NCBI GenBank assembly: GCA_019704295.1
Contig: AP024596.1
Coordinates: 2,006,501-2,070,500 of the forward strand
Length of the DNA: 64,000 nucleotides
Direction: 5' to 3'
Source of the DNA: Sulfolobales archaeon HS-7
GTDB lineage: Archaea > Thermoproteota > Thermoprotei_A > Sulfolobales > Sulfolobaceae
Part shown: piece after piece, positions 1 to 64,000 of the stretch
Layout: the number at the start of each line of letters is the position of its first letter
How positions within the stretch are numbered: position 1 is the first letter of the stretch
Notes under the pieces: generated by a model
Told to the model about the DNA's origin: nothing
Databases searched by the model: none
What the model saw: the letters and a program-made list of their open reading frames with translations, nothing else
Translations under genes and position numbers: made by a program

Positions 1-221
1 TTACGGAAGAGAAGTACGTGGCCACCGGTTCTGGCTCGCCAGTAGCTATGGGCGTTCTTGAGGATAATTACTCAGAAGAGTTAGAACCTGAGCAAGCTAT
101 ACATGTTGCAAGAAGGGCAATAACGTCAGCAATAAAACGTGATTCGTATACAGGTACATCGGTCATTGTTGCAAGATTTAATGAAAACGGACACGAAGAG
201 TTCGAGTTCCCAGTTAAGTAA
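1..221 (+). CDS. psmB: Proteasome beta subunit, C-terminal 72 residues (5' truncated by window edge)
   Basis: The reading frame is open from base 3 and gives the end of a 20S proteasome beta subunit. The GSGSP segment followed by an acidic loop and the helix [16 protein letters not shown] is the family's conserved region near the second helix pair. A short strand and a C-terminal FPVK tail follow. The N-terminal catalytic threonine lies outside the window, so it is not possible to say whether this is the active or the inactive beta type. An in-frame GTG at 18 is internal and not a start. No terminator stem is evident before the next gene 40 bp downstream. Confidence 0.85.
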
Positions 222-261
222 GAGATAGCTATTTTTAACGTAATCAAACAAAGATATAAGC

Positions 262-711
262 ATGAAAGTAGTACTGGACTCGTTTAAGGAAGGAGAGAGT
301 ATACCTGTAAAATTTACTTGCGACGGTGAAAATCTATCTCCATCGATTAGATGGGAGACCATAAACGGAGCAAAAAGTTATGCTATTATAATGGAAGATC
401 CTGATGCGCCAAGGAGGACGTTCGTACATTGGGTAATATATAATATAACTTCGAACAGTCTCCCAGAGGGAGTACCAAAAAGGGAAAAAACAGATTACGG
501 ACTTCAGGGGGTTAACGACTTTAATGAGATAGGTTACGGTGGTCCATGTCCTCCTAGAACTCATCCTTATCATCGATATTACTTTAATGTATATGCGATC
601 AATTCTATTTTCAATGAAAAAAGTGGTTTAACAGCGGAGGAGCTTAGGGAAATGATTATCAGTAAAATTATAGATTCTGGAAAATATATGGGAAAATATA
701 AGAGGCTATAA
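262..711 (+). CDS. PEBP / YbhB-YbcL family protein
   Basis: This is a 149-aa protein of the phosphatidylethanolamine-binding (Raf-kinase-inhibitor-like) family, of usual bacterial and archaeal length. The family signature is visible in order: CDGENLSPSI (20-29), MEDPDAP (44-50), HWVIYNI (56-62), GYGGPCPP (91-98) and the HRYYFNVYA strand (about 104-112). The ligand of archaeal members is not established. The ATG at 262 is the first start after the proteasome gene. The stop is 2 bp before the TTG of rfcS, so it probably shares a transcript with the clamp-loader genes. No role in replication is implied by this. Confidence 0.88.
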   Translation: MKVVLDSFKEGESIPVKFTCDGENLSPSIRWETINGAKSYAIIMEDPDAPRRTFVHWVIYNITSNSLPEGVPKREKTDYGLQGVNDFNEIGYGGPCPPRTHPYHRYYFNVYAINSIFNEKSGLTAEELREMIISKIIDSGKYMGKYKRL

Positions 712-713
712 AA

Positions 714-1688
714 TTGGCCGAGGCACTCTGGGCCGAAAAGTACCGCCCTAGGACTCTTTCAGAAATAGTGAATCAGAAAGATATAGTAAATAGATTAATG
801 AAATTCGTTGAAGAAAAAAACATGCCTCACCTGTTGTTCGCAGGTTCTCCCGGCACTGGCAAGACAACTGCTGCTCTAGCTTTAGTTAGAGATCTTTACG
901 GTGATAATTACGAGCAGTTCTTTTTGGAATTAAACGCAAGTGATGAGAGAGGAATCGATGTAATTAGGAACAAGGTAAAGGAGTTCGCTAGAATCTCAGT
1001 ACAGGGTGACGTTAAGTTTAAGGTAATTTTACTTGATGAAGCAGATAATATGACTTCTGACGCACAACAGGCTTTAAGGCGAATTATGGAAGTATACACA
1101 TCTGCAACTAGATTTATATTAGCGTGTAATTATCTAAGTAAGATAATTGAGCCAATTCAGTCTAGGACAGCATTATTCAGATTTTATCCATTAAAAAAGG
1201 AGGACGTAATTACTAGACTTAAATATATTGCAGAGGAAGAAGGGGTTTCCTATGACGAGAAAGGTCTTGATACAATATATGAAGTGGTCTCGGGGGATAT
1301 GCGAAGGGCAATAAACCTTTTACAGGCTTCCTCCTCGTACGGAAAAGTTACCCAAGAATCCGTATTTAAAGTTCTTGGTATGACGAAACCAAAGGAAGTA
1401 CAAGATATGGTGAAATCGGCACTAAAAGGAGATTTCGCCAAGGCTAGGGAGTCGTTAAGAGTTTTATTAGTAAATGAAGGTCTTAGTGGCGAGGATATAA
1501 TAAAGCAGATGCACCGAATAATATTCTCAAATGATATGGATATGCCTGAAGAGCTAAGGGTTATAATTGCCGATTATCTCGGAGAGGCCGAGTTTAGACT
1601 AACTGAAGGCGCAGATGATGAGATTCAACTATCCGCGATCTTGGCACGAATTGTTCTTCTTGGGGAGAAATATATAGGGAATAAGTAA
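714..1688 (+). CDS. rfcS: Replication factor C small subunit
   Basis: This is the clamp-loader AAA+ subunit, 324 aa, about the normal length for Sulfolobales RfcS. The RFC box II WAEKYRPR is at residues 6-13, Walker A GSPGTGKT at 44-51 and Walker B LLDEAD at 106-111. The arginine-finger region reads SRT near residue 150, where SRC is usual. The start is TTG, 2 bp after the PEBP stop. The stop TAA overlaps the ATG of rfcL by one base, so small and large subunits are translationally coupled. With RfcL it loads the PCNA ring, one subunit of which is encoded at 14.4 kb. Confidence 0.97.
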   Translation: MAEALWAEKYRPRTLSEIVNQKDIVNRLMKFVEEKNMPHLLFAGSPGTGKTTAALALVRDLYGDNYEQFFLELNASDERGIDVIRNKVKEFARISVQGDVKFKVILLDEADNMTSDAQQALRRIMEVYTSATRFILACNYLSKIIEPIQSRTALFRFYPLKKEDVITRLKYIAEEEGVSYDEKGLDTIYEVVSGDMRRAINLLQASSSYGKVTQESVFKVLGMTKPKEVQDMVKSALKGDFAKARESLRVLLVNEGLSGEDIIKQMHRIIFSNDMDMPEELRVIIADYLGEAEFRLTEGADDEIQLSAILARIVLLGEKYIGNK

Positions 1689-2848
1689 TGAGTTGGTTTA
1701 TAAAATACAGACCTAAGAGCTTAAGTGAAGTTGAAAATCAGGATCAAGTTAAGGAGGAACTTAAACGATGGATAGATTCATGGTTAAAAGGAAAACCGAC
1801 TAATAAGGCTGTTCTACTTTATGGGAGACCAGGAAGCGGAAAAACTACACTAGCCTATGCTATTGCAAGGGATAATAACTTCGAAATATTAGAAACTAAT
1901 GCGAGTGACACGAGGAATTTAGGTAATATAAGGAGAATAGTTGAGGTAGGAATGCAACAGAGCTCCCTCTTCGGAAAATCTAAACTGATTCTGCTTGATG
2001 AGGTTGATGGTATAAATAGAAAGAGTGACGAAGGGGCAATTCAAGGCATCTTAGATATTATTTCGGAAACGAAATACCCTATAATAATGACAGCTAACGA
2101 CCCATGGGATCCTAAGTTAAAAGAACTTAGAGAAAGCGCAAAATTAATTGAAGTTCCCAAGCTTGGAAAAATAGCAATGAGAAAAATATTGAAAAAAATC
2201 TGTGAGAAGGAAAAAATCAAATGTCATGACGACGCAATTAACATTATAGTAGATATAGCAGATGGAGATGCAAGATTTGCCATTAATTCTTTAGAATCTG
2301 TAGCGACGACCTATTCTGAAGTAGCTGTAAATCTAGTAGAAGGCATACTACGGCGAAAAGAGGCACAATACGATCCTTTTGAAACCCTTAGAAAAACTTT
2401 TTGGGCAAAGTACGGATGGCAGGCAAAAGACGCTGTAACAAATTCAGAAGTTGATTATGAACTTCTTATGCGTTGGTTTGATGAAAATATACCAATACAG
2501 TATGAGGATACTAAGAGTATGACACTTGCTTTTGAAAGCTTAAGTAGGGCGTCGATATTCTTAAGTAGGGCTAAAAAGGGTAATTGGGATCAATTATCTT
2601 ATCTGTTCGATATGATGGGTCCGGGAGTAAGTATGGCCGATAGAACTAAGGCATTACCTACATGGAAGGCAAAGTGGAAGACATTTAAGTTTCCATCTTA
2701 CATTCAGATGCTAGCCAGAAGTAAACAGATAAGAAGGGAAAAGCAGGAGTATGTGGAGGAAATCGCAAAAGCCTCTCATTGTTCTTATGATAAGGCGTTG
2801 TCTGAGATTTACCCTTTCATAGAAGTAATAGATAAAAAGAAGAAATAG
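1688..2848 (+). CDS. rfcL: Replication factor C large subunit
   Basis: This is the 386-aa clamp-loader large subunit. It has FIKYRPK (4-10), Walker A GRPGSGKT (46-53), Walker B LILLDEVDG (100-108) and the NASD segment near 71. It lacks the arginine finger of RfcS, as expected for the subunit at the open end of the pentamer. The C-terminal third is helical and ends in a basic IDKKKK tail. I do not see a textbook PIP box. The ATG overlaps the rfcS stop. The gene ends one base before the convergent moaC stop, leaving no intergenic space. Confidence 0.96.
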   Translation: MSWFIKYRPKSLSEVENQDQVKEELKRWIDSWLKGKPTNKAVLLYGRPGSGKTTLAYAIARDNNFEILETNASDTRNLGNIRRIVEVGMQQSSLFGKSKLILLDEVDGINRKSDEGAIQGILDIISETKYPIIMTANDPWDPKLKELRESAKLIEVPKLGKIAMRKILKKICEKEKIKCHDDAINIIVDIADGDARFAINSLESVATTYSEVAVNLVEGILRRKEAQYDPFETLRKTFWAKYGWQAKDAVTNSEVDYELLMRWFDENIPIQYEDTKSMTLAFESLSRASIFLSRAKKGNWDQLSYLFDMMGPGVSMADRTKALPTWKAKWKTFKFPSYIQMLARSKQIRREKQEYVEEIAKASHCSYDKALSEIYPFIEVIDKKKK

Positions 2849-3289
2849 CTAACCTTTTGTTTTACGTAAAACTTTAATCTCTTTAATACATGTGTTAGGA
2901 TATTGACCTTCTTCGTCCTTCTCATATTTTTTCACCATATCCCATATCGTAAGTAGCGCAGAGGCTGCTGCAACAAGGGCTTCCATTTCGACCCCAGTTT
3001 TATAGTTTGCCTTAACATGAGTTTTCACTACTATTTCATCACCATTGACTTCAATATCCACCTTAACGTTTTCCAATGGAATTTGATGACACATAGGAAT
3101 TATGTTGGCAGTCTGTTTTGCTGCAATTATTGCAGAGGTTTTAGCAACGGTTATAACATCACCCTTTTCTATTTGTCCCTTATTGATAAGATCTATTGTA
3201 GCTCGGTTAAGTTTGATTCTTCCCTCGGCTTCGGCTTCCCTAGTATTTACCTCTTTATTAGATATGTCTACCATGTTTACTTCGCTCAT
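2849..3289 (-). CDS. moaC: Cyclic pyranopterin monophosphate synthase
   Basis: This molybdenum/tungsten cofactor enzyme converts the MoaA product to cyclic pyranopterin monophosphate. It is 146 aa and full length. The conserved PMCHQIPL is at residues 65-72 and the KTGVEMEALVAA helix at about 97-108, with the IWDMVKKYEKD active-site region after it. It overlaps the upstream wHTH gene by 4 bp (ATGA type), so the two are co-transcribed, possibly with cdc6 further upstream. Other molybdopterin genes are not in the window. Confidence 0.96.
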   Translation of the reverse strand: MSEVNMVDISNKEVNTREAEAEGRIKLNRATIDLINKGQIEKGDVITVAKTSAIIAAKQTANIIPMCHQIPLENVKVDIEVNGDEIVVKTHVKANYKTGVEMEALVAAASALLTIWDMVKKYEKDEEGQYPNTCIKEIKVLRKTKG

Positions 3290-3495
3290 ATCTCATCTAA
3301 TAAGTCGAGTAAGTTCTTAAGAATAATAATCTTTTCAGAAGTATAATTAACTCGTACTACTATAACTTTACCAAGGACGTCAATTTCTACATATCCCTTA
3401 TTGGAAAGCTCCTCAACTTCCTTTTTGACTATGCTATATCTTATTCCTGACAACTTGGCTAACTTGGTAATATTCATATCGCCATACTTAAACAA
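3286..3495 (-). CDS. Small winged-helix DNA-binding protein
   Basis: This gene encodes a 69-aa (from TTG) wHTH-like protein. It has a helix-turn-helix core of ITKLAKLSGIRYSIVKKEVEEL type followed by a beta-wing (YVEIDVLGKVIVVRV). It sits between cdc6 and moaC on the same strand and overlaps moaC by 4 bp. The frame stays open upstream and encodes a convincing first helix (QRKIQILSILFKYGD), but no ATG, GTG or TTG precedes it there. Either the start is a rare codon or the N-terminus is truncated. The target is unknown. The regulator class is inferred from fold pattern only. Confidence 0.65.
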   Translation of the reverse strand: MFKYGDMNITKLAKLSGIRYSIVKKEVEELSNKGYVEIDVLGKVIVVRVNYTSEKIIILKNLLDLLDEI

Positions 3496-3536
3496 AATCG
3501 ATAATATTTGTATTTTACGTTGACTGTTAACAGTTT

Positions 3537-4781
3537 TTAGGATAATAATCTCACCTTGATCTGATGATCTATCATTTCCTCGAACTCTACTGAGGAAGGT
3601 ACTTTGAGTGCTATAAGAGTAGTCCTTCCCCGCATACCCTTTCCGCTTTGAGATGTATCAATTACGCCCATAAGTTTAAGTCGTCGTATATTCTCATATA
3701 CCTGTGTATGCCTCCTGTTTTCTTCTCCTACTTCTTTGCATATCTCGGCATACTTATCCTCGACCGATCCCATAGTTAAGTAACCACTGCCACCCTCTTT
3801 ATAGAGGACAAGAATAGCTTTCAAGAGAAGTAGCTGATGAAGTTCGAGATTCTCCATATCTTCAAGAATATACGTCATATCTGGACTCACTCGCGCATTT
3901 GCTTCCTTAATATACTCTACCGTAACTACGTCACTTTGATTTTTATCCGCCATTTCACCAGCCGCCTCTAAAACCTCGATCGCTATTCTGGCGTTTCCAC
4001 TTCCACCCTTATCTATCCCATGATAGTCGCTCACAAATCTCACTCCCTCATCTAGTACAGTTCCAGGGTAGAAGGCATCCTTAATCCTCTCGCTAAGTAT
4101 GTCTAGTAACTGGTATGATGTGTACGGCTTAAATTCTATACTAGTTCTTACTATGTGGGAATATACGGATTTGTCAAGTAGGTTAAGACTATTTTTATCT
4201 CTAATAATGAAGATATAATTTATTCTCTTCTTGACTACGTTAAGTTCGTCATAGATTCTCGCGAGAAAGTATATTTCTTCCTGAGACGCCGTATTTATAA
4301 AGTAGTCAAATTCGTCAAGACCTATAACAGCATACACGTCTCTTTTATCAAAAAACGAATGAATAGAGTGAAGAAGTTCTTGCGATGAGAAACCCCTGCT
4401 TGGAAGTGGCAGATGTAATTGGTTCGCCATCTCATTAACTAAGAGATATAACGTTCTATATTTATGACAATTAAGGTGTAAATATTCAACTCTTATTCCC
4501 TTTTCTCTTGCTAACTCCTTAAAATCTTTTCCAAAGGCACGTGAGGTTGCAGTTTTACCAACGCCCCCAGGTCCAACTATAACTGTTCTTATTGACGCCT
4601 CTCCAGGAGAAGTTATTAAGGATCTGAAGGATACGCCAAGCTCTCTTATTTTTTCCTCTCTATGAGGAAGGGATTGCGGTATAAACTCTGGTGAAAGGAC
4701 GCCCCTATTTTTAAATACAGATTTTCCGCCTATCACAGAATTCAAAAGATCCCTTGAATTCACTTTCACTCTAAGTATCAT
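3537..4781 (-). CDS. cdc6-2: Orc1/Cdc6 family replication initiator (cdc6-2 context)
   Basis: This is a 414-aa AAA+ initiator with a C-terminal winged helix. Walker A GPGGVGKT is at 70-77 and Walker B VIGLDEFD at 152-159. The sensor region IFIIRDKNSL follows. The winged-helix part covers roughly residues 310-410. The neighbours (rfcS, rfcL and moaC on one side, gins23 and mcm on the other) match the genomic setting of Cdc6-2 in Sulfolobales, a paralogue reported as origin-binding but probably regulatory. I use that context for the symbol. No origin-like AT-rich intergenic region with ORB-like repeats is present here. Confidence 0.88.
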   Translation of the reverse strand: MILRVKVNSRDLLNSVIGGKSVFKNRGVLSPEFIPQSLPHREEKIRELGVSFRSLITSPGEASIRTVIVGPGGVGKTATSRAFGKDFKELAREKGIRVEYLHLNCHKYRTLYLLVNEMANQLHLPLPSRGFSSQELLHSIHSFFDKRDVYAVIGLDEFDYFINTASQEEIYFLARIYDELNVVKKRINYIFIIRDKNSLNLLDKSVYSHIVRTSIEFKPYTSYQLLDILSERIKDAFYPGTVLDEGVRFVSDYHGIDKGGSGNARIAIEVLEAAGEMADKNQSDVVTVEYIKEANARVSPDMTYILEDMENLELHQLLLLKAILVLYKEGGSGYLTMGSVEDKYAEICKEVGEENRRHTQVYENIRRLKLMGVIDTSQSGKGMRGRTTLIALKVPSSVEFEEMIDHQIKVRLLS

Positions 4782-4793
4782 AGTGAATAAAAA

Positions 4794-5300
4794 CTATATA
4801 TGTGGTTTGGTAGGGTAGGCCGAAACTTTTTCTCTATCCCTAGGAAGAAGTGATAATACGGCGTAATTATTTACGAGATTAATATGAAGTATAGCATCTG
4901 GATCTTTAAACTCTACAGTAACTTTTCCCTGCATTCTAATTCCAATCGAAATCTCTATCTCTCTACAGTTATACGGCGAACCCCTATTTTGGCAGTTCAC
5001 AAAAAAAGATCTTATTCGTTTTGAAAGAATAATTGATTCCGCAATATCGACTATCTGTTCTTTGTTTAAGTCACATACCACGTGAGCAGGGAATACTTTT
5101 ATTATGTAAGTTGGAGGATATGTTAAGAGTAATGAGAAAACTGCGTTACTTTCTAACTTAGAGAATACTGCGACTACATTTTTTTTGATTTCGAATGCGG
5201 TTGCAGAAGGGTCCCTAATTTTCAGTAAATTCTCAACATCTTCTGCACATCTGCTTCCTCTATTATTTTTTGTAGTCAAAATGGCTCTAAGGGATTCCAC
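4794..5300 (-). CDS. THUMP-domain protein
   Basis: This 168-aa protein has the layout of a stand-alone THUMP RNA-binding domain: an N-terminal NFLD-like part with CAEDVENLL, then the VVCDLNKEQIVDIAESII segment typical of THUMP strand and helix order. The closest functional idea is a Tan1-like partner of tRNA acetylation or another tRNA-modification helper. This is a family-level inference. It precedes cdc6-2 on the same strand with a 12-bp gap, and its ATG is 34 bp from the divergent gins23 start. Confidence 0.7.
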   Translation of the reverse strand: MESLRAILTTKNNRGSRCAEDVENLLKIRDPSATAFEIKKNVVAVFSKLESNAVFSLLLTYPPTYIIKVFPAHVVCDLNKEQIVDIAESIILSKRIRSFFVNCQNRGSPYNCREIEISIGIRMQGKVTVEFKDPDAILHINLVNNYAVLSLLPRDREKVSAYPTKPHI

Positions 5301-5334
5301 GTTTTTAACTATTTACTTCTAAGATAATAATAAT

Positions 5335-5823
5335 GTGGTGCCAAGGAAGGTTTATGAATCAATTTCAAGGATAAAGAGAGTTAAAGTTAAGGCTATAGCT
5401 GAAGCAAGAATAGGTAATATTATAAAGTTTAACAAAGATGACGAAATAGAACTGCCTTTTTGGATGGCTGAGGAACTTGAGAGGAATGGACTTGTAAAAA
5501 TAAAGGATATAGATATAGATGAACTAGGAAAAATATTATTTCAGGAAAGACAATCAATGAATAGGCCAGCTGAACTTTACCCATTACCGAAAAATTTTTA
5601 CCTTGAGATACATAAAATGATTGATAATAGAGTAAATAGCGCAGATAAAGATAAAAAAAAGCTTGACATAATGAAACAAATAGTAGATATACGGAAACGA
5701 AAACTAACGCAACTCGCCTCACTAAACCCGCTAGATCAAAGGATAATTAACAATATAACAGAAGAAGAGTACTATGTAGTAACAAGATTGTCAGAAATTC
5801 TACAATTAATGTGGTTGCCATGA
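5335..5823 (+). CDS. gins23: GINS subunit Gins23
   Basis: This 162-aa protein fits the archaeal Gins23 (Sld5/Psf2-3-like) subunit of the CMG-type helicase. The B-domain part PRKVYESISRIKRVKVKAIAEARIG precedes a helical A-domain with the ELPFWMAEEL motif. Two tandem GTG codons (5335, 5338) are possible starts. Its stop TGA overlaps the ATG at 5820 of mcm in the ATGA arrangement, so GINS and MCM are made together. Gins15 is encoded with priS at 15.9 kb. Confidence 0.85.
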   Translation: MVPRKVYESISRIKRVKVKAIAEARIGNIIKFNKDDEIELPFWMAEELERNGLVKIKDIDIDELGKILFQERQSMNRPAELYPLPKNFYLEIHKMIDNRVNSADKDKKKLDIMKQIVDIRKRKLTQLASLNPLDQRIINNITEEEYYVVTRLSEILQLMWLP

Positions 5824-7865
5824 TTTCGCTTGACATAGGGAGTTTATTCCTCTCGTTTATAAATGATTTCAACGATGAAAAGGGACGGAATAAGTACAAT
5901 GATTACGTTGAGGAAATGCTCATTCTTAGGAAGAAAAGTTTCTATTTAGATTTTAAGGATGTGATAACATTCAGTATAGATTTGGCTGATGAAATAATTA
6001 AGGAACCCTTAAAGGTATTACCAATAATGGAAAACTCGCTTTATAATCTGTTAAGAGAGAAAGATCCAGACTACGAGAAGGAAATCAAAAGAGTTCACAT
6101 AAGGGTCATAAACCTACCAAGGTCATACAGCTTAAGGGAAATAAGAAGTGAATTAGTCGGAAAATTAATCACCATTGAGGGAATACTCGTTAAATCTACG
6201 CCGTTAAAAGAGCGTGTAGTAAAGGCGTGGTTTAAACATGAAGAGTGCGGTGCTGAATTCTCGTATCCTGAATCAGAAGAAATGGGGGAAATAATAGAAA
6301 TACCGCAACAGTGTCCACGATGTAGAAAAGGGGGAAGAATGAAACTAATTGAGGAAAAGACTATATTGGTTGACTGGCAAAAGGCTATTTTGCAGGAAAG
6401 ACCTGAAGAGATTCCAGCAGGTCAATTGCCTAGACAACTTGAAATAATATTCGAAGATGATCTTATTGATACAACAAGGCCAGGAGATAGAGTGAAAATT
6501 GTAGGAGTATTACAGGTGAGATATGACAACCTTTTCAGAAGAGGTACACGAAGCGTTTTTGATCTATACCTTACGGTGAACTCGATTGAGGTCTCGCAGA
6601 AGGTTTTAGATGAGGTTACTCTTTCGGAGGAAGACGAAAGAGAAATCCTTAGAATAGGTAGAGATCCGTGGATTCACGAAAGAATAATTACTTCTATTGC
6701 GCCTTCAATTTTCGGTCATTATGAAATAAAAGAGGCAATAGCATTAGCCCTATTTGGTGGCGAACCTAAAAAGTTACCAGATGACACAAGAATTAGAGGA
6801 GATATTCATATACTAATTATTGGGGATCCTGGTACTGCTAAATCGCAAATGCTTCAATTCGCTTCACGAATAGCACCTAGATCTGTTTATACTACTGGTA
6901 AAGGCTCTACTGCAGCCGGTTTAACAGCAGCTGTAGTAAGGGAGAAAAATTCGGGAGATTTTTACCTAGAGGCGGGAGCTATGGTATTAGCAGACGGGGG
7001 GGTAGCAGTAATAGACGAAATAGATAAAATGAGGGAGGAGGATAGAGTTGCAATTCATGAAGCGATGGAACAACAGACTGTATCCATAGCTAAGGCAGGA
7101 ATAGTAGCTAAATTAAATGCAAGGGCTTCAGTTATAGCTGCAGGAAATCCAAAATTCGGGCGATATATAAAAGAAAGGGGAATTGCAGATAACATCAATT
7201 TACCAATAACTATTCTTTCGCGATTTGATCTAATATTTATTTTGAAAGATACACCAGGTCCAGAAGATGCGAGACTTGCATCACATATTTTAGACATACA
7301 CTCTGAAACGAAGGTTCCTGGAACTATACCTCCAGAATTTCTTAAGAAATATATAGCCTATGCAAAGAAGAATGTCCATCCAAAGCTTACCGCGGAATCT
7401 ATTAGGATCTTAAGGGATTTCTTCGTCGAAATGAGGGATAAAGGAGGAAAAAGTCAGGACTCTCCAATAGCAATAACTGCAAGACAACTTGAGGCACTGA
7501 TTAGAATATCTGAGGCTTATGCAAGAATGTCATTAAGAAATCAAATAACTGAGGATGACGTAGAAAGAGCTATAAATATCTTTAGGATATTTCTGGAAAA
7601 CGTTGGAGTGGACTTTGAATCGAGAAAAATAGATATAGATGTTATAATGACAGGAAGACCGAAATCTACCGTCGATAAAATGGTAAAAATCTTGGAAGTT
7701 ATCGAGGGGTTATCTGGACAAGAGGGATGCGCAAAGATTAAAGACATAGAGGAAGAGGCAAAAAATTTTGGGATAGACAAGAATTCGACGAATAGAGTTA
7801 TTTCAGAACTGAAAAAAAGTGGGGAAATATTCGAAAAAAGTAGCGACTGCTTTAGGAAAGCCTAA
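5820..7865 (+). CDS. mcm: Replicative DNA helicase MCM
   Basis: This is the MCM helicase, 681 aa from the ATG at 5820, very close to other crenarchaeal MCMs. I chose that start because it overlaps the gins23 stop as ATGA. A GTG at 5811 would add three residues. The N-terminal domain carries a C-x8-17-C..C zinc region (HEECGAEF, then CPRCRKGG). The AAA+ core has Walker A GDPGTAKSQ, Walker B AVIDEIDKM, sensor AAGNPKFGRY and arginine finger LSRFDLIF. A winged helix occupies the last about 80 residues. Confidence 0.97.
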   Translation: MISLDIGSLFLSFINDFNDEKGRNKYNDYVEEMLILRKKSFYLDFKDVITFSIDLADEIIKEPLKVLPIMENSLYNLLREKDPDYEKEIKRVHIRVINLPRSYSLREIRSELVGKLITIEGILVKSTPLKERVVKAWFKHEECGAEFSYPESEEMGEIIEIPQQCPRCRKGGRMKLIEEKTILVDWQKAILQERPEEIPAGQLPRQLEIIFEDDLIDTTRPGDRVKIVGVLQVRYDNLFRRGTRSVFDLYLTVNSIEVSQKVLDEVTLSEEDEREILRIGRDPWIHERIITSIAPSIFGHYEIKEAIALALFGGEPKKLPDDTRIRGDIHILIIGDPGTAKSQMLQFASRIAPRSVYTTGKGSTAAGLTAAVVREKNSGDFYLEAGAMVLADGGVAVIDEIDKMREEDRVAIHEAMEQQTVSIAKAGIVAKLNARASVIAAGNPKFGRYIKERGIADNINLPITILSRFDLIFILKDTPGPEDARLASHILDIHSETKVPGTIPPEFLKKYIAYAKKNVHPKLTAESIRILRDFFVEMRDKGGKSQDSPIAITARQLEALIRISEAYARMSLRNQITEDDVERAINIFRIFLENVGVDFESRKIDIDVIMTGRPKSTVDKMVKILEVIEGLSGQEGCAKIKDIEEEAKNFGIDKNSTNRVISELKKSGEIFEKSSDCFRKA

Positions 7866-8278
7866 TCGAAATTTTATTCAATTTGCATTACACATAAGAG
7901 AGCAATGCTCACGGTTACTCACTACCACTGAGTTATTTATACTACTATGAGAGATTAATACTATATAGAAGATCATAGAGATTTATGAGATAATATGTAC
8001 CAAATGGGCCGTTCATGCTTTTATTGCGAATTTAGTTTATTTAGCAAAATCAACTGAATTTAATTGAATACCATCGTATGGACTAGGTAGGGATTTATAC
8101 TTAGCAGTTTCCTGTATTTAATCTATCTTTGCTATAATTTCAATTCACAATGGAAACCTGAATCACCCCACCGAATTTAGTTTAAATTCTATCATGATTA
8201 TAAGAATTTTATACAGTTAATAGACCAAATACACGACTAGCTTAATTATCCCAATATAGATGAAAACAAGGGCTAACC
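7866..8278. other. Intergenic stretch containing repeat copy A
   Basis: The stretch is A+T-rich and without a credible gene. It contains one copy of the ~165 bp inverted-end element (see repeat entry at 8006). The rest shows no promoter strong enough to call. The following gene begins without an obvious start codon, so the element may have changed its leader. Confidence 0.6.
8006..8170 (+). repeat. ~165 bp MITE-like element, copy A
   Basis: The left end runs TTCATGC..TTGCGAATTTAG. The right end, read on the other strand, runs TTCAGG..TTGTGAATTGAAAT. These are imperfect terminal inverted repeats of about 30-35 bp. Related copies lie at 9277 (same orientation), 9669, 20518 and 24490 (opposite orientation). 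There is no coding potential. Confidence 0.65.
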
Positions 8279-8302
8279 ATTAAATTATATTGTCTCTCAG
8301 GG

Positions 8303-8815
8303 ATGCCTGGATCAGGAAAGACTCTAGTTGCTAAAACATTCAGAGCTGAAGGATTCTACGTAATATCTATGGGAGACATACTTAGACAAGATTTCGAAAA
8401 GAATAAAATGCCTAATGAATCACTGATGGAATATGCAATAAGGATACGGAAAGAAAAAGGCGACGAAATAATAGCTAAACTCACTTCTATCGAAATTGAA
8501 AAGGTAAATCAAATGAAGGTCCTTATTGACGGGGTGAGAAGTATGAAAGAAGTTAATGTATTTCAACAAGCCGGTTCGGTTGAAATTATCGCGGTGCATT
8601 CTCCTCCACGTTTAAGATACCAAAGAATTCTACAAAGAGCAAGAGAGGATGATACTCTTTCCGAAATATGGCTAAGAGAAAGGGATCTAGCTGAGCTTTC
8701 TCTAGGAATAGGGGAAGTTATTGCACTAGCGGACTACATGATACTAAATGATAGTGACATGGAAACTTTAAAACAAAATGTGCTTAGACTCGTTATGGCG
8801 TTAAAAAGTGACTAA
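8303..8815 (+). CDS. UPF0200 family P-loop kinase-like protein (dephospho-CoA-kinase/adenylate-kinase-like)
   Basis: This is a 170-aa P-loop NTPase of the archaeal UPF0200 group. The Walker A MPGSGKT begins at residue 1 if the ATG at 8303 is used, so the first beta strand is missing. That strand (LYCLSG) is encoded in frame just upstream, in a frame open from 8264 with only an ATT (8279) as possible start. The lid region ARLRYQRILQRARED-like segment and conserved aspartates follow. Substrate unknown; dCMP or dephospho-CoA kinase-like activity is a guess from fold. It overlaps the next gene by 8 bp. Confidence 0.75.
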   Translation: MPGSGKTLVAKTFRAEGFYVISMGDILRQDFEKNKMPNESLMEYAIRIRKEKGDEIIAKLTSIEIEKVNQMKVLIDGVRSMKEVNVFQQAGSVEIIAVHSPPRLRYQRILQRAREDDTLSEIWLRERDLAELSLGIGEVIALADYMILNDSDMETLKQNVLRLVMALKSD

Positions 8816-9242
8816 TGTTACAGCGAGAACTGAAATAAGGCCTTCCGAGATGGAAGAGAAGGTAATTTTAGCAATTAATAACGTATTTATTTATAAAAGT
8901 ATTAAGAAAACGAAAGATGAATTAGGATACATAATAGATGCGAAATCAGATAGTTTAGCTTCATTGACTAAAATACACAAAATGCTTAGAGAACAAAGAA
9001 TCCTCGATTCAGCCAGAAAGCATCTTTTTAGGGGAGTTGGTGAAGGAAAGCTAAAATTTATGATAAATAAACAAGCAGCATATAAGGGTATCTTAGTTTT
9101 CGCGGACGATCCAAATGAATCCCCTTTAGGTCCTATTACATTTATTGTTGAATACGTCGAACCTAAGAGTGTTATTGATTGGTTAGCACCGAAGACCTCG
9201 AACGGTAAACCGTTATGGGATAGACCTATTCCAGAATCTTGA
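8808..9242 (+). CDS. UPF0201 family RNA-binding-like protein
   Basis: This 144-aa protein has the pattern of the archaeal UPF0201 family: an N-terminal TARTEIRPSE strand, a central helix ending LREQRILDSARKHL and a C-terminal strand-rich part. The family is structurally related to the L5/RNA-binding alpha-beta fold, but its function is not established. It starts at a GTG overlapping the UPF0200 gene. The two are commonly neighbours in archaeal genomes, which supports both calls. Confidence 0.75.
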   Translation: MTNVTARTEIRPSEMEEKVILAINNVFIYKSIKKTKDELGYIIDAKSDSLASLTKIHKMLREQRILDSARKHLFRGVGEGKLKFMINKQAAYKGILVFADDPNESPLGPITFIVEYVEPKSVIDWLAPKTSNGKPLWDRPIPES

Positions 9243-9276
9243 TAACAAGCTAAGGTTTTCTAATAGCCTATAATTT

Positions 9277-9440
9277 GGGGCAGTTCATGGGTTCTTTGCA
9301 AATTCAGTTTAGTTAGAAAAATAGAATGAATTTAATTGAACGAACCTAGTTGACTAGGTAGACACCCACGGTCTATAGCTTCCTTTATTTGACCTATCTT
9401 AGCCATAATTACAATTCGCAATTGACACACGAATCGTCCC
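9277..9440 (+). repeat. ~165 bp MITE-like element, copy B
   Basis: Same orientation as copy A. It starts GGGGCAGTTCATGGG and ends near CACGAATCGTCCC, with the shared inner segments TTAATTGAA..CTAGTTGACTAGGTAG. With copy C it forms an inverted pair 230 bp apart. Confidence 0.65.
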
Positions 9441-9668
9441 TATAATTTGACATTCTGTTCTTCAATACTATTTAATATATATCTTGATATATAGAAAATT
9501 TATTCATAAATTTTGATTTTTCAGATAAGATTAGGAAAAAGCTATATCAGGATTTTTGATATACTATCTTAATTGGAGTTAAGGAGGGCCCGCAAGGGTA
9601 TGGACGGATAACTTTCTGATGTTTAAATAAGAGTTTGGATGTGATATATCGGTAACAATTAGCTAGCA

Positions 9669-9830
9669 GGATTCAGGTTTCCATTGCAAATTGTAATTAT
9701 TGTAAATAGTGATTAAATAAAGTAAATTGTTAAGAGCAAATCTATACCTAGTCCACTCGATAGGACTCAATTAAATTCACTCCATTTTTCTAAACAAACA
9801 GGATTCACAATGAACGTGTGCACGGTCCAT
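9669..9830 (-). repeat. ~165 bp MITE-like element, copy C
   Basis: Reverse orientation relative to A and B. It begins GGATTCAGGTTTCCATTG and contains CTAGTCCACTCGATAGGACT, the complement of the B core, ending near GTGCACGGTCCAT. Confidence 0.65.
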
Positions 9831-9985
9831 CAGCTACGGAGTCACCGAGAAGTCTAAGCAGGGACTATGTGGTAGACCTCTGCACCATTTAGTAGTTCAA
9901 TATGGGGGTGCCATATGTTTACATTAGTGCTTGGTGTTGGAACAGTCCTTAATGCCTGTAGAGTCCTCTACCCCTTGGACAAGTA
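9831..9985 (+). mobile_element. IS200/IS605-like tnpB 3'-end relic
   Basis: One frame reads YGVTEKSKQGLCGRPL, and another reads GVGTVLNACRVLYPL. The same pair of patterns (VTxxPKQGPCGTPL and ALNVCGTLYR) recurs at 27.8 kb, and a more diverged version at 47.3 kb. This is the decayed C-terminal end of an OrfB/TnpB-type gene with its 3' end. The rest of the gene is gone. Confidence 0.45.
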
Positions 9986-10023
9986 GATAATTAAGGACAC
10001 AAGTTCGTGGGTGATAGAGTAGT

Positions 10024-10893
10024 TTACTTGAAGACTAGCTTTGAAAGATCTTCTGGTAAAATGGTTCTAGGAAATATTCTCTTAGCCTCGGTTAAGAGAG
10101 GGGTAGTATCGTGATACCTCGAACTGATATGGATTAAGGCTAACATTCCCACTGATGCATTTAACGCAGCCTTGGCTGCGTCTCTACTCGTCGAGTGACC
10201 AAACTCAGCGGCTGTTTCCTCGTCTAAGAACGTCGAGTCGTGAATAAGTAGATTTACCCCCTTAACGTTTTGTAACACTTCGCTACAGTATCTAGTATCC
10301 CCTGTATAGGCTATTGATATACCCTTAATTTTGTACGTTATGTATTCGACAGTAGAGGGACTAATATCCGCATGATAGCCAGTTTTAATTTTTCGGAATA
10401 AATTCCAGTCCGATATTCCAAGTTCCTTTGCCTTATTTATATCTATTTTTATTTTATCCCTTGTTCTAATTATATATCCTTGTGATTCTATAGTATGACA
10501 AGTGGGAAAGGGCGTTATTGAGAATTCCTTTGTCTCGAGAGAAGATTGAAATCTTATGTCAAATTGAGGCTTAAAAAAAGTCCCTGAGGATGAAGACTCG
10601 ATAAAATCCTGTATAGTACGAGGACCAATTATTACTAATTCCTTTTTCCTACCTAATAGTCCCATGGTTTCTAAAAGACCTGTAACGCCCAATACGTGAT
10701 CTCCATGCATGTGTGATATAGCCAATACATCTATATCCATTGGGCTTATTGATGCCTCTGAAAGCCTCTCTTGAACACCTTCACCTGCATCCAAAAGGAT
10801 CCCCACTCCTTCAACCCTTACGAATACTGCTGGCAACTTTCTATATTTAGAGGGTGCACCTCCTCCCGTTCCTAGAAAGATGATCGAAATCAA
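10024..10893 (-). CDS. rnz: Ribonuclease Z (tRNA 3' endonuclease)
   Basis: This metallo-beta-lactamase-fold enzyme cuts tRNA precursors after the discriminator base. It is 289 aa, the short RNase Z form. The metal site HMHGDH is at residues 61-66. The later motifs CHTIESQGY, AYTGDTRY and FGHSTSRDAA are in the expected order, and the HISSRYHD motif lies near the C-terminus. It is the last gene of the prs-trm-rnz operon and overlaps the methylase gene by 4 bp. Confidence 0.94.
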   Translation of the reverse strand: MISIIFLGTGGGAPSKYRKLPAVFVRVEGVGILLDAGEGVQERLSEASISPMDIDVLAISHMHGDHVLGVTGLLETMGLLGRKKELVIIGPRTIQDFIESSSSGTFFKPQFDIRFQSSLETKEFSITPFPTCHTIESQGYIIRTRDKIKIDINKAKELGISDWNLFRKIKTGYHADISPSTVEYITYKIKGISIAYTGDTRYCSEVLQNVKGVNLLIHDSTFLDEETAAEFGHSTSRDAAKAALNASVGMLALIHISSRYHDTTPLLTEAKRIFPRTILPEDLSKLVFK

Positions 10894-11810
10894 GGTTTTT
10901 TCACCACATATAGGACACGTGTCATACTCTTATGCGTATAAAGATAGTGAGTTCTTAATAAAGTAAGACCGTATTCCCTTATGTCGTCTCCCCAAAAATA
11001 TTTGGAGTCGCTAAGGAAAACCAAATATCCATTTGGAGGTAATACTTCTGCAGAATAACTAAAGAGCGAGTGGAATACGTCCCTTAACAAACCTTCAATT
11101 TTTGTCGACCTAGCATAGGGCGGATCTGTTCCAATACCGTCTATTCTGAAAACGTTAGAAGTTTGTATAGTACCGAGAAATACATCACAATTACATTTAA
11201 AATGTCTTAAGTTTTCTACGGATTTCGTTAATATCTCTCGGTTAAAGTCGCTTCCAATGCACCATATTCCTTTCCAGGAAGCCTCAATCAGCGTGGAACC
11301 TAAACCTGAAAAAGGATCGTAAAATGTTTTTTTGGCACGTGATACATTCACTAAAATTCTTGCTAAGAATGAATTTAATGAGCCAGACTGAGAAAATGGT
11401 TTCTTACTATGACTTAACAAACTTCTCGTATCTCTAGAATCTCTTCTCTTTCCTACTATAGTTAAACCATCTGTAAAGAAAATATCATATGAGGGGCATG
11501 ATGTATTTTGAGATACTGTTGTAAATAAATCTATATACTTCTTTTTAGCATCTTCTTTCTTATCGTTAATGTTATGAACCGAGATATTAGCACATAGCCC
11601 TTTAATGGCTTCTATTGCATCTTTTTCATCGTTGGTTAGCAAAATAACATCACCACTGTACTTTATTGATGCGGATTTATGTGCGATATACTCGTTACCC
11701 TCGTAAAGTATTACACTGGAAAGAAGAGTGAATTCTTGCACTTCTGAGAGCGCCATAAATTCCTCTACGCTTACTGAGGGGTAGTCCATCTTTACATGAG
11801 CATATTTCAT
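10890..11810 (-). CDS. Trm11-like tRNA guanine-N2 methyltransferase
   Basis: This 306-aa protein has an N-terminal RNA-binding-like part and a C-terminal Rossmann methyltransferase domain. FYDPFSGLGSTLIEA (about residue 164) is the AdoMet loop and TDPPYARSTK the catalytic D/N-PPY motif, as in Trm-G10/Trm11 enzymes that make m2G or m22G at position 10. The N-terminal THUMP is diverged. It overlaps both neighbours by 4 bp and lies with RNase Z, consistent with tRNA maturation. Confidence 0.82.
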   Translation of the reverse strand: MKYAHVKMDYPSVSVEEFMALSEVQEFTLLSSVILYEGNEYIAHKSASIKYSGDVILLTNDEKDAIEAIKGLCANISVHNINDKKEDAKKKYIDLFTTVSQNTSCPSYDIFFTDGLTIVGKRRDSRDTRSLLSHSKKPFSQSGSLNSFLARILVNVSRAKKTFYDPFSGLGSTLIEASWKGIWCIGSDFNREILTKSVENLRHFKCNCDVFLGTIQTSNVFRIDGIGTDPPYARSTKIEGLLRDVFHSLFSYSAEVLPPNGYLVFLSDSKYFWGDDIREYGLTLLRTHYLYTHKSMTRVLYVVKKP

Positions 11811-12664
11811 AGCTGTTGTACTATTAATGGGGAGATATCTATTACTTTGCCATATACAGTTGGGATTGTGTTAGTTACTATAACCTCTGATATACCGCTT
11901 TGCAAAAGTTTATTATAGTTTACTTCATTTAACAGAGAATGAACAGCTACCGCTATTACTTTCTTTGCTCCCATCATATTTTTCGCAACATTCGCTATTG
12001 TGGTCCCGGTACTTATTATATCGTCTACTATAATTACTTCTCTTTCCTTAAAGTCGAACTGAGGTATGTTAGTGATTTTAACCTCTCCTGTCACTCTATC
12101 CCGTTCTTTTTGTACTTCGATAACTTCTGCACCAATCTTACTTGCAAACCTTAGAGCCCGGCTTTTAGCTCCCCTATCTGGTGCCACAACTAATGGATCA
12201 TTAAGGGATAACTGTTCTGCCAAATACGGAAAGGGATCAATTATTTTAACAGTACCACCGAAAAAAGTCATCTCGTCATAAGAATGAGGTTCAACTACTA
12301 CAATCGATTTAGCCCCTAGAGCATACATTAACTTTAAAACTGTTTTTATGCTTATGGCTTCACCCTCTCTAAATCGTTTATTTTGTCTAGAATACGCCAA
12401 ATAGGGAATAACCGCAGTAATGTTTTGGATACCCAACTCCACTAAAGTGTCTAGTAATAATTCTAATTCTACGAGATGTTTATTCTGGGGCGGATAAAGG
12501 GATTGAATTATAAGAACGTCTTTATCATAAATAAATTCGGGTACTCGAATATAGGACTCCCCGTCTGGAAATACCCTATGTTCAACCTTAACTAGTTTAA
12601 GTTGTATTGCCTTCGCTATATTCTCGTCTATTCCATTTGTAGCAGTTCCTCCTACTATAATCAC
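11807..12664 (-). CDS. prs: Ribose-phosphate pyrophosphokinase
   Basis: This 285-aa PRPP synthetase feeds nucleotide and cofactor synthesis. The flexible-loop and ATP region FPDGESYIRVPE is at 38-49, the KKRFREGE-type segment appears as QNKRFREGEA, and the PRPP-binding loop VIIVDDIISTGTT lies around 210. The length fits the archaeal class lacking the ADP-inhibited extension. It opens the operon with the Trm11-like and RNase Z genes and is divergent from the GPN GTPase, sharing a ~50 bp promoter region. Confidence 0.96.
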   Translation of the reverse strand: MIIVGGTATNGIDENIAKAIQLKLVKVEHRVFPDGESYIRVPEFIYDKDVLIIQSLYPPQNKHLVELELLLDTLVELGIQNITAVIPYLAYSRQNKRFREGEAISIKTVLKLMYALGAKSIVVVEPHSYDEMTFFGGTVKIIDPFPYLAEQLSLNDPLVVAPDRGAKSRALRFASKIGAEVIEVQKERDRVTGEVKITNIPQFDFKEREVIIVDDIISTGTTIANVAKNMMGAKKVIAVAVHSLLNEVNYNKLLQSGISEVIVTNTIPTVYGKVIDISPLIVQQL

Positions 12665-12715
12665 GCTTCATTTAAACTCACTTAAAAATAAAAACGTTAA
12701 GTGAGATACTGTTAT

Positions 12716-13465
12716 GTGTACTACGTAGCGGTTACTGGGACTGCTGGTGCTGGAAAAACTACTTTCGTTGACGCTTTCTCACGATTTTTAGAAGGAAGTA
12801 ACCTGTCATCATACATAATGAACTTAGATCCCGCGGTTGAGAACCTTCCATATGTACCGGATTTCGATATAAGACAGATAGTTGATGCCAGATCCCTTTC
12901 CACCAAATATTTACTAGGTCCTAACGCTAGTCTTATCGCTTCTTACGATATGTTAGTTATTAAGGCAAAGGAGATCAAGGAGAATTTAGAATACGTAGAT
13001 GAAGATATAGTTCTTATAGACACGCCGGGGCAAATCGAACTTTTCGCATTTAGAAATAGTGGTCGCGGACTGCTTAATCTAATTGCTGAGAACACTCCTA
13101 TTATCAACTTATTTCTGATCGACGCTTCTCTAGCTGTACAGCCTTCCTCATTCATTTCCCTCTTTCTATTAGCTAACTCAATTAAATTTAAGTTACAATT
13201 ACCACAGATAAACGTGATCTCCAAGTCCGATTTATTAACTTTAGATGAAATTAGAAAAATTGAAGCGTGGATAAAGGGTGAGGAAATTTTAACTGAGTTA
13301 GGAACTCTTGATGAATATTCGTTAGAATTAGCAGAGACTGTAGTTCAAAATTTGGAGGGACGAGTTATCTTTATATCATCCACGAAAGAGTCAGGTTTTG
13401 CTGAACTTTATGGAGCATTAGAGAACTCCCTCGCAAGAGACATGTGGGATAAAGATGATGAATGA
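12716..13465 (+). CDS. GPN-loop GTPase
   Basis: This is an archaeal homologue of GPN1-3 (XAB1/Npa3). P-loop GTAGAGKTT is near residues 8-16. The hallmark GPN triplet is in LLGPNASLIAS, and DTPGQIELF is the G3 motif. SKSDLL (G4) follows. The start at GTG 12716 gives MYYVAVTGTAG, typical for the family; an in-frame GTG at 12701 would add five residues. The eukaryotic proteins assist RNA polymerase assembly; the archaeal role is inferred. The gene is monocistronic, running into a G+C-rich non-coding block. Confidence 0.9.
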   Translation: MYYVAVTGTAGAGKTTFVDAFSRFLEGSNLSSYIMNLDPAVENLPYVPDFDIRQIVDARSLSTKYLLGPNASLIASYDMLVIKAKEIKENLEYVDEDIVLIDTPGQIELFAFRNSGRGLLNLIAENTPIINLFLIDASLAVQPSSFISLFLLANSIKFKLQLPQINVISKSDLLTLDEIRKIEAWIKGEEILTELGTLDEYSLELAETVVQNLEGRVIFISSTKESGFAELYGALENSLARDMWDKDDE

Positions 13466-13469
13466 ACTA

Positions 13470-13770
13470 ATGCGCCACCCTTACGATCAGAGCCTCCCCT
13501 TTATGATGGAGATTTTCGTTTCTCAGAGAGACCTGGTTACCCCTTCATCCACAGCGGAGGTTCCATCAAACTGAACCGTTCAGTAATGCCCCGCGCGGAA
13601 GAAGGGTTTCGAAGGATTTTTCTCTGCAGAAGTGCTAGTTCCCCAGCCTCAAGGGTACTGACTAGGCTCTTACAGCCTAGGTATAAGGGATATTATGGGA
13701 TTCGGGCTTCATTAGTTTTTCATTGAATTTAATATTCAATGCTCAGCCCTCGGACTTAGCCGAAATCACG
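13470..13770. ncRNA. G+C-rich structured block, possible stable RNA or transposon 3' end
   Basis: About 300 bp are much richer in G+C than the flanks and have no open frame. There are clear self-complementary stretches, for example CTAGGCTCTTACAGCCTAG at 13663-13681. A purine- and pyrimidine-rich pattern suggests structured RNA, and a stable RNA is the usual cause of such islands in A+T-rich thermophiles. I could not find the conserved P4 core of RNase P RNA or the GGAA/AGCA S-domain of SRP RNA. A decayed IS605-type 3' end on the minus strand is the alternative. Strand undetermined. Confidence 0.35.
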
Positions 13771-13773
13771 AAA

Positions 13774-13930
13774 CAGTGCCCAATGCATAATAAATATAAT
13801 CTACTTTATTAACTAGATTTCTACAGAAAAAATAAGTTCGAAGAATCCAACTAATGTGATAATACTTAACGAGAATTACGCCTACGTTATACCATTGTCA
13901 CAATTTACCGAGACGTAATCCCCCCAGACA
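13774..13930 (+). mobile_element. Partial CAGTGTCCAA-family element
   Basis: The end CAGTGCCCAATGCATAATAAA followed by a TTTATTAACTAG-like subterminal segment matches the family's left end. The right end is missing. It abuts a second, more complete copy at 13931. Confidence 0.55.
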
Positions 13931-14289
13931 CAGTGTCAAATGTGTAATACACGTCATTTACTTAAAAATTTCAGGATACAGGAATAACTTACCCTACACT
14001 GCTCGATCAGGGCGATAATACAGGGAATTCCTGAATGATTAAACTCCTTTGCTAACTTCCTAAGGTTGAAATATCCCGCAATATCCTCAGTAAACTTTGA
14101 ACTTATTATGTTGAAAACTTCATTTTTAGTTCTGTTCATTAAAAGATATATAGTTACTTGTGGTTAGTTACAATTAACTAATTTTATATTATTTCTTTTT
14201 ATATAATTAAATAAATTTAATTCCATAGAGACATATTTTATAACTTTTTAGTTTATTTAGTAATTTTATTAATTATATATTGGACATTA
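13931..14289 (-). mobile_element. ~360 bp CAGTGTCCAA-family miniature element
   Basis: This is a full element with inverted ends: CAGTGTCAAATGTGTAATA on the left, and TTGGACATTA on the right with the conserved subterminal block AACTTTTTAGTTTATTTAG. In the minus orientation it encodes a 61-codon peptide (14139-13954) with FTEDIAGYFNLRKLAKEFNH, the relic of a transposase N-terminus. The same peptide, more decayed, is found in the copies at 50010 and 57183, so these are internal-deletion derivatives of one IS. Confidence 0.65.
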
Positions 14290-14391
14290 TGGCGTGGCGA
14301 TGTTAATTGACACTATGCTTAAAGTTTACCGTAATATTTATTACTGAACGCCCCCATTAAGTTAAAAATAGGATTAAGCTAGATTTAAGAT

Positions 14392-15129
14392 ATGGAGTTT
14401 AAAGTGTCCGATGCACAATCGTTAAACGCCATAATTAAGACTCTTGGGAATTTTATCCCCGAGGCAAATTTTATTGCTGAAAAAGATGGGATTAAATTCT
14501 ACGGCATAGATCCAGCAAAGGTTTGTTATCTCAGGCTCTTACTTTCATCATCATTTTTCGATGAATATAGAATAGATTCGGATAGGGAAGAATTCGGATT
14601 TAAGTTAGAGGACCTCTCTAAAATTCTCTCAAGGACAGAAAAGGAAGATAAAGTTAGTCTGAAAGTTCAGTCTGGGATAGCTACAGTAACGTTTGATGGC
14701 TTCGCTGAAAGGACGTTTAATTTAAATAGTATAGCCCTTTCATCCTCTGAGAATAAGCTTAATATTAGCTACCAGTTTTCAGCTAGACTTCGGAGTGGAC
14801 TTTTCGGAGATATCATAAGTGAAGTCAGTAATGTAGGCGAGGTAATAACTTTTACCGGCTCTGAAAACGAACTTGTAATTTCTGCTAAAGGTGATTTAGG
14901 AGAGACGGAGATTACTCTTGATAATCGAGTAAATGGATTTTTAGGTATTGAACAAGGAGGTTTAGGGAAATCCTCACATTCTGTAGAGTATCTAGAAAAG
15001 CTAAGTGGTTTAGAAAAGGCATCTGACGTATTGATAATAAGTCTTAGTGATAATATGCCTCTTCGACTCAAATACGAATTACCACAAAGTGGATATTATG
15101 AGATATACATCGCCCCAAGAATGGATTAA
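14392..15129 (+). CDS. pcn2: DNA polymerase sliding clamp (PCNA subunit, PCNA2 context)
   Basis: This is a 245-aa PCNA with the two-domain clamp fold. The N-terminal MEFKVSDAQSLNAIIKTLGN and the DPAKVCYLRL region are recognisable, and the C-terminal strand ends IYIAPRMD. Sulfolobales have three different PCNA genes forming a heterotrimer. The gene next to priS is PCNA2 in related genomes, and I use that context for the symbol. It overlaps priS by 32 bp. A TATA-like TTAAAAATAGG lies ~25-30 bp before the ATG. Confidence 0.9.
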   Translation: MEFKVSDAQSLNAIIKTLGNFIPEANFIAEKDGIKFYGIDPAKVCYLRLLLSSSFFDEYRIDSDREEFGFKLEDLSKILSRTEKEDKVSLKVQSGIATVTFDGFAERTFNLNSIALSSSENKLNISYQFSARLRSGLFGDIISEVSNVGEVITFTGSENELVISAKGDLGETEITLDNRVNGFLGIEQGGLGKSSHSVEYLEKLSGLEKASDVLIISLSDNMPLRLKYELPQSGYYEIYIAPRMD

Positions 15130-15967
15130 CATAACTAGGCAAATATTTAGAGAATATTATTCGAGTGCGAATTTTCAACTTCCTGACGATATGAGTCTTA
15201 GAGAGTTTGCCTTTCAACTTATGGATAGAGAGGGATATGTACGAAATCTTCAGTTCTTAACTCAAGAACAATTCAAGAACTTCGTTAGAGAGAACATTCC
15301 TTTTCACATGTTTTACTCCGTCGGTAAATATAGAAATCCAGCCTCTAAGGAATTCGAAGATATGAACTGGCTAGGTTCTGACCTACTTTTCGATTTAGAT
15401 GCAGACGAAATTTGTGAAGGTAATCAAATTTCTTTAAATAACGCTCAAATGAGTTTACAATACGTCGATTTGACGGTAGAATGCCTTAACAAGGTTTACG
15501 CTCAGGCAAAACAGTTGAGGGATATAATAGAGAACGATTTTGGGTTGAATTATACAATACATTTTTCTGGAAATAGAGGATTTCACGTCGTAGTTTACTG
15601 TGATCTCTATTGTTCTCAATTAACGAATAAGGAAAGAAAGGAGATAGCATATTATGTCAAAACTAAGGGAATAGCTATCGATGAACAAGTTACCATTGAT
15701 ATCAGGAGGCTTATAAGAATACCAGGTTCACTTAATGGGAAAGCAGGTCTTTTAGTAACAATTGTTGAAGATAATTTCATCCCCTCGTTTAATACCCTAA
15801 GTCCGTTTACAGAATTTATCGCAACTTTCCTTCCATATTTCCCTTTAAAAATCTCTCCATTAGGATTTAAAGTAGAAATGATAGCGAACCAAAGGATTAA
15901 AATTCCTCTTTCTGTGGCATTATATCTACATCTTAAAGGACTTGGTGAGATCATTGCCTACACTTGA
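15098..15967 (+). CDS. priS: DNA primase catalytic subunit PriS, zinc-module-deficient form
   Basis: This is the catalytic primase subunit, 289 aa from the ATG at 15098. The catalytic DLLFDLDAD is at 95-103 and SGNRGFHV at 157-164. IDEQVTIDIRRLIRIPGSL carries the third metal-site and NTP residues. Compared with Sulfolobus solfataricus PriS (about 330 aa), the cysteine-rich insert after the DxD motif is reduced to an 18-residue Cys-free loop between C106 and C129, and the glycine-rich insert before IDEQVTID is also gone. It overlaps pcn and gins15, so it is embedded in a replication operon. Confidence 0.92.
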   Translation: MRYTSPQEWINITRQIFREYYSSANFQLPDDMSLREFAFQLMDREGYVRNLQFLTQEQFKNFVRENIPFHMFYSVGKYRNPASKEFEDMNWLGSDLLFDLDADEICEGNQISLNNAQMSLQYVDLTVECLNKVYAQAKQLRDIIENDFGLNYTIHFSGNRGFHVVVYCDLYCSQLTNKERKEIAYYVKTKGIAIDEQVTIDIRRLIRIPGSLNGKAGLLVTIVEDNFIPSFNTLSPFTEFIATFLPYFPLKISPLGFKVEMIANQRIKIPLSVALYLHLKGLGEIIAYT

Positions 15968-16430
15968 TGAACTACTCCAAAAGGAAATAGCAACTAAAAC
16001 GCTTGTAACCCTTAATGAGGAATCTTTTTTGAAAACAATAATGGAAAGTAAAAACTACATAAACGCACTCAGCGAATTACACTCTTCCGTAGAAAATACC
16101 CTTGAAGAGTTTGCACTATCGCTTTTTGAGTTGAGGTTGTCAAAGTTCCTTGAGAATGCTACAATGGAGAGCTTTGACAACATATTCTTCAATATAATAA
16201 GGAATGTGGAGAGTTTTTATATAAAATTGATCTCTGGTAATATGATTACGGTACAAGGTAAAGTACTTTCGAAAGTAGTATCTAATATTATGATTGGTAA
16301 AATCGTGCTTAATAAGGATGAACTTGTCGTATTACCAATAGGTGATGCGGTTAGGCTCACAATAGCAGGATATATAAAGCCGTGTACATTAAATGATAAT
16401 GATTCCAATGAAAGTTCCAAAGAGTGTTAA
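15945..16430 (+). CDS. gins15: GINS subunit Gins15
   Basis: This ~161-aa protein has an alpha-helical A-domain followed by a short C-terminal strand-rich B-domain (LNKDELVVLPIGDAVRL), the order of Sld5/Psf1-like Gins15. Position between priS and rpl44e is the conserved location of gins15 in Sulfolobales. The start is uncertain: GTG 15945, TTG 15942 and TTG 15954 are all possible and overlap the end of priS. It partners the Gins23 encoded at 5.3 kb. Confidence 0.8.
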   Translation: MRSLPTLDELLQKEIATKTLVTLNEESFLKTIMESKNYINALSELHSSVENTLEEFALSLFELRLSKFLENATMESFDNIFFNIIRNVESFYIKLISGNMITVQGKVLSKVVSNIMIGKIVLNKDELVVLPIGDAVRLTIAGYIKPCTLNDNDSNESSKEC

Positions 16431-16695
16431 TACATACTGCCCTAAGTGTAGGGAGTATACAGAACATGAGATAAGGCTCTATAGAGGAGGCAAGAGGAGA
16501 AATTTAGCAGAGGGGCAAAGGAGATATGATAGGAAGAATGAAGGGTATGGAAGTACGCGGAAGCCGATACCAAAGAGGTTCGCTAAAGTCACTAAAAAAC
16601 AGTTGCTTTTATATAGGTGCAAAAAATGCGGATATACTATAACTAAAAGAAGAGGAATGCGATTAAAGAAGCTTGAAATAAGCGAGGTAGGATAA
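16408..16695 (+). CDS. rpl44e: 50S ribosomal protein L44e
   Basis: This is a 95-aa zinc-binding ribosomal protein with the family start MKVPKSVNTYCPKC. The zinc ligands are YCPKC (near 10-14) and YRCKKCGY (near 73-80). The segment RRNLAEGQRRYDRKNEGYGS between them is diagnostic. I chose ATG 16408 rather than two upstream ATGs (16393, 16399), which lie inside gins15. Its TAA overlaps the ATG of rps27e. Confidence 0.96.
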   Translation: MKVPKSVNTYCPKCREYTEHEIRLYRGGKRRNLAEGQRRYDRKNEGYGSTRKPIPKRFAKVTKKQLLLYRCKKCGYTITKRRGMRLKKLEISEVG

Positions 16696-16892
16696 TGAAA
16701 AAGAGTCGAATTCCCATTCCAGAACCAAAAAGTAAATTCCTAAGAATAAAGTGTCCTAACTGTTCGAATGAACAGGTAGTTTTCAGTCACTCCTCTTTTC
16801 AAGCAAGGTGTACTGCATGCGGGACTATTTTAATCGAATCTCGTGGTGGACAGGCAAAAATTTTAGGTGAAATAGTGAAAGTGATGGCATGA
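16695..16892 (+). CDS. rps27e: 30S ribosomal protein S27e
   Basis: This is a 65-aa small-subunit protein with a four-cysteine zinc ribbon, CPNCSN then CTACGT. It is full length. It overlaps rpl44e by one base and aif2a by 4 bp (ATGA), the conserved archaeal order rpl44e-rps27e-aif2a-nop10. Confidence 0.96.
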   Translation: MKKSRIPIPEPKSKFLRIKCPNCSNEQVVFSHSSFQARCTACGTILIESRGGQAKILGEIVKVMA

Positions 16893-17680
16893 TACTAAGA
16901 AGAGCTTCTTTACCGACGGAAGGGGAATTAGTAGTTGGTACTGTAACTAAGGTGTTTGACTACGGTAGTTACTTAGTTTTAGATGAGTATAATAACTTAC
17001 AAGCTTACCTACCTTGGAGTGAAGTAGCAAGTAAATGGGTTACTAACATAAAGTCGGTGATAAAGGAAAAGCAAAAAATTATAGTTAAAGTAATTAGAGT
17101 AGACCAAAGGAAAAATAGTGTTGACGTCTCCCTAAAGAAGGTCAACGACGACGAGAGGAAAAAGAAACTGTTAGCATGGAAAAAGGCTCAAAAGGCTGAT
17201 AAGATCCTTGAAATAGTTGCAAAGAAGCTGGGAAAAACTGAAAAGCAAGCATATGAGGAGGTCGGTTGGAAACTAGAGGATAAATTTGGTGATATAATGA
17301 AAGGTCTAGAAAACGCAATTAAAGACAATGGGAAAACATTGGAGGAGCTTCAGGTTCCTGAAGTGTGGGTAAAACCTTTGCTAGAAGAGGTATCTAAACA
17401 CATAGAGGAAAAGAAGTTTAAGGTCACTAAGACTGTTGTCTTTAGGGCTTTTGGTGAGAAAGGAATAGATGATATAAAGAATGCCTTTATTAAATCGATT
17501 GAGGAAGTCCCCAAGGAATATCAAGTTAAGATATATACAATTGGAGCACCTAGATATAGAATAGATGTTTTAGGAGAGGATGTTAAAAAGGCAGAAGTTG
17601 AAGCTGAAAGGATAATAAAAAATTTAAAAACGATTACCTATAATAATGAACATTTTGAATTTAAAGTATTAATCAAATAG
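16889..17680 (+). CDS. aif2a: Translation initiation factor aIF2 alpha
   Basis: This 263-aa alpha subunit of the aIF2 heterotrimer delivers initiator Met-tRNA. The N-terminal S1 domain is seen in GELVVGTVTKVFDYGSYLVL and VDVSLKKVN. A helical middle domain follows, and the C-terminal alpha-beta domain that binds aIF2 gamma ends in FKVLIK. The ATG overlaps the rps27e stop. Nop10 follows 10 bp later. Confidence 0.96.
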   Translation: MILRRASLPTEGELVVGTVTKVFDYGSYLVLDEYNNLQAYLPWSEVASKWVTNIKSVIKEKQKIIVKVIRVDQRKNSVDVSLKKVNDDERKKKLLAWKKAQKADKILEIVAKKLGKTEKQAYEEVGWKLEDKFGDIMKGLENAIKDNGKTLEELQVPEVWVKPLLEEVSKHIEEKKFKVTKTVVFRAFGEKGIDDIKNAFIKSIEEVPKEYQVKIYTIGAPRYRIDVLGEDVKKAEVEAERIIKNLKTITYNNEHFEFKVLIK

Positions 17681-17690
17681 TGGTTAACTA

Positions 17691-17861
17691 ATGAAATGGA
17701 AAATAAGATTTTGTAAGAAGGATAGGATATATACTTTAGAAGAGACGTGTACAAAGTGCGGTGGAAGAACAGCTATACCGCATCCTACTCGTTTTTCTCC
17801 TATAGATAAGTATGTAAGATATAGAATAGAAAATAAGTTAGGGAAAAAAATAGATTGTTAG
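17691..17861 (+). CDS. nop10: H/ACA RNP protein Nop10
   Basis: This is a short gene of 56 codons, [20 protein letters not shown] onward, followed by [20 protein letters not shown]. That is the Nop10 zinc-ribbon pattern of H/ACA pseudouridylation complexes, with cysteines at 8, 20, 23 and the extended PHPxRFSPxD segment that contacts Cbf5. It ends in TAG at 17861, overlapping the convergent aglB stop by 4 bp. Confidence 0.95.
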
Positions 17862-20098
17862 CTAGCTAAAAGAACTCCTGGTTGAACGAACTGGTATATA
17901 ACTACTACTATATATGTGGTATAATCAGGTCCTGGTATCCACGGATATTCAGAAATATGAACCGGCTGGAAGTACTCTAGGTTAACTGGAGGGAAAAAGG
18001 CTGGAGAACCGCCTGTAGTGGAGAAGTAGCCGTAGGTAAATGGTTCAACAACCTGATAACCCTGTGATTGGACAGCTTGCACAAATAGATTAATAATAAG
18101 GGAGTTATATGCTCTTGATGTCCAAGCAAATGTATACGAAGAGCTAAGTAGGTTCGCTAACTGAACAGCTTCAGTAGGACTCTGATTGTAAATCGCGTCT
18201 ATCTCCGAACTTGTTTCGTTTACTATAGAAGTATTTATAAACTCATTCTGAGGATAGCCAGCAATTATTGACATAGCACCTATAGCCTTGTTTATGTCGC
18301 CGAAAGAGGTAGTTAGGCCTATAAAGGTTCCTCCTATATCAGTAGGGTATCCTAAAAACGCCACCGTCAAGCCCGAACGGTTATACACTGTTATCGCATC
18401 ATATGCCACGAAGTAAACAGGCCTTGTATAGTTAGGATTTCCATAGGGATAAAGGTGATAGTAGTTCTCGAGAACATGTGCTGCAAAACTCTCGTTATTA
18501 AGAAACATCTCAGCCATTAGCTTTATCTGCGTACCATTCAACGTATTATTTTCGTCTATTACAGTCCTATTTCCTATCACTTCTATCCAATATCCATAAT
18601 CCCACCATGAAAAGATAACTGAATTAGTAGGAGTTTCGTGATTAATCCAGTTTAAGGCGTCTACCCATGCGTAGTTCGGAATACTATACGGAGATGCCGC
18701 CGTAATAATCGCGTTAGGAGTGTTAGATTCAGCAATTGCTATTGCCCCGTCTGAAGCTATGGACGCTAAAATTAGTGCCATAAATATTGCTATTCCTGTT
18801 ATCTTTAACTTATTCTCAATACCAGTTATGGAAGACAGTTTTGATATTATAAATCCAGCTCCAATTCCAGCAACAGCAGCAACCATGTATGCAGTGTAAT
18901 TAAAGAGATATGGCTGAGCGCTCGTTCCATAAAGCGCTATTACGCCTAATGCCGCTAACCAGAGCTGCGCCAGTTTCCCCTTCTGAATAAGTACGTATAT
19001 TCCAGGAATGAATAGTAACAACGCGCTACCGAATTCTCCTAATAGTGAAGTAACTGGTTGAGGTATGTATTCTGCCACAGTCTTATCTATAGGTACAGTC
19101 ACTTGATAGAAGGGATTTATTATCGCAAAATATCGACTAGGAATAAAATTAGTCTTTCCTATAGAAAATAGTCCTGCGATTCCCAATCCTAAAATTGCCA
19201 CTGCGATAGCTGTTATGAGAATCGGTCTCGCCTCTTGAATATCTGCTGGTAGCATTTTCCTTGTATATATATCAATATAGAGAATTGCGCTTATTAGTAT
19301 AAGACTTAAACCATGCGCCAACCCTGACATGAAACCTATGGAGTTCGGTGCAAAGGAAGTAATTAATGCAGAAGTAATAGCAGTTATAGCAAAAGTCTTA
19401 GCAGTGATCTCATCATTTCTATTTAAGAAAACTAATAGCAATGCTGCAGCCCCGAGGGTAAGATCTATGTAAATATTTCCTCCCCACGTTATATCAGCGA
19501 GAAATATCAAGAAACCGGTGGGTATACCTAAAATTGGTTTTTTATCTTCTATAGCCTTATAAAGTAGGAATATAGATAAAAGTATAAACATGCCCCCCCA
19601 CGAAGTCTTCGGTAGTCCTCCGATTATGTTTTTACCAGTTAATGCAGGTGATACAGCAATTAATATAGCTGCGATATAGCCTCCAAACCTATTAATGAGT
19701 TTAGATACTACGAGATATGCTGCGAGTACGCTAAATCCCGCTAACGCTATATCAAGGAATATAGTAACTGTGTAGTTGGCGTTAGCACCAAATGTAGAAT
19801 AGAAAGGTAGTGACAATAGGGATACTAAAAAAGGTAAACCTATAGTGTCGCCTAACTCGATAAAGTATCCGTAAGGATACCATCCGTGTACGTCTGGTGG
19901 AACTGCATACCAATTCCCTCCGGCATGGGATATCAAAACGCTATTATAAAAGAGATACCACGAGTCAAATCCGTTAATTGTAAGAGTGTATTGGGCACTT
20001 AACGTTCTTATTAGCATAGCTATTATTGCTATACTTGTAACGATTAATGCATCAGTGTAATTTAATCCTGTTAAAATTCCTTTTTTTACCTCTTGCAT
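17858..20098 (-). CDS. aglB: Oligosaccharyltransferase AglB / STT3
   Basis: This is a 746-aa integral membrane N-glycosyltransferase that transfers lipid-linked glycan to Asn-X-Ser/Thr on S-layer and other surface proteins. About 13 membrane segments occupy residues 15-480. The first acidic catalytic motif is in NGFDSWYLF (about 43-51), and the STT3 signature WWDYGYW is near residue 500, followed by the external globular domain. It stands alone and converges with nop10. A long intergenic region with a repeat copy lies upstream. Confidence 0.95.
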
Positions 20099-20775
20099 TA
20101 AAGCTTTTTCCTCAGGATTTGAATAAAAGCTTATTCCAATATCATCGGGCAGTATCCCCCTTTTATGTCTTTAAATGGCTGGGAAAGTCCTTGCTTTAAC
20201 ACTGTATAACATCCTCTATACTAAATTATACTAAATAAATCGAAACTATCTATAACTAGAATTGGGTCGTTAGCCTCAATCAGCACCTTCCTAAGTTTTA
20301 GGAGATTTCTACATATTTTCCATAAAGTAGTCTAAATAGATTAATTCTAATAATTATTCTAATAAGCGTTGACGTTAGTTAAAGGAAAGCGTCACCAGAG
20401 AATTAAATACCTAGAATTAAATAGTTATATTACTTTTATTTATATACTATTACAATATTTAAGATTAGTATTATTTTCCTCTTTAAAGTGATCGAGAACT
20501 AGTGTTATACAGGTGAGTAATTCAGGGTTCTTTGCGAATCGTAATTTATAACAAATATGCATAAAGCGCAGTAAATTGTTTAGCGTAAATCGCCTACTAC
20601 TCATTGCGGTTATATTGAATTAAATTTGTTACAGTTATTAAAATGAACTAAATTCGCAAAAGGAAAGTAAATCGTCCATACAGTTCACATATCCCTGAAT
20701 GAGAGATTACGTCTAATAATTTCCACATATATCAAATATGTTGAATTCTAACTGAGATATGAAAATTAGGAAAAG
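20099..20775. other. 677-bp intergenic region with repeat copy D
   Basis: No credible gene. It is A+T-rich, with aglB upstream sequence at 20099-20200 and a ~165 bp element at 20518-20687. The remaining ~300 bp show nothing I can name. Confidence 0.55.
20518..20687 (-). repeat. ~165 bp MITE-like element, copy D
   Basis: It begins AATTCAGGGTTCTTTGCGAA and ends AACTAAATTCGCAAAAGGAA, an imperfect inverted pair. It is closely similar to copy E (24490), sharing GTAATTTATAACAAA and CAGTAAATTGTTTAGCGTAA. Confidence 0.7.
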
Positions 20776-21327
20776 TCATTTTAATTCGTAAGTAGTAGCT
20801 CTAAACGCTATTCTATATGCGGCCCTTGCATCCCTATCCTTTATATTTACCTCTTTTGTATTAGAACTCGTTCTATCCTCTTTCACTGGGGTAATAGGAA
20901 AGTGTTTAGATATTATTTTATAAACCTCATATGCTTGTGAATTTCCTATACCGATTCCTATACTTTGAAGTTTGTGGGGATATGTTGTCAAGAATTTCTT
21001 CAACTCCTCTACTACTAAATCACTAGTTACTACCTTAGATACTAGTAATTCTCCATCTCCGATCACTGCTATGGTACTATTGTAGCCATTAACATCAATA
21101 CCTATAAGTAGTTCATTAAAATACTTTTTATTACGATAATAACATAGAATTTTACCCAATTCGTAGTCAATCTCCTGTTCATTACTGATAATAATATCGC
21201 CGGACAAGTCAGACACTAACAAGCCGCTACCCTCACATATCTTTATATTTGATGCTCTTAACCTATCTAACACCCTCTTAAGCAGTTTACCATTGTGAAA
21301 TTTTAGCGTAATGCAATTGCCTTCCAA
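20776..21327 (-). CDS. Unknown protein with RNase-H/RuvC-like pattern
   Basis: I do not recognise this 183-aa protein by name. The stretch LLIGIDVNGYNSTIAVIGDG resembles the first two strands of an RNase H/RuvC-type fold with an early Asp. IGIGIGN follows, and a late acidic motif is KDRDARAAYRIAF, reminiscent of the final Asp-containing helix of RuvC-like nucleases. This is pattern inference only. The start is TTG at 21327, whose codon shares one base with an ATG on the opposite strand, and the RecA-like gene starts 42 bp further on. The divergent pairing may mean joint function. Confidence 0.5.
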   Translation of the reverse strand: MEGNCITLKFHNGKLLKRVLDRLRASNIKICEGSGLLVSDLSGDIIISNEQEIDYELGKILCYYRNKKYFNELLIGIDVNGYNSTIAVIGDGELLVSKVVTSDLVVEELKKFLTTYPHKLQSIGIGIGNSQAYEVYKIISKHFPITPVKEDRTSSNTKEVNIKDRDARAAYRIAFRATTYELK

Positions 21328-21368
21328 TGTTTATAAACATTCATTCCTACTTAATAACTATTATACAA

Positions 21369-21902
21369 ATGATTAGTTTTGATTATAGAGGGGAAATCAT
21401 TTCAATATATGGCGAATCAGGTAGTGGAAAGACTATACTTATGCTCGACTCGGCAACTAAGTATAAGAATAGTTTGTATATTTCTACCGAAGGGAAGGAA
21501 TATCAGGCTAGGGTAGTTTCAATACCTAAGATAAATTCTACTTTTTCCGAAAGTAGTTCCTATTCAGAACTTGCAAAAGAGATTGTTACGGCAAGTTTAG
21601 TAGGATACGAGTTGATAATAATAGATACAATAAATCATCTTTATCGAATTAATAGAAATTATAGAGAATTTTCCCATATTTTACAAATAATTAAGTCGTT
21701 CTCCATATCATACGGTATTAATTTCTTACTTGGCTGGCAAGTATCGATGAATTATAAAGTGTCGGGAGGAAAAATCATGTTATTTTATTCTGATAAAATC
21801 TTTAAAATAGAAAAAAAGTTTAAAAATAGAAGATATATCGTTACAGAAGATGGGAATAAATATTGCTTTGAAATAAAAGTATCCACGATAACGGGTTGCT
21901 GA
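21369..21902 (+). CDS. RecA/RadB-like ATPase
   Basis: This 177-aa ATPase core (from ATG 21369) has Walker A GESGSGKT at about residues 12-19 and the Walker B-like strand ELIIIDTINH. LLGWQVSMNYKVSGG falls in the position of RecA-family loop L1/L2. It lacks the N-terminal helix-hairpin domain of RadA, so it is a RadA paralogue of the aRadC/RadB type. An upstream in-frame ATG at 21327 would overlap the divergent gene and is less likely. The stop overlaps the carS start. Confidence 0.78.
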   Translation: MISFDYRGEIISIYGESGSGKTILMLDSATKYKNSLYISTEGKEYQARVVSIPKINSTFSESSSYSELAKEIVTASLVGYELIIIDTINHLYRINRNYREFSHILQIIKSFSISYGINFLLGWQVSMNYKVSGGKIMLFYSDKIFKIEKKFKNRRYIVTEDGNKYCFEIKVSTITGC

Positions 21903-22390
21903 ACGAATTAGCGGTAGGTATATTATACTATTTGCCGGCCTTTATTGCGAACGGTGGGGCTACATTCGTCAGAAAGGGTAAACCTATTGATTTCGGAAAA
22001 TTCTTTATCGACTCAAACCGAATTCTAGGTGACGGGAAAACGCTTGAGGGAACCCTTGTTGGAACAACGTTTGGAATTTTCTTCAGTATAGGCGAAGTGC
22101 GTATTTTTGGGCTTTACTGGATCGCAATCGGTGCTGGAGTGTCCATGTTTGCCCTCTTAGGAGATATAGCAGGGGCATTCATTAAGAGAAGACTCAAAAT
22201 TGAGAGGGGAGGAAGAGCCCCCATCCTTGACCAGCTCGACTTTGTCTTAGGGGCAACAGTGTTCCTCTTACTTTCACGCGTAAATCTTACGATATATCAA
22301 ATTGGGTTAGTATGTGTTCTAGCGCTTATTCTACATGTATTAACTAACAGAGTAGCTTATAGGTTAAAAATAAAATCCGTCCCGTGGTAA
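21896..22390 (+). CDS. carS: CDP-archaeol synthase
   Basis: This membrane enzyme makes CDP-2,3-bis-(O-geranylgeranyl)-sn-glycerol for archaeal phospholipids. It is 164 aa with about five membrane segments. The family motif GDGKTLEGTLVG (about 45-56) and the RRLKIERGGRAPILDQLDF cytosolic loop (101-119) with catalytic acidic residues are present. The start is TTG 21896 overlapping the RecA-like gene by 7 bp. Confidence 0.93.
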   Translation: MLNELAVGILYYLPAFIANGGATFVRKGKPIDFGKFFIDSNRILGDGKTLEGTLVGTTFGIFFSIGEVRIFGLYWIAIGAGVSMFALLGDIAGAFIKRRLKIERGGRAPILDQLDFVLGATVFLLLSRVNLTIYQIGLVCVLALILHVLTNRVAYRLKIKSVPW

Positions 22391-22400
22391 AGTAGTTCTT

Positions 22401-22730
22401 ATGAGTAAGAAACAGCAAAAGGACTTCTATCAGATCGTTTCGTCCTATCCTGTCGTTATTGTTATGCTTATACTTGCAATAGGTTTCATAGCTATTCTTG
22501 CTATTCCGTATTACGTGTCGCCGCTTACTTATGAAAACGGAGGACATCCCTCAGGTATAAACTACTTAGTGCTATTAGCAATGATCTTTGTGTTAATTGT
22601 TTCTGGAATTTATCTAATGGACCACGGGAACGCTACATGGGGATTTTCAATGATAATAGTAGGGTTACTATTTGGGGTTATGCTGATCTGGTTGATATAT
22701 GGTGCAAGCGCTCTTCATGCACTAGGATGA
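22401..22730 (+). CDS. Small membrane protein, three transmembrane segments
   Basis: This is a 109-aa protein of unknown function. It has hydrophobic segments at about 17-38 (VVIVMLILAIGFIAILAIPY), 54-72 and 80-100, and a short charged N-terminus. It lies 10 bp after carS on the same strand, probably in the same transcript. No catalytic motif is visible. Confidence 0.7.
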   Translation: MSKKQQKDFYQIVSSYPVVIVMLILAIGFIAILAIPYYVSPLTYENGGHPSGINYLVLLAMIFVLIVSGIYLMDHGNATWGFSMIIVGLLFGVMLIWLIYGASALHALG

Positions 22731-22781
22731 GGTAACGAATTTAACAGCAATTTTTAAGCGTAAAATAAGGAGAGTAAATTT

Positions 22782-23183
22782 ATGTCGAAGCTGACTATAT
22801 TGTTAGCAAATAGCTCGATGGAAAATTTCTATCATGCCTTAGTATTAGCAACTGATGCTCGAGCTATGAGATGGGAGGTGTTTGTATTCGTAACTTCAGA
22901 GGCGGTTATTCTCTTTACAAAGAAAAGAAACGGTAAAACTAAGTCTTCTCTAGGTTATCTTGCAGGGTTTTTCGTAAAATTTCGATTAAGAAAATTAGGT
23001 GTAAGTAAAACTGAAGAAATGTTAAGGAAAGCTGTTGAAATGGGGGTGAAGTTTTTTGTAGATGAAATAGGACTTAAGCTTGCAGGATACACTCCTGATG
23101 ACATAATCGACAAAGTAGAGCTAAGCGGGGGTGTGTCATTTTTACAAGAAGCAAGAGAGTCGGATGTGGTGGTAAGTCTATGA
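22782..23183 (+). CDS. DsrE family sulfur-relay-like protein
   Basis: This 133-aa protein has a DsrE/DsrF/DrsH-type alpha-beta fold: KLTILLANSSMENFYHALVLATDAR at the N-terminus, then VFVFVTSEAV and a C-terminal VKFFVDEIGLKLAGYTPDDI helix. DsrE proteins pass persulfide sulfur, but I see no conserved cysteine, so this may be a binding or regulatory member. A TATA-like TTTTTAAG at about 22752 and a GGAGAG ribosome site precede the ATG. It is coupled to the TusA-like gene by ATGA overlap. Confidence 0.78.
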   Translation: MSKLTILLANSSMENFYHALVLATDARAMRWEVFVFVTSEAVILFTKKRNGKTKSSLGYLAGFFVKFRLRKLGVSKTEEMLRKAVEMGVKFFVDEIGLKLAGYTPDDIIDKVELSGGVSFLQEARESDVVVSL

Positions 23184-23422
23184 GTAATGCGAAAACCTTT
23201 ATAATTGATTCTAACGACGTCTGTTCAGTTACGTTATCTAATATAGTAAAAATATGGTCTAATGCCTCAATAAATGACGTAATAGTCGTCAAAACCTCTT
23301 GGAAGGCCTCAGTTAAGGAACTTGAGAGGTGGTGTCAAGAAACCAATAATGTTATGGAAAACGTTTCTACTGAAAACGGAAAATATGTGATCAGAATAAG
23401 ATTAACTACGCCTTTCGGATAG
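23180..23422 (+). CDS. TusA-like protein lacking the CPxP motif
   Basis: This 80-aa protein follows the TusA/SirA layout: a strand then VCSVTLSNIVKIW in place of CPxPxxxxKKA, a central strand INDVIVVKTSW and the helix SVKELERWCQ before a last strand YVIRIRL. The first cysteine is present (near residue 15) but CPxP is replaced by CSVT. TusA carries sulfur in thiolation and in sulfur oxidation of Sulfolobales. Here the active-site motif is altered, so sulfur carriage is uncertain. It overlaps the DsrE gene. Confidence 0.62.
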   Translation: MSNAKTFIIDSNDVCSVTLSNIVKIWSNASINDVIVVKTSWKASVKELERWCQETNNVMENVSTENGKYVIRIRLTTPFG

Positions 23423-23433
23423 GTTTTACTTCA

Positions 23434-24222
23434 TCACTTACCAAAGTTTCTCTTTCTTTTTTGATACGACCTTATTGCCCTCCATAAGTCTATATCCCTG
23501 AAATCGGGCCAATTTACATCACAAAAGTAAAGTTCTGAGTAAGCTATATGCCACAACAAAAAGTTACTTATCCTAATTTCCCCCGCCGTTCTTATAACCA
23601 AATCTATATCGTCGACTTCATTCAAATATAGATGTTTTCTAATAATCTCTTCATTTATCTGATCTAAGGTAATTTTACCTTCCTTATACTCTACGGCTAA
23701 ATGCTTAACAACGTCTATTATTTCTTGTCTGCCCCCATAACATATTGCTAATGTAAGAAGTCGCTCTTTATAATGTTCTGTCTTATTCGTTATATCGTTA
23801 ATGGTAGAAACTAAGTTTTCTGGTAAGACGGTTATATCCCCAATAACTTTTACTTTAATATTATTTTTATATATTATTTGATCATTAATGAGGTCCTCGA
23901 GACCTCTCTTAACATACCCAAGAATAATACGTAATTCCTCAGCGCTCCTCTTAGTGCAGTTTTCTGAGGAGAGAGTAAATATCGTAACATTCCTTATGCC
24001 TAAGTCGAGCAACCAATACATAACTTGTTTCACCTTGAGATATCCTATTTCATACGCTTCATCTAAACTCGCATCATTATTTCTAGCCCATCGTCTATTT
24101 CCGTCAGGTATAATTCCCACGTGCTTAGGCATAGGTCCGTTGGAAATCTCGTCCCACAACCTCTTTTTATATACCTTGTACGCAATACCATTCATAGCAT
24201 CTAATATGGAACCTCTTTGCAT
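23434..24222 (-). CDS. uppS: Polyprenyl (undecaprenyl-type) diphosphate synthase
   Basis: This cis-prenyltransferase makes the long dolichol-type lipid carrier used by AglB. The family signature [18 protein letters not shown], the SSEN motif in [11 protein letters not shown] and the C-terminal [19 protein letters not shown] are all visible. An in-frame ATG at 24345 would add ~41 residues; I prefer 24222 (ATG) because a TATA-like TTTAAATATAT at 24254-24264 would direct transcription to about 24233. ATG 24195 is also possible. Confidence 0.93.
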
Positions 24223-24253
24223 GCCCCTGCCTACGTTAGTACTAATTATTGAG

Positions 24254-24264
24254 TTTAAATATAT
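24254..24264 (-). promoter_or_regulatory. TATA-box candidate for uppS
   Basis: Read on the minus strand this is ATATATTTAAA, followed ~25 bp later by the preferred uppS start at 24222 with a GGCAGGGG purine run just before it. It supports a short 5' leader. Confidence 0.5.
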
Positions 24265-24345
24265 CATCCTAATTTGTTCAGGAGATTTCCCCGAATTTCG
24301 GTATACGACCCTCTTGTAAATGTAATCACAGGACAAGTCGTACAT

Positions 24346-24785
24346 TACTGATTTACAGCACTTTCATGAGTTTCAGGAGGTTCAGACATATTATACATGC
24401 AGCAATTAACGGTTTTCTATTCCAATAAGACAATTCTAATAAGTATTGACGCTAATTACGTATAATTCAAAAGTATTATAACTAGAGAGATTCAGGGTTC
24501 TTTACAAATTGTAATTTATAACAAAGTATGGACAAAATGCAGTAAATTGTTTAGCGTAAATCTTCTACTAGTCGTTGCAATATTAAATTTGTTACAGCCA
24601 TCGAAATAAACTAAATTCACGAAAGGGACGTAAATTACCCTGCACCTATCTTATAAGTATATTGTCCTTTTTCACTCATTATTGAACCCCTTATTGAGTT
24701 CTAAAATTTCTGTTTTTTACTTTTAGCCGAAAAAAATACGCTTTATGAAATACGTTTTTTAGCCTTCAAAGCATACTGTTTATTT
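24346..24785. other. 440-bp intergenic region with repeat copy E
   Basis: It holds the ~165 bp element at 24490-24650. The last 60 bp before the Mrp gene are T-rich with TTATTT-like elements. No gene seen. Confidence 0.55.
24490..24650 (-). repeat. ~165 bp MITE-like element, copy E
   Basis: It begins ATTCAGGGTTCTTTACAAAT and ends ACTAAATTCACGAAAGGGAC. It is nearly colinear with copy D but with a ~10 bp internal deletion around CGTTGCAATATTAAATT. Confidence 0.7.
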
Positions 24786-25649
24786 ATGAGTGATAATCCT
24801 TTCAGAATTCAAAGACAGCCAAGGGATCTGAGAAAGCAGCCAGCTGCTATTCAGGCCGTTGATACAAAGATTCAAGTAAATATGAGTAAAATTAGACATA
24901 AAATTGCCGTATTAAGTGGAAAAGGAGGCGTAGGAAAATCTTTTGTCTCATCTAATATCGCTTTAGCCATAGCAAGCACGGGTAAAAGAGTAGGCGTAGT
25001 AGATGTTGATTTTCATGGGCCTTCAATACCTAAAATGATGGGTATAAGGGGTAAGTCGTTATACGCAGATGAACAAGGAATTATCCCAGTTGACGGACCT
25101 TTCGGAGTAAAAGTAGTCTCTATGGATTTCCTTTTACCTAAGGACGATACTCCTGTAGTTTGGAGGGGAGCAATAAAGCATACAGCGATAAAGCAGTTTC
25201 TAGGAGATGTAAAGTGGGGGGAGTTAGATTACCTTTTCGTAGATATGCCTCCCGGTACAGGCGACGAGGCTCTTTCAATAATGCAATTACTGTCAAATCC
25301 AACGGGTTTCATAATCGTCACCATACCAAGCGAGGTATCCACATTAGCAGTGAAAAAATCGATATCATTCGCGAAAACTACTAATACGAAAATATTAGGA
25401 ATTATCGAAAACATGAGCTATTATGAGTGCGGTAATGAGAGACATTATATTTTTGGGAAAGAAAAAGGAAGGAAAATGGCTGAGGAAATGGGAGTCCCGT
25501 TATTAGGTGAAGTTCCAATTGACGAAAGGATAGCCGAGTCCAACGATCTTGGGGAACCATTTTTCCTAAGATATCCCGACTCAGAAACTGCTAAAGCTTT
25601 TCTCAAAATTGCTGAAAGCGTATTAAATATAGTAGAAAAGGGAGGATGA
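24786..25649 (+). CDS. Mrp/NBP35 family P-loop ATPase (Fe-S carrier type)
   Basis: This 287-aa ParA/MinD-fold ATPase is of the ApbC/Nbp35 group, which carries Fe-S clusters to apo-proteins. The deviant Walker A GKGGVGKS is near 44-51, and DVDFHGPS and DMPPGTGDE are the Walker B and switch motifs. The C-terminal site that normally reads CxxC is YYECGNERHYIFG here, with a single cysteine, so the usual bridging cluster site is incomplete. The thermopsin-like gene follows with an overlapping start. Confidence 0.92.
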   Translation: MSDNPFRIQRQPRDLRKQPAAIQAVDTKIQVNMSKIRHKIAVLSGKGGVGKSFVSSNIALAIASTGKRVGVVDVDFHGPSIPKMMGIRGKSLYADEQGIIPVDGPFGVKVVSMDFLLPKDDTPVVWRGAIKHTAIKQFLGDVKWGELDYLFVDMPPGTGDEALSIMQLLSNPTGFIIVTIPSEVSTLAVKKSISFAKTTNTKILGIIENMSYYECGNERHYIFGKEKGRKMAEEMGVPLLGEVPIDERIAESNDLGEPFFLRYPDSETAKAFLKIAESVLNIVEKGG

Positions 25650-26944
25650 TGGATACTTTAACCCCTTTAACGTTATTATTCTTGATCTTATCAGCATTAG
25701 TATCACCAATAGCCCTTTCCTCTTACTATCAAATTGGTTCAAATTATCCGATGGGGATAACTGCCTATTCGCTTTTTAGCGATATATATACGAATTTCGT
25801 AGAAGGCGAGATCAACATCTCTCGCCTATTCATAGGGAATGACATCTTACCAGGTTATGGATACTTTGGAACGGGCAACGCATCATTACAACTAAATGCC
25901 ATGATCGATGGACTATTTTGGTCGCAAAACGTATTCCTAGTTCAGCAAATTTCAAACCACTCCTATAAGATAACGCCAATTGTAAATTTCTGGAACTTGA
26001 GCGGACCTATCTACTTAAATGGAAATAAAACTGTATATGACGGACTTGGTGTCTTGTGTTATCAAGGTAAATCTTTCTATGTGAGTATGCCTGCCTCCTT
26101 AAGTCTCTTTATGAATATTTCTACGACGCTTCAGTTCGGATATAGATATAATAATATTACGAGAATCTATTATAGTATTCCGATTAGAGGAACTTTTCAA
26201 ATAGGTGGAATATCATTAGCTGGAATTCCTAATGACTTAGAATTTGTCTGGGGAGGTCCAGGAGGAGGAAGTTGTGCTCAACTCTCGTTAAATGCAACAA
26301 GTAATCTTTATTACAATAACCACGGTAAAACATCTCTATTTCCAGAAACGTTATCGATTGGTTTTGATACCGCAGAGACCGTTTCCGGTGTACATGTAAG
26401 TGCAAATCTAAAGAACTTGTTATCTCCTTATGCCTTGGAAAACAATGGAAAGGATAATCCAGAGGTACTATGGCCAGTCCCCCCGAACATTACCCTTATC
26501 ACTAACGCGACAAGGCTTAAGGTTATGATGAAATTCGACGGAATGCCCTTAAACTTTCAACAGGTTTACCTAGAGAGAATAGGGTTGGGCGTTGAGAGAG
26601 TTGGATCAAACTATACAGTTAATGGTACTACCTATTTTAACCTATCAGTATCATCGAGTTATTTCGTATACTACCCAGGCAACTTTACCCTATCTTCTGA
26701 ATACCAGTTCGCATCCCCAATTTTAGATTCCCTCTATTCTAATATCGAAAGTACTTTTCATGATGCATATACCGGATTAACCCATTTCCTATCGAGTTAT
26801 AACCATAATAAAGCGCTCAAGTCGGACTTCCATGTGAAATATAAAGGAAGGCTGACTATATCTGACGCAGTTATTTATTTAGTAGCGTTTGTTTTTGGCA
26901 TTTTAATAGCTGTTGTCGCTTCAAAATATAAAAAAGATTTATGA
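25646..26944 (+). CDS. Thermopsin-like (peptidase A5 family) membrane-anchored protein
   Basis: This 432-aa protein is predicted exported. The N-terminal signal segment LTPLTLLFLILSALVSPIAL is followed by the thermopsin-type regions YPMGITAYSLF and GYGYFGTGNASLQLN, with many Asn-X-Ser/Thr sequons that AglB could glycosylate. A C-terminal membrane helix (VIYLVAFVFGILIAVVAS) and basic tail anchor it. Thermopsins are acid proteases of the outer surface. I assign the family by pattern; the catalytic residues are not clear enough to claim activity. Confidence 0.72.
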   Translation: MMDTLTPLTLLFLILSALVSPIALSSYYQIGSNYPMGITAYSLFSDIYTNFVEGEINISRLFIGNDILPGYGYFGTGNASLQLNAMIDGLFWSQNVFLVQQISNHSYKITPIVNFWNLSGPIYLNGNKTVYDGLGVLCYQGKSFYVSMPASLSLFMNISTTLQFGYRYNNITRIYYSIPIRGTFQIGGISLAGIPNDLEFVWGGPGGGSCAQLSLNATSNLYYNNHGKTSLFPETLSIGFDTAETVSGVHVSANLKNLLSPYALENNGKDNPEVLWPVPPNITLITNATRLKVMMKFDGMPLNFQQVYLERIGLGVERVGSNYTVNGTTYFNLSVSSSYFVYYPGNFTLSSEYQFASPILDSLYSNIESTFHDAYTGLTHFLSSYNHNKALKSDFHVKYKGRLTISDAVIYLVAFVFGILIAVVASKYKKDL

Positions 26945-26988
26945 ATTAGAATGGATCAAAAATAGAGATTAGTGAAGTAGGAATAAAT

Positions 26989-27582
26989 ATGGAACTACGA
27001 AATAAATGTATAGAGTCTACTTACGCAAAGTTAGACGTAAAAGACTACTTACCTAAGTCTTCTCACAAGTATATAAACCAGCCCGAGTTTTTTGAGAAAC
27101 CTATACCGATTACGAACGAGATTAATATGACGGCCCTTTCACTTGGCCTATATATGTTGGATCAACTCGAAATAACTAATGATTCAAAGGTCCTCGAAAT
27201 AGGAACTGGTGCAGGATTCTATACAGATATAATAGCGGGATGTACAAACTCCCAAGTTTTCTCTATGGAAATAGACAAAGATGTTTACAGCAAAGCTAAG
27301 AACGTTATAAAAAGCAAAAATGTTAGTCTCATACATGGTGACGGAGGTCAAGGATTTCAGGAAGGTAGCCCATTTGATAGAATAATTGCCTGGGCATTAT
27401 TTCCCGCAATTCCTTGCATTCCATTCACTCAATTAAAACGCGGAGGAATAATAATAGCTCCAATACAGGTAAGGGAAAAACAGATATTATTTAAGATTAT
27501 AAAGGGCGAAACCGTCGGAATGATCAAGTTAGGAGAAGTTATCTTTACTAAAGCTAAGGGGATTTGTGGTTTTCTAGAATAA
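26989..27582 (+). CDS. pcm: Protein-L-isoaspartate O-methyltransferase family
   Basis: This 197-aa AdoMet enzyme repairs isoaspartyl residues. The PIMT region is recognisable as NEINMTALSLGLYMLDQL, followed by AdoMet motif I VLEIGTGAGFYT (about 66-77) and ALEID-like EMEID. It is slightly shorter than bacterial Pcm, as usual in Sulfolobales. It is separated from the thermopsin-like gene by 44 bp. Confidence 0.87.
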   Translation: MELRNKCIESTYAKLDVKDYLPKSSHKYINQPEFFEKPIPITNEINMTALSLGLYMLDQLEITNDSKVLEIGTGAGFYTDIIAGCTNSQVFSMEIDKDVYSKAKNVIKSKNVSLIHGDGGQGFQEGSPFDRIIAWALFPAIPCIPFTQLKRGGIIIAPIQVREKQILFKIIKGETVGMIKLGEVIFTKAKGICGFLE

Positions 27583-28042
27583 TGTTTACACTTCTTGAAT
27601 GTTAAGTATCTAGTGTTAATACCTTTCATAAGGATTTTATAGGAATTGAAAGACTTCATTACTTTCTCGTAATACGAAGCGAACGAGCAATGAGCGAGTA
27701 ATGAGGATAATCCTTCTCACTAAAAATCATTTTACAGATAATACATTAATCATAGTATTAACAGTCTAAGCGTTACCACTACACCTAAGCAGGGTCCATG
27801 TGGTACCCCTCTATTCCAAATCATCAGCCCTATATGGATTCCCCTGATATAAAGCTCAATGCTGGGGCTCTTAATGTTTGTGGAACTCTTTACCGCTGGC
27901 GGGGAACAGGAAGCCTCGCCCCTAACATCAGGGTAATTTACATTTTTAGTTAGCATTTTTTCTTCTAGGTGTCTCAGGACGTCGAGATAAAGCGTTCTCG
28001 ACCTTCATGTCCCTTAGCGTTAGAGATCTGAAGGAGTAAAAA
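27583..28042. other. 460-bp intergenic region with IS605-type relic
   Basis: After pcm the region has a direct repeat of the type GAACGAGCAATGAGCGAGTAATGAG (27680-27704) and then the tnpB-tail relic at 27745-27960. No gene. Confidence 0.5.
27745..27960 (+). mobile_element. IS200/IS605-like tnpB 3'-end relic
   Basis: One frame reads VTTTPKQGPCGTPLFQII, and a second reads NAGALNVCGTLYRW. The sequence then continues with the AGGAAGCCTCGCCCCTAACA type end common at the right end of IS605-group elements. It aligns with the relic at 9831 and with the more diverged 47231 copy. The G+C content is higher than the flanks, fitting a former structured guide RNA end. Confidence 0.5.
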
Positions 28043-29764
28043 TCAATTATCATTTAACAATCTCTGTTTCACTATATCTATGTTATTCTCAGCATTGAAG
28101 AAAACTGGAACGTCATGTGGCAGAGCAGCCTTAAAGCTTACAAGAAGCCACTGACCAACATCTAAGTCTAAAGTCATATCTAGAAGCATGTCACTAATTG
28201 CAAACGTTTCAGCTACAAGCTGCCTGTCGTACGGTCTAGGCATAATACTGATGAAATAACTATGTAGTTGTTGGATTACATTAGTGTTTAAGTATGCCAA
28301 CCTTTGCGTACTTATAAGTCCGTGTAGTCTATACTTTCTTCCTTGTCTTAACAACTTTTCAATGGCTTCACTTGACTGGTAGGTGTTATCCTTACTTCTC
28401 GTATCGTAAGGTATGAACTCCTGGGCTTCGTCAATGACGAAGGCTATTGGGGGTTTCGTAGTATATGATCTTCTCCTTTTATCTATGATCGAGTTAATCA
28501 CTTGAGAGGCTATAGTACGGATATCGGATGAATTAGGACTCTCTATTACGAATAATTTCTCCTTTCCATCCAAGATATCAAGGACAAGCGACTCTACGTC
28601 GTATACCTTATTGTCTTCTTCATGTTCTATGTTAATATATCCCCTTATCCCGGAAATAAAGGTAAATAGGGACGAGTTTTCCCTAAGTTTACTTTCTTGT
28701 GCGATCTCCTCCACCTCATCGAGCAGGCTCCTCAGTTCACTATCAATTAAATCCTCCTTAGAGAGATTCCTATCCCTCATGTACCTATCAAGCTTACTTA
28801 ACATAAGCTTGAATAAAGGCTTCTGAGCTATTGCTGTGTACTTATCCTCTAACTGTTCATTAACTAGTCTAATCAATTCACCATACGTTAAATAACCGAT
28901 CCCCTCAGGTTTGATATATATATGCTTTATCTTCTCTTTAGTATATAATATCCTGAACTTATTTTCAATTTTCTCTGTAATATCCTCCAACTCCTCTGGA
29001 ATCACGTGACTCCTCACCAATCTTTTAGAAGAATTTGAAGCTTCTGGTGGAAGTCGTTCGGTAGTTACAATTTTAGAGGGATAATTTGACAGTACGTCAA
29101 GTAATAATATTGCATATTCCATAGATAAATCAAAAATTACTATTTTGTAGTCGGAACTCTCGATAACTTTTCTAATTAATGTAGCTATAAGATTCGATTT
29201 TCCAGTACCAGTAAATGCAAAAATTCCAGTATGGTATTTAATTAATCGGTCTAGATCTATTCGAAGTTCGCTTCCAGTTGTTAATAGGTTACCAATTTTG
29301 ACCCCCTTACTACTAGAAACGAAACTGTCATACGATTCTTTTGTGAATATTCTAACTTCAGAGCCTATGAGGGGAGGAGAATATCCCCTTTTTATCACGC
29401 TTAGCTTTTCATCAATTAGATAGCCTGCAGGCGACGCATATATTTCTAGCCAAACATTTCTCGGAATAGGAGAATCCCAACTCTCACTAACCCTTTTCAT
29501 TATTTCTTGTCGTAACTCAACCGGTAGCGAATTGTCAACACCTATCATAGAGTAATGCATGGGTATGTAGTCAACTATTTCCATCACTAAGTAAAGTCCC
29601 GATACCGACTTAACCCCCAGTAATTGACCTATAGCTATTTTATCCCTTAAGGAAAAGGGCATTTCTATTACGAAGTTGCGGAAAGTAATTGTACTCCTGT
29701 TATCAGACGTAGGCCTTGTATAGACCCTTACCTCCCTAAGCCTCCCAGTTTCGCGCTCGAACAA
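28043..29764 (-). CDS. HerA-like hexameric helicase/translocase (paralogue)
   Basis: This 573-aa HerA/FtsK-type ATPase has an N-terminal beta-barrel-like HAS region, Walker A FTGTGKSN at 184-191, Walker B AFVIDEAQEF, and the C-terminal LLRQGRKYRLHGLISTQRL arm with the conserved Arg and sensor residues. HerA works with NurA in DNA end resection. The ATG overlaps the NurA-like gene by 29 bp. The classical nurA-rad50-mre11-herA cluster is not here, so this is a second, stand-alone HerA-NurA pair of unknown task (repair or defence). Confidence 0.85.
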   Translation of the reverse strand: MFERETGRLREVRVYTRPTSDNRSTITFRNFVIEMPFSLRDKIAIGQLLGVKSVSGLYLVMEIVDYIPMHYSMIGVDNSLPVELRQEIMKRVSESWDSPIPRNVWLEIYASPAGYLIDEKLSVIKRGYSPPLIGSEVRIFTKESYDSFVSSSKGVKIGNLLTTGSELRIDLDRLIKYHTGIFAFTGTGKSNLIATLIRKVIESSDYKIVIFDLSMEYAILLLDVLSNYPSKIVTTERLPPEASNSSKRLVRSHVIPEELEDITEKIENKFRILYTKEKIKHIYIKPEGIGYLTYGELIRLVNEQLEDKYTAIAQKPLFKLMLSKLDRYMRDRNLSKEDLIDSELRSLLDEVEEIAQESKLRENSSLFTFISGIRGYINIEHEEDNKVYDVESLVLDILDGKEKLFVIESPNSSDIRTIASQVINSIIDKRRRSYTTKPPIAFVIDEAQEFIPYDTRSKDNTYQSSEAIEKLLRQGRKYRLHGLISTQRLAYLNTNVIQQLHSYFISIMPRPYDRQLVAETFAISDMLLDMTLDLDVGQWLLVSFKAALPHDVPVFFNAENNIDIVKQRLLNDN

Positions 29765-30482
29765 GGCGTTGTACCTCCACTGCGCTTCTGAAATCCCTAT
29801 ATCTAATCTTATCGTTTTCTCTTTTTAATATAGCCTTTCCCTCCTTTAGATAGTATTTAGCTATTTTATCAGCGAGAAAAAGAGGGTAGTTATATCCCAA
29901 CGCTTCAGGAACAGGTTCATTCCCTAACACTGATAAGAGGTACAGTAGTTGAGAGGGCTCTAAGTCTGTCATATTTTGATACATAAATACCCATGTAATA
30001 TCGGTTAAACGGAAAAACCCAGTTTTAATCCCTTCATAAGTTGTTTGTGAAGTTATCCAAGGGGCGTTGGCTATATTCGATAAGTAAATTCTATCATTTT
30101 GAAAAAAAACGCTTGTCCTAAAGTCCTTGACTATACCTACGACTTTATTGCTAGGTACTATTCCCCTTTTTATATCAAAGGATAACTTCCTGTCCATGAA
30201 TATAATATCTGACGTTTCATTCGTCATTTGCTTATATTCCATCTTTGTCATTTCCTCATCTTCAGAGGAACACTCCATCACGTTTACGTCATATGCCACT
30301 TTATTTATTTCAAATGTATTCTCAACTACTCTTCCTCTAACTATACCTACTGTTATGTAACAGATTCTACTGTCAATGTACTCTTCAGTTAGAAAAGAAC
30401 CATCAATCGCACTAAAGGAGAGAGAATTAATGGTTTTCCTGTCCCTTATAAACTTTATTACGTCAGTGTTCTTTTCTGACAT
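29736..30482 (-). CDS. NurA-domain nuclease partner of HerA-like protein
   Basis: This 248-aa protein carries the NurA-type AIDGSF motif (25-30), the metal-binding Asp of this nuclease family, and a later aromatic-rich GFFRLTDITWVFMYQNM segment. The C-terminal part is helical. The overlap with the HerA-like gene supports the NurA call. The start ATG at 30482 leaves only 2 bp to the thiR start on the other strand, so one or both promoters must lie inside the opposite coding region. Confidence 0.75.
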   Translation of the reverse strand: MSEKNTDVIKFIRDRKTINSLSFSAIDGSFLTEEYIDSRICYITVGIVRGRVVENTFEINKVAYDVNVMECSSEDEEMTKMEYKQMTNETSDIIFMDRKLSFDIKRGIVPSNKVVGIVKDFRTSVFFQNDRIYLSNIANAPWITSQTTYEGIKTGFFRLTDITWVFMYQNMTDLEPSQLLYLLSVLGNEPVPEALGYNYPLFLADKIAKYYLKEGKAILKRENDKIRYRDFRSAVEVQRLVRARNWEA

Positions 30483-30484
30483 AA

Positions 30485-31402
30485 ATGACAGATACTCCTT
30501 TAATGCTTATATCTGACTATGTTATCCCTGAATTAAGGATACTAGAGGCTAACGAGCTAAGAAAGAGAGGGATCAGTCAGACAAAAATAGCGTATGTGTT
30601 AGGAGTATCTCAACCCGCAGTAAAAAAGTATCTTGAAAGCGATATTATTAAAGCTGAGAAGAATTTAGTTAAGGTTGGAATTGATGAGCCAAGTATTCAC
30701 GAGTTCCTTGACAGTGTTATACCGATATTACTAGAAGGTGAAAAGGAGAAGGCGATGCTTTTTACTACACTTTGGTCTCTAAAAAATTTGTCCTTGCTAA
30801 AATTATGTGACTTTCACAAAACGATCCAAAGAATTTCTCCGTCGTGCAATATATGCAAAGGAATATACGTTGAAAATGAGGAGAAGGAATTAGAGGTTGC
30901 CCTCTCCTTAATAAAGTATAAGGGCGTGGCTTGTCTTATCCCAGAGGTTATGAGTAATTTAGCTTACGCGAAGCATAATCCAAAATCAATAAGCGATATA
31001 ATGGCTATACCTGGAAGAATTATTAAGGTTAAGGACACCATTATAGTCCCCAATGGTCCAGAATGGGGGGGCAGTAAACATTTAGCTACAATCTTGCTTT
31101 CCTTAGCGCGTAAAAAGGAAGGAGATAGAAGTATAAGAGCTGTGATGAACATTAAGTACTCTAAAGATCTAGATGATGTATTAGACAAACTTAACTTTAA
31201 ATACGCCAAGGTCTCAGGGGGAAGTACAGACGAAGAGATTGCAGAAATAGTAAGCGAAAGTTGTAATAACTGTGACGTTGTAATTCACACAGGAGGAATA
31301 GGAATCGAACCTATAACCTACGTATTTGGCCAGGATCCAATAACTACAGTAACAAAAGTCATTAAAATAGCGGATTTATACTGCGGTAAGAAAAGTAATT
31401 GA
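30485..31402 (+). CDS. thiR: ThiR-type transcription regulator (HTH + ThiN domain)
   Basis: This 305-aa protein has an N-terminal helix-turn-helix (ELRKRGISQTKIAYVLGV then QPAVKKYL, about 24-50), a Cys-containing middle part (CNICKG) and a C-terminal ThiN domain (about 130-300) with IMAIPGRIIKVKD and PNGPEWGGSKHLATILL. ThiN-type regulators of archaea sense thiamine phosphate and control thiamine genes. The first likely start is 30485; a second ATG at 30503 would move the leader into the gene and enlarge the shared promoter space. Target genes are not evident here. Confidence 0.82.
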   Translation: MTDTPLMLISDYVIPELRILEANELRKRGISQTKIAYVLGVSQPAVKKYLESDIIKAEKNLVKVGIDEPSIHEFLDSVIPILLEGEKEKAMLFTTLWSLKNLSLLKLCDFHKTIQRISPSCNICKGIYVENEEKELEVALSLIKYKGVACLIPEVMSNLAYAKHNPKSISDIMAIPGRIIKVKDTIIVPNGPEWGGSKHLATILLSLARKKEGDRSIRAVMNIKYSKDLDDVLDKLNFKYAKVSGGSTDEEIAEIVSESCNNCDVVIHTGGIGIEPITYVFGQDPITTVTKVIKIADLYCGKKSN

Positions 31403-31524
31403 AAGTTGAACTAAGAAGGCTCAGTCCTCAAGACCTAATTCATTATATCGCCTTAGTCCCGATTCATCATAGCAAGTACTATGTGTCCAAAAGTGATTTT
31501 AAACTAAGTTGAATAAGTTGATTA
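31403..31524. other. Short leader with promoter-like sequence before the oxidoreductase
   Basis: It contains the stretch ATTTTAAACTAAGTTG about 20 bp before the ATG at 31525, a plausible TATA element. Nothing else noted. Confidence 0.4.
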
Positions 31525-32622
31525 ATGAAGATAGCCGTAATTGGGGGAGGAATCGTTGGCACGTTAGCGGCATTTCTCCTTAAGCGAAATGGATTTGATG
31601 TAAAAGTGTTTGAGAGAAAGGAACTCGGTTACGGTTCGATTCACGCTGCAGGTCTTATCGAACCATATAGATTTGACAAGATCAATTCCACATCGATGGT
31701 AATCAGAATGGCTTCATATATGATAAGAGGTTCTACAGCCATTTCAAAGTTCGATAATGAATGGGTACTTAGTTTAATGAAAATTATTAATGAAAACCCA
31801 CCTGCCTATGTATGGGACGAATTAAAGGAAATGGGTAGGTATTCATTAAACTTCTATAGGGAGCTAGCGCAGGAAAAAAATGATTTTAGTTTCTCGGATA
31901 AAGGGGTTGCAGAAGTGTATATCTCAGAAGAAAGTTTCGAAAATGCTATTGAAGAGGAAAAGCTAAATCCCCTTAATCCTAAATACGAAGTTATAGACCA
32001 TTATAGATTTTCGGGTGGAATTCTATATCCTGAACTAGAAAGTTTATCAACTGAGAAATTTATAGAACATATTGGGCAGGAGTTGAATCAGAACTTAGTG
32101 ATAAGAGATGTTCATAGTTTTTCTCCAACAGAGATAGATAATGAGAAATTTGACATGGTTATAATTTCAACTGGTTTTGAAACTAGAAAATTAGGTATTC
32201 CAGTTACTGGGTTCAGTGGTTACGGTTTTTTAGTTAAGGGGGAGAAGGTTAACTGCCCCATAGTAATAGCAGATCTCGGGGTAGCCTATAATTCCTACGA
32301 AGAAGTTTCTAAGCTAACTGCCGGTTTTGACATGGGATGGCAGATAAACGAAAAAAGACGAGAGAGGCTATTAGTCTTAGCTGGAAAGTATCTAGATATA
32401 AAGGATACGATCTCATCGAAATTCGGCATTAGACCATGTACTCCCGATGGATTCCCTGTCGTCTGCTGGAAAGATGGATATCTGTTTCTAACAGGAAATT
32501 GTAGACTGGGATGGAGCTATGCCCCCGCAATGGCAAAACTTGCTATAGAGGCGGCAAAGGGCAGAAAAGACTTTGGCTTTTTTTCCAGATTTTGCAGTCA
32601 TTCTGGAGGAATTTCCTTGTAG
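31525..32622 (+). CDS. FAD-dependent oxidoreductase (DadA/GlyOx type)
   Basis: This 365-aa flavoprotein has the N-terminal dinucleotide fold GGGIVGTLAAFLLK (8-21) and the later GATG-like IISTGFETRKLG. The C-terminal RPCTPDGFPVV and GNCRLGWSYAPAM loops are the substrate and FAD-closing part of the D-amino-acid dehydrogenase / glycine oxidase superfamily. It could supply ThiO-like chemistry given thiR nearby, but that is a guess. It converges with the permease gene, overlapping by 25 bp. Confidence 0.85.
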   Translation: MKIAVIGGGIVGTLAAFLLKRNGFDVKVFERKELGYGSIHAAGLIEPYRFDKINSTSMVIRMASYMIRGSTAISKFDNEWVLSLMKIINENPPAYVWDELKEMGRYSLNFYRELAQEKNDFSFSDKGVAEVYISEESFENAIEEEKLNPLNPKYEVIDHYRFSGGILYPELESLSTEKFIEHIGQELNQNLVIRDVHSFSPTEIDNEKFDMVIISTGFETRKLGIPVTGFSGYGFLVKGEKVNCPIVIADLGVAYNSYEEVSKLTAGFDMGWQINEKRRERLLVLAGKYLDIKDTISSKFGIRPCTPDGFPVVCWKDGYLFLTGNCRLGWSYAPAMAKLAIEAAKGRKDFGFFSRFCSHSGGISL

Positions 32623-34103
32623 ACTACGTTAAGATCTAAGCCTACTCTCTTATGCTTAATGTAAGATGCTAAATACACTAATCCTGATATTAGTATTGTT
32701 CCAATTACGAAAATCAAGGTAATGGTATTTGGCGCACCTGAGGAAGTGGCGAATCCGAAATCAGGATTAACTGCAGATTCATATGTTAAGTAACTAAATA
32801 CAGAGACTGAGAGTATTGAAGCTAGCAGCAGCTTCATACTGTTCTGCCTTATGCTAAATACTATTCCTGCTATGCTTACAACCGCAAAGTAAAGCATTCC
32901 TAGGATTGTTGCGCCATACAGTGCAGTTGCGGAACTGGAAATTACCGGCAACGCTAGAAACCCTAACGTTATTACTAAATCAAGTAAGTGTGTATAAACG
33001 GGAGAACCTGCTTTATTAAGCCTAGAGAAGATCTCTGGTAACACTCTATCAAACGACATTGCAAATATATACCTAGAGAAAACTATTACACCGTAGGCCA
33101 GAATATAGATTTGCCATACAAATATGCCGATACCAATTATCCATTCAAGAATGGGATTTCCAGCCATTGCTATAGCAGCTGTCCAGAAATTATATGCTCC
33201 TCCGTTTGCCGATAGCAAGTAATTAGCTGTACCAAAACCGGTTCCTACATACATTAAGAAAAAGCCTATTGTAACTAATCCCCCAGTGAGAAATAACGCT
33301 ACCGGAAGATTATATTTAGCTACCTTATTTCCCCTGAATTCAGACGCTACAGAAGGTCCAGCTTGCATCCATGGATACGTGAAAAGGGCGAAGAAGGGAA
33401 ACATAAACAAAGTGTCACCCCAGCTAAACTTTGATACTATCGTTGAAGGAAGCGTAATTCCCTCCCCAGATAAAAACTTAGATAAACCTGAATTAGTTAA
33501 GAAGTGACCATAGTTTGCTGCTAATACACCTATTGCAATCATTATAGCCAGCAAACTGAATATACCGAGGACACTCACTAGGCCATATCCGTATCGCGGT
33601 TTCAGTATATTAAATGCTATTATGATTCCAAATATTAAAGCAGCTACTCCATAATCAATTAGCGGATTATTAAATATCGTTGCTGCTGATACTAAATAAC
33701 TGTTACTATTCACAATACCTACAGTTTGCATAACAGTCTGAATTGCTGAAGCCGAAAAGAATGCAGTCAGGGCGAAAAATGCAAGAGATTCAATCATGAG
33801 AGTGAGAGCAAAAGTTACGCCGACAGCACCTCCTAATGTTCTGCTTACCCATACGTAGTCACCTCCCGTTCGGGGGATTCTGTTGGTAAGGTATGTATAC
33901 ATGTATAGTTGGGGCAGGACCAGTATCAAGCCCAAAAGAGATGCTACCCAAAGCGAACTGCCAGGAAGAACATAGGGACTAATTCCTATGAACAGAGCGG
34001 CTCCCGCAGCCATATTGCCTATATTGAGCATAGCTGCGTCAATTAATCCGACTTCTTTCCTAAGTCCAGAAGACTCCCTTACAAAAACTTGTTTACTCGT
34101 CAT
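32598..34103 (-). CDS. APC family amino-acid permease
   Basis: This 501-aa transporter has about 12 membrane segments and the APC-superfamily start AAMLNIGNMAAGAALF. The conserved loop NRIPRTGGDYVWVSR lies after TM2-3 and MQAGPSVASEFRG near the middle. Substrate not predictable. It ends 25 bp into the oxidoreductase gene on the opposite strand, an amino-acid uptake and oxidation pairing. The TATA-like TTTTTAAATCTATATTTTATAA at 34125 onward lies just before the ATG. Confidence 0.9.
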   Translation of the reverse strand: MTSKQVFVRESSGLRKEVGLIDAAMLNIGNMAAGAALFIGISPYVLPGSSLWVASLLGLILVLPQLYMYTYLTNRIPRTGGDYVWVSRTLGGAVGVTFALTLMIESLAFFALTAFFSASAIQTVMQTVGIVNSNSYLVSAATIFNNPLIDYGVAALIFGIIIAFNILKPRYGYGLVSVLGIFSLLAIMIAIGVLAANYGHFLTNSGLSKFLSGEGITLPSTIVSKFSWGDTLFMFPFFALFTYPWMQAGPSVASEFRGNKVAKYNLPVALFLTGGLVTIGFFLMYVGTGFGTANYLLSANGGAYNFWTAAIAMAGNPILEWIIGIGIFVWQIYILAYGVIVFSRYIFAMSFDRVLPEIFSRLNKAGSPVYTHLLDLVITLGFLALPVISSSATALYGATILGMLYFAVVSIAGIVFSIRQNSMKLLLASILSVSVFSYLTYESAVNPDFGFATSSGAPNTITLIFVIGTILISGLVYLASYIKHKRVGLDLNVVYKEIPPE

Positions 34104-34306
34104 AAAAAATTCTTCTCGTAACTCTTTTTAAATCTATATTTTATAATTACGAATCTACGTAATATGTCTTACATAATTATGTAAATTATCTGTAGTAGCT
34201 ATTTAGTCATCAATGAACTGATTTTACTTGGATATGTAATTTTTCCTTCAACAATAGCTTAGAGTGTATATTAAGCGTAAGCATTCTAACGGGTAAAAAG
34301 AAAATG

Positions 34307-34320
34307 TTTAAAGCTTATTT
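34307..34320 (+). promoter_or_regulatory. TATA box of tRNA-Gln
   Basis: TTTAAAGCTTATTT is centred about 25 bp before the mature tRNA start at 34338, the standard spacing for archaeal promoters. Confidence 0.6.
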
Positions 34321-34337
34321 GTGGAAGAAATAATGAT

Positions 34338-34410
34338 AGCCGGGTAGTCTAGCGGTCAAGGATCCAGGGCTTTGGCCCCTGGGACCAGGGTTCGAATCCC
34401 TGCCCGGCTA
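34338..34410 (+). tRNA. tRNA-Gln (anticodon UUG)
   Basis: This is a 73-nt cloverleaf with no intron. Acceptor AGCCGGG/CCCGGCT, discriminator A, anticodon stem CAGGG with loop CTTTGGC giving UUG, and T-arm CAGGG-TTCGAAT-CCCTG. CCA is not encoded. The GatD and GatE genes at 39.9-43.1 kb supply the amidotransferase that converts Glu-tRNA(Gln) to Gln-tRNA(Gln). Confidence 0.97.
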
Positions 34411-34804
34411 CTGCCTGATGCTTATGAACCGCTTTACGATATTAAACTCTACAAATTTACCTATACGGCTACTACTACTGCTAAGGGTATAGTTCAGTTA
34501 AAGGCAAGGAGTTATTCCTCCTAATTAGTTCTGATTTTTCTTCCTGAAACTCTTCTGCAGCAGTTTTTGCCCTTTCTATTACACCATAATAGCAGTCTTA
34601 AGCTCATTGAAATTGCTCTTGACGCTATTTACGTAAAATTCGGGGAAATAGACAAAGGTATTATTTGTCTTTCCAGCATTATTAAGAAAAGTTTTTGTTT
34701 GTTTTCTTAATATATTATGCTTATTAACTAATAAGATCTGTAAAACCAGCATTACTAACATATTAATATATAGAACTTATTTTTAAAATCTAGAGAAGTA
34801 TAAA
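34411..34804. other. ~390-bp intergenic region, nothing recognised
   Basis: It is A+T-rich. A 60-codon open frame on the minus strand (34761-34579) has no ribosome site and no recognisable domain, so I do not call it. A relic of transposon DNA is possible because a GACGCTATTTACGTAAAATTC block resembles leaders near other insertions. Confidence 0.4.
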
Positions 34805-36016
34805 TTAGAAGAGAGATGTCTTGTCCTCAAGTATGAGTTCAGTTATTTTTCTGAAATCGGAAATTACCTCATCGGCAATTCCCCTAGCTTCGTTCTTCAT
34901 TTCGTCAGTGATACGGCCATTGGACGATTTCATTTCGATGTTGAGAACTAAGGGATCATCGATAGGTCTGCCGATCTGACCTAAAACCTCTACTTGTACA
35001 TTTGATATATCCTTTACAGTAGTTGCGACTTTATTAGCAATAATCCCCGCAATTACGTTGTACAATTTCCCTACATGATTAACTGGATTTTTGCCTGCAG
35101 TGGCCTCAAGCGACATAGGTCTCATAGGAGTGATTAAACCAGTAGCTCTATTACCCCTCCCTGTCATACCATCATCACCATGCTCTGCTGACGTGCCTGT
35201 TACTGTAAGATAGAAAATTCCCTTGTCCGGTTTGTCACCAGTGTTTATATGTATCCTTATCTCGTTTTCACCTATCTTCTTCTCAGTCATCCTTAATATC
35301 TCTTCCTTGACCTCAGACTTAACTTCAACATAATGGGAGGCGTCCTCAATAAGTGGAGATATAGTAGCCATCGCGATAGTTAGATCTATTTCCTTTCCTT
35401 TCCTAAGTCCCATTACTTTTACATCTTCACCAACTTCAGGGTGCTTTCTTTTAAATTCTGGTGAATTCAAGAGCCTCTCTGTACTCAAAACCAGTTCTTC
35501 CAGTCTGGAGAGAGGGGCAAAACCTACACCGAAGCTAGTATCATTGGAGAGCGGAACCTTCTTTCCCTCGTCGAAAATCCCTATTAGATCTGTTGAACCC
35601 TTACCTATTTTATAATCAATAACTAGATGTTTTTCCGGATCTAGGTATCTGAAATTATCCTTAATCCATTCCTTTACAGTTTCAATAATTATAGTCCCCA
35701 CAGGTATTGATTCAGAACCTTTATCGCGTACTTCAGTAGTAGCTCTTCCAGACACTATTATATATATGGGATGTATTACCTCTCCTCCTTTAAACATAGG
35801 CGTGGCTTGTCCGCCCACAACTAGCGTCTTATCTAGGTTATGATGAAGTATTACTCCATACCTTTTTAGATAGTACTTTGATAAACCTCTGCTTGCGACT
35901 TCTGAAGCACTGTCCGCAATATAGTCTGGATGTCCTGTACCTTTTCTCTCGACAAGCTCGACTTCAAGTTGGTTAACGTCCTTCCAATTAGCCTCTTGTA
36001 CTACTATATTTTTCAT
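34805..36016 (-). CDS. mat: S-adenosylmethionine synthetase (archaeal type)
   Basis: This 403-aa enzyme makes AdoMet. The archaeal-type N-terminal [12 protein letters not shown] is at 25-36, [13 protein letters not shown]-like [16 protein letters not shown] is near 280, and the C-terminal part is complete. It gives AdoMet for the methylases here (Trm11-like, fibrillarin, pcm). Monocistronic in appearance, next to the Sm-like gene with a 33-bp gap. Confidence 0.96.
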
Positions 36017-36049
36017 TACAGATCACTACCCTACCTACTATGGTATATT

Positions 36050-36325
36050 TTATATTTTCTTACCCTCACTATTCATAATATTTTCGTAATCTAGACTAAC
36101 AAATAGTATATTGCTCCCTCTTATCAATACCTCACCATATTTTGTTACAGGTTCATCAGTACCTTCTCTTAATTCAGCACAATCTTTTAGTACAAGATTC
36201 ATAGTCCCGTCACTCTGTTCTAATCTTCCTATTAAGGCCGTTCCGTCCTTTAATCTTACCATTACTATTTTGTTCACTGCCATTCTTATGTTTTTCAGGG
36301 GATTATCAGCTCTAGCTTGCAACAC
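36050..36325 (-). CDS. Sm-like archaeal protein (LSm)
   Basis: This 91-aa Sm-fold protein forms RNA-binding rings. The Sm1 motif is [25 protein letters not shown] (about 26-50) and Sm2 is [17 protein letters not shown] (about 63-79). The start GTG at 36325 follows a good ribosome site GGAGGG at ~8 bp. It precedes the mat gene on the same strand. Confidence 0.93.
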
Positions 36326-36374
36326 AAAACCCTCCTTATTACGGAATTATAAATGAATACATATATTAAGCTAA

Positions 36375-37200
36375 TGTTGTTACCTCAGCCCTGTTAACTA
36401 TCTCCTCACGGTTGAGGCTTTCCGCTTTCGATACGCCTTAAAGGGCTCCACAGGCACTGCTAGCCGTCCCAATTTGATCTCCTCAAATTAAGGAAAGCGT
36501 TGTAGTTCCTGTCTCTCGTACGCCTAAGTCTGGGCACTTACTTTCCTTTAGCGAGAGGAGGAGTATCTCTGTATCGATGTCTATGACAACAACTTCCCCT
36601 GCTACGGGCATTGAGGGAACCGCGATTTTCCACAGGGGCGATGCACATAGGTAAGGTATCAACTTGACGATTACCCTCTTCACTTTATCTAGTGGAAAAT
36701 CACTAACCATGATAACGCTGGAAATCACTAGCTTCGATAGTTCAAGCGTTCCGCTCTCTTCTCACTCCCTTTTGTCCAACTTCCCCCACTATTTTCCAAT
36801 CTAACTAAGACGAGGGTACCACTTGAGTACCTTTCCTTGGGGAAAGTGATAACCATTTTGGGAACCTCTGCCTAGCTTGCGAAGAGGTCTCCATCTGTCG
36901 CAGAGTTTAGGAATAAAGTTATCAATATTCCCTATCCCCCTTCCCAGTTCTATGGGAGTTGCCTTAATTAAGTCTTGTTTTTCCTCATTGCTTTCGTGAA
37001 GGCAAATTTCCCCAGTGTAAGGTGTTACATAACTTGCACCATAACTTCAACTTTGCTTTTAACCACACAACCTCAGTTAGTTAATGTAGGGCCGAAAGTG
37101 GAATCTTACGTAAGGCATTACCAGTAAACCTGGGAATAGAAGTGTTTAAACGAGGGGCTATCCATTCTTAGAGGTTTCCCGTCCCCTTTACCCAGTTAAG
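36375..37200 (-). pseudogene. Decayed IS200/IS605 tnpB relic
   Basis: No intact frame remains over ~830 bp. On the minus strand fragments such as VSDFPLDKVKRVIVKLIPYL (36483-36728 area) and a final segment SAVPVEPFKAYRKRKAS-like are seen, with the A+G-rich AAAGCCTCAACCGTGAGGAG end typical of IS605-group right ends. Several frameshifts and stops. It lies between the Sm-like gene and the nop5-flpA-DUF61 operon. The tail is a possible former guide RNA. Confidence 0.45.
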
Positions 37201-37267
37201 ATAAAGAGCCGTAGTAGCAGTTACTTAAAATCTAAGTAATTTTAAATCAAGTTATGATGAAAAGCTT

Positions 37268-37702
37268 CTACAACCAATTATTATCAGTTATACCCCTAAA
37301 TATTGAGGAAACATCGATCACAACGAAAGTTAGTGACGGATATTCCCTAATTAGATAACTAACCTGAGATTCGTTTAATATGTCTGAGTATTGGTGAAAA
37401 ATAGCATTTATAACCTCATTGACATACAAAAATTTTCTAATAGTATATTGACCCGGCTCAGCGGTCTTAATTACGATCAACGGAAGCTCCACTATGCTAT
37501 GCAGATATCTAGGTACGACTTCAGCCAGTTTCTTAACATCATCCTCCTTGAGCTCTTGAGTTTCGCCATTGTTCAGTGTAACTCTCCTAGCTCCCCTTAA
37601 TGCGTCAGTTAGTGTTACAAAGGAAATAGGCATAGTATTTATAACATCTTTCATACCTAAATCGAGTATACCCCTATATAGAACGTTGTCTTTCTCCGAC
37701 AT
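37268..37702 (-). CDS. DUF61 / UPF0216 family protein
   Basis: This 144-aa protein matches the archaeal DUF61 pattern: FVTLTDALRGARRVTLNNGE (28-47) and LKEDDVKKLAEVVP. Function unknown. It ends the nop5-flpA operon, 2 bp after flpA, so it may take part in rRNA or tRNA maturation. That is inferred from position. Confidence 0.85.
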   Translation of the reverse strand: MSEKDNVLYRGILDLGMKDVINTMPISFVTLTDALRGARRVTLNNGETQELKEDDVKKLAEVVPRYLHSIVELPLIVIKTAEPGQYTIRKFLYVNEVINAIFHQYSDILNESQVSYLIREYPSLTFVVIDVSSIFRGITDNNWL

Positions 37703-37704
37703 AT

Positions 37705-38397
37705 CTACTCATACTTACTGACAATCATTGCGTGATCTTTATCGTATGGATCAAGGTCGATCACACGCCTCACATTTAGTCCTCCTTCCTTTAATTTATT
37801 TGATTCCTCCTCGAAAACCCTTTGCGGATCTTTAGTAACATCTATACTCCTTGATTTAACGGCTAACAATAACTCTCCTCCTTTCTCAAGGAAATACTTC
37901 GCATTGTTTAAGGCTATTTCGGCCTGATTTGGCTGAGCCACATCAATATATATAACGTCCACTTCTTCAACCATAGTTCTATATCTATTTGGAAACCTAG
38001 CGTCCTCTAGTATGGGTATCAAATTTTGTCTGTGTTGCGAAACAAGTAAAAACTCCCTCATAACCCTAGGAGAGAATTCGACACTGTAAATTCGACCCTC
38101 CTTTCCCACTATATCTGAAAGGTGACTAGCAGTTGTTCCCGACGCAACACCAAGATAGAGAACCACACTGCCCCTTCTAAATGGGGAATAATCAAGTCCG
38201 TTCATTATCGCCCCGGCGAATTTGCTTCTAAAGGCATTCCACTCCCTATATTCTACGCCATCGTAGTTTATGAGGCGTTCTCCATAGACTCTATGCCCTG
38301 GGGCAAAATTCTTAGTACATAATTTGTAAGTTCCGTCATTATAAGAGCACTTAAAGATTCCTTCCATAACTTGTTGTACGTTTACGACTTCTGACAC
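37705..38397 (-). CDS. flpA: Fibrillarin-like rRNA/tRNA 2'-O-methyltransferase
   Basis: This 230-aa methyltransferase is the catalytic subunit of C/D box RNPs. AdoMet motif I is VLYLGVASGTTASHLSD (about 79-95), followed by YSVEFSPRV and the DVIYIDVAQPNQ motif (about 144-155). Length normal. It lies 2 bp after nop5. Confidence 0.96.
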   Translation of the reverse strand: MSEVVNVQQVMEGIFKCSYNDGTYKLCTKNFAPGHRVYGERLINYDGVEYREWNAFRSKFAGAIMNGLDYSPFRRGSVVLYLGVASGTTASHLSDIVGKEGRIYSVEFSPRVMREFLLVSQHRQNLIPILEDARFPNRYRTMVEEVDVIYIDVAQPNQAEIALNNAKYFLEKGGELLLAVKSRSIDVTKDPQRVFEEESNKLKEGGLNVRRVIDLDPYDKDHAMIVSKYE

Positions 38398-38399
38398 TG

Positions 38400-39614
38400 T
38401 TATCTACCTCTTCCCCTTTTCCTCCTTTTCTCCTTACGTTCTTTTCTTTCCTCCTTAATCTCTTTTTTGGGAGGTGGATTCGGATATTTGTCTCTGATTT
38501 CTTGTATTCTTTTCTCCAACTGCTGACGTAATATACCTCCCACATATTTTCCAGAATATGCGTCTATTTTAGCAGCAGTTGCTAGTTTGGTTGCTAGCGC
38601 ACGCGCCATTTTACCTCTTTGCCAACGCGGCGCATTATGAATTGCAGGATATTGGAATATTATGCCATGTTTCGGAGGGCGCGTACCTGACCTTAGTGAA
38701 CGAAATAAAGCCTTCTCAGCACCTAATACTTGTATAGTACTTGCAGGCATTTTTGCAAGTTCCTTAAGACTTCCGGCAAGACTTAAAAGCCTTGCAGCAA
38801 GGGAGGAACCCACGAGGGACGTAACGTTGGGAGCTATTTCTTTCATTATAGATTCCGCATATTCTGTAAGTTCGTCTCTTAAGGAGAACAGCGAGAGTAT
38901 ATTTTCCGCCATAACCTTTAATGAACTCAAATCGTCTTCCGATAAATTAGCTCCGAGGCTTCGTTTAGCGGCTTCTGCTATCTTCTTCGCTTTTGCGTCG
39001 GGAATACCTAGCTTAGCAATTTTTTCTTCGCTTATGTTATCCCTCTCTCCAAAATCTCGTATTATTTGACTATATAGCTTATGATCCTCTATGAGCTTAT
39101 CGAGTTCTGGGAAATGAATACTGTACCATTCCCTCAACCTCTCTGAGAAGAGGTTTATGGTCTTATCTATGTCGTCTATGGCCCTGATTGCCTGTACTGC
39201 TAGTTGGTCCCTATTCTCGGCCGCCTGTCTAAGTTTCCTCCTTGTAAGCTCTGTTGCTACGTTATTTATAAATTCAAAGAGCTTTTCTTCAGATTCCGCA
39301 AAGCCAGTTTTCAGGGCAATTTGTACTAATTCTCCTCTAAACGTCTGAGCACCTATGCTGTTCGGTTCATATAATATTTTAACGCCTAACTTACTTAGCC
39401 CTGATGAAACTTCCTCGTTTTCTAAGACGTATTCATCTACCTTAATTTTACTTATGAGTTCGACTGTTGAAGGTAACGGTTCGCCTTTTAATTCATTGAG
39501 GAGTGCTTCAACTACTTTTCCAACATCTTCTGTATTTTTTACATAATCTATTAGCTCTCCTTGTTCATTAAAGGCGAATGACCCTATTGCGTGTTCGGCA
39601 ATGTAAACTCGCAT
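38400..39614 (-). CDS. nop5: C/D box RNP scaffold Nop5 (Nop56/58 type)
   Basis: This 404-aa protein has the N-terminal fibrillarin-binding domain, a central coiled-coil and the NOSIC/Nop domain with [19 protein letters not shown] and [18 protein letters not shown]. The C-terminus is strongly basic (KRRKRGRGR), as in archaeal Nop5. It begins the operon with flpA and DUF61 and is divergent from rps30e. Confidence 0.96.
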
Positions 39615-39674
39615 TATTTTACATCCTCTGAAAACGTTTATTAATCAAAACTATAACATTATCTATGTAATAAC

Positions 39675-39821
39675 ATGCCGTCTCATGGATCCTTAACAAA
39701 GGCAGGAAAGGTAAGAAGTCAGACACCAAAGATTCAACCTAAAGAGAAGAAAAAAGAAAATCCTCGATTAAGAAATAGAATAGAATATAAGAAAAGGATG
39801 GAGGAAAAAAAGGCTAGGTAA
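39675..39821 (+). CDS. rps30e: 30S ribosomal protein S30e
   Basis: This is a 48-codon gene with the diagnostic start [20 protein letters not shown] and a basic C-terminal half ([17 protein letters not shown]). TAA at 39819-39821. It is divergent from nop5 and 30 bp before gatD. Confidence 0.96.
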
Positions 39822-39851
39822 ATATATTTTTTTATATTGTGTTTCTACCCT

Positions 39852-41180
39852 ATGCAATTAACCTCTTATCAAGGAAGAGCGCTCTCTATTTTAGATAACA
39901 TAGGTGCAAGCATTGGAGACCTGATTGAGATTAAGAAAGGCAAGTACTCATTTACTGGCATACTTATGCCTACCTATTCAGCTGATGATTCAATTGTAGT
40001 TTTAAAATTAGAAAATGGATATAATATAGGCATATCAGTAGAAAACAGTGATAGTATAAGGATTTTAAAGAAAAGTCAAAGCGAGCTGGCTACTAAAGAG
40101 CTTGTTAGAGAAGAAGGGATGAGTGAGATAAAGATCATTAGTACAGGAGGCACTATTGTTAGTAAGATAGAATATGAGACGGGTGCAGTAAGGCCTGCCC
40201 TGTCAACAAAGGAGATACTTAACTTCATACCAGAAATTAAGAACGTTGCTAAGATATCATCAGAAGTAGTATTTTCAATACTCAGTGAAGACATGAAACC
40301 CGAATATTGGATAAAAATAGCTGATGCCGTAAAAAGAGGATTTGATCAAGGGAATAAAGGAATTGTAGTAGCACATGGAACTGATACTATGACCTATACA
40401 GCAGCCGCTTTAGCATTTTCACTTAAAAAAATTCAAGGACCGGTAGTTCTGGTTGGTTCTCAGAGAAGTAGTGATAGACCAAGTAGCGACGCTACGATAA
40501 ATCTCTACTCTGCTGTTTACGTTGCAAAGAATTTTCAAATAGGGGAGGTTGTAATTAATATGCATTCAACATCATCTGACACCTATACATACATTCACAG
40601 AGGGGTAAAGACAAGAAAAATGCACACGAGTAGAAGAGATGCCTTTCAATCGATTAACGACATTCCAATAGCTAAATTTGACTGGGCCAAAAAAGAAATA
40701 GTTATAATTAATAAAAATTATAAAATTCCGGACGACGAAACGTTAGTTGATGCTAAGTTCTCAAGTAAGGCTTTCCTACTTAAGGCGTTTCCAGGTCTTA
40801 ATGGAGAGGTAATTGATGCGATTGTTGGCTCCGGAATAAAAGGAATGATCATTGAGGGCACAGGTCTCGGGCATATATCATCTGAATTGATAGACGTTCT
40901 AAAGAAGGCCATAAAGGATGGCGTATTTATCGGTATGACCTCGCAATGTCTTTTCGGAAGAGTTAACATGAATGTTTACACCACGGGCAGAACTCTTCAA
41001 AAGGTAGGAGTAACGCCTTTAGACGACATGTTACCAGAGGTTGCCCTTGTAAAACTTATGTGGACGTTAGCACATTATGAAGAGCTGGAAGATATAAAGA
41101 AAGTGATGAGAAGCAATTTAGCTGGAGAGTTATCTCCAAGGCACGTAATAAATGAGTTTCCGAGATGGGAATATGAGTGA
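39852..41180 (+). CDS. gatD: Glu-tRNA(Gln) amidotransferase subunit D
   Basis: This L-asparaginase-like subunit produces ammonia from Gln for the archaeal GatDE reaction. An N-terminal barrel (GDLIEIKKGKYSFTGILMP) precedes the asparaginase domain with ISTGGTIVS (about 97) and VAHGTDTMTYTAA. GSQRSSDRPSSDA is the third motif. I use the ATG at 39852 over a TTG at 39837. It overlaps gatE by 8 bp. Confidence 0.95.
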   Translation: MQLTSYQGRALSILDNIGASIGDLIEIKKGKYSFTGILMPTYSADDSIVVLKLENGYNIGISVENSDSIRILKKSQSELATKELVREEGMSEIKIISTGGTIVSKIEYETGAVRPALSTKEILNFIPEIKNVAKISSEVVFSILSEDMKPEYWIKIADAVKRGFDQGNKGIVVAHGTDTMTYTAAALAFSLKKIQGPVVLVGSQRSSDRPSSDATINLYSAVYVAKNFQIGEVVINMHSTSSDTYTYIHRGVKTRKMHTSRRDAFQSINDIPIAKFDWAKKEIVIINKNYKIPDDETLVDAKFSSKAFLLKAFPGLNGEVIDAIVGSGIKGMIIEGTGLGHISSELIDVLKKAIKDGVFIGMTSQCLFGRVNMNVYTTGRTLQKVGVTPLDDMLPEVALVKLMWTLAHYEELEDIKKVMRSNLAGELSPRHVINEFPRWEYE

Positions 41181-43065
41181 ATGCGATAAGCTGAGACTTA
41201 AAGTTGGTCTAGAGGTTCACCAACAACTAAATACTAAAAGTAAACTTTTCTGTAATTGTCCTACTTTACTTTCTGAAGATAGCCGAACAGCCATTATAAG
41301 GGAATTACGTCCCTCACTAAGTGAGCTGGGGGAGGTAGATCCAGCAGCCCTATTTGAATGGGAGAAAGGCAAGAGGTATAAATATTTTCTTAATGACAAA
41401 TCAACTTGTTTAGTTGAATGCGACGAGGAACCTCCTCATCCAATGAACCTTGATGCAATATTAATTGGGCTGGGTGTAACTAACGCATTGAATGGTATTC
41501 CAGTTGATGAGATATACGTTATGAGAAAAATGGTAATCGATGGCTCTAATACATCTGGTTTTCAACGAACAGCTATTATAGGAATTGGTGGAAAAATTGA
41601 TGATATCGAGGGACCAGTGGGAATTCAAACTATCGCAATAGAGGAAGACGCTGCAAGGAAAATTGAAACAAGGGAAAACGTAGTGGAATATAACCTAGAT
41701 AGACTCGGATTTCCCCTAATTGAGATATCAACGTCACCAGATATAAGGACTCCAAAACAGGCAGAAAGAGTTGCCCTAAAAATTGGTACTATGTTACGAC
41801 TAACAAAAATGGCTAAACGCGGAATAGGTACCATTAGACAAGATCTCAATGTTTCAATAATGGGAGGCGTTAAGATTGAAATTAAGGGCGTTCAGAAGCT
41901 AGAGGCTATCCCTGATATAATAGAGAGCGAATGCCTAAGACAGAGTGAACTCCTCAACATAAGGCGTGAGTTGGAGAGAAGACTAAGTAAGAATGAGTTG
42001 GAGAGAAGAATAGAAATAATGAATTTAACAAACATCTTCCAAAATACCGCAAGTTCCAAGATAAGAACCTCTATACAAAAAGGGGGCTTAGTTCTAGGAA
42101 TTAAACTATCCAAACTGAGGGGAATCTTAGGATGGAAACTTGGAAAGAACAGAAGGTTTGGCACTGAGATTGCGGATTATGTAAGAGCGCTTGCAGGTCT
42201 GGGGGGAATATTCCATTCTGACGAACTTCCCGCTTATGGAATTAACTTAGATGAAGTAAATAGAGTGAGGCAGGAGTTAAAGTGTGAAGAGGACGATGCG
42301 TTTATATTAATTGTTGGCGAAGAATCTAACGTAAATAAAGCTATAGAAGTCATTAAGCAAAGAATCACGCAAGCCTTTTACGGTATTCCTAAGGAAACCC
42401 GAATGGCTACGGAGGATAATGATACCAAATTTTTGAGACCGCAACCGGGTTCTGCAAGAATGTATCCTGAAACAGATATCCCTCCTATAAGGGTTACGGA
42501 AGATATAATTCATCAATCAGAGAAATTCATCCCACCAACTCCCGAGGTTAAAATTAACGAGTTACTTAAGCTCGGAGTGAACAAGGAACTAGCAGAGTCG
42601 CTCCTCTATAGCACACACCTCGAACTTTTTGAGGAGTTATCAAAGGAGCTGAGAAACATTAGTCCAAACGTTGTAGCAATAACTCTTGTTAACACTTTAA
42701 AATACGTTAAAAGTAAAGTCGAATCTATCGATAAAATTGACGATATTGTAATAACAAAAGTTCTTAACGCGGTAGATAAGGGGATAGTAAATAAGGACTC
42801 AATACCACAAATATTTATAGACTATTGTACTAGAGATGAAGAAATAGAGCATATAATTAGCAACTACTCGACTCTTAGTGATCAAGAACTTAATAAGATA
42901 ATTAGGGAAGTTGTAAACGAAAGTGTTGATGAAATAAAATCTAAAGGAGATAAGGCATTTAATATCATAATGGGCAAAGTGATGCAAAAAGTAAGGGGAA
43001 AAGCAGAAGGAAGGAAAGTGGCAGAACTCATAAAGGAAAACATTAATGAAATACATAGGCAATGA
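41173..43065 (+). CDS. gatE: Glu-tRNA(Gln) amidotransferase subunit E
   Basis: This 630-aa kinase subunit activates Glu on tRNA(Gln) and transfers ammonia from GatD. The GatB/GatE start LRLKVGLEVHQQL, CNCPT, and the later EIKGVQKLEAIPDIIESE are present. A YqeY-like C-terminal domain with AspRS-like insert covers the end. ATG 41173 overlaps gatD; an earlier ATG at 41152 is inside gatD. Confidence 0.96.
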   Translation: MSECDKLRLKVGLEVHQQLNTKSKLFCNCPTLLSEDSRTAIIRELRPSLSELGEVDPAALFEWEKGKRYKYFLNDKSTCLVECDEEPPHPMNLDAILIGLGVTNALNGIPVDEIYVMRKMVIDGSNTSGFQRTAIIGIGGKIDDIEGPVGIQTIAIEEDAARKIETRENVVEYNLDRLGFPLIEISTSPDIRTPKQAERVALKIGTMLRLTKMAKRGIGTIRQDLNVSIMGGVKIEIKGVQKLEAIPDIIESECLRQSELLNIRRELERRLSKNELERRIEIMNLTNIFQNTASSKIRTSIQKGGLVLGIKLSKLRGILGWKLGKNRRFGTEIADYVRALAGLGGIFHSDELPAYGINLDEVNRVRQELKCEEDDAFILIVGEESNVNKAIEVIKQRITQAFYGIPKETRMATEDNDTKFLRPQPGSARMYPETDIPPIRVTEDIIHQSEKFIPPTPEVKINELLKLGVNKELAESLLYSTHLELFEELSKELRNISPNVVAITLVNTLKYVKSKVESIDKIDDIVITKVLNAVDKGIVNKDSIPQIFIDYCTRDEEIEHIISNYSTLSDQELNKIIREVVNESVDEIKSKGDKAFNIIMGKVMQKVRGKAEGRKVAELIKENINEIHRQ

Positions 43066-43122
43066 GGAGTTACCCCCGAAACGGATAAGGTGAAATAAAG
43101 GCATTTGCCTGAGCCTAGGTGA

Positions 43123-44160
43123 ATGATGTCATTGATCGCTATTGAGGATATGATAGAGGCAGTAGCCACTGACACCCCAATAACTAATTTAGAGGAAATT
43201 AAGTTAGAAGATTTTGACTTAAATGTAGATCAGTTACCGCTTATATTACTTGAAAATGGCATTAATGAGATATTTTGGGAGAGAAATGCCATTATAATTG
43301 GGCCAGACGGTTCGCGAATAAGAAGTTTAGGGCAAGGAGACTTGATAAAAGTACGGACACCAGTCTCTCCAAGTAGTATTCCGTGGAAAATACCTAAACT
43401 AGACAAAACTGCACTGACGGAACTAGTCGAGTATCTACTTCCAGTTAGAGAGGGACAGTCGTATTTAAATCCAGCTCCATGGGACACTGACTTTGCGAGG
43501 TTAGACCGATCCCTCTATGCATTTAGAGCTGGTGAGATTTCGACGAATTTAAGGGAATCTGAAGAAAAACTGGAGGCAGACGAAATATCCATTACTACTC
43601 CGTTTTACAATCCAGAAATTAGATTCCAAAACCCATTGTTTATACAAACTAATCGAATATATAACGGAAGAACGTCTTGGTTGGAGATAAAATTAGATAA
43701 CGAGGGGATTTTTGCTGCAAGTGAAAGTCTCATGGAATATGAGTTCGTAAGGGGGACGCTCCATTTATCGGGTAAGGACTTAGTGGTCAAGAAATATGAC
43801 AAATATCCCCAAGATAGTCCATTAAGAACTGCATGGTCTCTCAGTAATGAAATTATTGAACTTGATTTTGAACCAAAGGCAAGCTATCAACTATTTTCCC
43901 TAATTCCTTCCTCGGTTATACCAATTCACCTTAGTTTTGTCGGGGGCAATGTTAAACTAAAACTACTTAACTTAAGCGGAAGTCCCGTTATAGCTGAACT
44001 AAGAATTGCAGCGCGGATTCTGAAAGCCTCAGTTAATAATGAAGAAATTATACCCGAATTCGATACAATAAAAGTTCCTATTAGGCGTTGGGGGATAGCT
44101 AAAGTTGAGATGAAAGTTGTACGTATAGTTGAATCTCTTTTAAAAAAATTCAGGCTCTAG
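43123..44160 (+). CDS. Conserved unknown protein
   Basis: I do not recognise this 345-aa soluble protein. It starts with an acidic N-terminus and has a repeated alpha-beta texture, with GPDGSRIRSLGQGDLIKV (about 61-78) and a C-terminal WGIAKVEMKVVR. No membrane segment, no metal motif. It is 57 bp after gatE on the same strand, so possibly co-transcribed. It converges with the HTH gene, overlapping by 11 bp. Confidence 0.6.
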   Translation: MMSLIAIEDMIEAVATDTPITNLEEIKLEDFDLNVDQLPLILLENGINEIFWERNAIIIGPDGSRIRSLGQGDLIKVRTPVSPSSIPWKIPKLDKTALTELVEYLLPVREGQSYLNPAPWDTDFARLDRSLYAFRAGEISTNLRESEEKLEADEISITTPFYNPEIRFQNPLFIQTNRIYNGRTSWLEIKLDNEGIFAASESLMEYEFVRGTLHLSGKDLVVKKYDKYPQDSPLRTAWSLSNEIIELDFEPKASYQLFSLIPSSVIPIHLSFVGGNVKLKLLNLSGSPVIAELRIAARILKASVNNEEIIPEFDTIKVPIRRWGIAKVEMKVVRIVESLLKKFRL

Positions 44161-44536
44161 ACGTTCTTTCATATATACAGTAGCTGGATTTATACCCATA
44201 CTCATTTAATGCCCTTCTCCCCTCATAACACAATATGCAATAATATTCTCCTATTGACGAACCTTTACTATTTAGTTTATCAAGAACTTCATTTATAACT
44301 CCAGACATCCTCGGATCGCTCTCTAAGAGTGTTCTTATTTTGTTACCTCTCTTATTCTTAACGTAGTTGGAAATAGCGGCTGGGGTTAATCCTAATAGTT
44401 TTGATGCGGTGTATAGAGGAAGATGCCTGTCATTAACAAGTCTCTCAGCCATAATCGCTCTTATAGCTGGAAGCAAGCTCTTTGCAGCTAACTCACAAGA
44501 CAGATAATATCGCTCCTTCCTTGCCTCTTTTCCCAT
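44150..44536 (-). CDS. HTH transcription regulator (COG2522-like)
   Basis: This 128-aa protein has an HTH in residues ~40-65 (LPLYTASKLLGLTPAAIS) followed by a basic YVKNKRGNKIR segment. The C-terminal part carries CILCYEGRR and a distal Cys. It resembles the archaeal stand-alone HTH group that acts near nucleotide and cofactor genes. It lies just before nrdJ on the same strand, with 101 bp between, so the two are unlikely to be coupled. Confidence 0.72.
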   Translation of the reverse strand: MGKEARKERYYLSCELAAKSLLPAIRAIMAERLVNDRHLPLYTASKLLGLTPAAISNYVKNKRGNKIRTLLESDPRMSGVINEVLDKLNSKGSSIGEYYCILCYEGRRALNEYGYKSSYCIYERTSRA

Positions 44537-44637
44537 AGATAGTTATTATCTTGTGGAATTAATAAATAAGAGTATAAAAACGATTACGCTCATATCTTAG
44601 AAGTAGAGTTCTTCAGAAACAAGTGAAGATAAATGGT

Positions 44638-47046
44638 CTATAATTCGCACGTAGCGCAGCCACCGGCGAAGTTTTCATCCACTTCAACTTTAGCTATTCT
44701 AAGAGACTTAGCGGCTTTTTTCTCTTCTTCTATTTTTTCCTTTTCTTGCTTTAACCCGAAATATATGACTTGCTTAGATTTGGATCTGTCCCTATATACC
44801 GTAATTCCCTTTATTCCTAATTTCCACGCCTCAGTGTAAACTCTCCAAACGGTCTCTACACTTTCCTCTTCTCTTAGGTTGATCGTCTTGGAGACTCCAG
44901 AGTCGTTCCACTGTTGCCACGCCGCTTGATGAAGGAGATGATACTCGGGCGAAATTTCATGGGCCGTTCTAAATAGTTTCTTTACGCTCTTTGGCATTGG
45001 CATATCTTTTATCATCCCGGTCTCGGCTACTTTCTCTATGACCTCAGGATAGTCCATCTCATATTTTCTTAGATAATCTAAGAATAATGGGTCGATCTCA
45101 ATAAACTTACCAACCGCAACATTCCTTATAAATGCTAAGGCAAACAACGGCTCTATACCTGATGAGGTTCCTGCTATTATCGAGATAGTCCCTGTCGGTG
45201 CAATAGAGGTTACTGTTGAATTTCTGAGTCCATATAACACCCTCAATCTTTTTAGTTCAGCGAAATCTAACGAGTCGACTAACTTAACCACGTCTCTTAC
45301 TCTTTCCGAAATAGGTCCATTTATTCCTGTTGTTTCCAATAAGTATTCAAACGACCTAGCAGTATCAAAAATATCTCTATATAATGATGGATTGTAATCC
45401 GGGAATGCACCTTTCTCTTTTGCTAACTCTATTGACGTGAGAAAAGCGTAATAATAGATGAACTTCGATAGTTGGTATGAGAAGTATATAGCGTCTACTG
45501 AATCGTAGGGAATTCCAAGCTTTATTAACATCCTTGCAAGTCCCATAACTCCCAATCCAACTTTTCTAGTTCTTTTAGTTGCATTTTCAATTTGTTTAAG
45601 AGGGTATCTGTTTTTATCGATGACTCTATCCAGAAGTCTTATTCCATACTTTATAGTCGAAATGAGACCCTCCCAATCGATCTTCCCATCGTTTACGAAC
45701 TTCTCTAGATTTATTGACCCCAGGTTGCATGATTCCCACTGGAGAAGAGGTTCTTCTGCACACGGATTGGTGGCTTGGATTTTTCCTAAATACCACACTG
45801 GATGCCTTCTATTTATTTCATCGATAAATATTAGACCTGGATCTCCAGATTCCCACGCACCCTTAACTATTTGAGCGAATATTTCCCTAGGATTCACTAC
45901 CTTAGAGACTGCTTGTTCTTTCTCCGCGATGATAGTTGCCTCTTCTAAAGTCACTATAACGCTTTCATCAAGATAAACGGATCCCTTTTCCTCAAGTTCT
46001 TGTAATATGGCCTCCTGTACCCACTCCTCAGTTATTGAATTCCTTGCCTTGTTTATAAGATACCCAGTCTTTCGAGGATTAATTAGGCGCCAAGGAATAT
46101 CAGAGTTCATGCTCTCCATAAAGGCATCATGAATTGCAACAGAGATATTGAAATTCTGAAGATGTACATCCCTAGATTCCCCTGTTTTTGATTTAATAAA
46201 TTCCTCAACGTCGGGATGCCAGGACGCCAAAATTCCCATATTAGCGCCCCTCCTTTTTCCTCCCTGTTTAACGACATCAGTTGATACGTCAAAGATTTTC
46301 ATAAATGATACAGGTCCTGACGCTACACCTGCTGTTGACGCCACCACGTCGCCTTTGGGTCTAAGCTCAGAGAAATCAAACCCAGTTCCTCCCCCTTGCT
46401 GATGCACTATTGCCATGGCCCTTAATGTGTCATATATTCCGTCTCCTTCAGGAGTTATCATAGAGTCCTTAACGGGAAGGACGAAACACGCTGAGAGTAT
46501 ACCTAATCGTGTACCGCTATTCATTAAAGTCGGGGTGTTTGGTAAAAACTTTAAAGAGGACATTATCTCATAAAACTTCTCTTCTTCTTCTTTTGTCTCC
46601 GCCAAGAAATGAGCAACTCGGCGGAACATCGCTTGGGGAGTTTCTATATACCGTAAAGTAGCTGGATTCTTTAGTAGATATCTTGCTTCTAGGACTTTTA
46701 ATGCGTTATATGAGAGGAGAAGATCTTTCTCGTCAAACTTATCCCACTTTTTATTATATACATGATTATATATCCTCGCAAGGACATATCTCTTTGCAAT
46801 TACTTCATAAGAAGCATTATTTACAACGTGCTGTATAATATGTTTTTCAACTATATCCGCTATGGTCTTAGTTTCAATAGCGTTATCCTTTGCGGAGCTA
46901 GAGATATCCGATAAAATTTCCTCGATCAATTCAGATGGGACATGTTTGCGTAGTTTATCAATGCTGAAGTCCTCAATTCTTCCGTCTCTCTTTAGGACCT
47001 TCAGATGAACTTGGCTGTTAGTAACTAACGATGCATTGGATTGCAT
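44638..47046 (-). CDS. nrdJ: Ribonucleotide reductase, adenosylcobalamin-dependent
   Basis: This 802-aa class II reductase makes dNTPs. An N-terminal ATP-cone-like region is present ([18 protein letters not shown]). Conserved sites are [11 protein letters not shown] (substrate cysteine), [21 protein letters not shown]-type segment (finger loop cysteine and Glu), and [17 protein letters not shown]. The C-terminal CATCEL provides the redox cysteine pair. No small subunit is nearby, as expected for class II. Upstream lies an IS605-like relic. Confidence 0.96.
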
Positions 47047-47230
47047 TACTCCAATTCTACGTAATTCCCATTTATTTCTCTTTCCTCATTTGGAAGCAGT
47101 ATGACCCCCAGAAATTCCACTTATTGCTATTATCCTTGGAGTTTTTGCCTTATTTTTAAACTAGATAATCCTTGAGGGTATTTAATGTATAATAAATATT
47201 AATTAGTTTAACAACTAAATCTTTATATTC

Positions 47231-47530
47231 ATTGGGGGTTCAGAGGGGGCGGAGGATCCGCGAGGACGAATAGGCTCCTTTGTATGAGTTTGAGTATCGG
47301 TTCGCAGCCAAATACACTAATGATGGTGATCAACGGAGTAAGCGTTACAGAGACACCTAAGCGAGAGTGAATGCGGTAAGGCTCTACTCCAATTTGAAAT
47401 CCTACGTGGGACAGTAACGTCAACTTTATGGTGCGACCCTTAGCGCCTGCGGAGCCCTCTGGGCAGGGTGGAGCTGAGAGCAGGAAGCCCCTTCTGCTGA
47501 GAAAGGCGAGTTCGCAGAGATAATACGTTA
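47231..47530 (+). mobile_element. IS200/IS605-like tnpB 3'-end relic
   Basis: Frames read GVSVTETPKRE and GATLSACGALW, the same pair as in the relics at 9.8 and 27.8 kb. The upstream GGGGSARTNRLLCMSL is the zinc-finger-like TSRTC region of TnpB. The sequence is much richer in G+C than the flanks. The CAGGAAGCCCCTTCTGCTGAG end resembles that at 27.9 kb. Confidence 0.5.
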
Positions 47531-47609
47531 ATTTAATTAGGGGTATAAACGTGGAATTACGAGAGATTGAACGCTTTTGCAACCCACTATAAAAGCTCTT
47601 TCTTACTCT

Positions 47610-47752
47610 TGATTATCGAAAATTACGAGATTTCTTCCGACTATGTTTAGTAAACTAATTTTATATTACCTATATCCTCATAATTAAGCGAATTTAATTC
47701 TAGAGATGTGTTCTATAACTTTCTAGTTATTCACATTACGCATTGGACACTG
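47610..47752 (-). mobile_element. Partial CAGTGTCCAA-family element
   Basis: The right end CATTGGACACTG plus subterminal AATTAAGCGAATTTAATTC and TATAACTTTCTAGTTATT are those of the 50.0 and 57.2 kb copies. The left end is missing. Confidence 0.5.
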
Positions 47753-47807
47753 TGACCTAGGGAAACTTTTATTACTTATAGCGACCGCATTAACCGTAGG
47801 AGTTACA

Positions 47808-48089
47808 ATGGACAATATTGACATTCTCAATAAGTACGTAGGGGATATCATAGAGAATATTTTAACAAACGATTACCGGAATTTGGACGTAGATACCTAC
47901 TATATAGATTTACTTATGTATATATACAACAAATTAGTTAAGAATTGGTTTAACGGTAATGAACCGGATACCGAAGAATTTGCAATGCGACTACGTAAGT
48001 TAAGGAGTAGAAATAAAACAATGTTAACGATATTAACTAAATACTTGATAAGCAAATACTTGAAAAAATATTACGCTTATAGCAGATGA
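47808..48089 (+). CDS. Unknown helical protein
   Basis: This 93-aa protein is rich in Ile, Leu, Asn and Lys, without a known motif. Predicted alpha-helical throughout, with a basic C-terminal half. It is 3 bp from the next gene and probably co-transcribed, so the two may form a pair. I cannot assign a function. Confidence 0.55.
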   Translation: MDNIDILNKYVGDIIENILTNDYRNLDVDTYYIDLLMYIYNKLVKNWFNGNEPDTEEFAMRLRKLRSRNKTMLTILTKYLISKYLKKYYAYSR

Positions 48090-48092
48090 CAC

Positions 48093-48836
48093 GTGCCTCG
48101 TAAACGAAATTCCTCAAAACAGGAGGCAAAACGTACCAGGAAGAAGAAAGAAATAGATATAGACGATTTATTAAATGAATATCTTGAAGAGATAATAAAG
48201 GAGTTATCCCTGGAGAATCTAAATCTCTCCCATGATGAATACATAGAGATTCTTAAGGAACCCTTTGCTTCGGCAGTAGGTGATGTTTCGACTAAACCTA
48301 AGGTTAAGACAATTATTAACAGATTTACCAATAGGCTTGACGATTTGTTAGACTTAGTTTCCATCAGAATACTCGAACTAAGAGAAAAACTTGACGAAAA
48401 GCAACTGGAGTTCGTAATTTTTCACCTCAAGAATGGAATTAAAATGTACGCACCTTTCCTATATTCAGAAGCAATAAAGGTAGGACGTAACGATTTAATT
48501 GATTACCTAAGGAACTCTTGGTCAAAATATGGTATCAGAACTCCCGTAAAATGTCCTAAATGCGGATTCGAGGCAATAATGCCTGATCTCATATGCAAGA
48601 TATGCGGATACACTGTATCGGAAAAGTACGTGAAAGAACAACTTAAAGTAATTGATAACCTATACGAGCTAAAGCGAACTGATCCAGAAAAATTTTCTGA
48701 GATAATAAAAAGTAGACATATATATATTGTAAACAATTTAATAATCACAGAAGCTGAAATTAGGCAGAGTAGAGAACAAATATTTTACGAAATAGATCTC
48801 ACTGAAAGCGATATAAAGAGCGTCTTAAAAGGGTAG
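48093..48836 (+). CDS. Zinc-ribbon protein of unknown function
   Basis: This 247-aa protein has a very basic N-terminus (KRNSSKQEAKRTRKKK), a helical middle, and a four-cysteine zinc ribbon CPKCGFE ... CKICGYT (about 149-168). The start is GTG 48093. Zinc ribbon and basic tail suggest nucleic-acid contact. The preceding gene likely belongs to the same operon. Confidence 0.6.
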   Translation: MPRKRNSSKQEAKRTRKKKEIDIDDLLNEYLEEIIKELSLENLNLSHDEYIEILKEPFASAVGDVSTKPKVKTIINRFTNRLDDLLDLVSIRILELREKLDEKQLEFVIFHLKNGIKMYAPFLYSEAIKVGRNDLIDYLRNSWSKYGIRTPVKCPKCGFEAIMPDLICKICGYTVSEKYVKEQLKVIDNLYELKRTDPEKFSEIIKSRHIYIVNNLIITEAEIRQSREQIFYEIDLTESDIKSVLKG

Positions 48837-49207
48837 GTACCTTATTACTAACAAAATCGCTGCTTCGACGACTTGTTTGTTAAACAGTAAGAATAGAGTA
48901 TTACCCAAGCTGAATAAGGCCACGGGTAAATTTGATTAATTATCTCTCCACAATGTTCCAGCTTTGCCTCAAATGCAATGGAGTTTTCCTCATGAAAAGG
49001 AATATAGATCAAAACTTTCCTGACCTTTATCTAACTAATAGTATCGTAAAAAAGTAATACGGGAATTAGGGGTTTTAATAATCCTGTTTAGGGAACCCGC
49101 GGAAATCCATGAAATTCAGGAAAGCGCTATAGATATAAAATCAAATATCACGCCGCTATTATAACAACTTTATTAATCATAATAATATTTAATATTGTCT
49201 AATGTTC
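48837..49207. other. 370-bp intergenic region, nothing recognised
   Basis: Mixed composition without an open frame of note or known repeat. It separates the zinc-ribbon gene from the convergent Ncs2-like gene. Confidence 0.45.
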
Positions 49208-49933
49208 TTACTGTCGATTGACGTCCCTACAACGTTTACATATATCGGATTCAGAGAAGGCACCACATCTTGTGCATTTTCTCTGAGTAGCGAAAAGTTC
49301 AATGGATTTGTGGAAAGAATGTAAAATCTCCTGATTTCCCTCTAAAGACTCCTTTACCCAAATTAGAAAGTGAGTAAACGATGCAACGGGAAATTTAGAT
49401 TCTACTCCATAAACTATCTCCATGTTTAGTAATGAGATATTATGTAGTGGAAAACAAAAATTACATGAACCGATTTTCGTGTAGTGGGTATATAATGAAA
49501 GGTAACCCGCATCTCTCGACACGGCAGACGATATTAATAAGTACATGAAGATCTCCGCAGGAAAAGGCATGACCACGCCGTTAGGTTTTTCTTTGCTACA
49601 AATTTCCAAAGAACGAATTATCGCGTCATGAATATAGCTATCCACTGATTGAGAACTTAATTCCAGCGAAAACGTCTGGTAATAGATAGTAGTTTTTTTC
49701 GCTATTTTCGTTAAGGTCTCCTCTATTATTTTTGATAATCCTTCAAGCCCATTTAATTCTAGAATAATGAACCTGCTTTCGTAATCAACTAGGCCAGATT
49801 TGAGAAAATTCTTTCTAATAGCGTTGTTAATTTCATTTCTTGCACAGATTGGACAGAGTTTTCTCCCGTTTAGGTTTACTATACTTTCCCTTACTTCACA
49901 CCTATAACATTTGATACTTTGTTCCCCAGACAT
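49208..49933 (-). CDS. Ncs6/Ncs2-like protein without a PP-loop
   Basis: This 241-aa protein (from ATG 49933) has N-terminal CYRC ... CPIC and C-terminal CTRCG ... CKRC zinc sites, the two-ended cysteine layout of TtuA/Ncs6 tRNA thiolases. The region between lacks the SGGKDS loop, like eukaryotic Ncs2/CTU2. It may be a non-catalytic partner of a thiolase encoded elsewhere. An upstream ATG at 49963 would add ten residues; a TATA-like AAATCTAATTTA around 49966-49977 favours the shorter start. Confidence 0.6.
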   Translation of the reverse strand: MSGEQSIKCYRCEVRESIVNLNGRKLCPICARNEINNAIRKNFLKSGLVDYESRFIILELNGLEGLSKIIEETLTKIAKKTTIYYQTFSLELSSQSVDSYIHDAIIRSLEICSKEKPNGVVMPFPAEIFMYLLISSAVSRDAGYLSLYTHYTKIGSCNFCFPLHNISLLNMEIVYGVESKFPVASFTHFLIWVKESLEGNQEILHSFHKSIELFATQRKCTRCGAFSESDICKRCRDVNRQ

Positions 49934-50009
49934 ATGGAATATAAGATTCCTGTTCGTTGCCATTAAATTAGATTTGCGGTCACTCTTGTTCCGCCAAAAA
50001 ATTTCGAGA

Positions 50010-50366
50010 CAGTGTCCAATGTGTAATTAATGTGAATAATTAGATAAACTAAAAAGTTATAAATACCTCTTTGGAATTAAATCCGCTTAATTATGAGGAG
50101 AGAGTTAATATAAAATTAGTTTATTAGGTCTAGTCGCAAACAATCACATATTTTTAATCCGGAAGGTCAAAAACTAGGTTTCCGGCATTATGTGTTAAAC
50201 GTTTACTAAGGATATAGCTGGATATTTTAAGCTTAGGAGGTTAGCAGAGGAGTTTAATCACTTGGAATCTCTCTGTATTACCGTCCTAATTGAATAGTAT
50301 GCCTTATCCCCGTATTCTAAAATCTGGTTTTTAAAGTAAATAGCATTCATTACACATTGGACACTA
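50010..50366 (+). mobile_element. ~360 bp CAGTGTCCAA-family miniature element
   Basis: Full element from CAGTGTCCAATGTGTAATTA to TTACACATTGGACACTA. In the plus frame it contains FTKDIAGYFKLRRLAEEFNH, the same transposase relic as the 13.9 kb copy. Flanks TTTCGAGA on the left and TCTCGAGG on the right are not clean direct repeats. Confidence 0.72.
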
Positions 50367-50430
50367 TCTCGAGGAGTGTACTCATAATTTTTTATCTCCC
50401 TCTCTAGTTTATTATTCAGTGTTAAATATT

Positions 50431-50880
50431 ATGGCCAGAGCAGACAGAGTTTATCAACTGATTAAGCTTCTCCTTTACGTTGCCAAAGAGGAGGGAGTTG
50501 AGGTTACTGCAACGAAGCTACAGAAGATATTCTTCTTACTTGAGAAGGAGGGGGGAGTTGATTTAGGCCTTGAATTTACGCCTTGGTTCTTCGGCCCCTA
50601 CTCAAGTCTGCTTCAAGACTATATTGATAAGCTAATCGAAAAGGGAGACGTGAGCGTCGAGGAGGAAGAGGTAATAGACGTCTTGAGCGGTCAGGTAGTC
50701 GGTTATAAGAGGGTTTACGTCCTCAGTTCAGACGCTAGTCAGGACGATAAAAGCATCGAGAAGTTCTTTAGAAAGTGGGTTAAGATGAGTAGAAGTGAGA
50801 TTTTAAATTACGTTTACAGAAAGTATCCGGAATACGCTAAGTATTCCCTGATTAGGGATAAGATTTTTGGGAGTCCTTAA
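50431..50880 (+). CDS. Panacea-domain (SocA-like antitoxin) protein
   Basis: This 149-aa protein carries the Panacea/DUF4065 pattern: VTATKLQKIFFLLEKEGG, then LEFTPWFFGPYSSLLQDYID (about 41-60) and IEKFFRKWVKMSRSEIL near the C-terminus. Panacea domains serve as antitoxins beside many unrelated toxins. Here the gene overlaps a stop-split gene on the same strand. Start ATG 50431; ATG 50419 is less likely. The region before it holds a miniature element. Confidence 0.72.
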   Translation: MARADRVYQLIKLLLYVAKEEGVEVTATKLQKIFFLLEKEGGVDLGLEFTPWFFGPYSSLLQDYIDKLIEKGDVSVEEEEVIDVLSGQVVGYKRVYVLSSDASQDDKSIEKFFRKWVKMSRSEILNYVYRKYPEYAKYSLIRDKIFGSP

Positions 50881-51836
50881 TGAGTAAAAAGAGGAAATCG
50901 TTTTTCGCGAAATTTATAAGTGACTCTTTAACATTTTTTGATGCTGCGCTCAGCATATACGAAAAACTACAAAGCGGCAAGAAGCCGTTCTTTTCTGACA
51001 TAAGGTCCTTAGAGTATCAAAAGATTTTCAACCTTGCAAGATCTTTCGAGACTTTGAGCAAAGCCTGTCTCTCCGCGTACGGTGGATTAATTGCATATCC
51101 AGCACTCTTAGTAGCCAAAGCCAGAAAAGGAAGCCAGATAGCTCTCAGGCACGAGCAGAAGGTTATAAATTACCTAAGAGAATTAGTAAAATAATCTTTA
51201 GACCTGAAAAATATTAAGAAAAAACTAAGTCACGACCCCGTAGGTAAGTCCCAAATTCCAGTCCTTTTGATAGCTACAGCAAAGTTCTTAAGACAATTAG
51301 GGGAAAAGGAAATTGCGGAATTATATGAGCAAGTTGCAGATTATTTGAAACAGAGCAACAAGACTTACATGGAGTTGCTGGAGATAAGAAAGAGAGTGGT
51401 GTCTTCAATTCAGCTAAAGGAAGTTCATAAGCAGCTTCTCGATATCATCGAAAAGTGTTTACAATCAGGGTCTGAGGATGAGATTTGCAAAAACTTGCCC
51501 AACGACGCCGAGAAAATATTCGGCGTCTACAAGGAGAAGCCTTACCTAGTTGATCAGATACTAACGATACTGGACTTAGGAATTCAAGAGATGCTTGGCG
51601 CCATGGTTTATACGGCCTATCTAGCTAAGGCCGCTGCAATTGCGGACTATAGCGCAGGTAGGGATGAAAACGATGAAAAATACTTAGGGGAGGTGAGAGA
51701 TCATCAGAAGGAAATTATTGAATTTATGATGAAATACGCACAAATAAACAAGGAGTTTGTGAAGAGCGACGAGGTGGACGAATTTATGAGGGAAGTTGAG
51801 GATAATGCCAGACAACACTTGTCCGGGGAGAGCTGA
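50880..51836 (+). pseudogene. Panacea-associated gene interrupted by one in-frame TAA
   Basis: One continuous frame encodes ~318 residues, broken only by TAA at 51192-51194. The first part (104 aa) has ILE-rich helices with RSFETLSKACLSAYGG and ends VINYLRELVK. After the stop the frame stays open with SLDLKNIKKKLSHDPVGK, and no ATG or GTG appears before TTG 51267. The part from there is 189 aa, helical, with a late HQKEIIEFMMKYAQ segment. It could be a recently inactivated toxin, two genes, or a sequencing difference. It overlaps the Panacea gene by one base. Confidence 0.6.
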
Positions 51837-52093
51837 ACTACATTACTTATTCGTTCAGGATTAGCAGATGTCCTAATGCAATCCCGAAATAGTTCCCTGG
51901 ATTAAAAAGTGTAGCACCATCTTATGATCACACATTCCTTCAATTTCATCTAGGTAAACTGCGGGTGTTAATATAATTTCTCTCGCGCATTAAGATAACG
52001 ACTAGCGCTTATCCAGTTTTCCTTAACAGTTTTTCAAAGTTCGATGAGAATAATCAGTATACCCTTTTTAATGTCCTTAACAAGTATATTATT
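51837..52093. other. Leader region of module copy 1
   Basis: It contains the repeated motif at 51954-51972. From there the sequence is alignable with 62042 onward, including AATAATCAGTATACCCTTTTTA shared with the second copy. So the duplicated unit starts at or near the motif. Confidence 0.5.
51954..51972 (+). promoter_or_regulatory. GTWAAC-G-rich-GTTAAC motif, copy 1
   Basis: GTAAAC TGCGGGT GTTAAT, about 120 bp before the start of the small gene of module copy 1. Related sites lie at 53818, 58298, 58736, 59181 and 62042. Confidence 0.45.
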
Positions 52094-52243
52094 ATGAAGA
52101 TTGTTGACGATAAGGATGGTGAAAGGTTCTTAGAGTTAGAGAACGAACAAGATATAGACGAATTTTTTGATGCCATAACAAGGAGGGCTAAAGAAAAAGC
52201 TAATGACCGTAAACCTTCTTATGAGACCCAACCTCCTAAATAA
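52094..52243 (+). CDS. Small antitoxin-like protein, module copy 1
   Basis: This gene has 49 codons: MKIVDDKDGERFLELENEQD and a C-terminal RKPSYETQPPK. It is paralogous to the product at 62193 (copy 2), with identical RKPSYETQPPK. Its last 44 bp overlap the toxin-like gene on the other strand. Acidic and helical in the first half, basic in the last third. An antitoxin role is inferred from the neighbour and not shown. The reading frame is intact. Confidence 0.65.
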   Translation: MKIVDDKDGERFLELENEQDIDEFFDAITRRAKEKANDRKPSYETQPPK

Positions 52244-52508
52244 ATACGATACAGTTTATTGAGTCGACACTGTAAAGCATTCTTATATCACCCGTAACTT
52301 CTATGGAAAACATAGAATTCCCATACTTATCCTTTCCCAGTTTCTCCCTGGCGTATTTAAAAGGGTCACTTTTGAGTAATTTAATATTCTCTTTAATCAT
52401 ATTTAATATCTTGACGTTAAGGAACTCATAAAAAACATACTCCGCTAGCTCATCCAAACTCCTAACCTTCTTCCTGCTAACTCTTATCTTCTACTCCTTA
52501 CGAACCAT
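52200..52508 (-). pseudogene. RelE/ParE-like toxin, copy 1, with two amber codons
   Basis: The frame aligns over its full 103 codons with the intact copy 2 (62302-62607). Codon 6 and codon 91 are TAG where copy 2 has TGG. The open part 52457-52236 keeps the toxin core FKYAREKLGKDKYG and SIEVTGDIRMLYSVD. The lost C-terminus EVGSHKKVYGH corresponds to the catalytic end of RelE/ParE proteins. Both changes are C-to-T on the plus strand, and the second is silent in the overlapping small gene. Confidence 0.7.
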
Positions 52509-52582
52509 AATAAAAGAAATATAATGCTTATTTAAAAATATTTTTCTATTAGTTTAATATCTCATTATGAATAATAGTTCTG

Positions 52583-52885
52583 CTACCATTTATTTCTTCT
52601 AGATCTTTTTGTCTTAGTTTTAACTGGGTGTGCTGAATTCTTTAACGCTTCATAGTCCTTTATCCTTAATAAAGCCTCTTCAGGTTCAGTTACTCCTTTC
52701 AGCATCTCTGCAAGACCGTTTTCACCTATGTAATTCAGCCAAGAGAGGATATGACCTTCTTTCAAGTGGTATCGAGGTGCTGCAGGACCCTCTTTGGACA
52801 GTCTTTCCACTTCCTTTTCCAACTCTTTCACGTTATACGCAACTCCTGTTACCTTATTATATGAAATAGAACGGCCCCAGATCAC
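52583..52885 (-). CDS. DUF5752-like protein, module copy 1
   Basis: This 100-aa protein begins near GTG 52885. GVAYNVKELEKEVERLSKEG, RYHLKEGHILSWL and GLAEMLKGVTEPEE follow the DUF5752 pattern. The C-terminus is basic (KTKTKRSRRNKW). Its reading frame is intact, while the second copy (62753-63017) is dead. It lies 75 bp before the toxin-like gene, on the same strand. Function unknown. Confidence 0.6.
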   Translation of the reverse strand: MIWGRSISYNKVTGVAYNVKELEKEVERLSKEGPAAPRYHLKEGHILSWLNYIGENGLAEMLKGVTEPEEALLRIKDYEALKNSAHPVKTKTKRSRRNKW

Positions 52886-53006
52886 TCACTTCCGTTATTC
52901 TGCTTTTTAAAAACCCTTAGACTGTGGAAAAGAAATGGGGGATAATGTATTCGGAATCGATATAAGACGATTCAGCTTTCTCTTCATAGCGAATAATAAT
53001 AATCTT

Positions 53007-53181
53007 AGCGTTTGTAGCAAGTTTCGCAAATATAAAAATACCTGAGCAGAACACTTCCGTTCAAGTTGGGACATTGACGCAAAATGAAAATTACACACAA
53101 CCTCAGCTGTTCAAGTATGCATATAACAAAACGATAACATTAGCTCCAGTTCTTTTAGATCTACAGGTGAGGGCAGGATAG
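53007..53181 (+). pseudogene. Fragment of a membrane or secreted protein gene
   Basis: A coherent frame of ~58 codons reads RIIIILAFVASFANIKIPEQ and continues to LDLQVRAG before TAG at 53179. The first residues look like a signal or membrane helix. No start codon precedes it, as an in-frame TAG lies just upstream. The source gene was probably a surface protein. Uncertain. Confidence 0.35.
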
Positions 53182-53363
53182 TTCGCATATCTTTTTAACT
53201 AAACATCTCAATAGGGAGAGAACGTCATTTTTCCCTAACCTAGTGATGAAGGGGGCAAAAAAGCCACGGGCTAAGTTTTTTCCCATTTCCCCCTGACACG
53301 TGATGAAAGACCTCTACGCTGAGGGGAAACGAACATGCCCCCTGATGTTTATTTTCTTCTTAG

Positions 53364-53543
53364 TCATTTATACTTTTCTAAGTCTATGTTGTTCTTCTTA
53401 GCGTATTCCTTCAAACCCAGGTCAAGGATCTCGTCCGCTACATCTGCATACCTCTTCCCCACATCTACAGCTATCCTCTTTATGATCTTAGCGTATTGAG
53501 GGCTTACCCAGAGCTGTTCCTTGTTTGTAGGGTGAGATACCAT
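53364..53543 (-). CDS. Small antitoxin-like or RHH-type protein
   Basis: This gene has 59 codons from ATG 53543: MVSHPTNKEQLWVSPQYAK then KRIAVDVGKRYADVADEILD and LGLKEYAKKN. The layout (short strand EQLWVS followed by two helices) fits a ribbon-helix-helix or VapB-type DNA-binding antitoxin. No toxin gene is directly beside it. Stop TGA at 53364-53366. A TATA-like TTATCGTTATTC region lies upstream. Confidence 0.6.
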   Translation of the reverse strand: MVSHPTNKEQLWVSPQYAKIIKRIAVDVGKRYADVADEILDLGLKEYAKKNNIDLEKYK

Positions 53544-53705
53544 TTATATCGTTATTCAAAAATACCTATTTAGATGTTTAAAAGCTTTACTGTTTAGATA
53601 AAGTGTAGAGGTTACTATAAGAACTTTCCATATACTATTTGTAGAGTGATATTAACCAAACTGAAAGAAAATCAGAAATACTTAATATCCCTAAATAGAG
53701 AACTA

Positions 53706-53800
53706 TAATGGGGACGGGTCAAAAGATGAATGGAACGACGGTTGACACATGATAAGCCAGTTACGAGCTAACCCGTCCCTCATTTTTATCTTTCTTCTCG
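53706..53800 (+). ncRNA. Candidate small structured RNA
   Basis: GGGACGGGT (53712-53720) pairs with ACCCGTCCC (53771-53779), closing a ~50 nt insert. The stem is followed by a T-rich run ATTTTTATCTTTC that looks like a terminator. A TATA-like CTTAATATC lies 30 bp upstream. GATGAAT near the start of the loop resembles a C box, but no D box is clear. Family not known. Confidence 0.4.
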
Positions 53801-53817
53801 GAGGTAAAAAGCGTTAC

Positions 53818-53835
53818 GTAAACTGGGGAGTTTGG
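53818..53835 (+). promoter_or_regulatory. GTWAAC-G-rich-GTTAAC motif, copy 2
   Basis: GTAAAC TGGGGA GTTTGG. The left half is intact, the right half diverged. It is followed by the IS256 relic. Confidence 0.4.
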
Positions 53836-53984
53836 GTCGTTCACCCGTTAATTGCAAATTCACTTTATTTTATTAGTTTGAAATTAACTATTTCATTGTG
53901 GATTGGTAATACTAAATAAGGGAAGAGCCGGAAATAATACCATGGAACAACCTGAATTGTCAAATTTCAGCGAATACGGTATTA

Positions 53985-54523
53985 TCTTCCAGCTCGTCCC
54001 GCCTTCTACAGAACGCGTTATTAAACAAATTGGTCGAGGAGATCGAGGGGAAAGCCCCTGAGGAAGCGGAGGATATAATTCCAAAGTACGCTAGGGAAAA
54101 GAAGGTAAAGAGGAAATGGTACTCTAGTTTCCGCTTCCTCAAGGGTTTCGTGCTCTTGATGAAGGGTAGGAGAAAGATCTTCAACATTTTACGTCAGCGC
54201 GAAATTACCTGTCTTTTGCAGGAGGGAAGAGGGTCAAGGCGCGTGAGGAGGAGGAACTGGAGCATGAGAGTGAGGCAGTCCTCACGTTCCTCCTCATACT
54301 CATGCATCGGTGGGAAATTAAACGCTAAGCTTCTAATGCTAACCCTAGACGTTAAGGGTGACTTCAAGTACGTGCATCGTTGACGGGAAATACGTTAAGT
54401 TAACTCATGGGGAGAAGGGAGTGTTCCTCGTCGCGGTAGGGGTAACATCCGAGAGGAGGATAATACTTGACGTAGTGCTAGCTAGGGAAGAGGACAAGAA
54501 GAGGTACTGGGACTTCCTCGTGA
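53985..54523 (+). pseudogene. IS256-family transposase relic
   Basis: N-terminal LVEEIEGKAPEEAEDIIPKY is followed by frameshifts, then CIVDGKYVKLTHGEKGVFLV, ILDVVLAREEDKKRYWDFLV in another frame. The DGKYVK and GVTSERRIILDVV strands and the W..FL segment are the IS256/Mutator signature of ISC1332-type elements. It is cut at 54524 by the CAGTGTCCAA-family IS. Confidence 0.62.
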
Positions 54524-55788
54524 CAGTGTCCAATATATAATTAAAGTGAATAACTAGATAAAGTAAAAAGTTATAAAACACGTAAGTCTAGAATTAAATT
54601 CGCTTAATTACTAGTAAAAAAACAATATAAAATCAGTTTGTCAAGTGCACTCACGACTAATCTCGATTTTTCGAGAATCAAGGCTAGGGACGAGCTTCTC
54701 TAGCCGGGTTTTAAGTGGAGATTTTAACGTTTGTTAATGGATCTGAACAGGTGAATATTGTAGGCTAGGCCCAAGAGGTTGGCAAAGACGTTCAATCCCT
54801 TATGCTACTCGCGTAAGGCCTCATGTTCTGAGGAAAGTGTCAAAGAACTCTACACCACCTCTCAGTACACCAAAGCCCCTCTTGACTCTGATCACCTTGC
54901 CCCTCTCCGTAAACCCTCTGTCTACAAGCGTGATCACGTTGCAGACGGGAGACTTAAAGTTGAAACTTTGGCCGGAACTATCTTAACCTTGCAAACCATG
55001 AGGGTCTTAAGGAGAACCCGGCGAAGCACTTCCCTCCGAACCAGGTTCTGCCTCACTTCTTTCCCCAGCTTCCCTTATGTCCCCAAGGGTGTAATTTCTC
55101 GGAAATGAGAGAAAAGAGTTGATCCCTTTTCCTCTCATCGAGCGTCGCAAGTACTTCATGAGGTTTCCTCCTTGGATCAATTTCCCTGAGATCCAGTACA
55201 AGTTTCTGTGCGTTTCCACGCTCTTTTCCCCGTGAGGAGGCTCCACGGGAAAGCTATCAACCTTTGCCTTCCGAACTTCTCCTTCGCTGGGAAGTGGTGG
55301 AAGTTGCTCCTCGTTAACTCGCGACTCTAATCGCCTGAAGACCTTGAGGAGCAGATCCCTTATTCTATCTTCGTATTCGTACGCAAACCAGTTCAAGAGG
55401 ACCTCGAGGGAACCTCTTTAACGCCGAGGAAAACCTTGACCACTTCATTGGTAACCGCTAGCACAATTACTCCCCTATACGACTCTTTGAAAAGCACTCT
55501 CACGATCATCATCTTCAAGTAGACCACGTTAGTACTTGGAGAACTCGTGATCCTTGAACTCCCTTTCAATTACGTCCTCTAACTCACTCAGGATTTCCTC
55601 GCACTCCAAAAGATATTTACTCTTCCAACCCAACTCTTGGGGGATTACGTCGGAATAAATCTGAACCACGGTATAACCTAGGCGTAATCCCCTTAACTAT
55701 TATCCTCCTAGATGAGTTCTTGAGGTTTTATTTTTCCCCAAAAATTTACTTAATAAACTAGATTACATTTATTAGACATTGGACACTA
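54524..55788 (+). mobile_element. 1.26 kb IS with CAGTGTCCAA ends, decayed
   Basis: It has the family's ends at both sides (CAGTGTCCAATATATAATTA on the left, TTAGACATTGGACACTA on the right) and is longer than the ~360 bp copies. The plus-strand frame 54779-55108 and minus frame 55396-55007 both give transposase-like but interrupted sequence, for example TNVVYLKMMIVRVLFKESYR on the minus strand, which resembles an IS5-type N-terminus. It may be the parental IS, or an IS with another inserted into it. Confidence 0.5.
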
Positions 55789-55853
55789 TCACGTAAAGAA
55801 GGCCAAACGTTAGCTTCCCCACCGAACGAAAGACCACCGATATATATCTAAAA

Positions 55854-56459
55854 CTAGAACTTTAAATTAAATCTATTTTTTACGTAATTCAGTTTATTTA
55901 TCGGATCATCAACATTTGGTATTGTTATATCTCTGCCGTCTACCGTAAGTATATGCCAGTCCCCAATTTCCTTGTAGACCGGCGAAATTATATTTGCCGT
56001 TATACTAGGTCTATTTGCGACGTTTTCCTGTCTAACATTCATTACAGTTATAGTTTTTACCTGATCCCATGTAACCACTTGTTCTCCTTCTAAATTATTA
56101 GCGATTTTACCAAACTTTTTCCCTACTCCTACTAGCTTAACTATACCGAATGCACTACCTGCAACCAAGCCAATACCGATTGAAGTAGGTATCCAGTCTA
56201 CGGGATAACTAAAACTAGTAGGTAAAGCTAAAGAGACGAGAAATATTCCAAACACAGCAATAAAAGCTAAAACTATTATTCCTATTGCTATTCCCAATGT
56301 AGCAGCAAAACCTCCTACTCTCTTTAATCTGTTCATTCTGTAAATTCCGTCATATGCCGCAGCATAGAGTGGAACGAAAACCCTAGATGACATCATTTGA
56401 TACCTAGTCTGCATCGGGTTGAGGGTGACTATTTCATTGTAATTGAACTTCCTCATCAT
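55854..56459 (-). CDS. Unknown membrane protein
   Basis: This 201-aa protein has two hydrophobic helices at about 52-75 and 90-110 in the middle (IGIIVLAFIAVFGIFLVSL and PTSIGIGLVAGSAFGIVKLV). The C-terminal half is soluble and strand-rich, with DWHILTVDGRDITIPNVDDP. No known family. The gene stands alone between the IS and a transposase relic. A start TATA is not clear. Confidence 0.6.
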   Translation of the reverse strand: MMRKFNYNEIVTLNPMQTRYQMMSSRVFVPLYAAAYDGIYRMNRLKRVGGFAATLGIAIGIIVLAFIAVFGIFLVSLALPTSFSYPVDWIPTSIGIGLVAGSAFGIVKLVGVGKKFGKIANNLEGEQVVTWDQVKTITVMNVRQENVANRPSITANIISPVYKEIGDWHILTVDGRDITIPNVDDPINKLNYVKNRFNLKF

Positions 56460-56956
56460 TATCTCTTTATAGTTGAAAACATATAAATGTTGCAGTCGTA
56501 GAAATTAACTAATGCTTCTGTTCTGTATAACGTCATGCAAAGCGGGTGGATACGTAAAAATTAATGAATGCAAAAATACTAGTTTGTATTCACGAGATCT
56601 ATAATAATAATATATATAATACAAGCTGAGAATAGAGAGTCAGAAGTTCTAATGAAAGCTGCAAGGAAAAAAATAACCATTTAAGATTAGCTAAGGCTAT
56701 ATTCGTTACTGACAATGGAAAATTAGTTGCTGTATCAGTCTTGTTTTACCAAAAAATCTCACGGTTGTAAGATATTATTAGGATAACTTGTGTATAAAAA
56801 TATAGGATTAAGTCAACTTAGAAAGCATTACAATATGATACGTTTAGTCAAAATCTACTATATTTTACAAGTTAATGATAATAAATACAAGAAGTTCTGA
56901 ATTTATCTCACGAGGTTAAAGCAAGGTCCATAGTCGACTCCCTAGTCTGAAAATGC
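56460..56956. other. ~500-bp region with only short frames
   Basis: A+T-rich. A short frame, HLRLAKAIFVTDNGKLVAVS (56680-56760), may be a fragment of an unknown gene. No start codon or ribosome site. Nothing else is supported. Confidence 0.35.
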
Positions 56957-57182
56957 CTAGAGGAGATTGATGAACTGGTAAAACGCTAGGGGCTTCTCTC
57001 CTGATGCCTTGAAGTTAAACAAGAGGAAGAGGTAAAAGTTCCAGGAAGGGTCAAGTAGCGCGTAGATCAAGTAGAGGTAGAACTTGTCGCAATACTTCCC
57101 CATGAGTTCTATCCTAGCTTTCCTCGTCTTGAACTCTTCCTCTATTTGCCACCTCAACCTGTAGGTCTCGGCCAACTCGTGA
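56957..57182 (-). pseudogene. Transposase C-terminal relic (ISH3/IS4-like)
   Basis: The frame reads HELAETYRLRWQIEEEFKTR, the YREK-like helix with catalytic Glu near the C-terminus of IS4-group transposases, then YCDKFYLYLIYALLDPSWNF. The upstream part is missing: a miniature element is joined at 57183 and integrase sequence lies beyond it. Confidence 0.6.
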
Positions 57183-57546
57183 TAGTGCCCAATGTGCAAC
57201 AAATGTTATTTACTATATTAACTAATTATAAGATATAAAAATAATTAAATCTACGTTGTATAATCAGGATGATAGTACGGGGGAATTACGGGAAATTAAA
57301 CCCCATTGCCGACTTCCTAGGCTTAAAAATATTCGGCTATACCCTCTGCTAACTTTTAACTCGTAGAACTGAAAACCTCTTTTTAGCTTTTATTGCTAAG
57401 AAATATATGGTTACTTTTGCTTACTATTAATAAACTTATTTTATATTACTGTCATACTTGTAATTAAGCGAATTTAATTCTAAAGAGACGTGTTTATAAC
57501 TTTTTACTTTATTTAGTTATTCCCTTTAATTACACATTGGACACTG
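57183..57546 (-). mobile_element. ~360 bp CAGTGTCCAA-family miniature element
   Basis: Left end TAGTGCCCAATGTGCAAC, right end TTACACATTGGACACTG. Internal minus frame fragment EGIAEYFKPRKSAMGFN matches the relics at 14.0 and 50.2 kb. It joins two unrelated genes: transposase relic on the left, integrase relic on the right. This is better explained by recombination between copies than by simple insertion. Confidence 0.68.
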
Positions 57547-57549
57547 TCA

Positions 57550-58030
57550 AGTGAGAGTGAGAAGCCGAAATCCCTCATTGCATATTTTATGTGTCTGAGC
57601 CTTTCTTCTCTAGTCGCTTTGCTCTTTTGTTCCAGAATTTTATCAAACAGCTTTAGATCCTCCTCAGTAACCACGTAACTATTCGTATTCTGTCTTACAT
57701 AATCTCTTAAGAATCTGTTCAGCATCATAAAAAGCAAAGAACGAAACTGAGGATCCTCAACTGCAGTATTCACTACTTTTAACAAATCGTTTATGTCAGC
57801 CTTCTCTATCTTCTTACCGTATACTATTCTCGCAATTTCGTCAGGGGCTAGAAACTGCAGCACTTTCTCTAGGAACTCTTTCGGGGTCTCCCTCAACCCT
57901 TTCTTATATCGCCACCCTGTAGCTTTTGAAATCCCCCATTTGCTCATAAGTTATCCCTTTCTCTTCAGTAACATATGTAAATAGCTGAATTTTTTGCTCA
58001 TTTGTGAGCTTATCTATATCTATTATTGCC
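57550..58030 (-). pseudogene. Tyrosine integrase N-terminal remnant (pNOB8-type candidate)
   Basis: The remnant runs from ATG 58030. MAIIDIDKLTNEQKIQLFTY continues to GITYEQMG, then a run of five G shifts the frame. Removing one G restores MGISKATGWRYKKGLRETP and the rest, with IARIVYGKKIEKADINDLL and VVTEEDLKLFDKILEQKSK. This resembles the N-terminal half of crenarchaeal integrases of the non-partitioned type. The catalytic domain is missing, cut at 57547 by the miniature element. It begins 98 bp from the tRNA-Glu half-site. Confidence 0.6.
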
Positions 58031-58127
58031 ATAATATTAATTTCTACCTCTGGTTTAAGATGGTTTCCATTTTTCCTAGATGGTTTCCGACCTAACCCAC
58101 CTCTTTTTCAATTTAATTAAAAATTAG
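58031..58127. other. Spacer between integrase and att site
   Basis: 97 bp, A+T-rich, with T runs. Nothing else seen. Confidence 0.5.
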
Positions 58128-58170
58128 TGCCGCGGCCGGGATTTGAACCCGGGCCACAGGCTTGAGAGGC
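58128..58170 (-). other. tRNA-Glu(CUC) 3'-half: attachment-site core
   Basis: On the minus strand this reads from the anticodon loop CTCTCAA through the variable and T-arm GGGTTCAAATCCC to the acceptor CCGCGGCA. The 5' half is absent; upstream sequence is unrelated. Such half-tRNA copies are the att sites of crenarchaeal integrated elements. The anticodon CUC assignment rests on the loop CTCTCAA and the stem GCCTG. Confidence 0.75.
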
Positions 58171-58297
58171 TATAAGCTGTTTTAATTAAACCATGAACAG
58201 AAACGTTTTGTGTTGCACGTTGAAGCAGAAGTAGAATCACGCTATGAGAGAAAAGTAGAATAAAATGATAGCAGGAAATCGGTCACCGTTTCAAAGT

Positions 58298-58315
58298 GTT
58301 AACCCCCCAGGTAAC
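58298..58315 (+). promoter_or_regulatory. GTWAAC-G-rich-GTTAAC motif, copy 3
   Basis: GTTAAC CCCCCAG GTAAC, 8 bp after the stop of the membrane gene on the other strand. Confidence 0.45.
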
Positions 58316-58322
58316 ATGAATA

Positions 58323-58655
58323 TTATATAAATACAATTGCTTGGCCTAGTGTGTATATGCTAATGTAAGCTACAAATAGCAATATTTTAAGCTTAGAATT
58401 AACATCTCTATAAATTTCAGTCAGGGCGTAGGCAGAGATGAATATGGGGATTGCTATATCAAATACCCCATATGCAAACTGTAACGTAGAAGAGAAATTA
58501 TAAAAAATATTATTTATTATTGATAGAGAATTATATATTGTATAATTTATAAAAATATGGCCAATTATTGACATCAAATAGCCAATTATAAAATCAATAA
58601 TCATAAGAAAGATCCCTGATAATATATTGTCTTCATCGTTCATTTTTATCCCCAA
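58323..58655 (-). CDS. Small membrane protein
   Basis: This 110-aa protein has three predicted membrane segments (LMIIDFIIGYLMSIIGHIFI, FAYGVFDIAIPIFISAYALT, LLFVAYISIYTLGQAIVFI). There is no further motif. It is flanked on both sides by a copy of the GTWAAC motif (58298 and 58736). Confidence 0.6.
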   Translation of the reverse strand: MGIKMNDEDNILSGIFLMIIDFIIGYLMSIIGHIFINYTIYNSLSIINNIFYNFSSTLQFAYGVFDIAIPIFISAYALTEIYRDVNSKLKILLFVAYISIYTLGQAIVFI

Positions 58656-58735
58656 CTCATTAAGTATCGTCAGGTAAGAAAAATAATTCGGTTATGAGTA
58701 GGTATGATTAAAAACTTTACTACTATGATTTCTCT

Positions 58736-58753
58736 GTTAACCCCCAAGTTAAC
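58736..58753 (+). promoter_or_regulatory. GTWAAC-G-rich-GTTAAC motif, copy 4 (perfect arms)
   Basis: GTTAAC CCCCAA GTTAAC. Both arms are identical 6-bp palindromes with a 6-bp spacer. It lies 81 bp before the start of the membrane gene (58655). Confidence 0.5.
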
Positions 58754-58817
58754 GTCAGTTTCTTTATTATTACTTAGCTAAAGTATAATAATAAAATGTA
58801 TAAATAGTTTATACATT

Positions 58818-58988
58818 CTAGTGTTCAGACAGTACAGTAGCTAGAATACGTTTCACTACATCATCTAATTTTAAATCCGAAGTATTCAATACTATTTCCT
58901 CTAATCCGCAGTTTTTATGGAAATCTATAAAACATTTTTTATTCTCGTACCAATCATAAATTTCTGGAGTTTTTGCACGGTTATTCAT
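58818..58988 (-). pseudogene. C-terminal fragment of a kinase-like gene
   Basis: 56 codons from ATG 58988. IYDWYENKKCFIDFHKNCGL and LEEIVLNTSDLKLDDVVKRI are typical of the end of small nucleotide-kinase-like proteins. The frame extends upstream to about 59040 (FVNPTQGLLRNIF) with no start codon and then a stop. Likely a remnant. Confidence 0.4.
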
Positions 58989-59110
58989 TGTGAAAATATT
59001 CCTTAATAAACCTTGAGTAGGGTTAACAAAGTGTAATACTTAGGTTCTTATCGCAAGAGCTTACGGATGGTAGCAAAGAGGTAAGCCTTGATAATACTAT
59101 GGAAACCTTA

Positions 59111-59135
59111 TACTATTATAGTATACTATAATAGT
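59111..59135. repeat. A+T inverted repeat
   Basis: ACTATTATAGT ... ACTATAATAGT, an interrupted palindrome 60 bp after the wHTH gene stop. It could be a protein-binding site or a terminator hairpin. Confidence 0.45.
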
Positions 59136-59180
59136 GACCATCTGATTACTTCGTCTGCTATACATAAGACGTTAAACCCA

Positions 59181-59197
59181 TTCACTCCCCAGTTTAC
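59181..59197 (-). promoter_or_regulatory. GTWAAC-G-rich-GTTAAC motif, copy 5
   Basis: Minus-strand reading is GTAAAC TGGGGA GTGAA, directly next to the stop codon of the wHTH gene. Confidence 0.4.
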
Positions 59198-59198
59198 G

Positions 59199-59441
59199 CT
59201 AACTTACTAACTCTTCTCCTGCCCTAAGCCTATAAATTCTGAATTTTTTGCCTCCATATTTCATCCACGACCTTGTAATAATCCCTTCCTGTGCCATCTT
59301 CGTAAGTGTTACAAGAATCAAGTTCTTATTATATCTCGTCTTTTCTTCTAAGTAATCTAAAGTAGCCGAACCCTTTGCCGCAAGTATTGCTATTATAGCT
59401 TCCCTCACGCTTAATTTTCCCCTCATTCTCTTCTTTCTCAT
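59199..59441 (-). CDS. Winged-helix regulator
   Basis: This 80-aa protein with basic N-terminus (MRKKRMRGK) has SVREAIIAILAAKGSATLDY, then a recognition helix NKNLILVTLTKMAQE and a beta-wing IITRSWMKYGGKKFRIYRL. It is a plausible controller of the element. A motif copy lies right after its stop. Confidence 0.72.
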   Translation of the reverse strand: MRKKRMRGKLSVREAIIAILAAKGSATLDYLEEKTRYNKNLILVTLTKMAQEGIITRSWMKYGGKKFRIYRLRAGEELVS

Positions 59442-59680
59442 ACGATAAAATTCGCTAAATAGGATTAAAAATAATTAATATCCGTAGGACGTTTCAAAAG
59501 TTAAGTTTCGGTTACTCCTCTTTCAGGATTAATTATAATTAATCTTCTTTTCATTATCGCGAGATATAGCCCAAACAAGCAAAATTTTGGGGATCCGGGC
59601 AGGATTAACTATAGAATTGACACAAGCTACCAATATTGAAGGTTTAAATATGTATACAAATGACATACATTCGATAAAAA
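59442..59680. other. Spacer with promoter candidates
   Basis: A+T-rich; GGTTTAAATATGTATAC at 59640-59656 is a good TATA candidate for the next gene (ATG 59681). No gene. Confidence 0.45.
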
Positions 59681-59965
59681 ATGGAGACAAGAAAAAATAC
59701 TAATCAGGATGAACTTTCCTTCGAAGAGAAGGGAGCTATTGATTTGGTTCTTAATGGATATGGCATTAATAGATATCGTATTAAGTCAACGTTAGAAGCC
59801 TATTATAAATTCGCCGAGGACATAAAGAAAATTATCAACAGGGATAGGAATAATCCTAACCTAGATAGAGAGATAAGCGAAATAGCGGAAGAGTACGCGA
59901 TAAAAGATGGATTGAATAAAGACGCTCTGATCAAGATTGCGATGAAGTTTAAAAACAAACATTAG
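59681..59965 (+). CDS. Unknown helical protein
   Basis: This 94-aa protein is very charged and helical with ELSFEEKGAIDLVLNGYGIN, a Tyr-rich middle and EEYAIKDGLNKDALIKIAMK. No known family. A strong TATA candidate (TTTAAATATG) lies 33 bp before the ATG. It converges with the 436-aa gene. Confidence 0.55.
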   Translation: METRKNTNQDELSFEEKGAIDLVLNGYGINRYRIKSTLEAYYKFAEDIKKIINRDRNNPNLDREISEIAEEYAIKDGLNKDALIKIAMKFKNKH

Positions 59966-60038
59966 TTATATAGTTTTTCTCAGTAAATCGGAAGGTATTT
60001 CAAAAATTACTCTACTGATATTAGGGCACTGCACATAG

Positions 60039-61349
60039 TCAGATAATTCGAGTCTGTAGTCTAATCTTATCGTTATCCTCATAATTAATTTCACTATTCT
60101 TTAGAACATCTAGAATTATTTCGATTAAGTCATTTATGTCTTTTTGTAGACTTTGCGACTTGCCATCAGGATCTAATACTCTCTTTATAGAGGGCTCTAA
60201 TGTGTAATATAACTTGTTTTTGAGTTCATCTCTACCTATTTCACCGTTATTCTGGCCTATTATTTCTCTCACTAGATCCACAAAGCCACCTTTTCTACTT
60301 CCTATTACACCTCTCGCTGAAGGTAATATGGGAAGCCCGTAATTTTGCCTTAAAATTCTCAATAACTCTCGAACTATTTCCACTTTATTAGTCCTTTTTA
60401 CTACAAGCTTTCCGTTTTTAACTTCTAAGATATCTGATAATCTGTTCCCTTCTCTGAGTGTATTAACCAGAATATCGGGAGTTTTACTATATCTCAACCA
60501 TACTATCGTGTCCAGATCGAAAATATGAACCCTTATGTAAGAATTTTCTGCCATCTGTTCAACTTCATTTTTATCTATTACTATCGGGTTACCGTTATCA
60601 TCTGTAAGTCTACTGAATACTCCATTACTCCATTCTCGTGAGCTTATTTTATTTTCTATTATATCTCTAGCTCTTTTTATTTGATTAGGCGCTAAATTCA
60701 GATCCTCCTCGAATTTTTGCTCAAGGCTACTTTTCAATTCGCTTTCTATTTTTTTAACATAGAACTTTTTCACTTCTTCTCCGCATTTCTCATAAAGTAT
60801 GAGAAAGTCTCCTATCTCTGGGATTATAATTGCCTTCTCCAGTCGTGTTATATCTTCTATTCTATCAAAGTTACCCGTTATTTTTGCTATGGACGATTTC
60901 GCTAGTATACGTGTAGATTTCAAGTTGACTCCTATAAACAAGTGACATGAACATTCTATATCGTTAATACTGCATCCCCACTGCGTATATAAAAGTAAAG
61001 TTAACTTGTGTTTTAATTCTCTCTTTAGATCAGATATATTTTTATTATATATAATATCGTCTGTATAAATATTATCGTCTATGCGTTTAACGTTTAGCTC
61101 ACCGGCTGGATACTCCTCGGAATTTTCGTCATCATGTTGTTGATTAATGTCACAAAAGCAGTTGATATTTGTTCTAAATAATTGGAGCAACACCGTGTTT
61201 ACATCTTTAGCAGGAAGTCCTACTCTATATACTGTATACCTATAACTGTTCTTTTTGTTGCCCTTTTGTACTATATATACATTCGCCGAATCTCCACGAA
61301 AATTATTTAATACTTGACATAGATAGTTACTACTAAGCTCTTCATCCAT
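60039..61349 (-). CDS. Unknown 436-aa protein of a divergent gene pair
   Basis: I do not recognise this protein. It has no membrane segment. The N-terminal part has cysteines (INCFCDIN, CSINDIECSCHLF). The middle is helical with YVKKIESELKSSLEQKF, and HIFDLDTIVWLRYSKTPD precedes the C-terminal third (LLRILRQNYGLPILPSARG). It is divergent from the 199-aa membrane gene, 53 bp apart. Roles in defence or conjugation are possible. Confidence 0.55.
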   Translation of the reverse strand: MDEELSSNYLCQVLNNFRGDSANVYIVQKGNKKNSYRYTVYRVGLPAKDVNTVLLQLFRTNINCFCDINQQHDDENSEEYPAGELNVKRIDDNIYTDDIIYNKNISDLKRELKHKLTLLLYTQWGCSINDIECSCHLFIGVNLKSTRILAKSSIAKITGNFDRIEDITRLEKAIIIPEIGDFLILYEKCGEEVKKFYVKKIESELKSSLEQKFEEDLNLAPNQIKRARDIIENKISSREWSNGVFSRLTDDNGNPIVIDKNEVEQMAENSYIRVHIFDLDTIVWLRYSKTPDILVNTLREGNRLSDILEVKNGKLVVKRTNKVEIVRELLRILRQNYGLPILPSARGVIGSRKGGFVDLVREIIGQNNGEIGRDELKNKLYYTLEPSIKRVLDPDGKSQSLQKDINDLIEIILDVLKNSEINYEDNDKIRLQTRII

Positions 61350-61402
61350 AATTTTTCACACCCCTTCAATACTTTTTTATTTTAAGAAAATCTAATATTT
61401 AT
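61350..61402. promoter_or_regulatory. Shared divergent promoter region
   Basis: It contains TTTTTATTTTAAG (61374-61386) for the plus gene and, reading the other strand, TATAAATATTAG (about 61390-61401) for the minus gene. GGGGTG precedes the minus start as a possible ribosome site. So the two genes are probably expressed together. Confidence 0.55.
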
Positions 61403-62002
61403 ATGTTAGATAAGTTAGGAAAATTATTGCTTATACTGAATGAGTATGGAATCGCCTTGTTCTATCTGACGTACGTTACATTTAATCATTTGTTGTCCTT
61501 CTATTTGTCATTAATAGTAGCAATTCTGGTATTTCTCGGTCTTTTTATATTCGTCGTAATTTTCGTGTCCAGTATTCTCCCTGCAAGGACTGCTAGCCGA
61601 CTGATATCGGGAAAGATAATAGAAGCTAGAAGGATTCACTATCAGATCATCTCATTTCAAACTAGTAACGTAATCCCTTTTGTATTAGCCTCCTACGATA
61701 ACGTTATAACCTTAATCATTAGCTGGATCATGTTATTTCTCTTTATAGTACTATCATACAACGATGTTTCGATATTAGCATTGAACCCGTATCTTTTGTT
61801 AAGGGAGTATAGCCTTTACCTCATAAAGGTAGAGATACCCCACTCAAATTACAAAGATTATTACGTATTTTCAAGAGATGATCTTGAAACTAGATCGGGT
61901 CTCGAACTGAATACTGCCCATCTTTATGAGATTGATAACAATTTGTATATTGTGATAAATGTAGAAGGTGAAGAAAACAAAAACACTAGTATGAATCCCT
62001 AA
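61403..62002 (+). CDS. Membrane protein with cytosolic C-terminal part (KwaA-like layout)
   Basis: This 199-aa protein has three membrane segments (about 17-33, 36-58, 103-122) followed by a soluble C-terminal region NPYLLLREYSLYLIKVEI, DYYVFSRDDLETRSG, TAHLYEIDNNLYIVINVE. The layout, several membrane helices then a short domain starting with an NPxL...Y segment, resembles membrane subunits of two-gene defence systems such as KwaA. This is a layout similarity, not a family assignment. Divergent partner: the 436-aa gene. Confidence 0.5.
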   Translation: MLDKLGKLLLILNEYGIALFYLTYVTFNHLLSFYLSLIVAILVFLGLFIFVVIFVSSILPARTASRLISGKIIEARRIHYQIISFQTSNVIPFVLASYDNVITLIISWIMLFLFIVLSYNDVSILALNPYLLLREYSLYLIKVEIPHSNYKDYYVFSRDDLETRSGLELNTAHLYEIDNNLYIVINVEGEENKNTSMNP

Positions 62003-62041
62003 AAGGGATTATAGTATTACTTGAGACTACAATTTTGCTCA

Positions 62042-62059
62042 GTAAACTGGGGAGTTAAC
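62042..62059 (+). promoter_or_regulatory. GTWAAC-G-rich-GTTAAC motif, copy 6
   Basis: GTAAAC TGGGGA GTTAAC, 134 bp before the small gene of module copy 2. It aligns with the copy at 51954. Confidence 0.5.
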
Positions 62060-62192
62060 ACAATTTTTTCTCACGCATATTTTCTTCATTAGATCCCACA
62101 TATGCGCTTTTACTGTTTAGTTAACAGTTTTTCAAAATTCAATGAGAATAATCAGCATACCCTTTTTAATGCTGCTTAATAAACATATGCTT

Positions 62193-62345
62193 ATGAGAAT
62201 TGAAGATAAGGACGAGAAAGGCGAGGGTTACTTAGTTATTGAAAGTAAGGAAGATTTTAAGAAGTTTAAGGAGGACCTACTCAGACTGGCAAGGGAAAAA
62301 GCTAAGGCCCGTAAGCCATCTTATGAGACCCAACCTCCCAAATAA
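62193..62345 (+). CDS. Small antitoxin-like protein, module copy 2
   Basis: 50 aa from ATG 62193: MRIEDKDEKGEGYLVIESKE and a C-terminal RKPSYETQPPK identical to copy 1. Two upstream in-frame ATGs (62142, 62187) are less likely. It shares the last 44 bp with the toxin-like gene on the other strand. Confidence 0.7.
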   Translation: MRIEDKDEKGEGYLVIESKEDFKKFKEDLLRLAREKAKARKPSYETQPPK

Positions 62346-62607
62346 ACACGATACAGTTTTTTGGATCAGCACTATAAAGTATCCTTATATCACCCGTAAC
62401 CTCTATGGAAAACATGGGATTTCCATACTTATCCTTTCCCAGTTTCTCTCTGGAGTATTTGAAAGGGTTTTCCTGTAATAGTTCTAGTTTCTCTGAAATA
62501 AGCATTATCAGCTTATCATTATACGTATCCGTAGCATACTCTAAAAACTCTCTGTAACTCTTTACCTTCCTCATCATGAACTTCAATTCCCAATCCTTAC
62601 AAACCAC
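62302..62607 (-). CDS. RelE/ParE-like toxin, module copy 2 (intact)
   Basis: This 101-aa protein has the RelE/ParE fold: N-terminal helix region, SEKLELLQENPFKYSREKLG, strands MFSIEVTGDIRILYSADPKN and the C-terminal CIVFIWEVGSHKMAYGP. The final segment is in the position of the catalytic IGHRxxVY end of RelE/ParE. It is the open version of the copy broken at 52200. Role as mRNase or gyrase poison not known. Confidence 0.75.
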   Translation of the reverse strand: MVCKDWELKFMMRKVKSYREFLEYATDTYNDKLIMLISEKLELLQENPFKYSREKLGKDKYGNPMFSIEVTGDIRILYSADPKNCIVFIWEVGSHKMAYGP

Positions 62608-62752
62608 AATAAATGAAATAGAAAAATGATTTAAAAACTTTTCTCTTTTCGTTTAATATCTCATCAGGAATAATAGTTGTGAAAAGTGAAGTGGCGTTCG
62701 TGATTCTGTCCTTCCTGATATTTTACTCCCCGATAAAATCCAGGGCTCCTTT

Positions 62753-63017
62753 TCACTTCTTCCTCCCGCCCCTCCTTCTCTTCTGTGCAGTGCCCATGCT
62801 CTTTAGCATTCTGTACTCCTCTATTCTGGTGATCGTTTCTCTCACATCAGTGACTCCTTTCAACTTCTCCACTAACCCTTTCTCGCCCACGTAACTCAAC
62901 CACGTCACTATATAGGCTTACCTCAGGTGGTACTCGACGCAAGCGAGGTCCTCCTTAATATAGCCTCGTCATCTCGTCCTTGAGCTCTTCCACGTTGTGG
63001 GCTACGCCGCTGTCAAC
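62753..63017 (-). pseudogene. DUF5752-like gene, module copy 2, dead
   Basis: On the minus strand VDSGVAHNVEELKDEMTRLY runs to a stop. After a frame shift YHLR, a stop, AYIVTWLSYVGEKGL and VEKLKGVTDVRETITRIEEY follow, ending RRGGRKK. It corresponds to the intact gene at 52583 with one frameshift and one further in-frame stop. G+C-richer than copy 1. Confidence 0.65.
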
Positions 63018-63059
63018 AGTTTCAGATAAACCGTGAAGTTTGTGTAATTTATACATAAA

Positions 63060-63310
63060 ACATATTTTATAAATCTTGTCACCAGATGTGGATGAGTTTT
63101 CCCGAAAGGTGACAGGGCACAAGATGGCGGGTTTCCCCGCATCGATGAGCAGGTGTGGGTTGGGGTTATCCCGTTAATGAGACGAAGAAGGATGAATGAG
63201 GCAATGCCCCGTAACTTCGGTGAAGTCCAAGGGCTAAGGATTGAGATGAAATGTCATGAAATCTTATGAAGCCCAAACCCCTACTACCCTCTCATAAGAC
63301 TTGAAGTAGA
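63060..63310. ncRNA. G+C-rich structured region
   Basis: It has no credible frame. Short helices are seen (GGCGGGTTTCCCCGC, TTCCCGAAAGG, CCCCGTAACTTCGGTGAAG) and GATGAG/GATGAA repeats. It is much richer in G+C than the flanks. A small RNA or a mobile-element end are both possible. Family unknown. Confidence 0.35.
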
Positions 63311-63323
63311 AAGGCTCCATTTT

Positions 63324-63854
63324 TCAACCTCGTCTTAATTGGCTTTTTAAAGGGGAAGAGAACGATAGCAGTTGATAATGATAATAATATCCGTGAAATG
63401 AAAGGACCAGCATAACGAACCCCAGGAAGATAGCCGCGCCATTGATAAAAGAGTTATCATACCTATAGTGGGCTAATGCGAACCTCGTCCACTTCCCCTC
63501 TTTCTTTACGTATATCCCTGCCTCAGTGAAAGCGTCAAGAATCATGTGAGAGGGGCCTATCACTATGGATAGGAGCAGAAACCAGGGAATGTCGCCATAA
63601 AGAAAACCCAGAACAAAGAAGGGTATTGACGGGAGCATACCCCACACTGCAGATCTTGGGACCGTGTGGGTCAGCGGAGTCCGGGTAGGTATTGTACCGT
63701 GTCTTGTGTGTATCTCTTTATGTCCCAACCTGTCTATGATGAGGTTTCCAGCCACTGATAGGATCCCTGCTAGGACTAGGTAGTATGAGGTGAAACTACT
63801 GAGAAGCAAGGCGAGGATACCAGCTGTAAACACGTAATGGGTAACGAGTCTCAT
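63324..63854 (-). CDS. DUF1286 family membrane protein
   Basis: This 176-aa protein has several membrane segments and the pattern HYVFTAGILALLL ... HTRHGTIPTRTPLTHTVPRS ... GPSHMILDAFTEAGIYV with conserved His and Asp as in the YdjM-like metal-dependent hydrolase superfamily. DUF1286 proteins are found in Sulfolobales plasmids and integrated elements, which fits the accessory region. Function unknown. Confidence 0.75.
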   Translation of the reverse strand: MRLVTHYVFTAGILALLLSSFTSYYLVLAGILSVAGNLIIDRLGHKEIHTRHGTIPTRTPLTHTVPRSAVWGMLPSIPFFVLGFLYGDIPWFLLLSIVIGPSHMILDAFTEAGIYVKKEGKWTRFALAHYRYDNSFINGAAIFLGFVMLVLSFHGYYYHYQLLSFSSPLKSQLRRG

Positions 63855-63895
63855 TTCTCATCGATAATTTGCTTTTTTAAAAACCGTTAGTAGTG

Positions 63896-64000
63896 ATGAG
63901 TTCAAAAGTAGCTAAGAAAAAGAGGGAACTAAGCCCAGCTGTCTGGTATGAAGTGATAGGAACTCCTTTCTTTCTTGAAGAAGAGAAGCAGAGAGACCAG
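63896..64000 (+). CDS. Unknown protein, N-terminal 35 residues (cut by window edge)
   Basis: It begins MSSKVAKKKRELSPAVWYEV and continues to the edge of the window in frame. Basic N-terminus followed by an alpha-beta pattern. It is divergent from the DUF1286 gene. No family call possible. Confidence 0.5.
   Translation, partial: MSSKVAKKKRELSPAVWYEVIGTPFFLEEEKQRDQ

Follow-up and report, generated by a model that had tools for sequence, protein, structure and literature searches.

Gene pair and its surroundings

We analysed a stretch of 64 000 nt (the window) from the genome of Sulfolobales archaeon HS-7, an archaeal genome of 2.15 Mb contained in a single contig. Two ORFs coding for proteins of 436 and 199 aa are situated head-to-head in this window, with 53 bp between the start codons (Table 1); an earlier note, made from the sequence alone, had described these divergent ORFs, and its coordinates, lengths and spacing were exact. 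The longest stop-free run in the shuffled region was 167 codons, so neither ORF is accidental. The G+C content is 33% in the pair and 37% in the window. The region between the genes contains a possible shared TATA-like element, CTTTTTTATTTTAAG, which may have a promoter role.

Table 1. Features of the window and of related loci. Positions are those of the window unless a genome or locus is given
Feature	Position	Strand	Remarks
436-aa ORF	60039-61349	-	ATG start; orphan at the place of KwaB, putatively a divergent KwaB or an effector substituting for it
Intergenic region	61350-61402	.	53 bp, A/T-rich, divergent; sequence read directly
199-aa ORF	61403-62002	+	ATG start; KwaA homologue
Integrase N-terminal remnant	57513-57947	-	Resembles, by eye, the intact integrase in its N-terminal part
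att site, left end of the element	58120-58170	.	tRNA gene 3' end, 51 bp
Winged-helix plasmid regulator (Sulfolobus_pRN / ORF80 family)	59199-59441	-	PF05584, E 5e-17; part of the element
ParE/RelE-type toxin	62302-62607	-	PF05016, E 5e-5; probable TA module in the element
DUF1286 membrane protein	63324-63854	-	PF06939, E 1.4e-36; part of the element
Second att copy	G000:C1:2094105-2094155		Exact 51-bp repeat within an intact tRNA gene, at a distance of 29.5 kb downstream (DNA search of the same genome)
Second KwaA-KwaB operon, same genome	G000:C1:1484651-1486320 (L019:4652-6320)		Co-directional; 195 + 357 aa
Defence island around L033	L061:6307-18873 (G001)		Schlafen-group-3/Nhi-like helicase, Eco57I/IIG-type methylase, Mokosh-like helicase

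The pair belongs to an integrated pNOB8-type conjugative plasmid of ∼29.5 kb and is situated close to its left end. The element is delimited by a direct repeat of the att sequence in a tRNA gene, it carries genes for VirB4- and TraG-like ATPases and DUF1286 between the repeats, and an intact tyrosine integrase of 436 aa with the YxxR motif is encoded just inside the far repeat, outside the window. Both the att length and the YxxR motif agree with those of pNOB8-type integrases (PMC8371274). The element thus has in common with pNOB8-type conjugative plasmids the YxxR integrase, the att site of ∼50 bp in a tRNA gene and the VirB4/TraG-like ATPases, while the known plasmids of this type from Sulfolobales in PLSDB do not have the gene pair. 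Using the VirB4 protein of the element as a query we observed hits to 16 Sulfolobales plasmid records in PLSDB; neither protein of the pair was found in PLSDB, including the Sulfolobales conjugative plasmids with VirB4. This absence indicates that the pair is cargo of the element rather than a part of its conjugation genes. The earlier note had asked if either protein could be assigned to a plasmid conjugation or replication family, and the absence of both from these conjugative plasmids gave no such assignment.

The TA-like gene, integrase remnant and regulator named as neighbours in the earlier note are all present. Its description of an accessory region holds for these neighbours, but the region is the left end of a conjugative plasmid and the remnant is situated just outside it. 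The remnant was considered as an end of the element and rejected, as it lies beyond the att repeat; we attribute it to an older integration. The regulator also matches NF053660 (E-value 1e-23), with a score below the cut-off of that model.

The 199-aa protein

The 199-aa protein was matched by six PADLOC KwaA models with E-values from 9.4e-8 to 2e-4, the best of them covering nearly the full length of the protein, and by phrog_7312 (E-value 1.8e-7). The NCBIfam KwaA model NF041622 gave an E-value of 1.3e-6 and 28.4 bits, short of its curated equivalog cut-off of 100 bits; on these scores the protein is homologous to KwaA yet falls outside the curated equivalog group of NCBIfam. In a phmmer search, similarity to the solved KwaA of E. 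coli (PDB 9mrg) was observed across the NPxLxL segment with an E-value of 0.007, though a profile of four Sulfolobales KwaAs used against PDB matched nothing. With an in-house KwaA profile built from ten other proteins, the 199-aa protein scored 19.8 bits, as compared with at most 7.4 bits in 2000 shuffles preserving hydrophobicity; therefore, the KwaA match cannot be ascribed merely to the composition of a membrane protein.

The earlier note had pointed to a membrane subunit resembling KwaA from layout, several helices followed by a cytosolic segment, and HMM homology now bears this out beyond layout. We do see strongly hydrophobic segments and then a soluble part starting with NPYLLLREYSLYL; by hydropathy, the N-terminal half is hydrophobic and is followed by a cytosolic segment with the NPxLxLxxYxxY pattern, as expected of KwaA. 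Residues Asn128, Pro129 and Tyr136 are invariant across six archaeal KwaAs, the identity of the 199-aa protein to other archaeal KwaAs being only ∼20-26%. The protein was not found in viral contigs and plasmids. Judged by these matches, it is a divergent KwaA.

Archaeal KwaA loci

By searching Thermoproteota genomes we collected archaeal KwaA loci and read ten of them: the window, L015 (genome G421), L016 (G445), L017 (G030), L018 (G455), L019 (G000; the same KwaA is also in L008), L033 (G001), L087 (G622), L088 (G609) and L089 (G560). KwaA was present in 3 of the 31 genomes of the host's family. Weak matches of the KwaA profile in G028, G016 and other genomes were traced to transporters or unrelated ORFs; G845 has no KwaA either.

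An adjacent partner gene, coding for a protein of 271-436 aa, was observed at all ten loci, and at eight of them the partner was recognizable as KwaB (DUF4868 / PF16162) by profile, the exceptions being the partners in the window and in L033. Existing KwaB models matched the partners in L015, L016 and L018, and a KwaB profile built in this analysis matched those in L087, L088 and L089. The partners in L017 and L019 produced nothing in hmmscan; compared with KwaBs by hhalign, they gave a probability of 94% with an E-value of 9e-8 (88% and 3e-6 in a second comparison).

The L019 operon is a second KwaA-KwaB operon in the genome of the window. It adjoins genes read as cas3, cas4 and cas1 and, like the window pair, an integrase remnant and a 3' fragment of a tRNA gene. 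PADLOC and Pfam do not recognize its KwaB, which was detected by the profile-profile comparison. L019 and its Sulfolobales relative L017 (200 + 351 aa) share with the window the presence of a KwaA homologue with an adjacent partner; unlike the window, they are co-directional operons with the partner identified as KwaB. The KwaAs of L019 and L017 have only 23-26% identity to the KwaA of the window, which is too low for a recent duplicate.

The window pair as such was not found in any other of the 229 genomes of the class. In the nine other archaeal loci KwaA and its partner are co-directional, with KwaA first in eight and the partner first in L016; eleven bacterial or phage loci are co-directional as well, with KwaB first. 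Hence, among the 21 loci the window has the only head-to-head arrangement (20/20 others being co-directional), and its genes, adjacent but divergent, do not form the single operon expected of Kiwa. A dairy Streptococcus phage, Streptococcus phage 9874 (L030:2348-2923), has in gp40 a KwaA-like gene whose annotated neighbours include no KwaB; this KwaA may stand alone or have been repurposed.

The 436-aa partner

No match to the 436-aa protein was observed in Pfam, PADLOC, NCBIfam, PHROGs or PDB, and the earlier statement that it fits no nameable family was correct with respect to these five collections. Searches in plasmids, phages, viral contigs and genome contigs gave no match either. In the 229 genomes of the class we found nothing but the protein itself and one hit with an E-value of 2e-4 in G024; the latter ORF reads as an OBG-type GTPase and the hit was rejected as spurious.

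The sole detectable relative is the KwaA-adjacent partner in L033, from another genus of the same family. In pairwise BLASTp the best segment has 29% identity over 97 aa with an E-value of 4e-4. The Smith-Waterman score was 76 versus 43.6 ± 6.6 in shuffles, with none of the 300 shuffles reaching it, and a single-sequence HMM gave 10.7 bits, while 0 of 2000 shuffles scored as high. L033 contains a KwaA of 224 aa and a partner of 349 aa (L033:306-1355), within a defence island (Table 1) that also has a 469-aa protein with no Pfam or PADLOC match. The common features of L033 and the window are a host from one archaeal family and partners related to each other, both of which the KwaB models fail to see; in contrast to the window, L033 is co-directional, it resides in a chromosomal defence island, and its partner has no C-terminal extension.

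We observed no KwaB signal in the L033 partner by hmmsearch or hhalign. For the 436-aa protein, the hmmsearch scores against KwaB profiles were within the range of shuffles; hhalign against KwaB gave E-values of 0.08-0.2, not above decoys; and with the KwaB core profile 4 of 48 decoy proteins scored as well or better. A global MAFFT alignment with KwaBs was set aside, being not meaningful alone and non-significant in comparison with decoys and shuffles. By eye, residues ∼1-345 are KwaB-like in layout only: the N-terminus has the order strand-strand-helix, residues ∼165-215 have a hairpin and then a long helix, and the segment EVKNGKLVVKRTNKVEIVRELLRILRQNYG looks like the C-terminal strand-helix motif of KwaB, which is where the best, non-significant hhalign position falls. 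Residues ∼355-436 form an extra C-terminal helical segment of ∼80 aa. A search with the C-terminal 96 aa against PDB found nothing; the extension might, speculatively, add contacts with DNA or protein. AlphaFold models of the 436-aa protein had pLDDT of 35 (single sequence) and 34 (together with four Bacillota KwaBs). Given the failed KwaB profile tests and the low pLDDT of the models, we refer to the protein as a partner in the KwaB position, which is probably a diverged KwaB, and refrain from classifying it as KwaB.

Interpretation

The Kiwa system has been characterized in E. coli, with structures available as PDB 9mrg, 9mrx and 9o0i. The review PMC12904381, with reference to Zhang et al. 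2025, describes tetramers of KwaA that bind dimers of KwaB at the inner membrane and form a lattice; at sites of phage attachment they allow KwaB to bind the entering DNA and to block replication and late transcription with no cutting of DNA. The window has in common with the E. coli type a two-gene composition, a membrane KwaA homologue beside a soluble partner. It is also carried on mobile DNA, as is a share of bacterial Kiwa loci (21% are in prophages, PMC9090908). It differs in its archaeal (Sulfolobales) host, in the partner, which is not recognizable as KwaB and is longer (436 versus ∼315 aa), and in having divergent genes instead of one operon. For a thermoacidophilic archaeon of the host's group one would expect an S-layer, a tetraether membrane and infection by unrelated viruses.

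We consider it reasonably likely that the element carries as cargo a Kiwa-type antiviral module, in which the 199-aa protein is the divergent KwaA, the membrane sensor subunit, and the 436-aa protein is its cytosolic partner, most likely a KwaB that has diverged beyond detection by sequence and has been extended at the C-terminus. If the module acts as Kiwa does in E. coli, KwaA would form an assembly in the membrane and hold the 436-aa partner beneath it; upon entry of a virus at that point of the membrane KwaA would respond, and the partner would then bind the entering DNA and prevent it from being replicated and expressed. The suggestion in the earlier note that the two genes are a defence pair gained indirect support from the presence of a KwaB-position partner with KwaA at 10/10 archaeal loci, and from the location of the nearest relative of the 436-aa protein together with KwaA in an island of restriction and helicase genes. 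Its proposed check by co-occurrence came out in two ways: KwaA and a partner do occur together, but the family of the 436-aa protein has only one distant relative. That it would be a new archaeal defence pair is only partly right, since other archaea have Kiwa-type pairs of KwaA and KwaB, and the genome of the window itself contains another, with a detectable KwaB.

An unlikely alternative is that KwaA is the true sensor, while the 436-aa protein and its L033 relative are an unrelated effector that took the place of KwaB. Neither protein has a KwaB signal in hmmsearch or hhalign, where the L017/L019 KwaBs reach 94% and E 9e-8, and the extra C-terminal segment and the different gene orientation point in the same direction. 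On the other hand, the layout of the 436-aa protein as seen by eye follows KwaB, and the best hhalign position, non-significant as it is, coincides with the C-terminal motif of KwaB. We give similarly little credence to a related proposal, a distinct Sulfolobales subtype of Kiwa in which KwaA would act with a non-KwaB partner family (436-aa protein and L033) from a shared divergent promoter, with spread by conjugation and an exchangeable effector.

Quite improbable, in our estimate, is a KwaA-like protein serving the plasmid itself, in surface or entry exclusion or in another conjugation-related membrane role, and not acting against viruses. Such a service would fit the residence of the pair inside an element that is conjugative and encodes VirB4- and TraG-like ATPases. 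Still, neither protein occurs in the VirB4-bearing Sulfolobales conjugative plasmids of PLSDB, an absence that disfavours this role, and L033, the nearest relative pair, is in a defence island with no conjugation genes among those read. There is also little chance that a decaying KwaA merely lies beside an unrelated plasmid orphan with no working two-gene system: the divergent order seen nowhere else among the 21 loci, the orphan status of the 436-aa protein and an upstream region rich in repeats resembling insertion-sequence remnants would agree with this, but each of the ORFs is intact, a single 53-bp region is common to the two, and the similarity of the 436-aa protein to a KwaA-adjacent protein from another genus (L033) argues against accidental adjacency.

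Returning to the Kiwa-type module, we regard the pair as a real and probably functional Kiwa variant of Sulfolobales; the data suggest that this anti-virus system exists also in this archaeal group, in unusual forms. The partners in L017, L019, L033 and the window score nothing with the current KwaB models, so present tools will probably overlook systems of this kind. The main text of a large survey of archaeal defence (PMC12988326) contains no mention of Kiwa. The occurrence of KwaA twice in one archaeal genome, once on a conjugative element, makes the cue sensed by KwaA testable; it may be bacterial, or it may be a disturbance of the membrane that occurs in both domains. Should the partner turn out not to be KwaB, it would show that KwaA is able to work with different effectors.

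Other features of the window and of the element

The TA-like module with the ParE/RelE-type toxin is duplicated at a distance of ∼10.1 kb (62116-62681 and 52018-52582, 71-91% DNA identity), one copy being within the integrated element and the other (52018-52582) outside. In the region 50002-57558 a sequence of ∼50-66 nt (CGTGACAGTGTCCAAT...) recurs several times in direct and inverted orientation, the copies being 65-90% identical; these are probably insertion-sequence ends with pieces of broken transposases between them. Within the element, not far from the pair, an ORF at 58323-58655 codes for a predicted membrane protein of 110 aa with no family. The integrase and the orphan are both 436 aa long, a coincidence. 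The tRNA gene used as the att site (L077 c9113-9202; G000:C1 ∼2094112-2094201) has an insert outside the usual place in the anticodon loop; the ARAGORN call is Phe(aaa), intron-containing, while the anticodon loop reads as that of tRNA-Glu(CTC).
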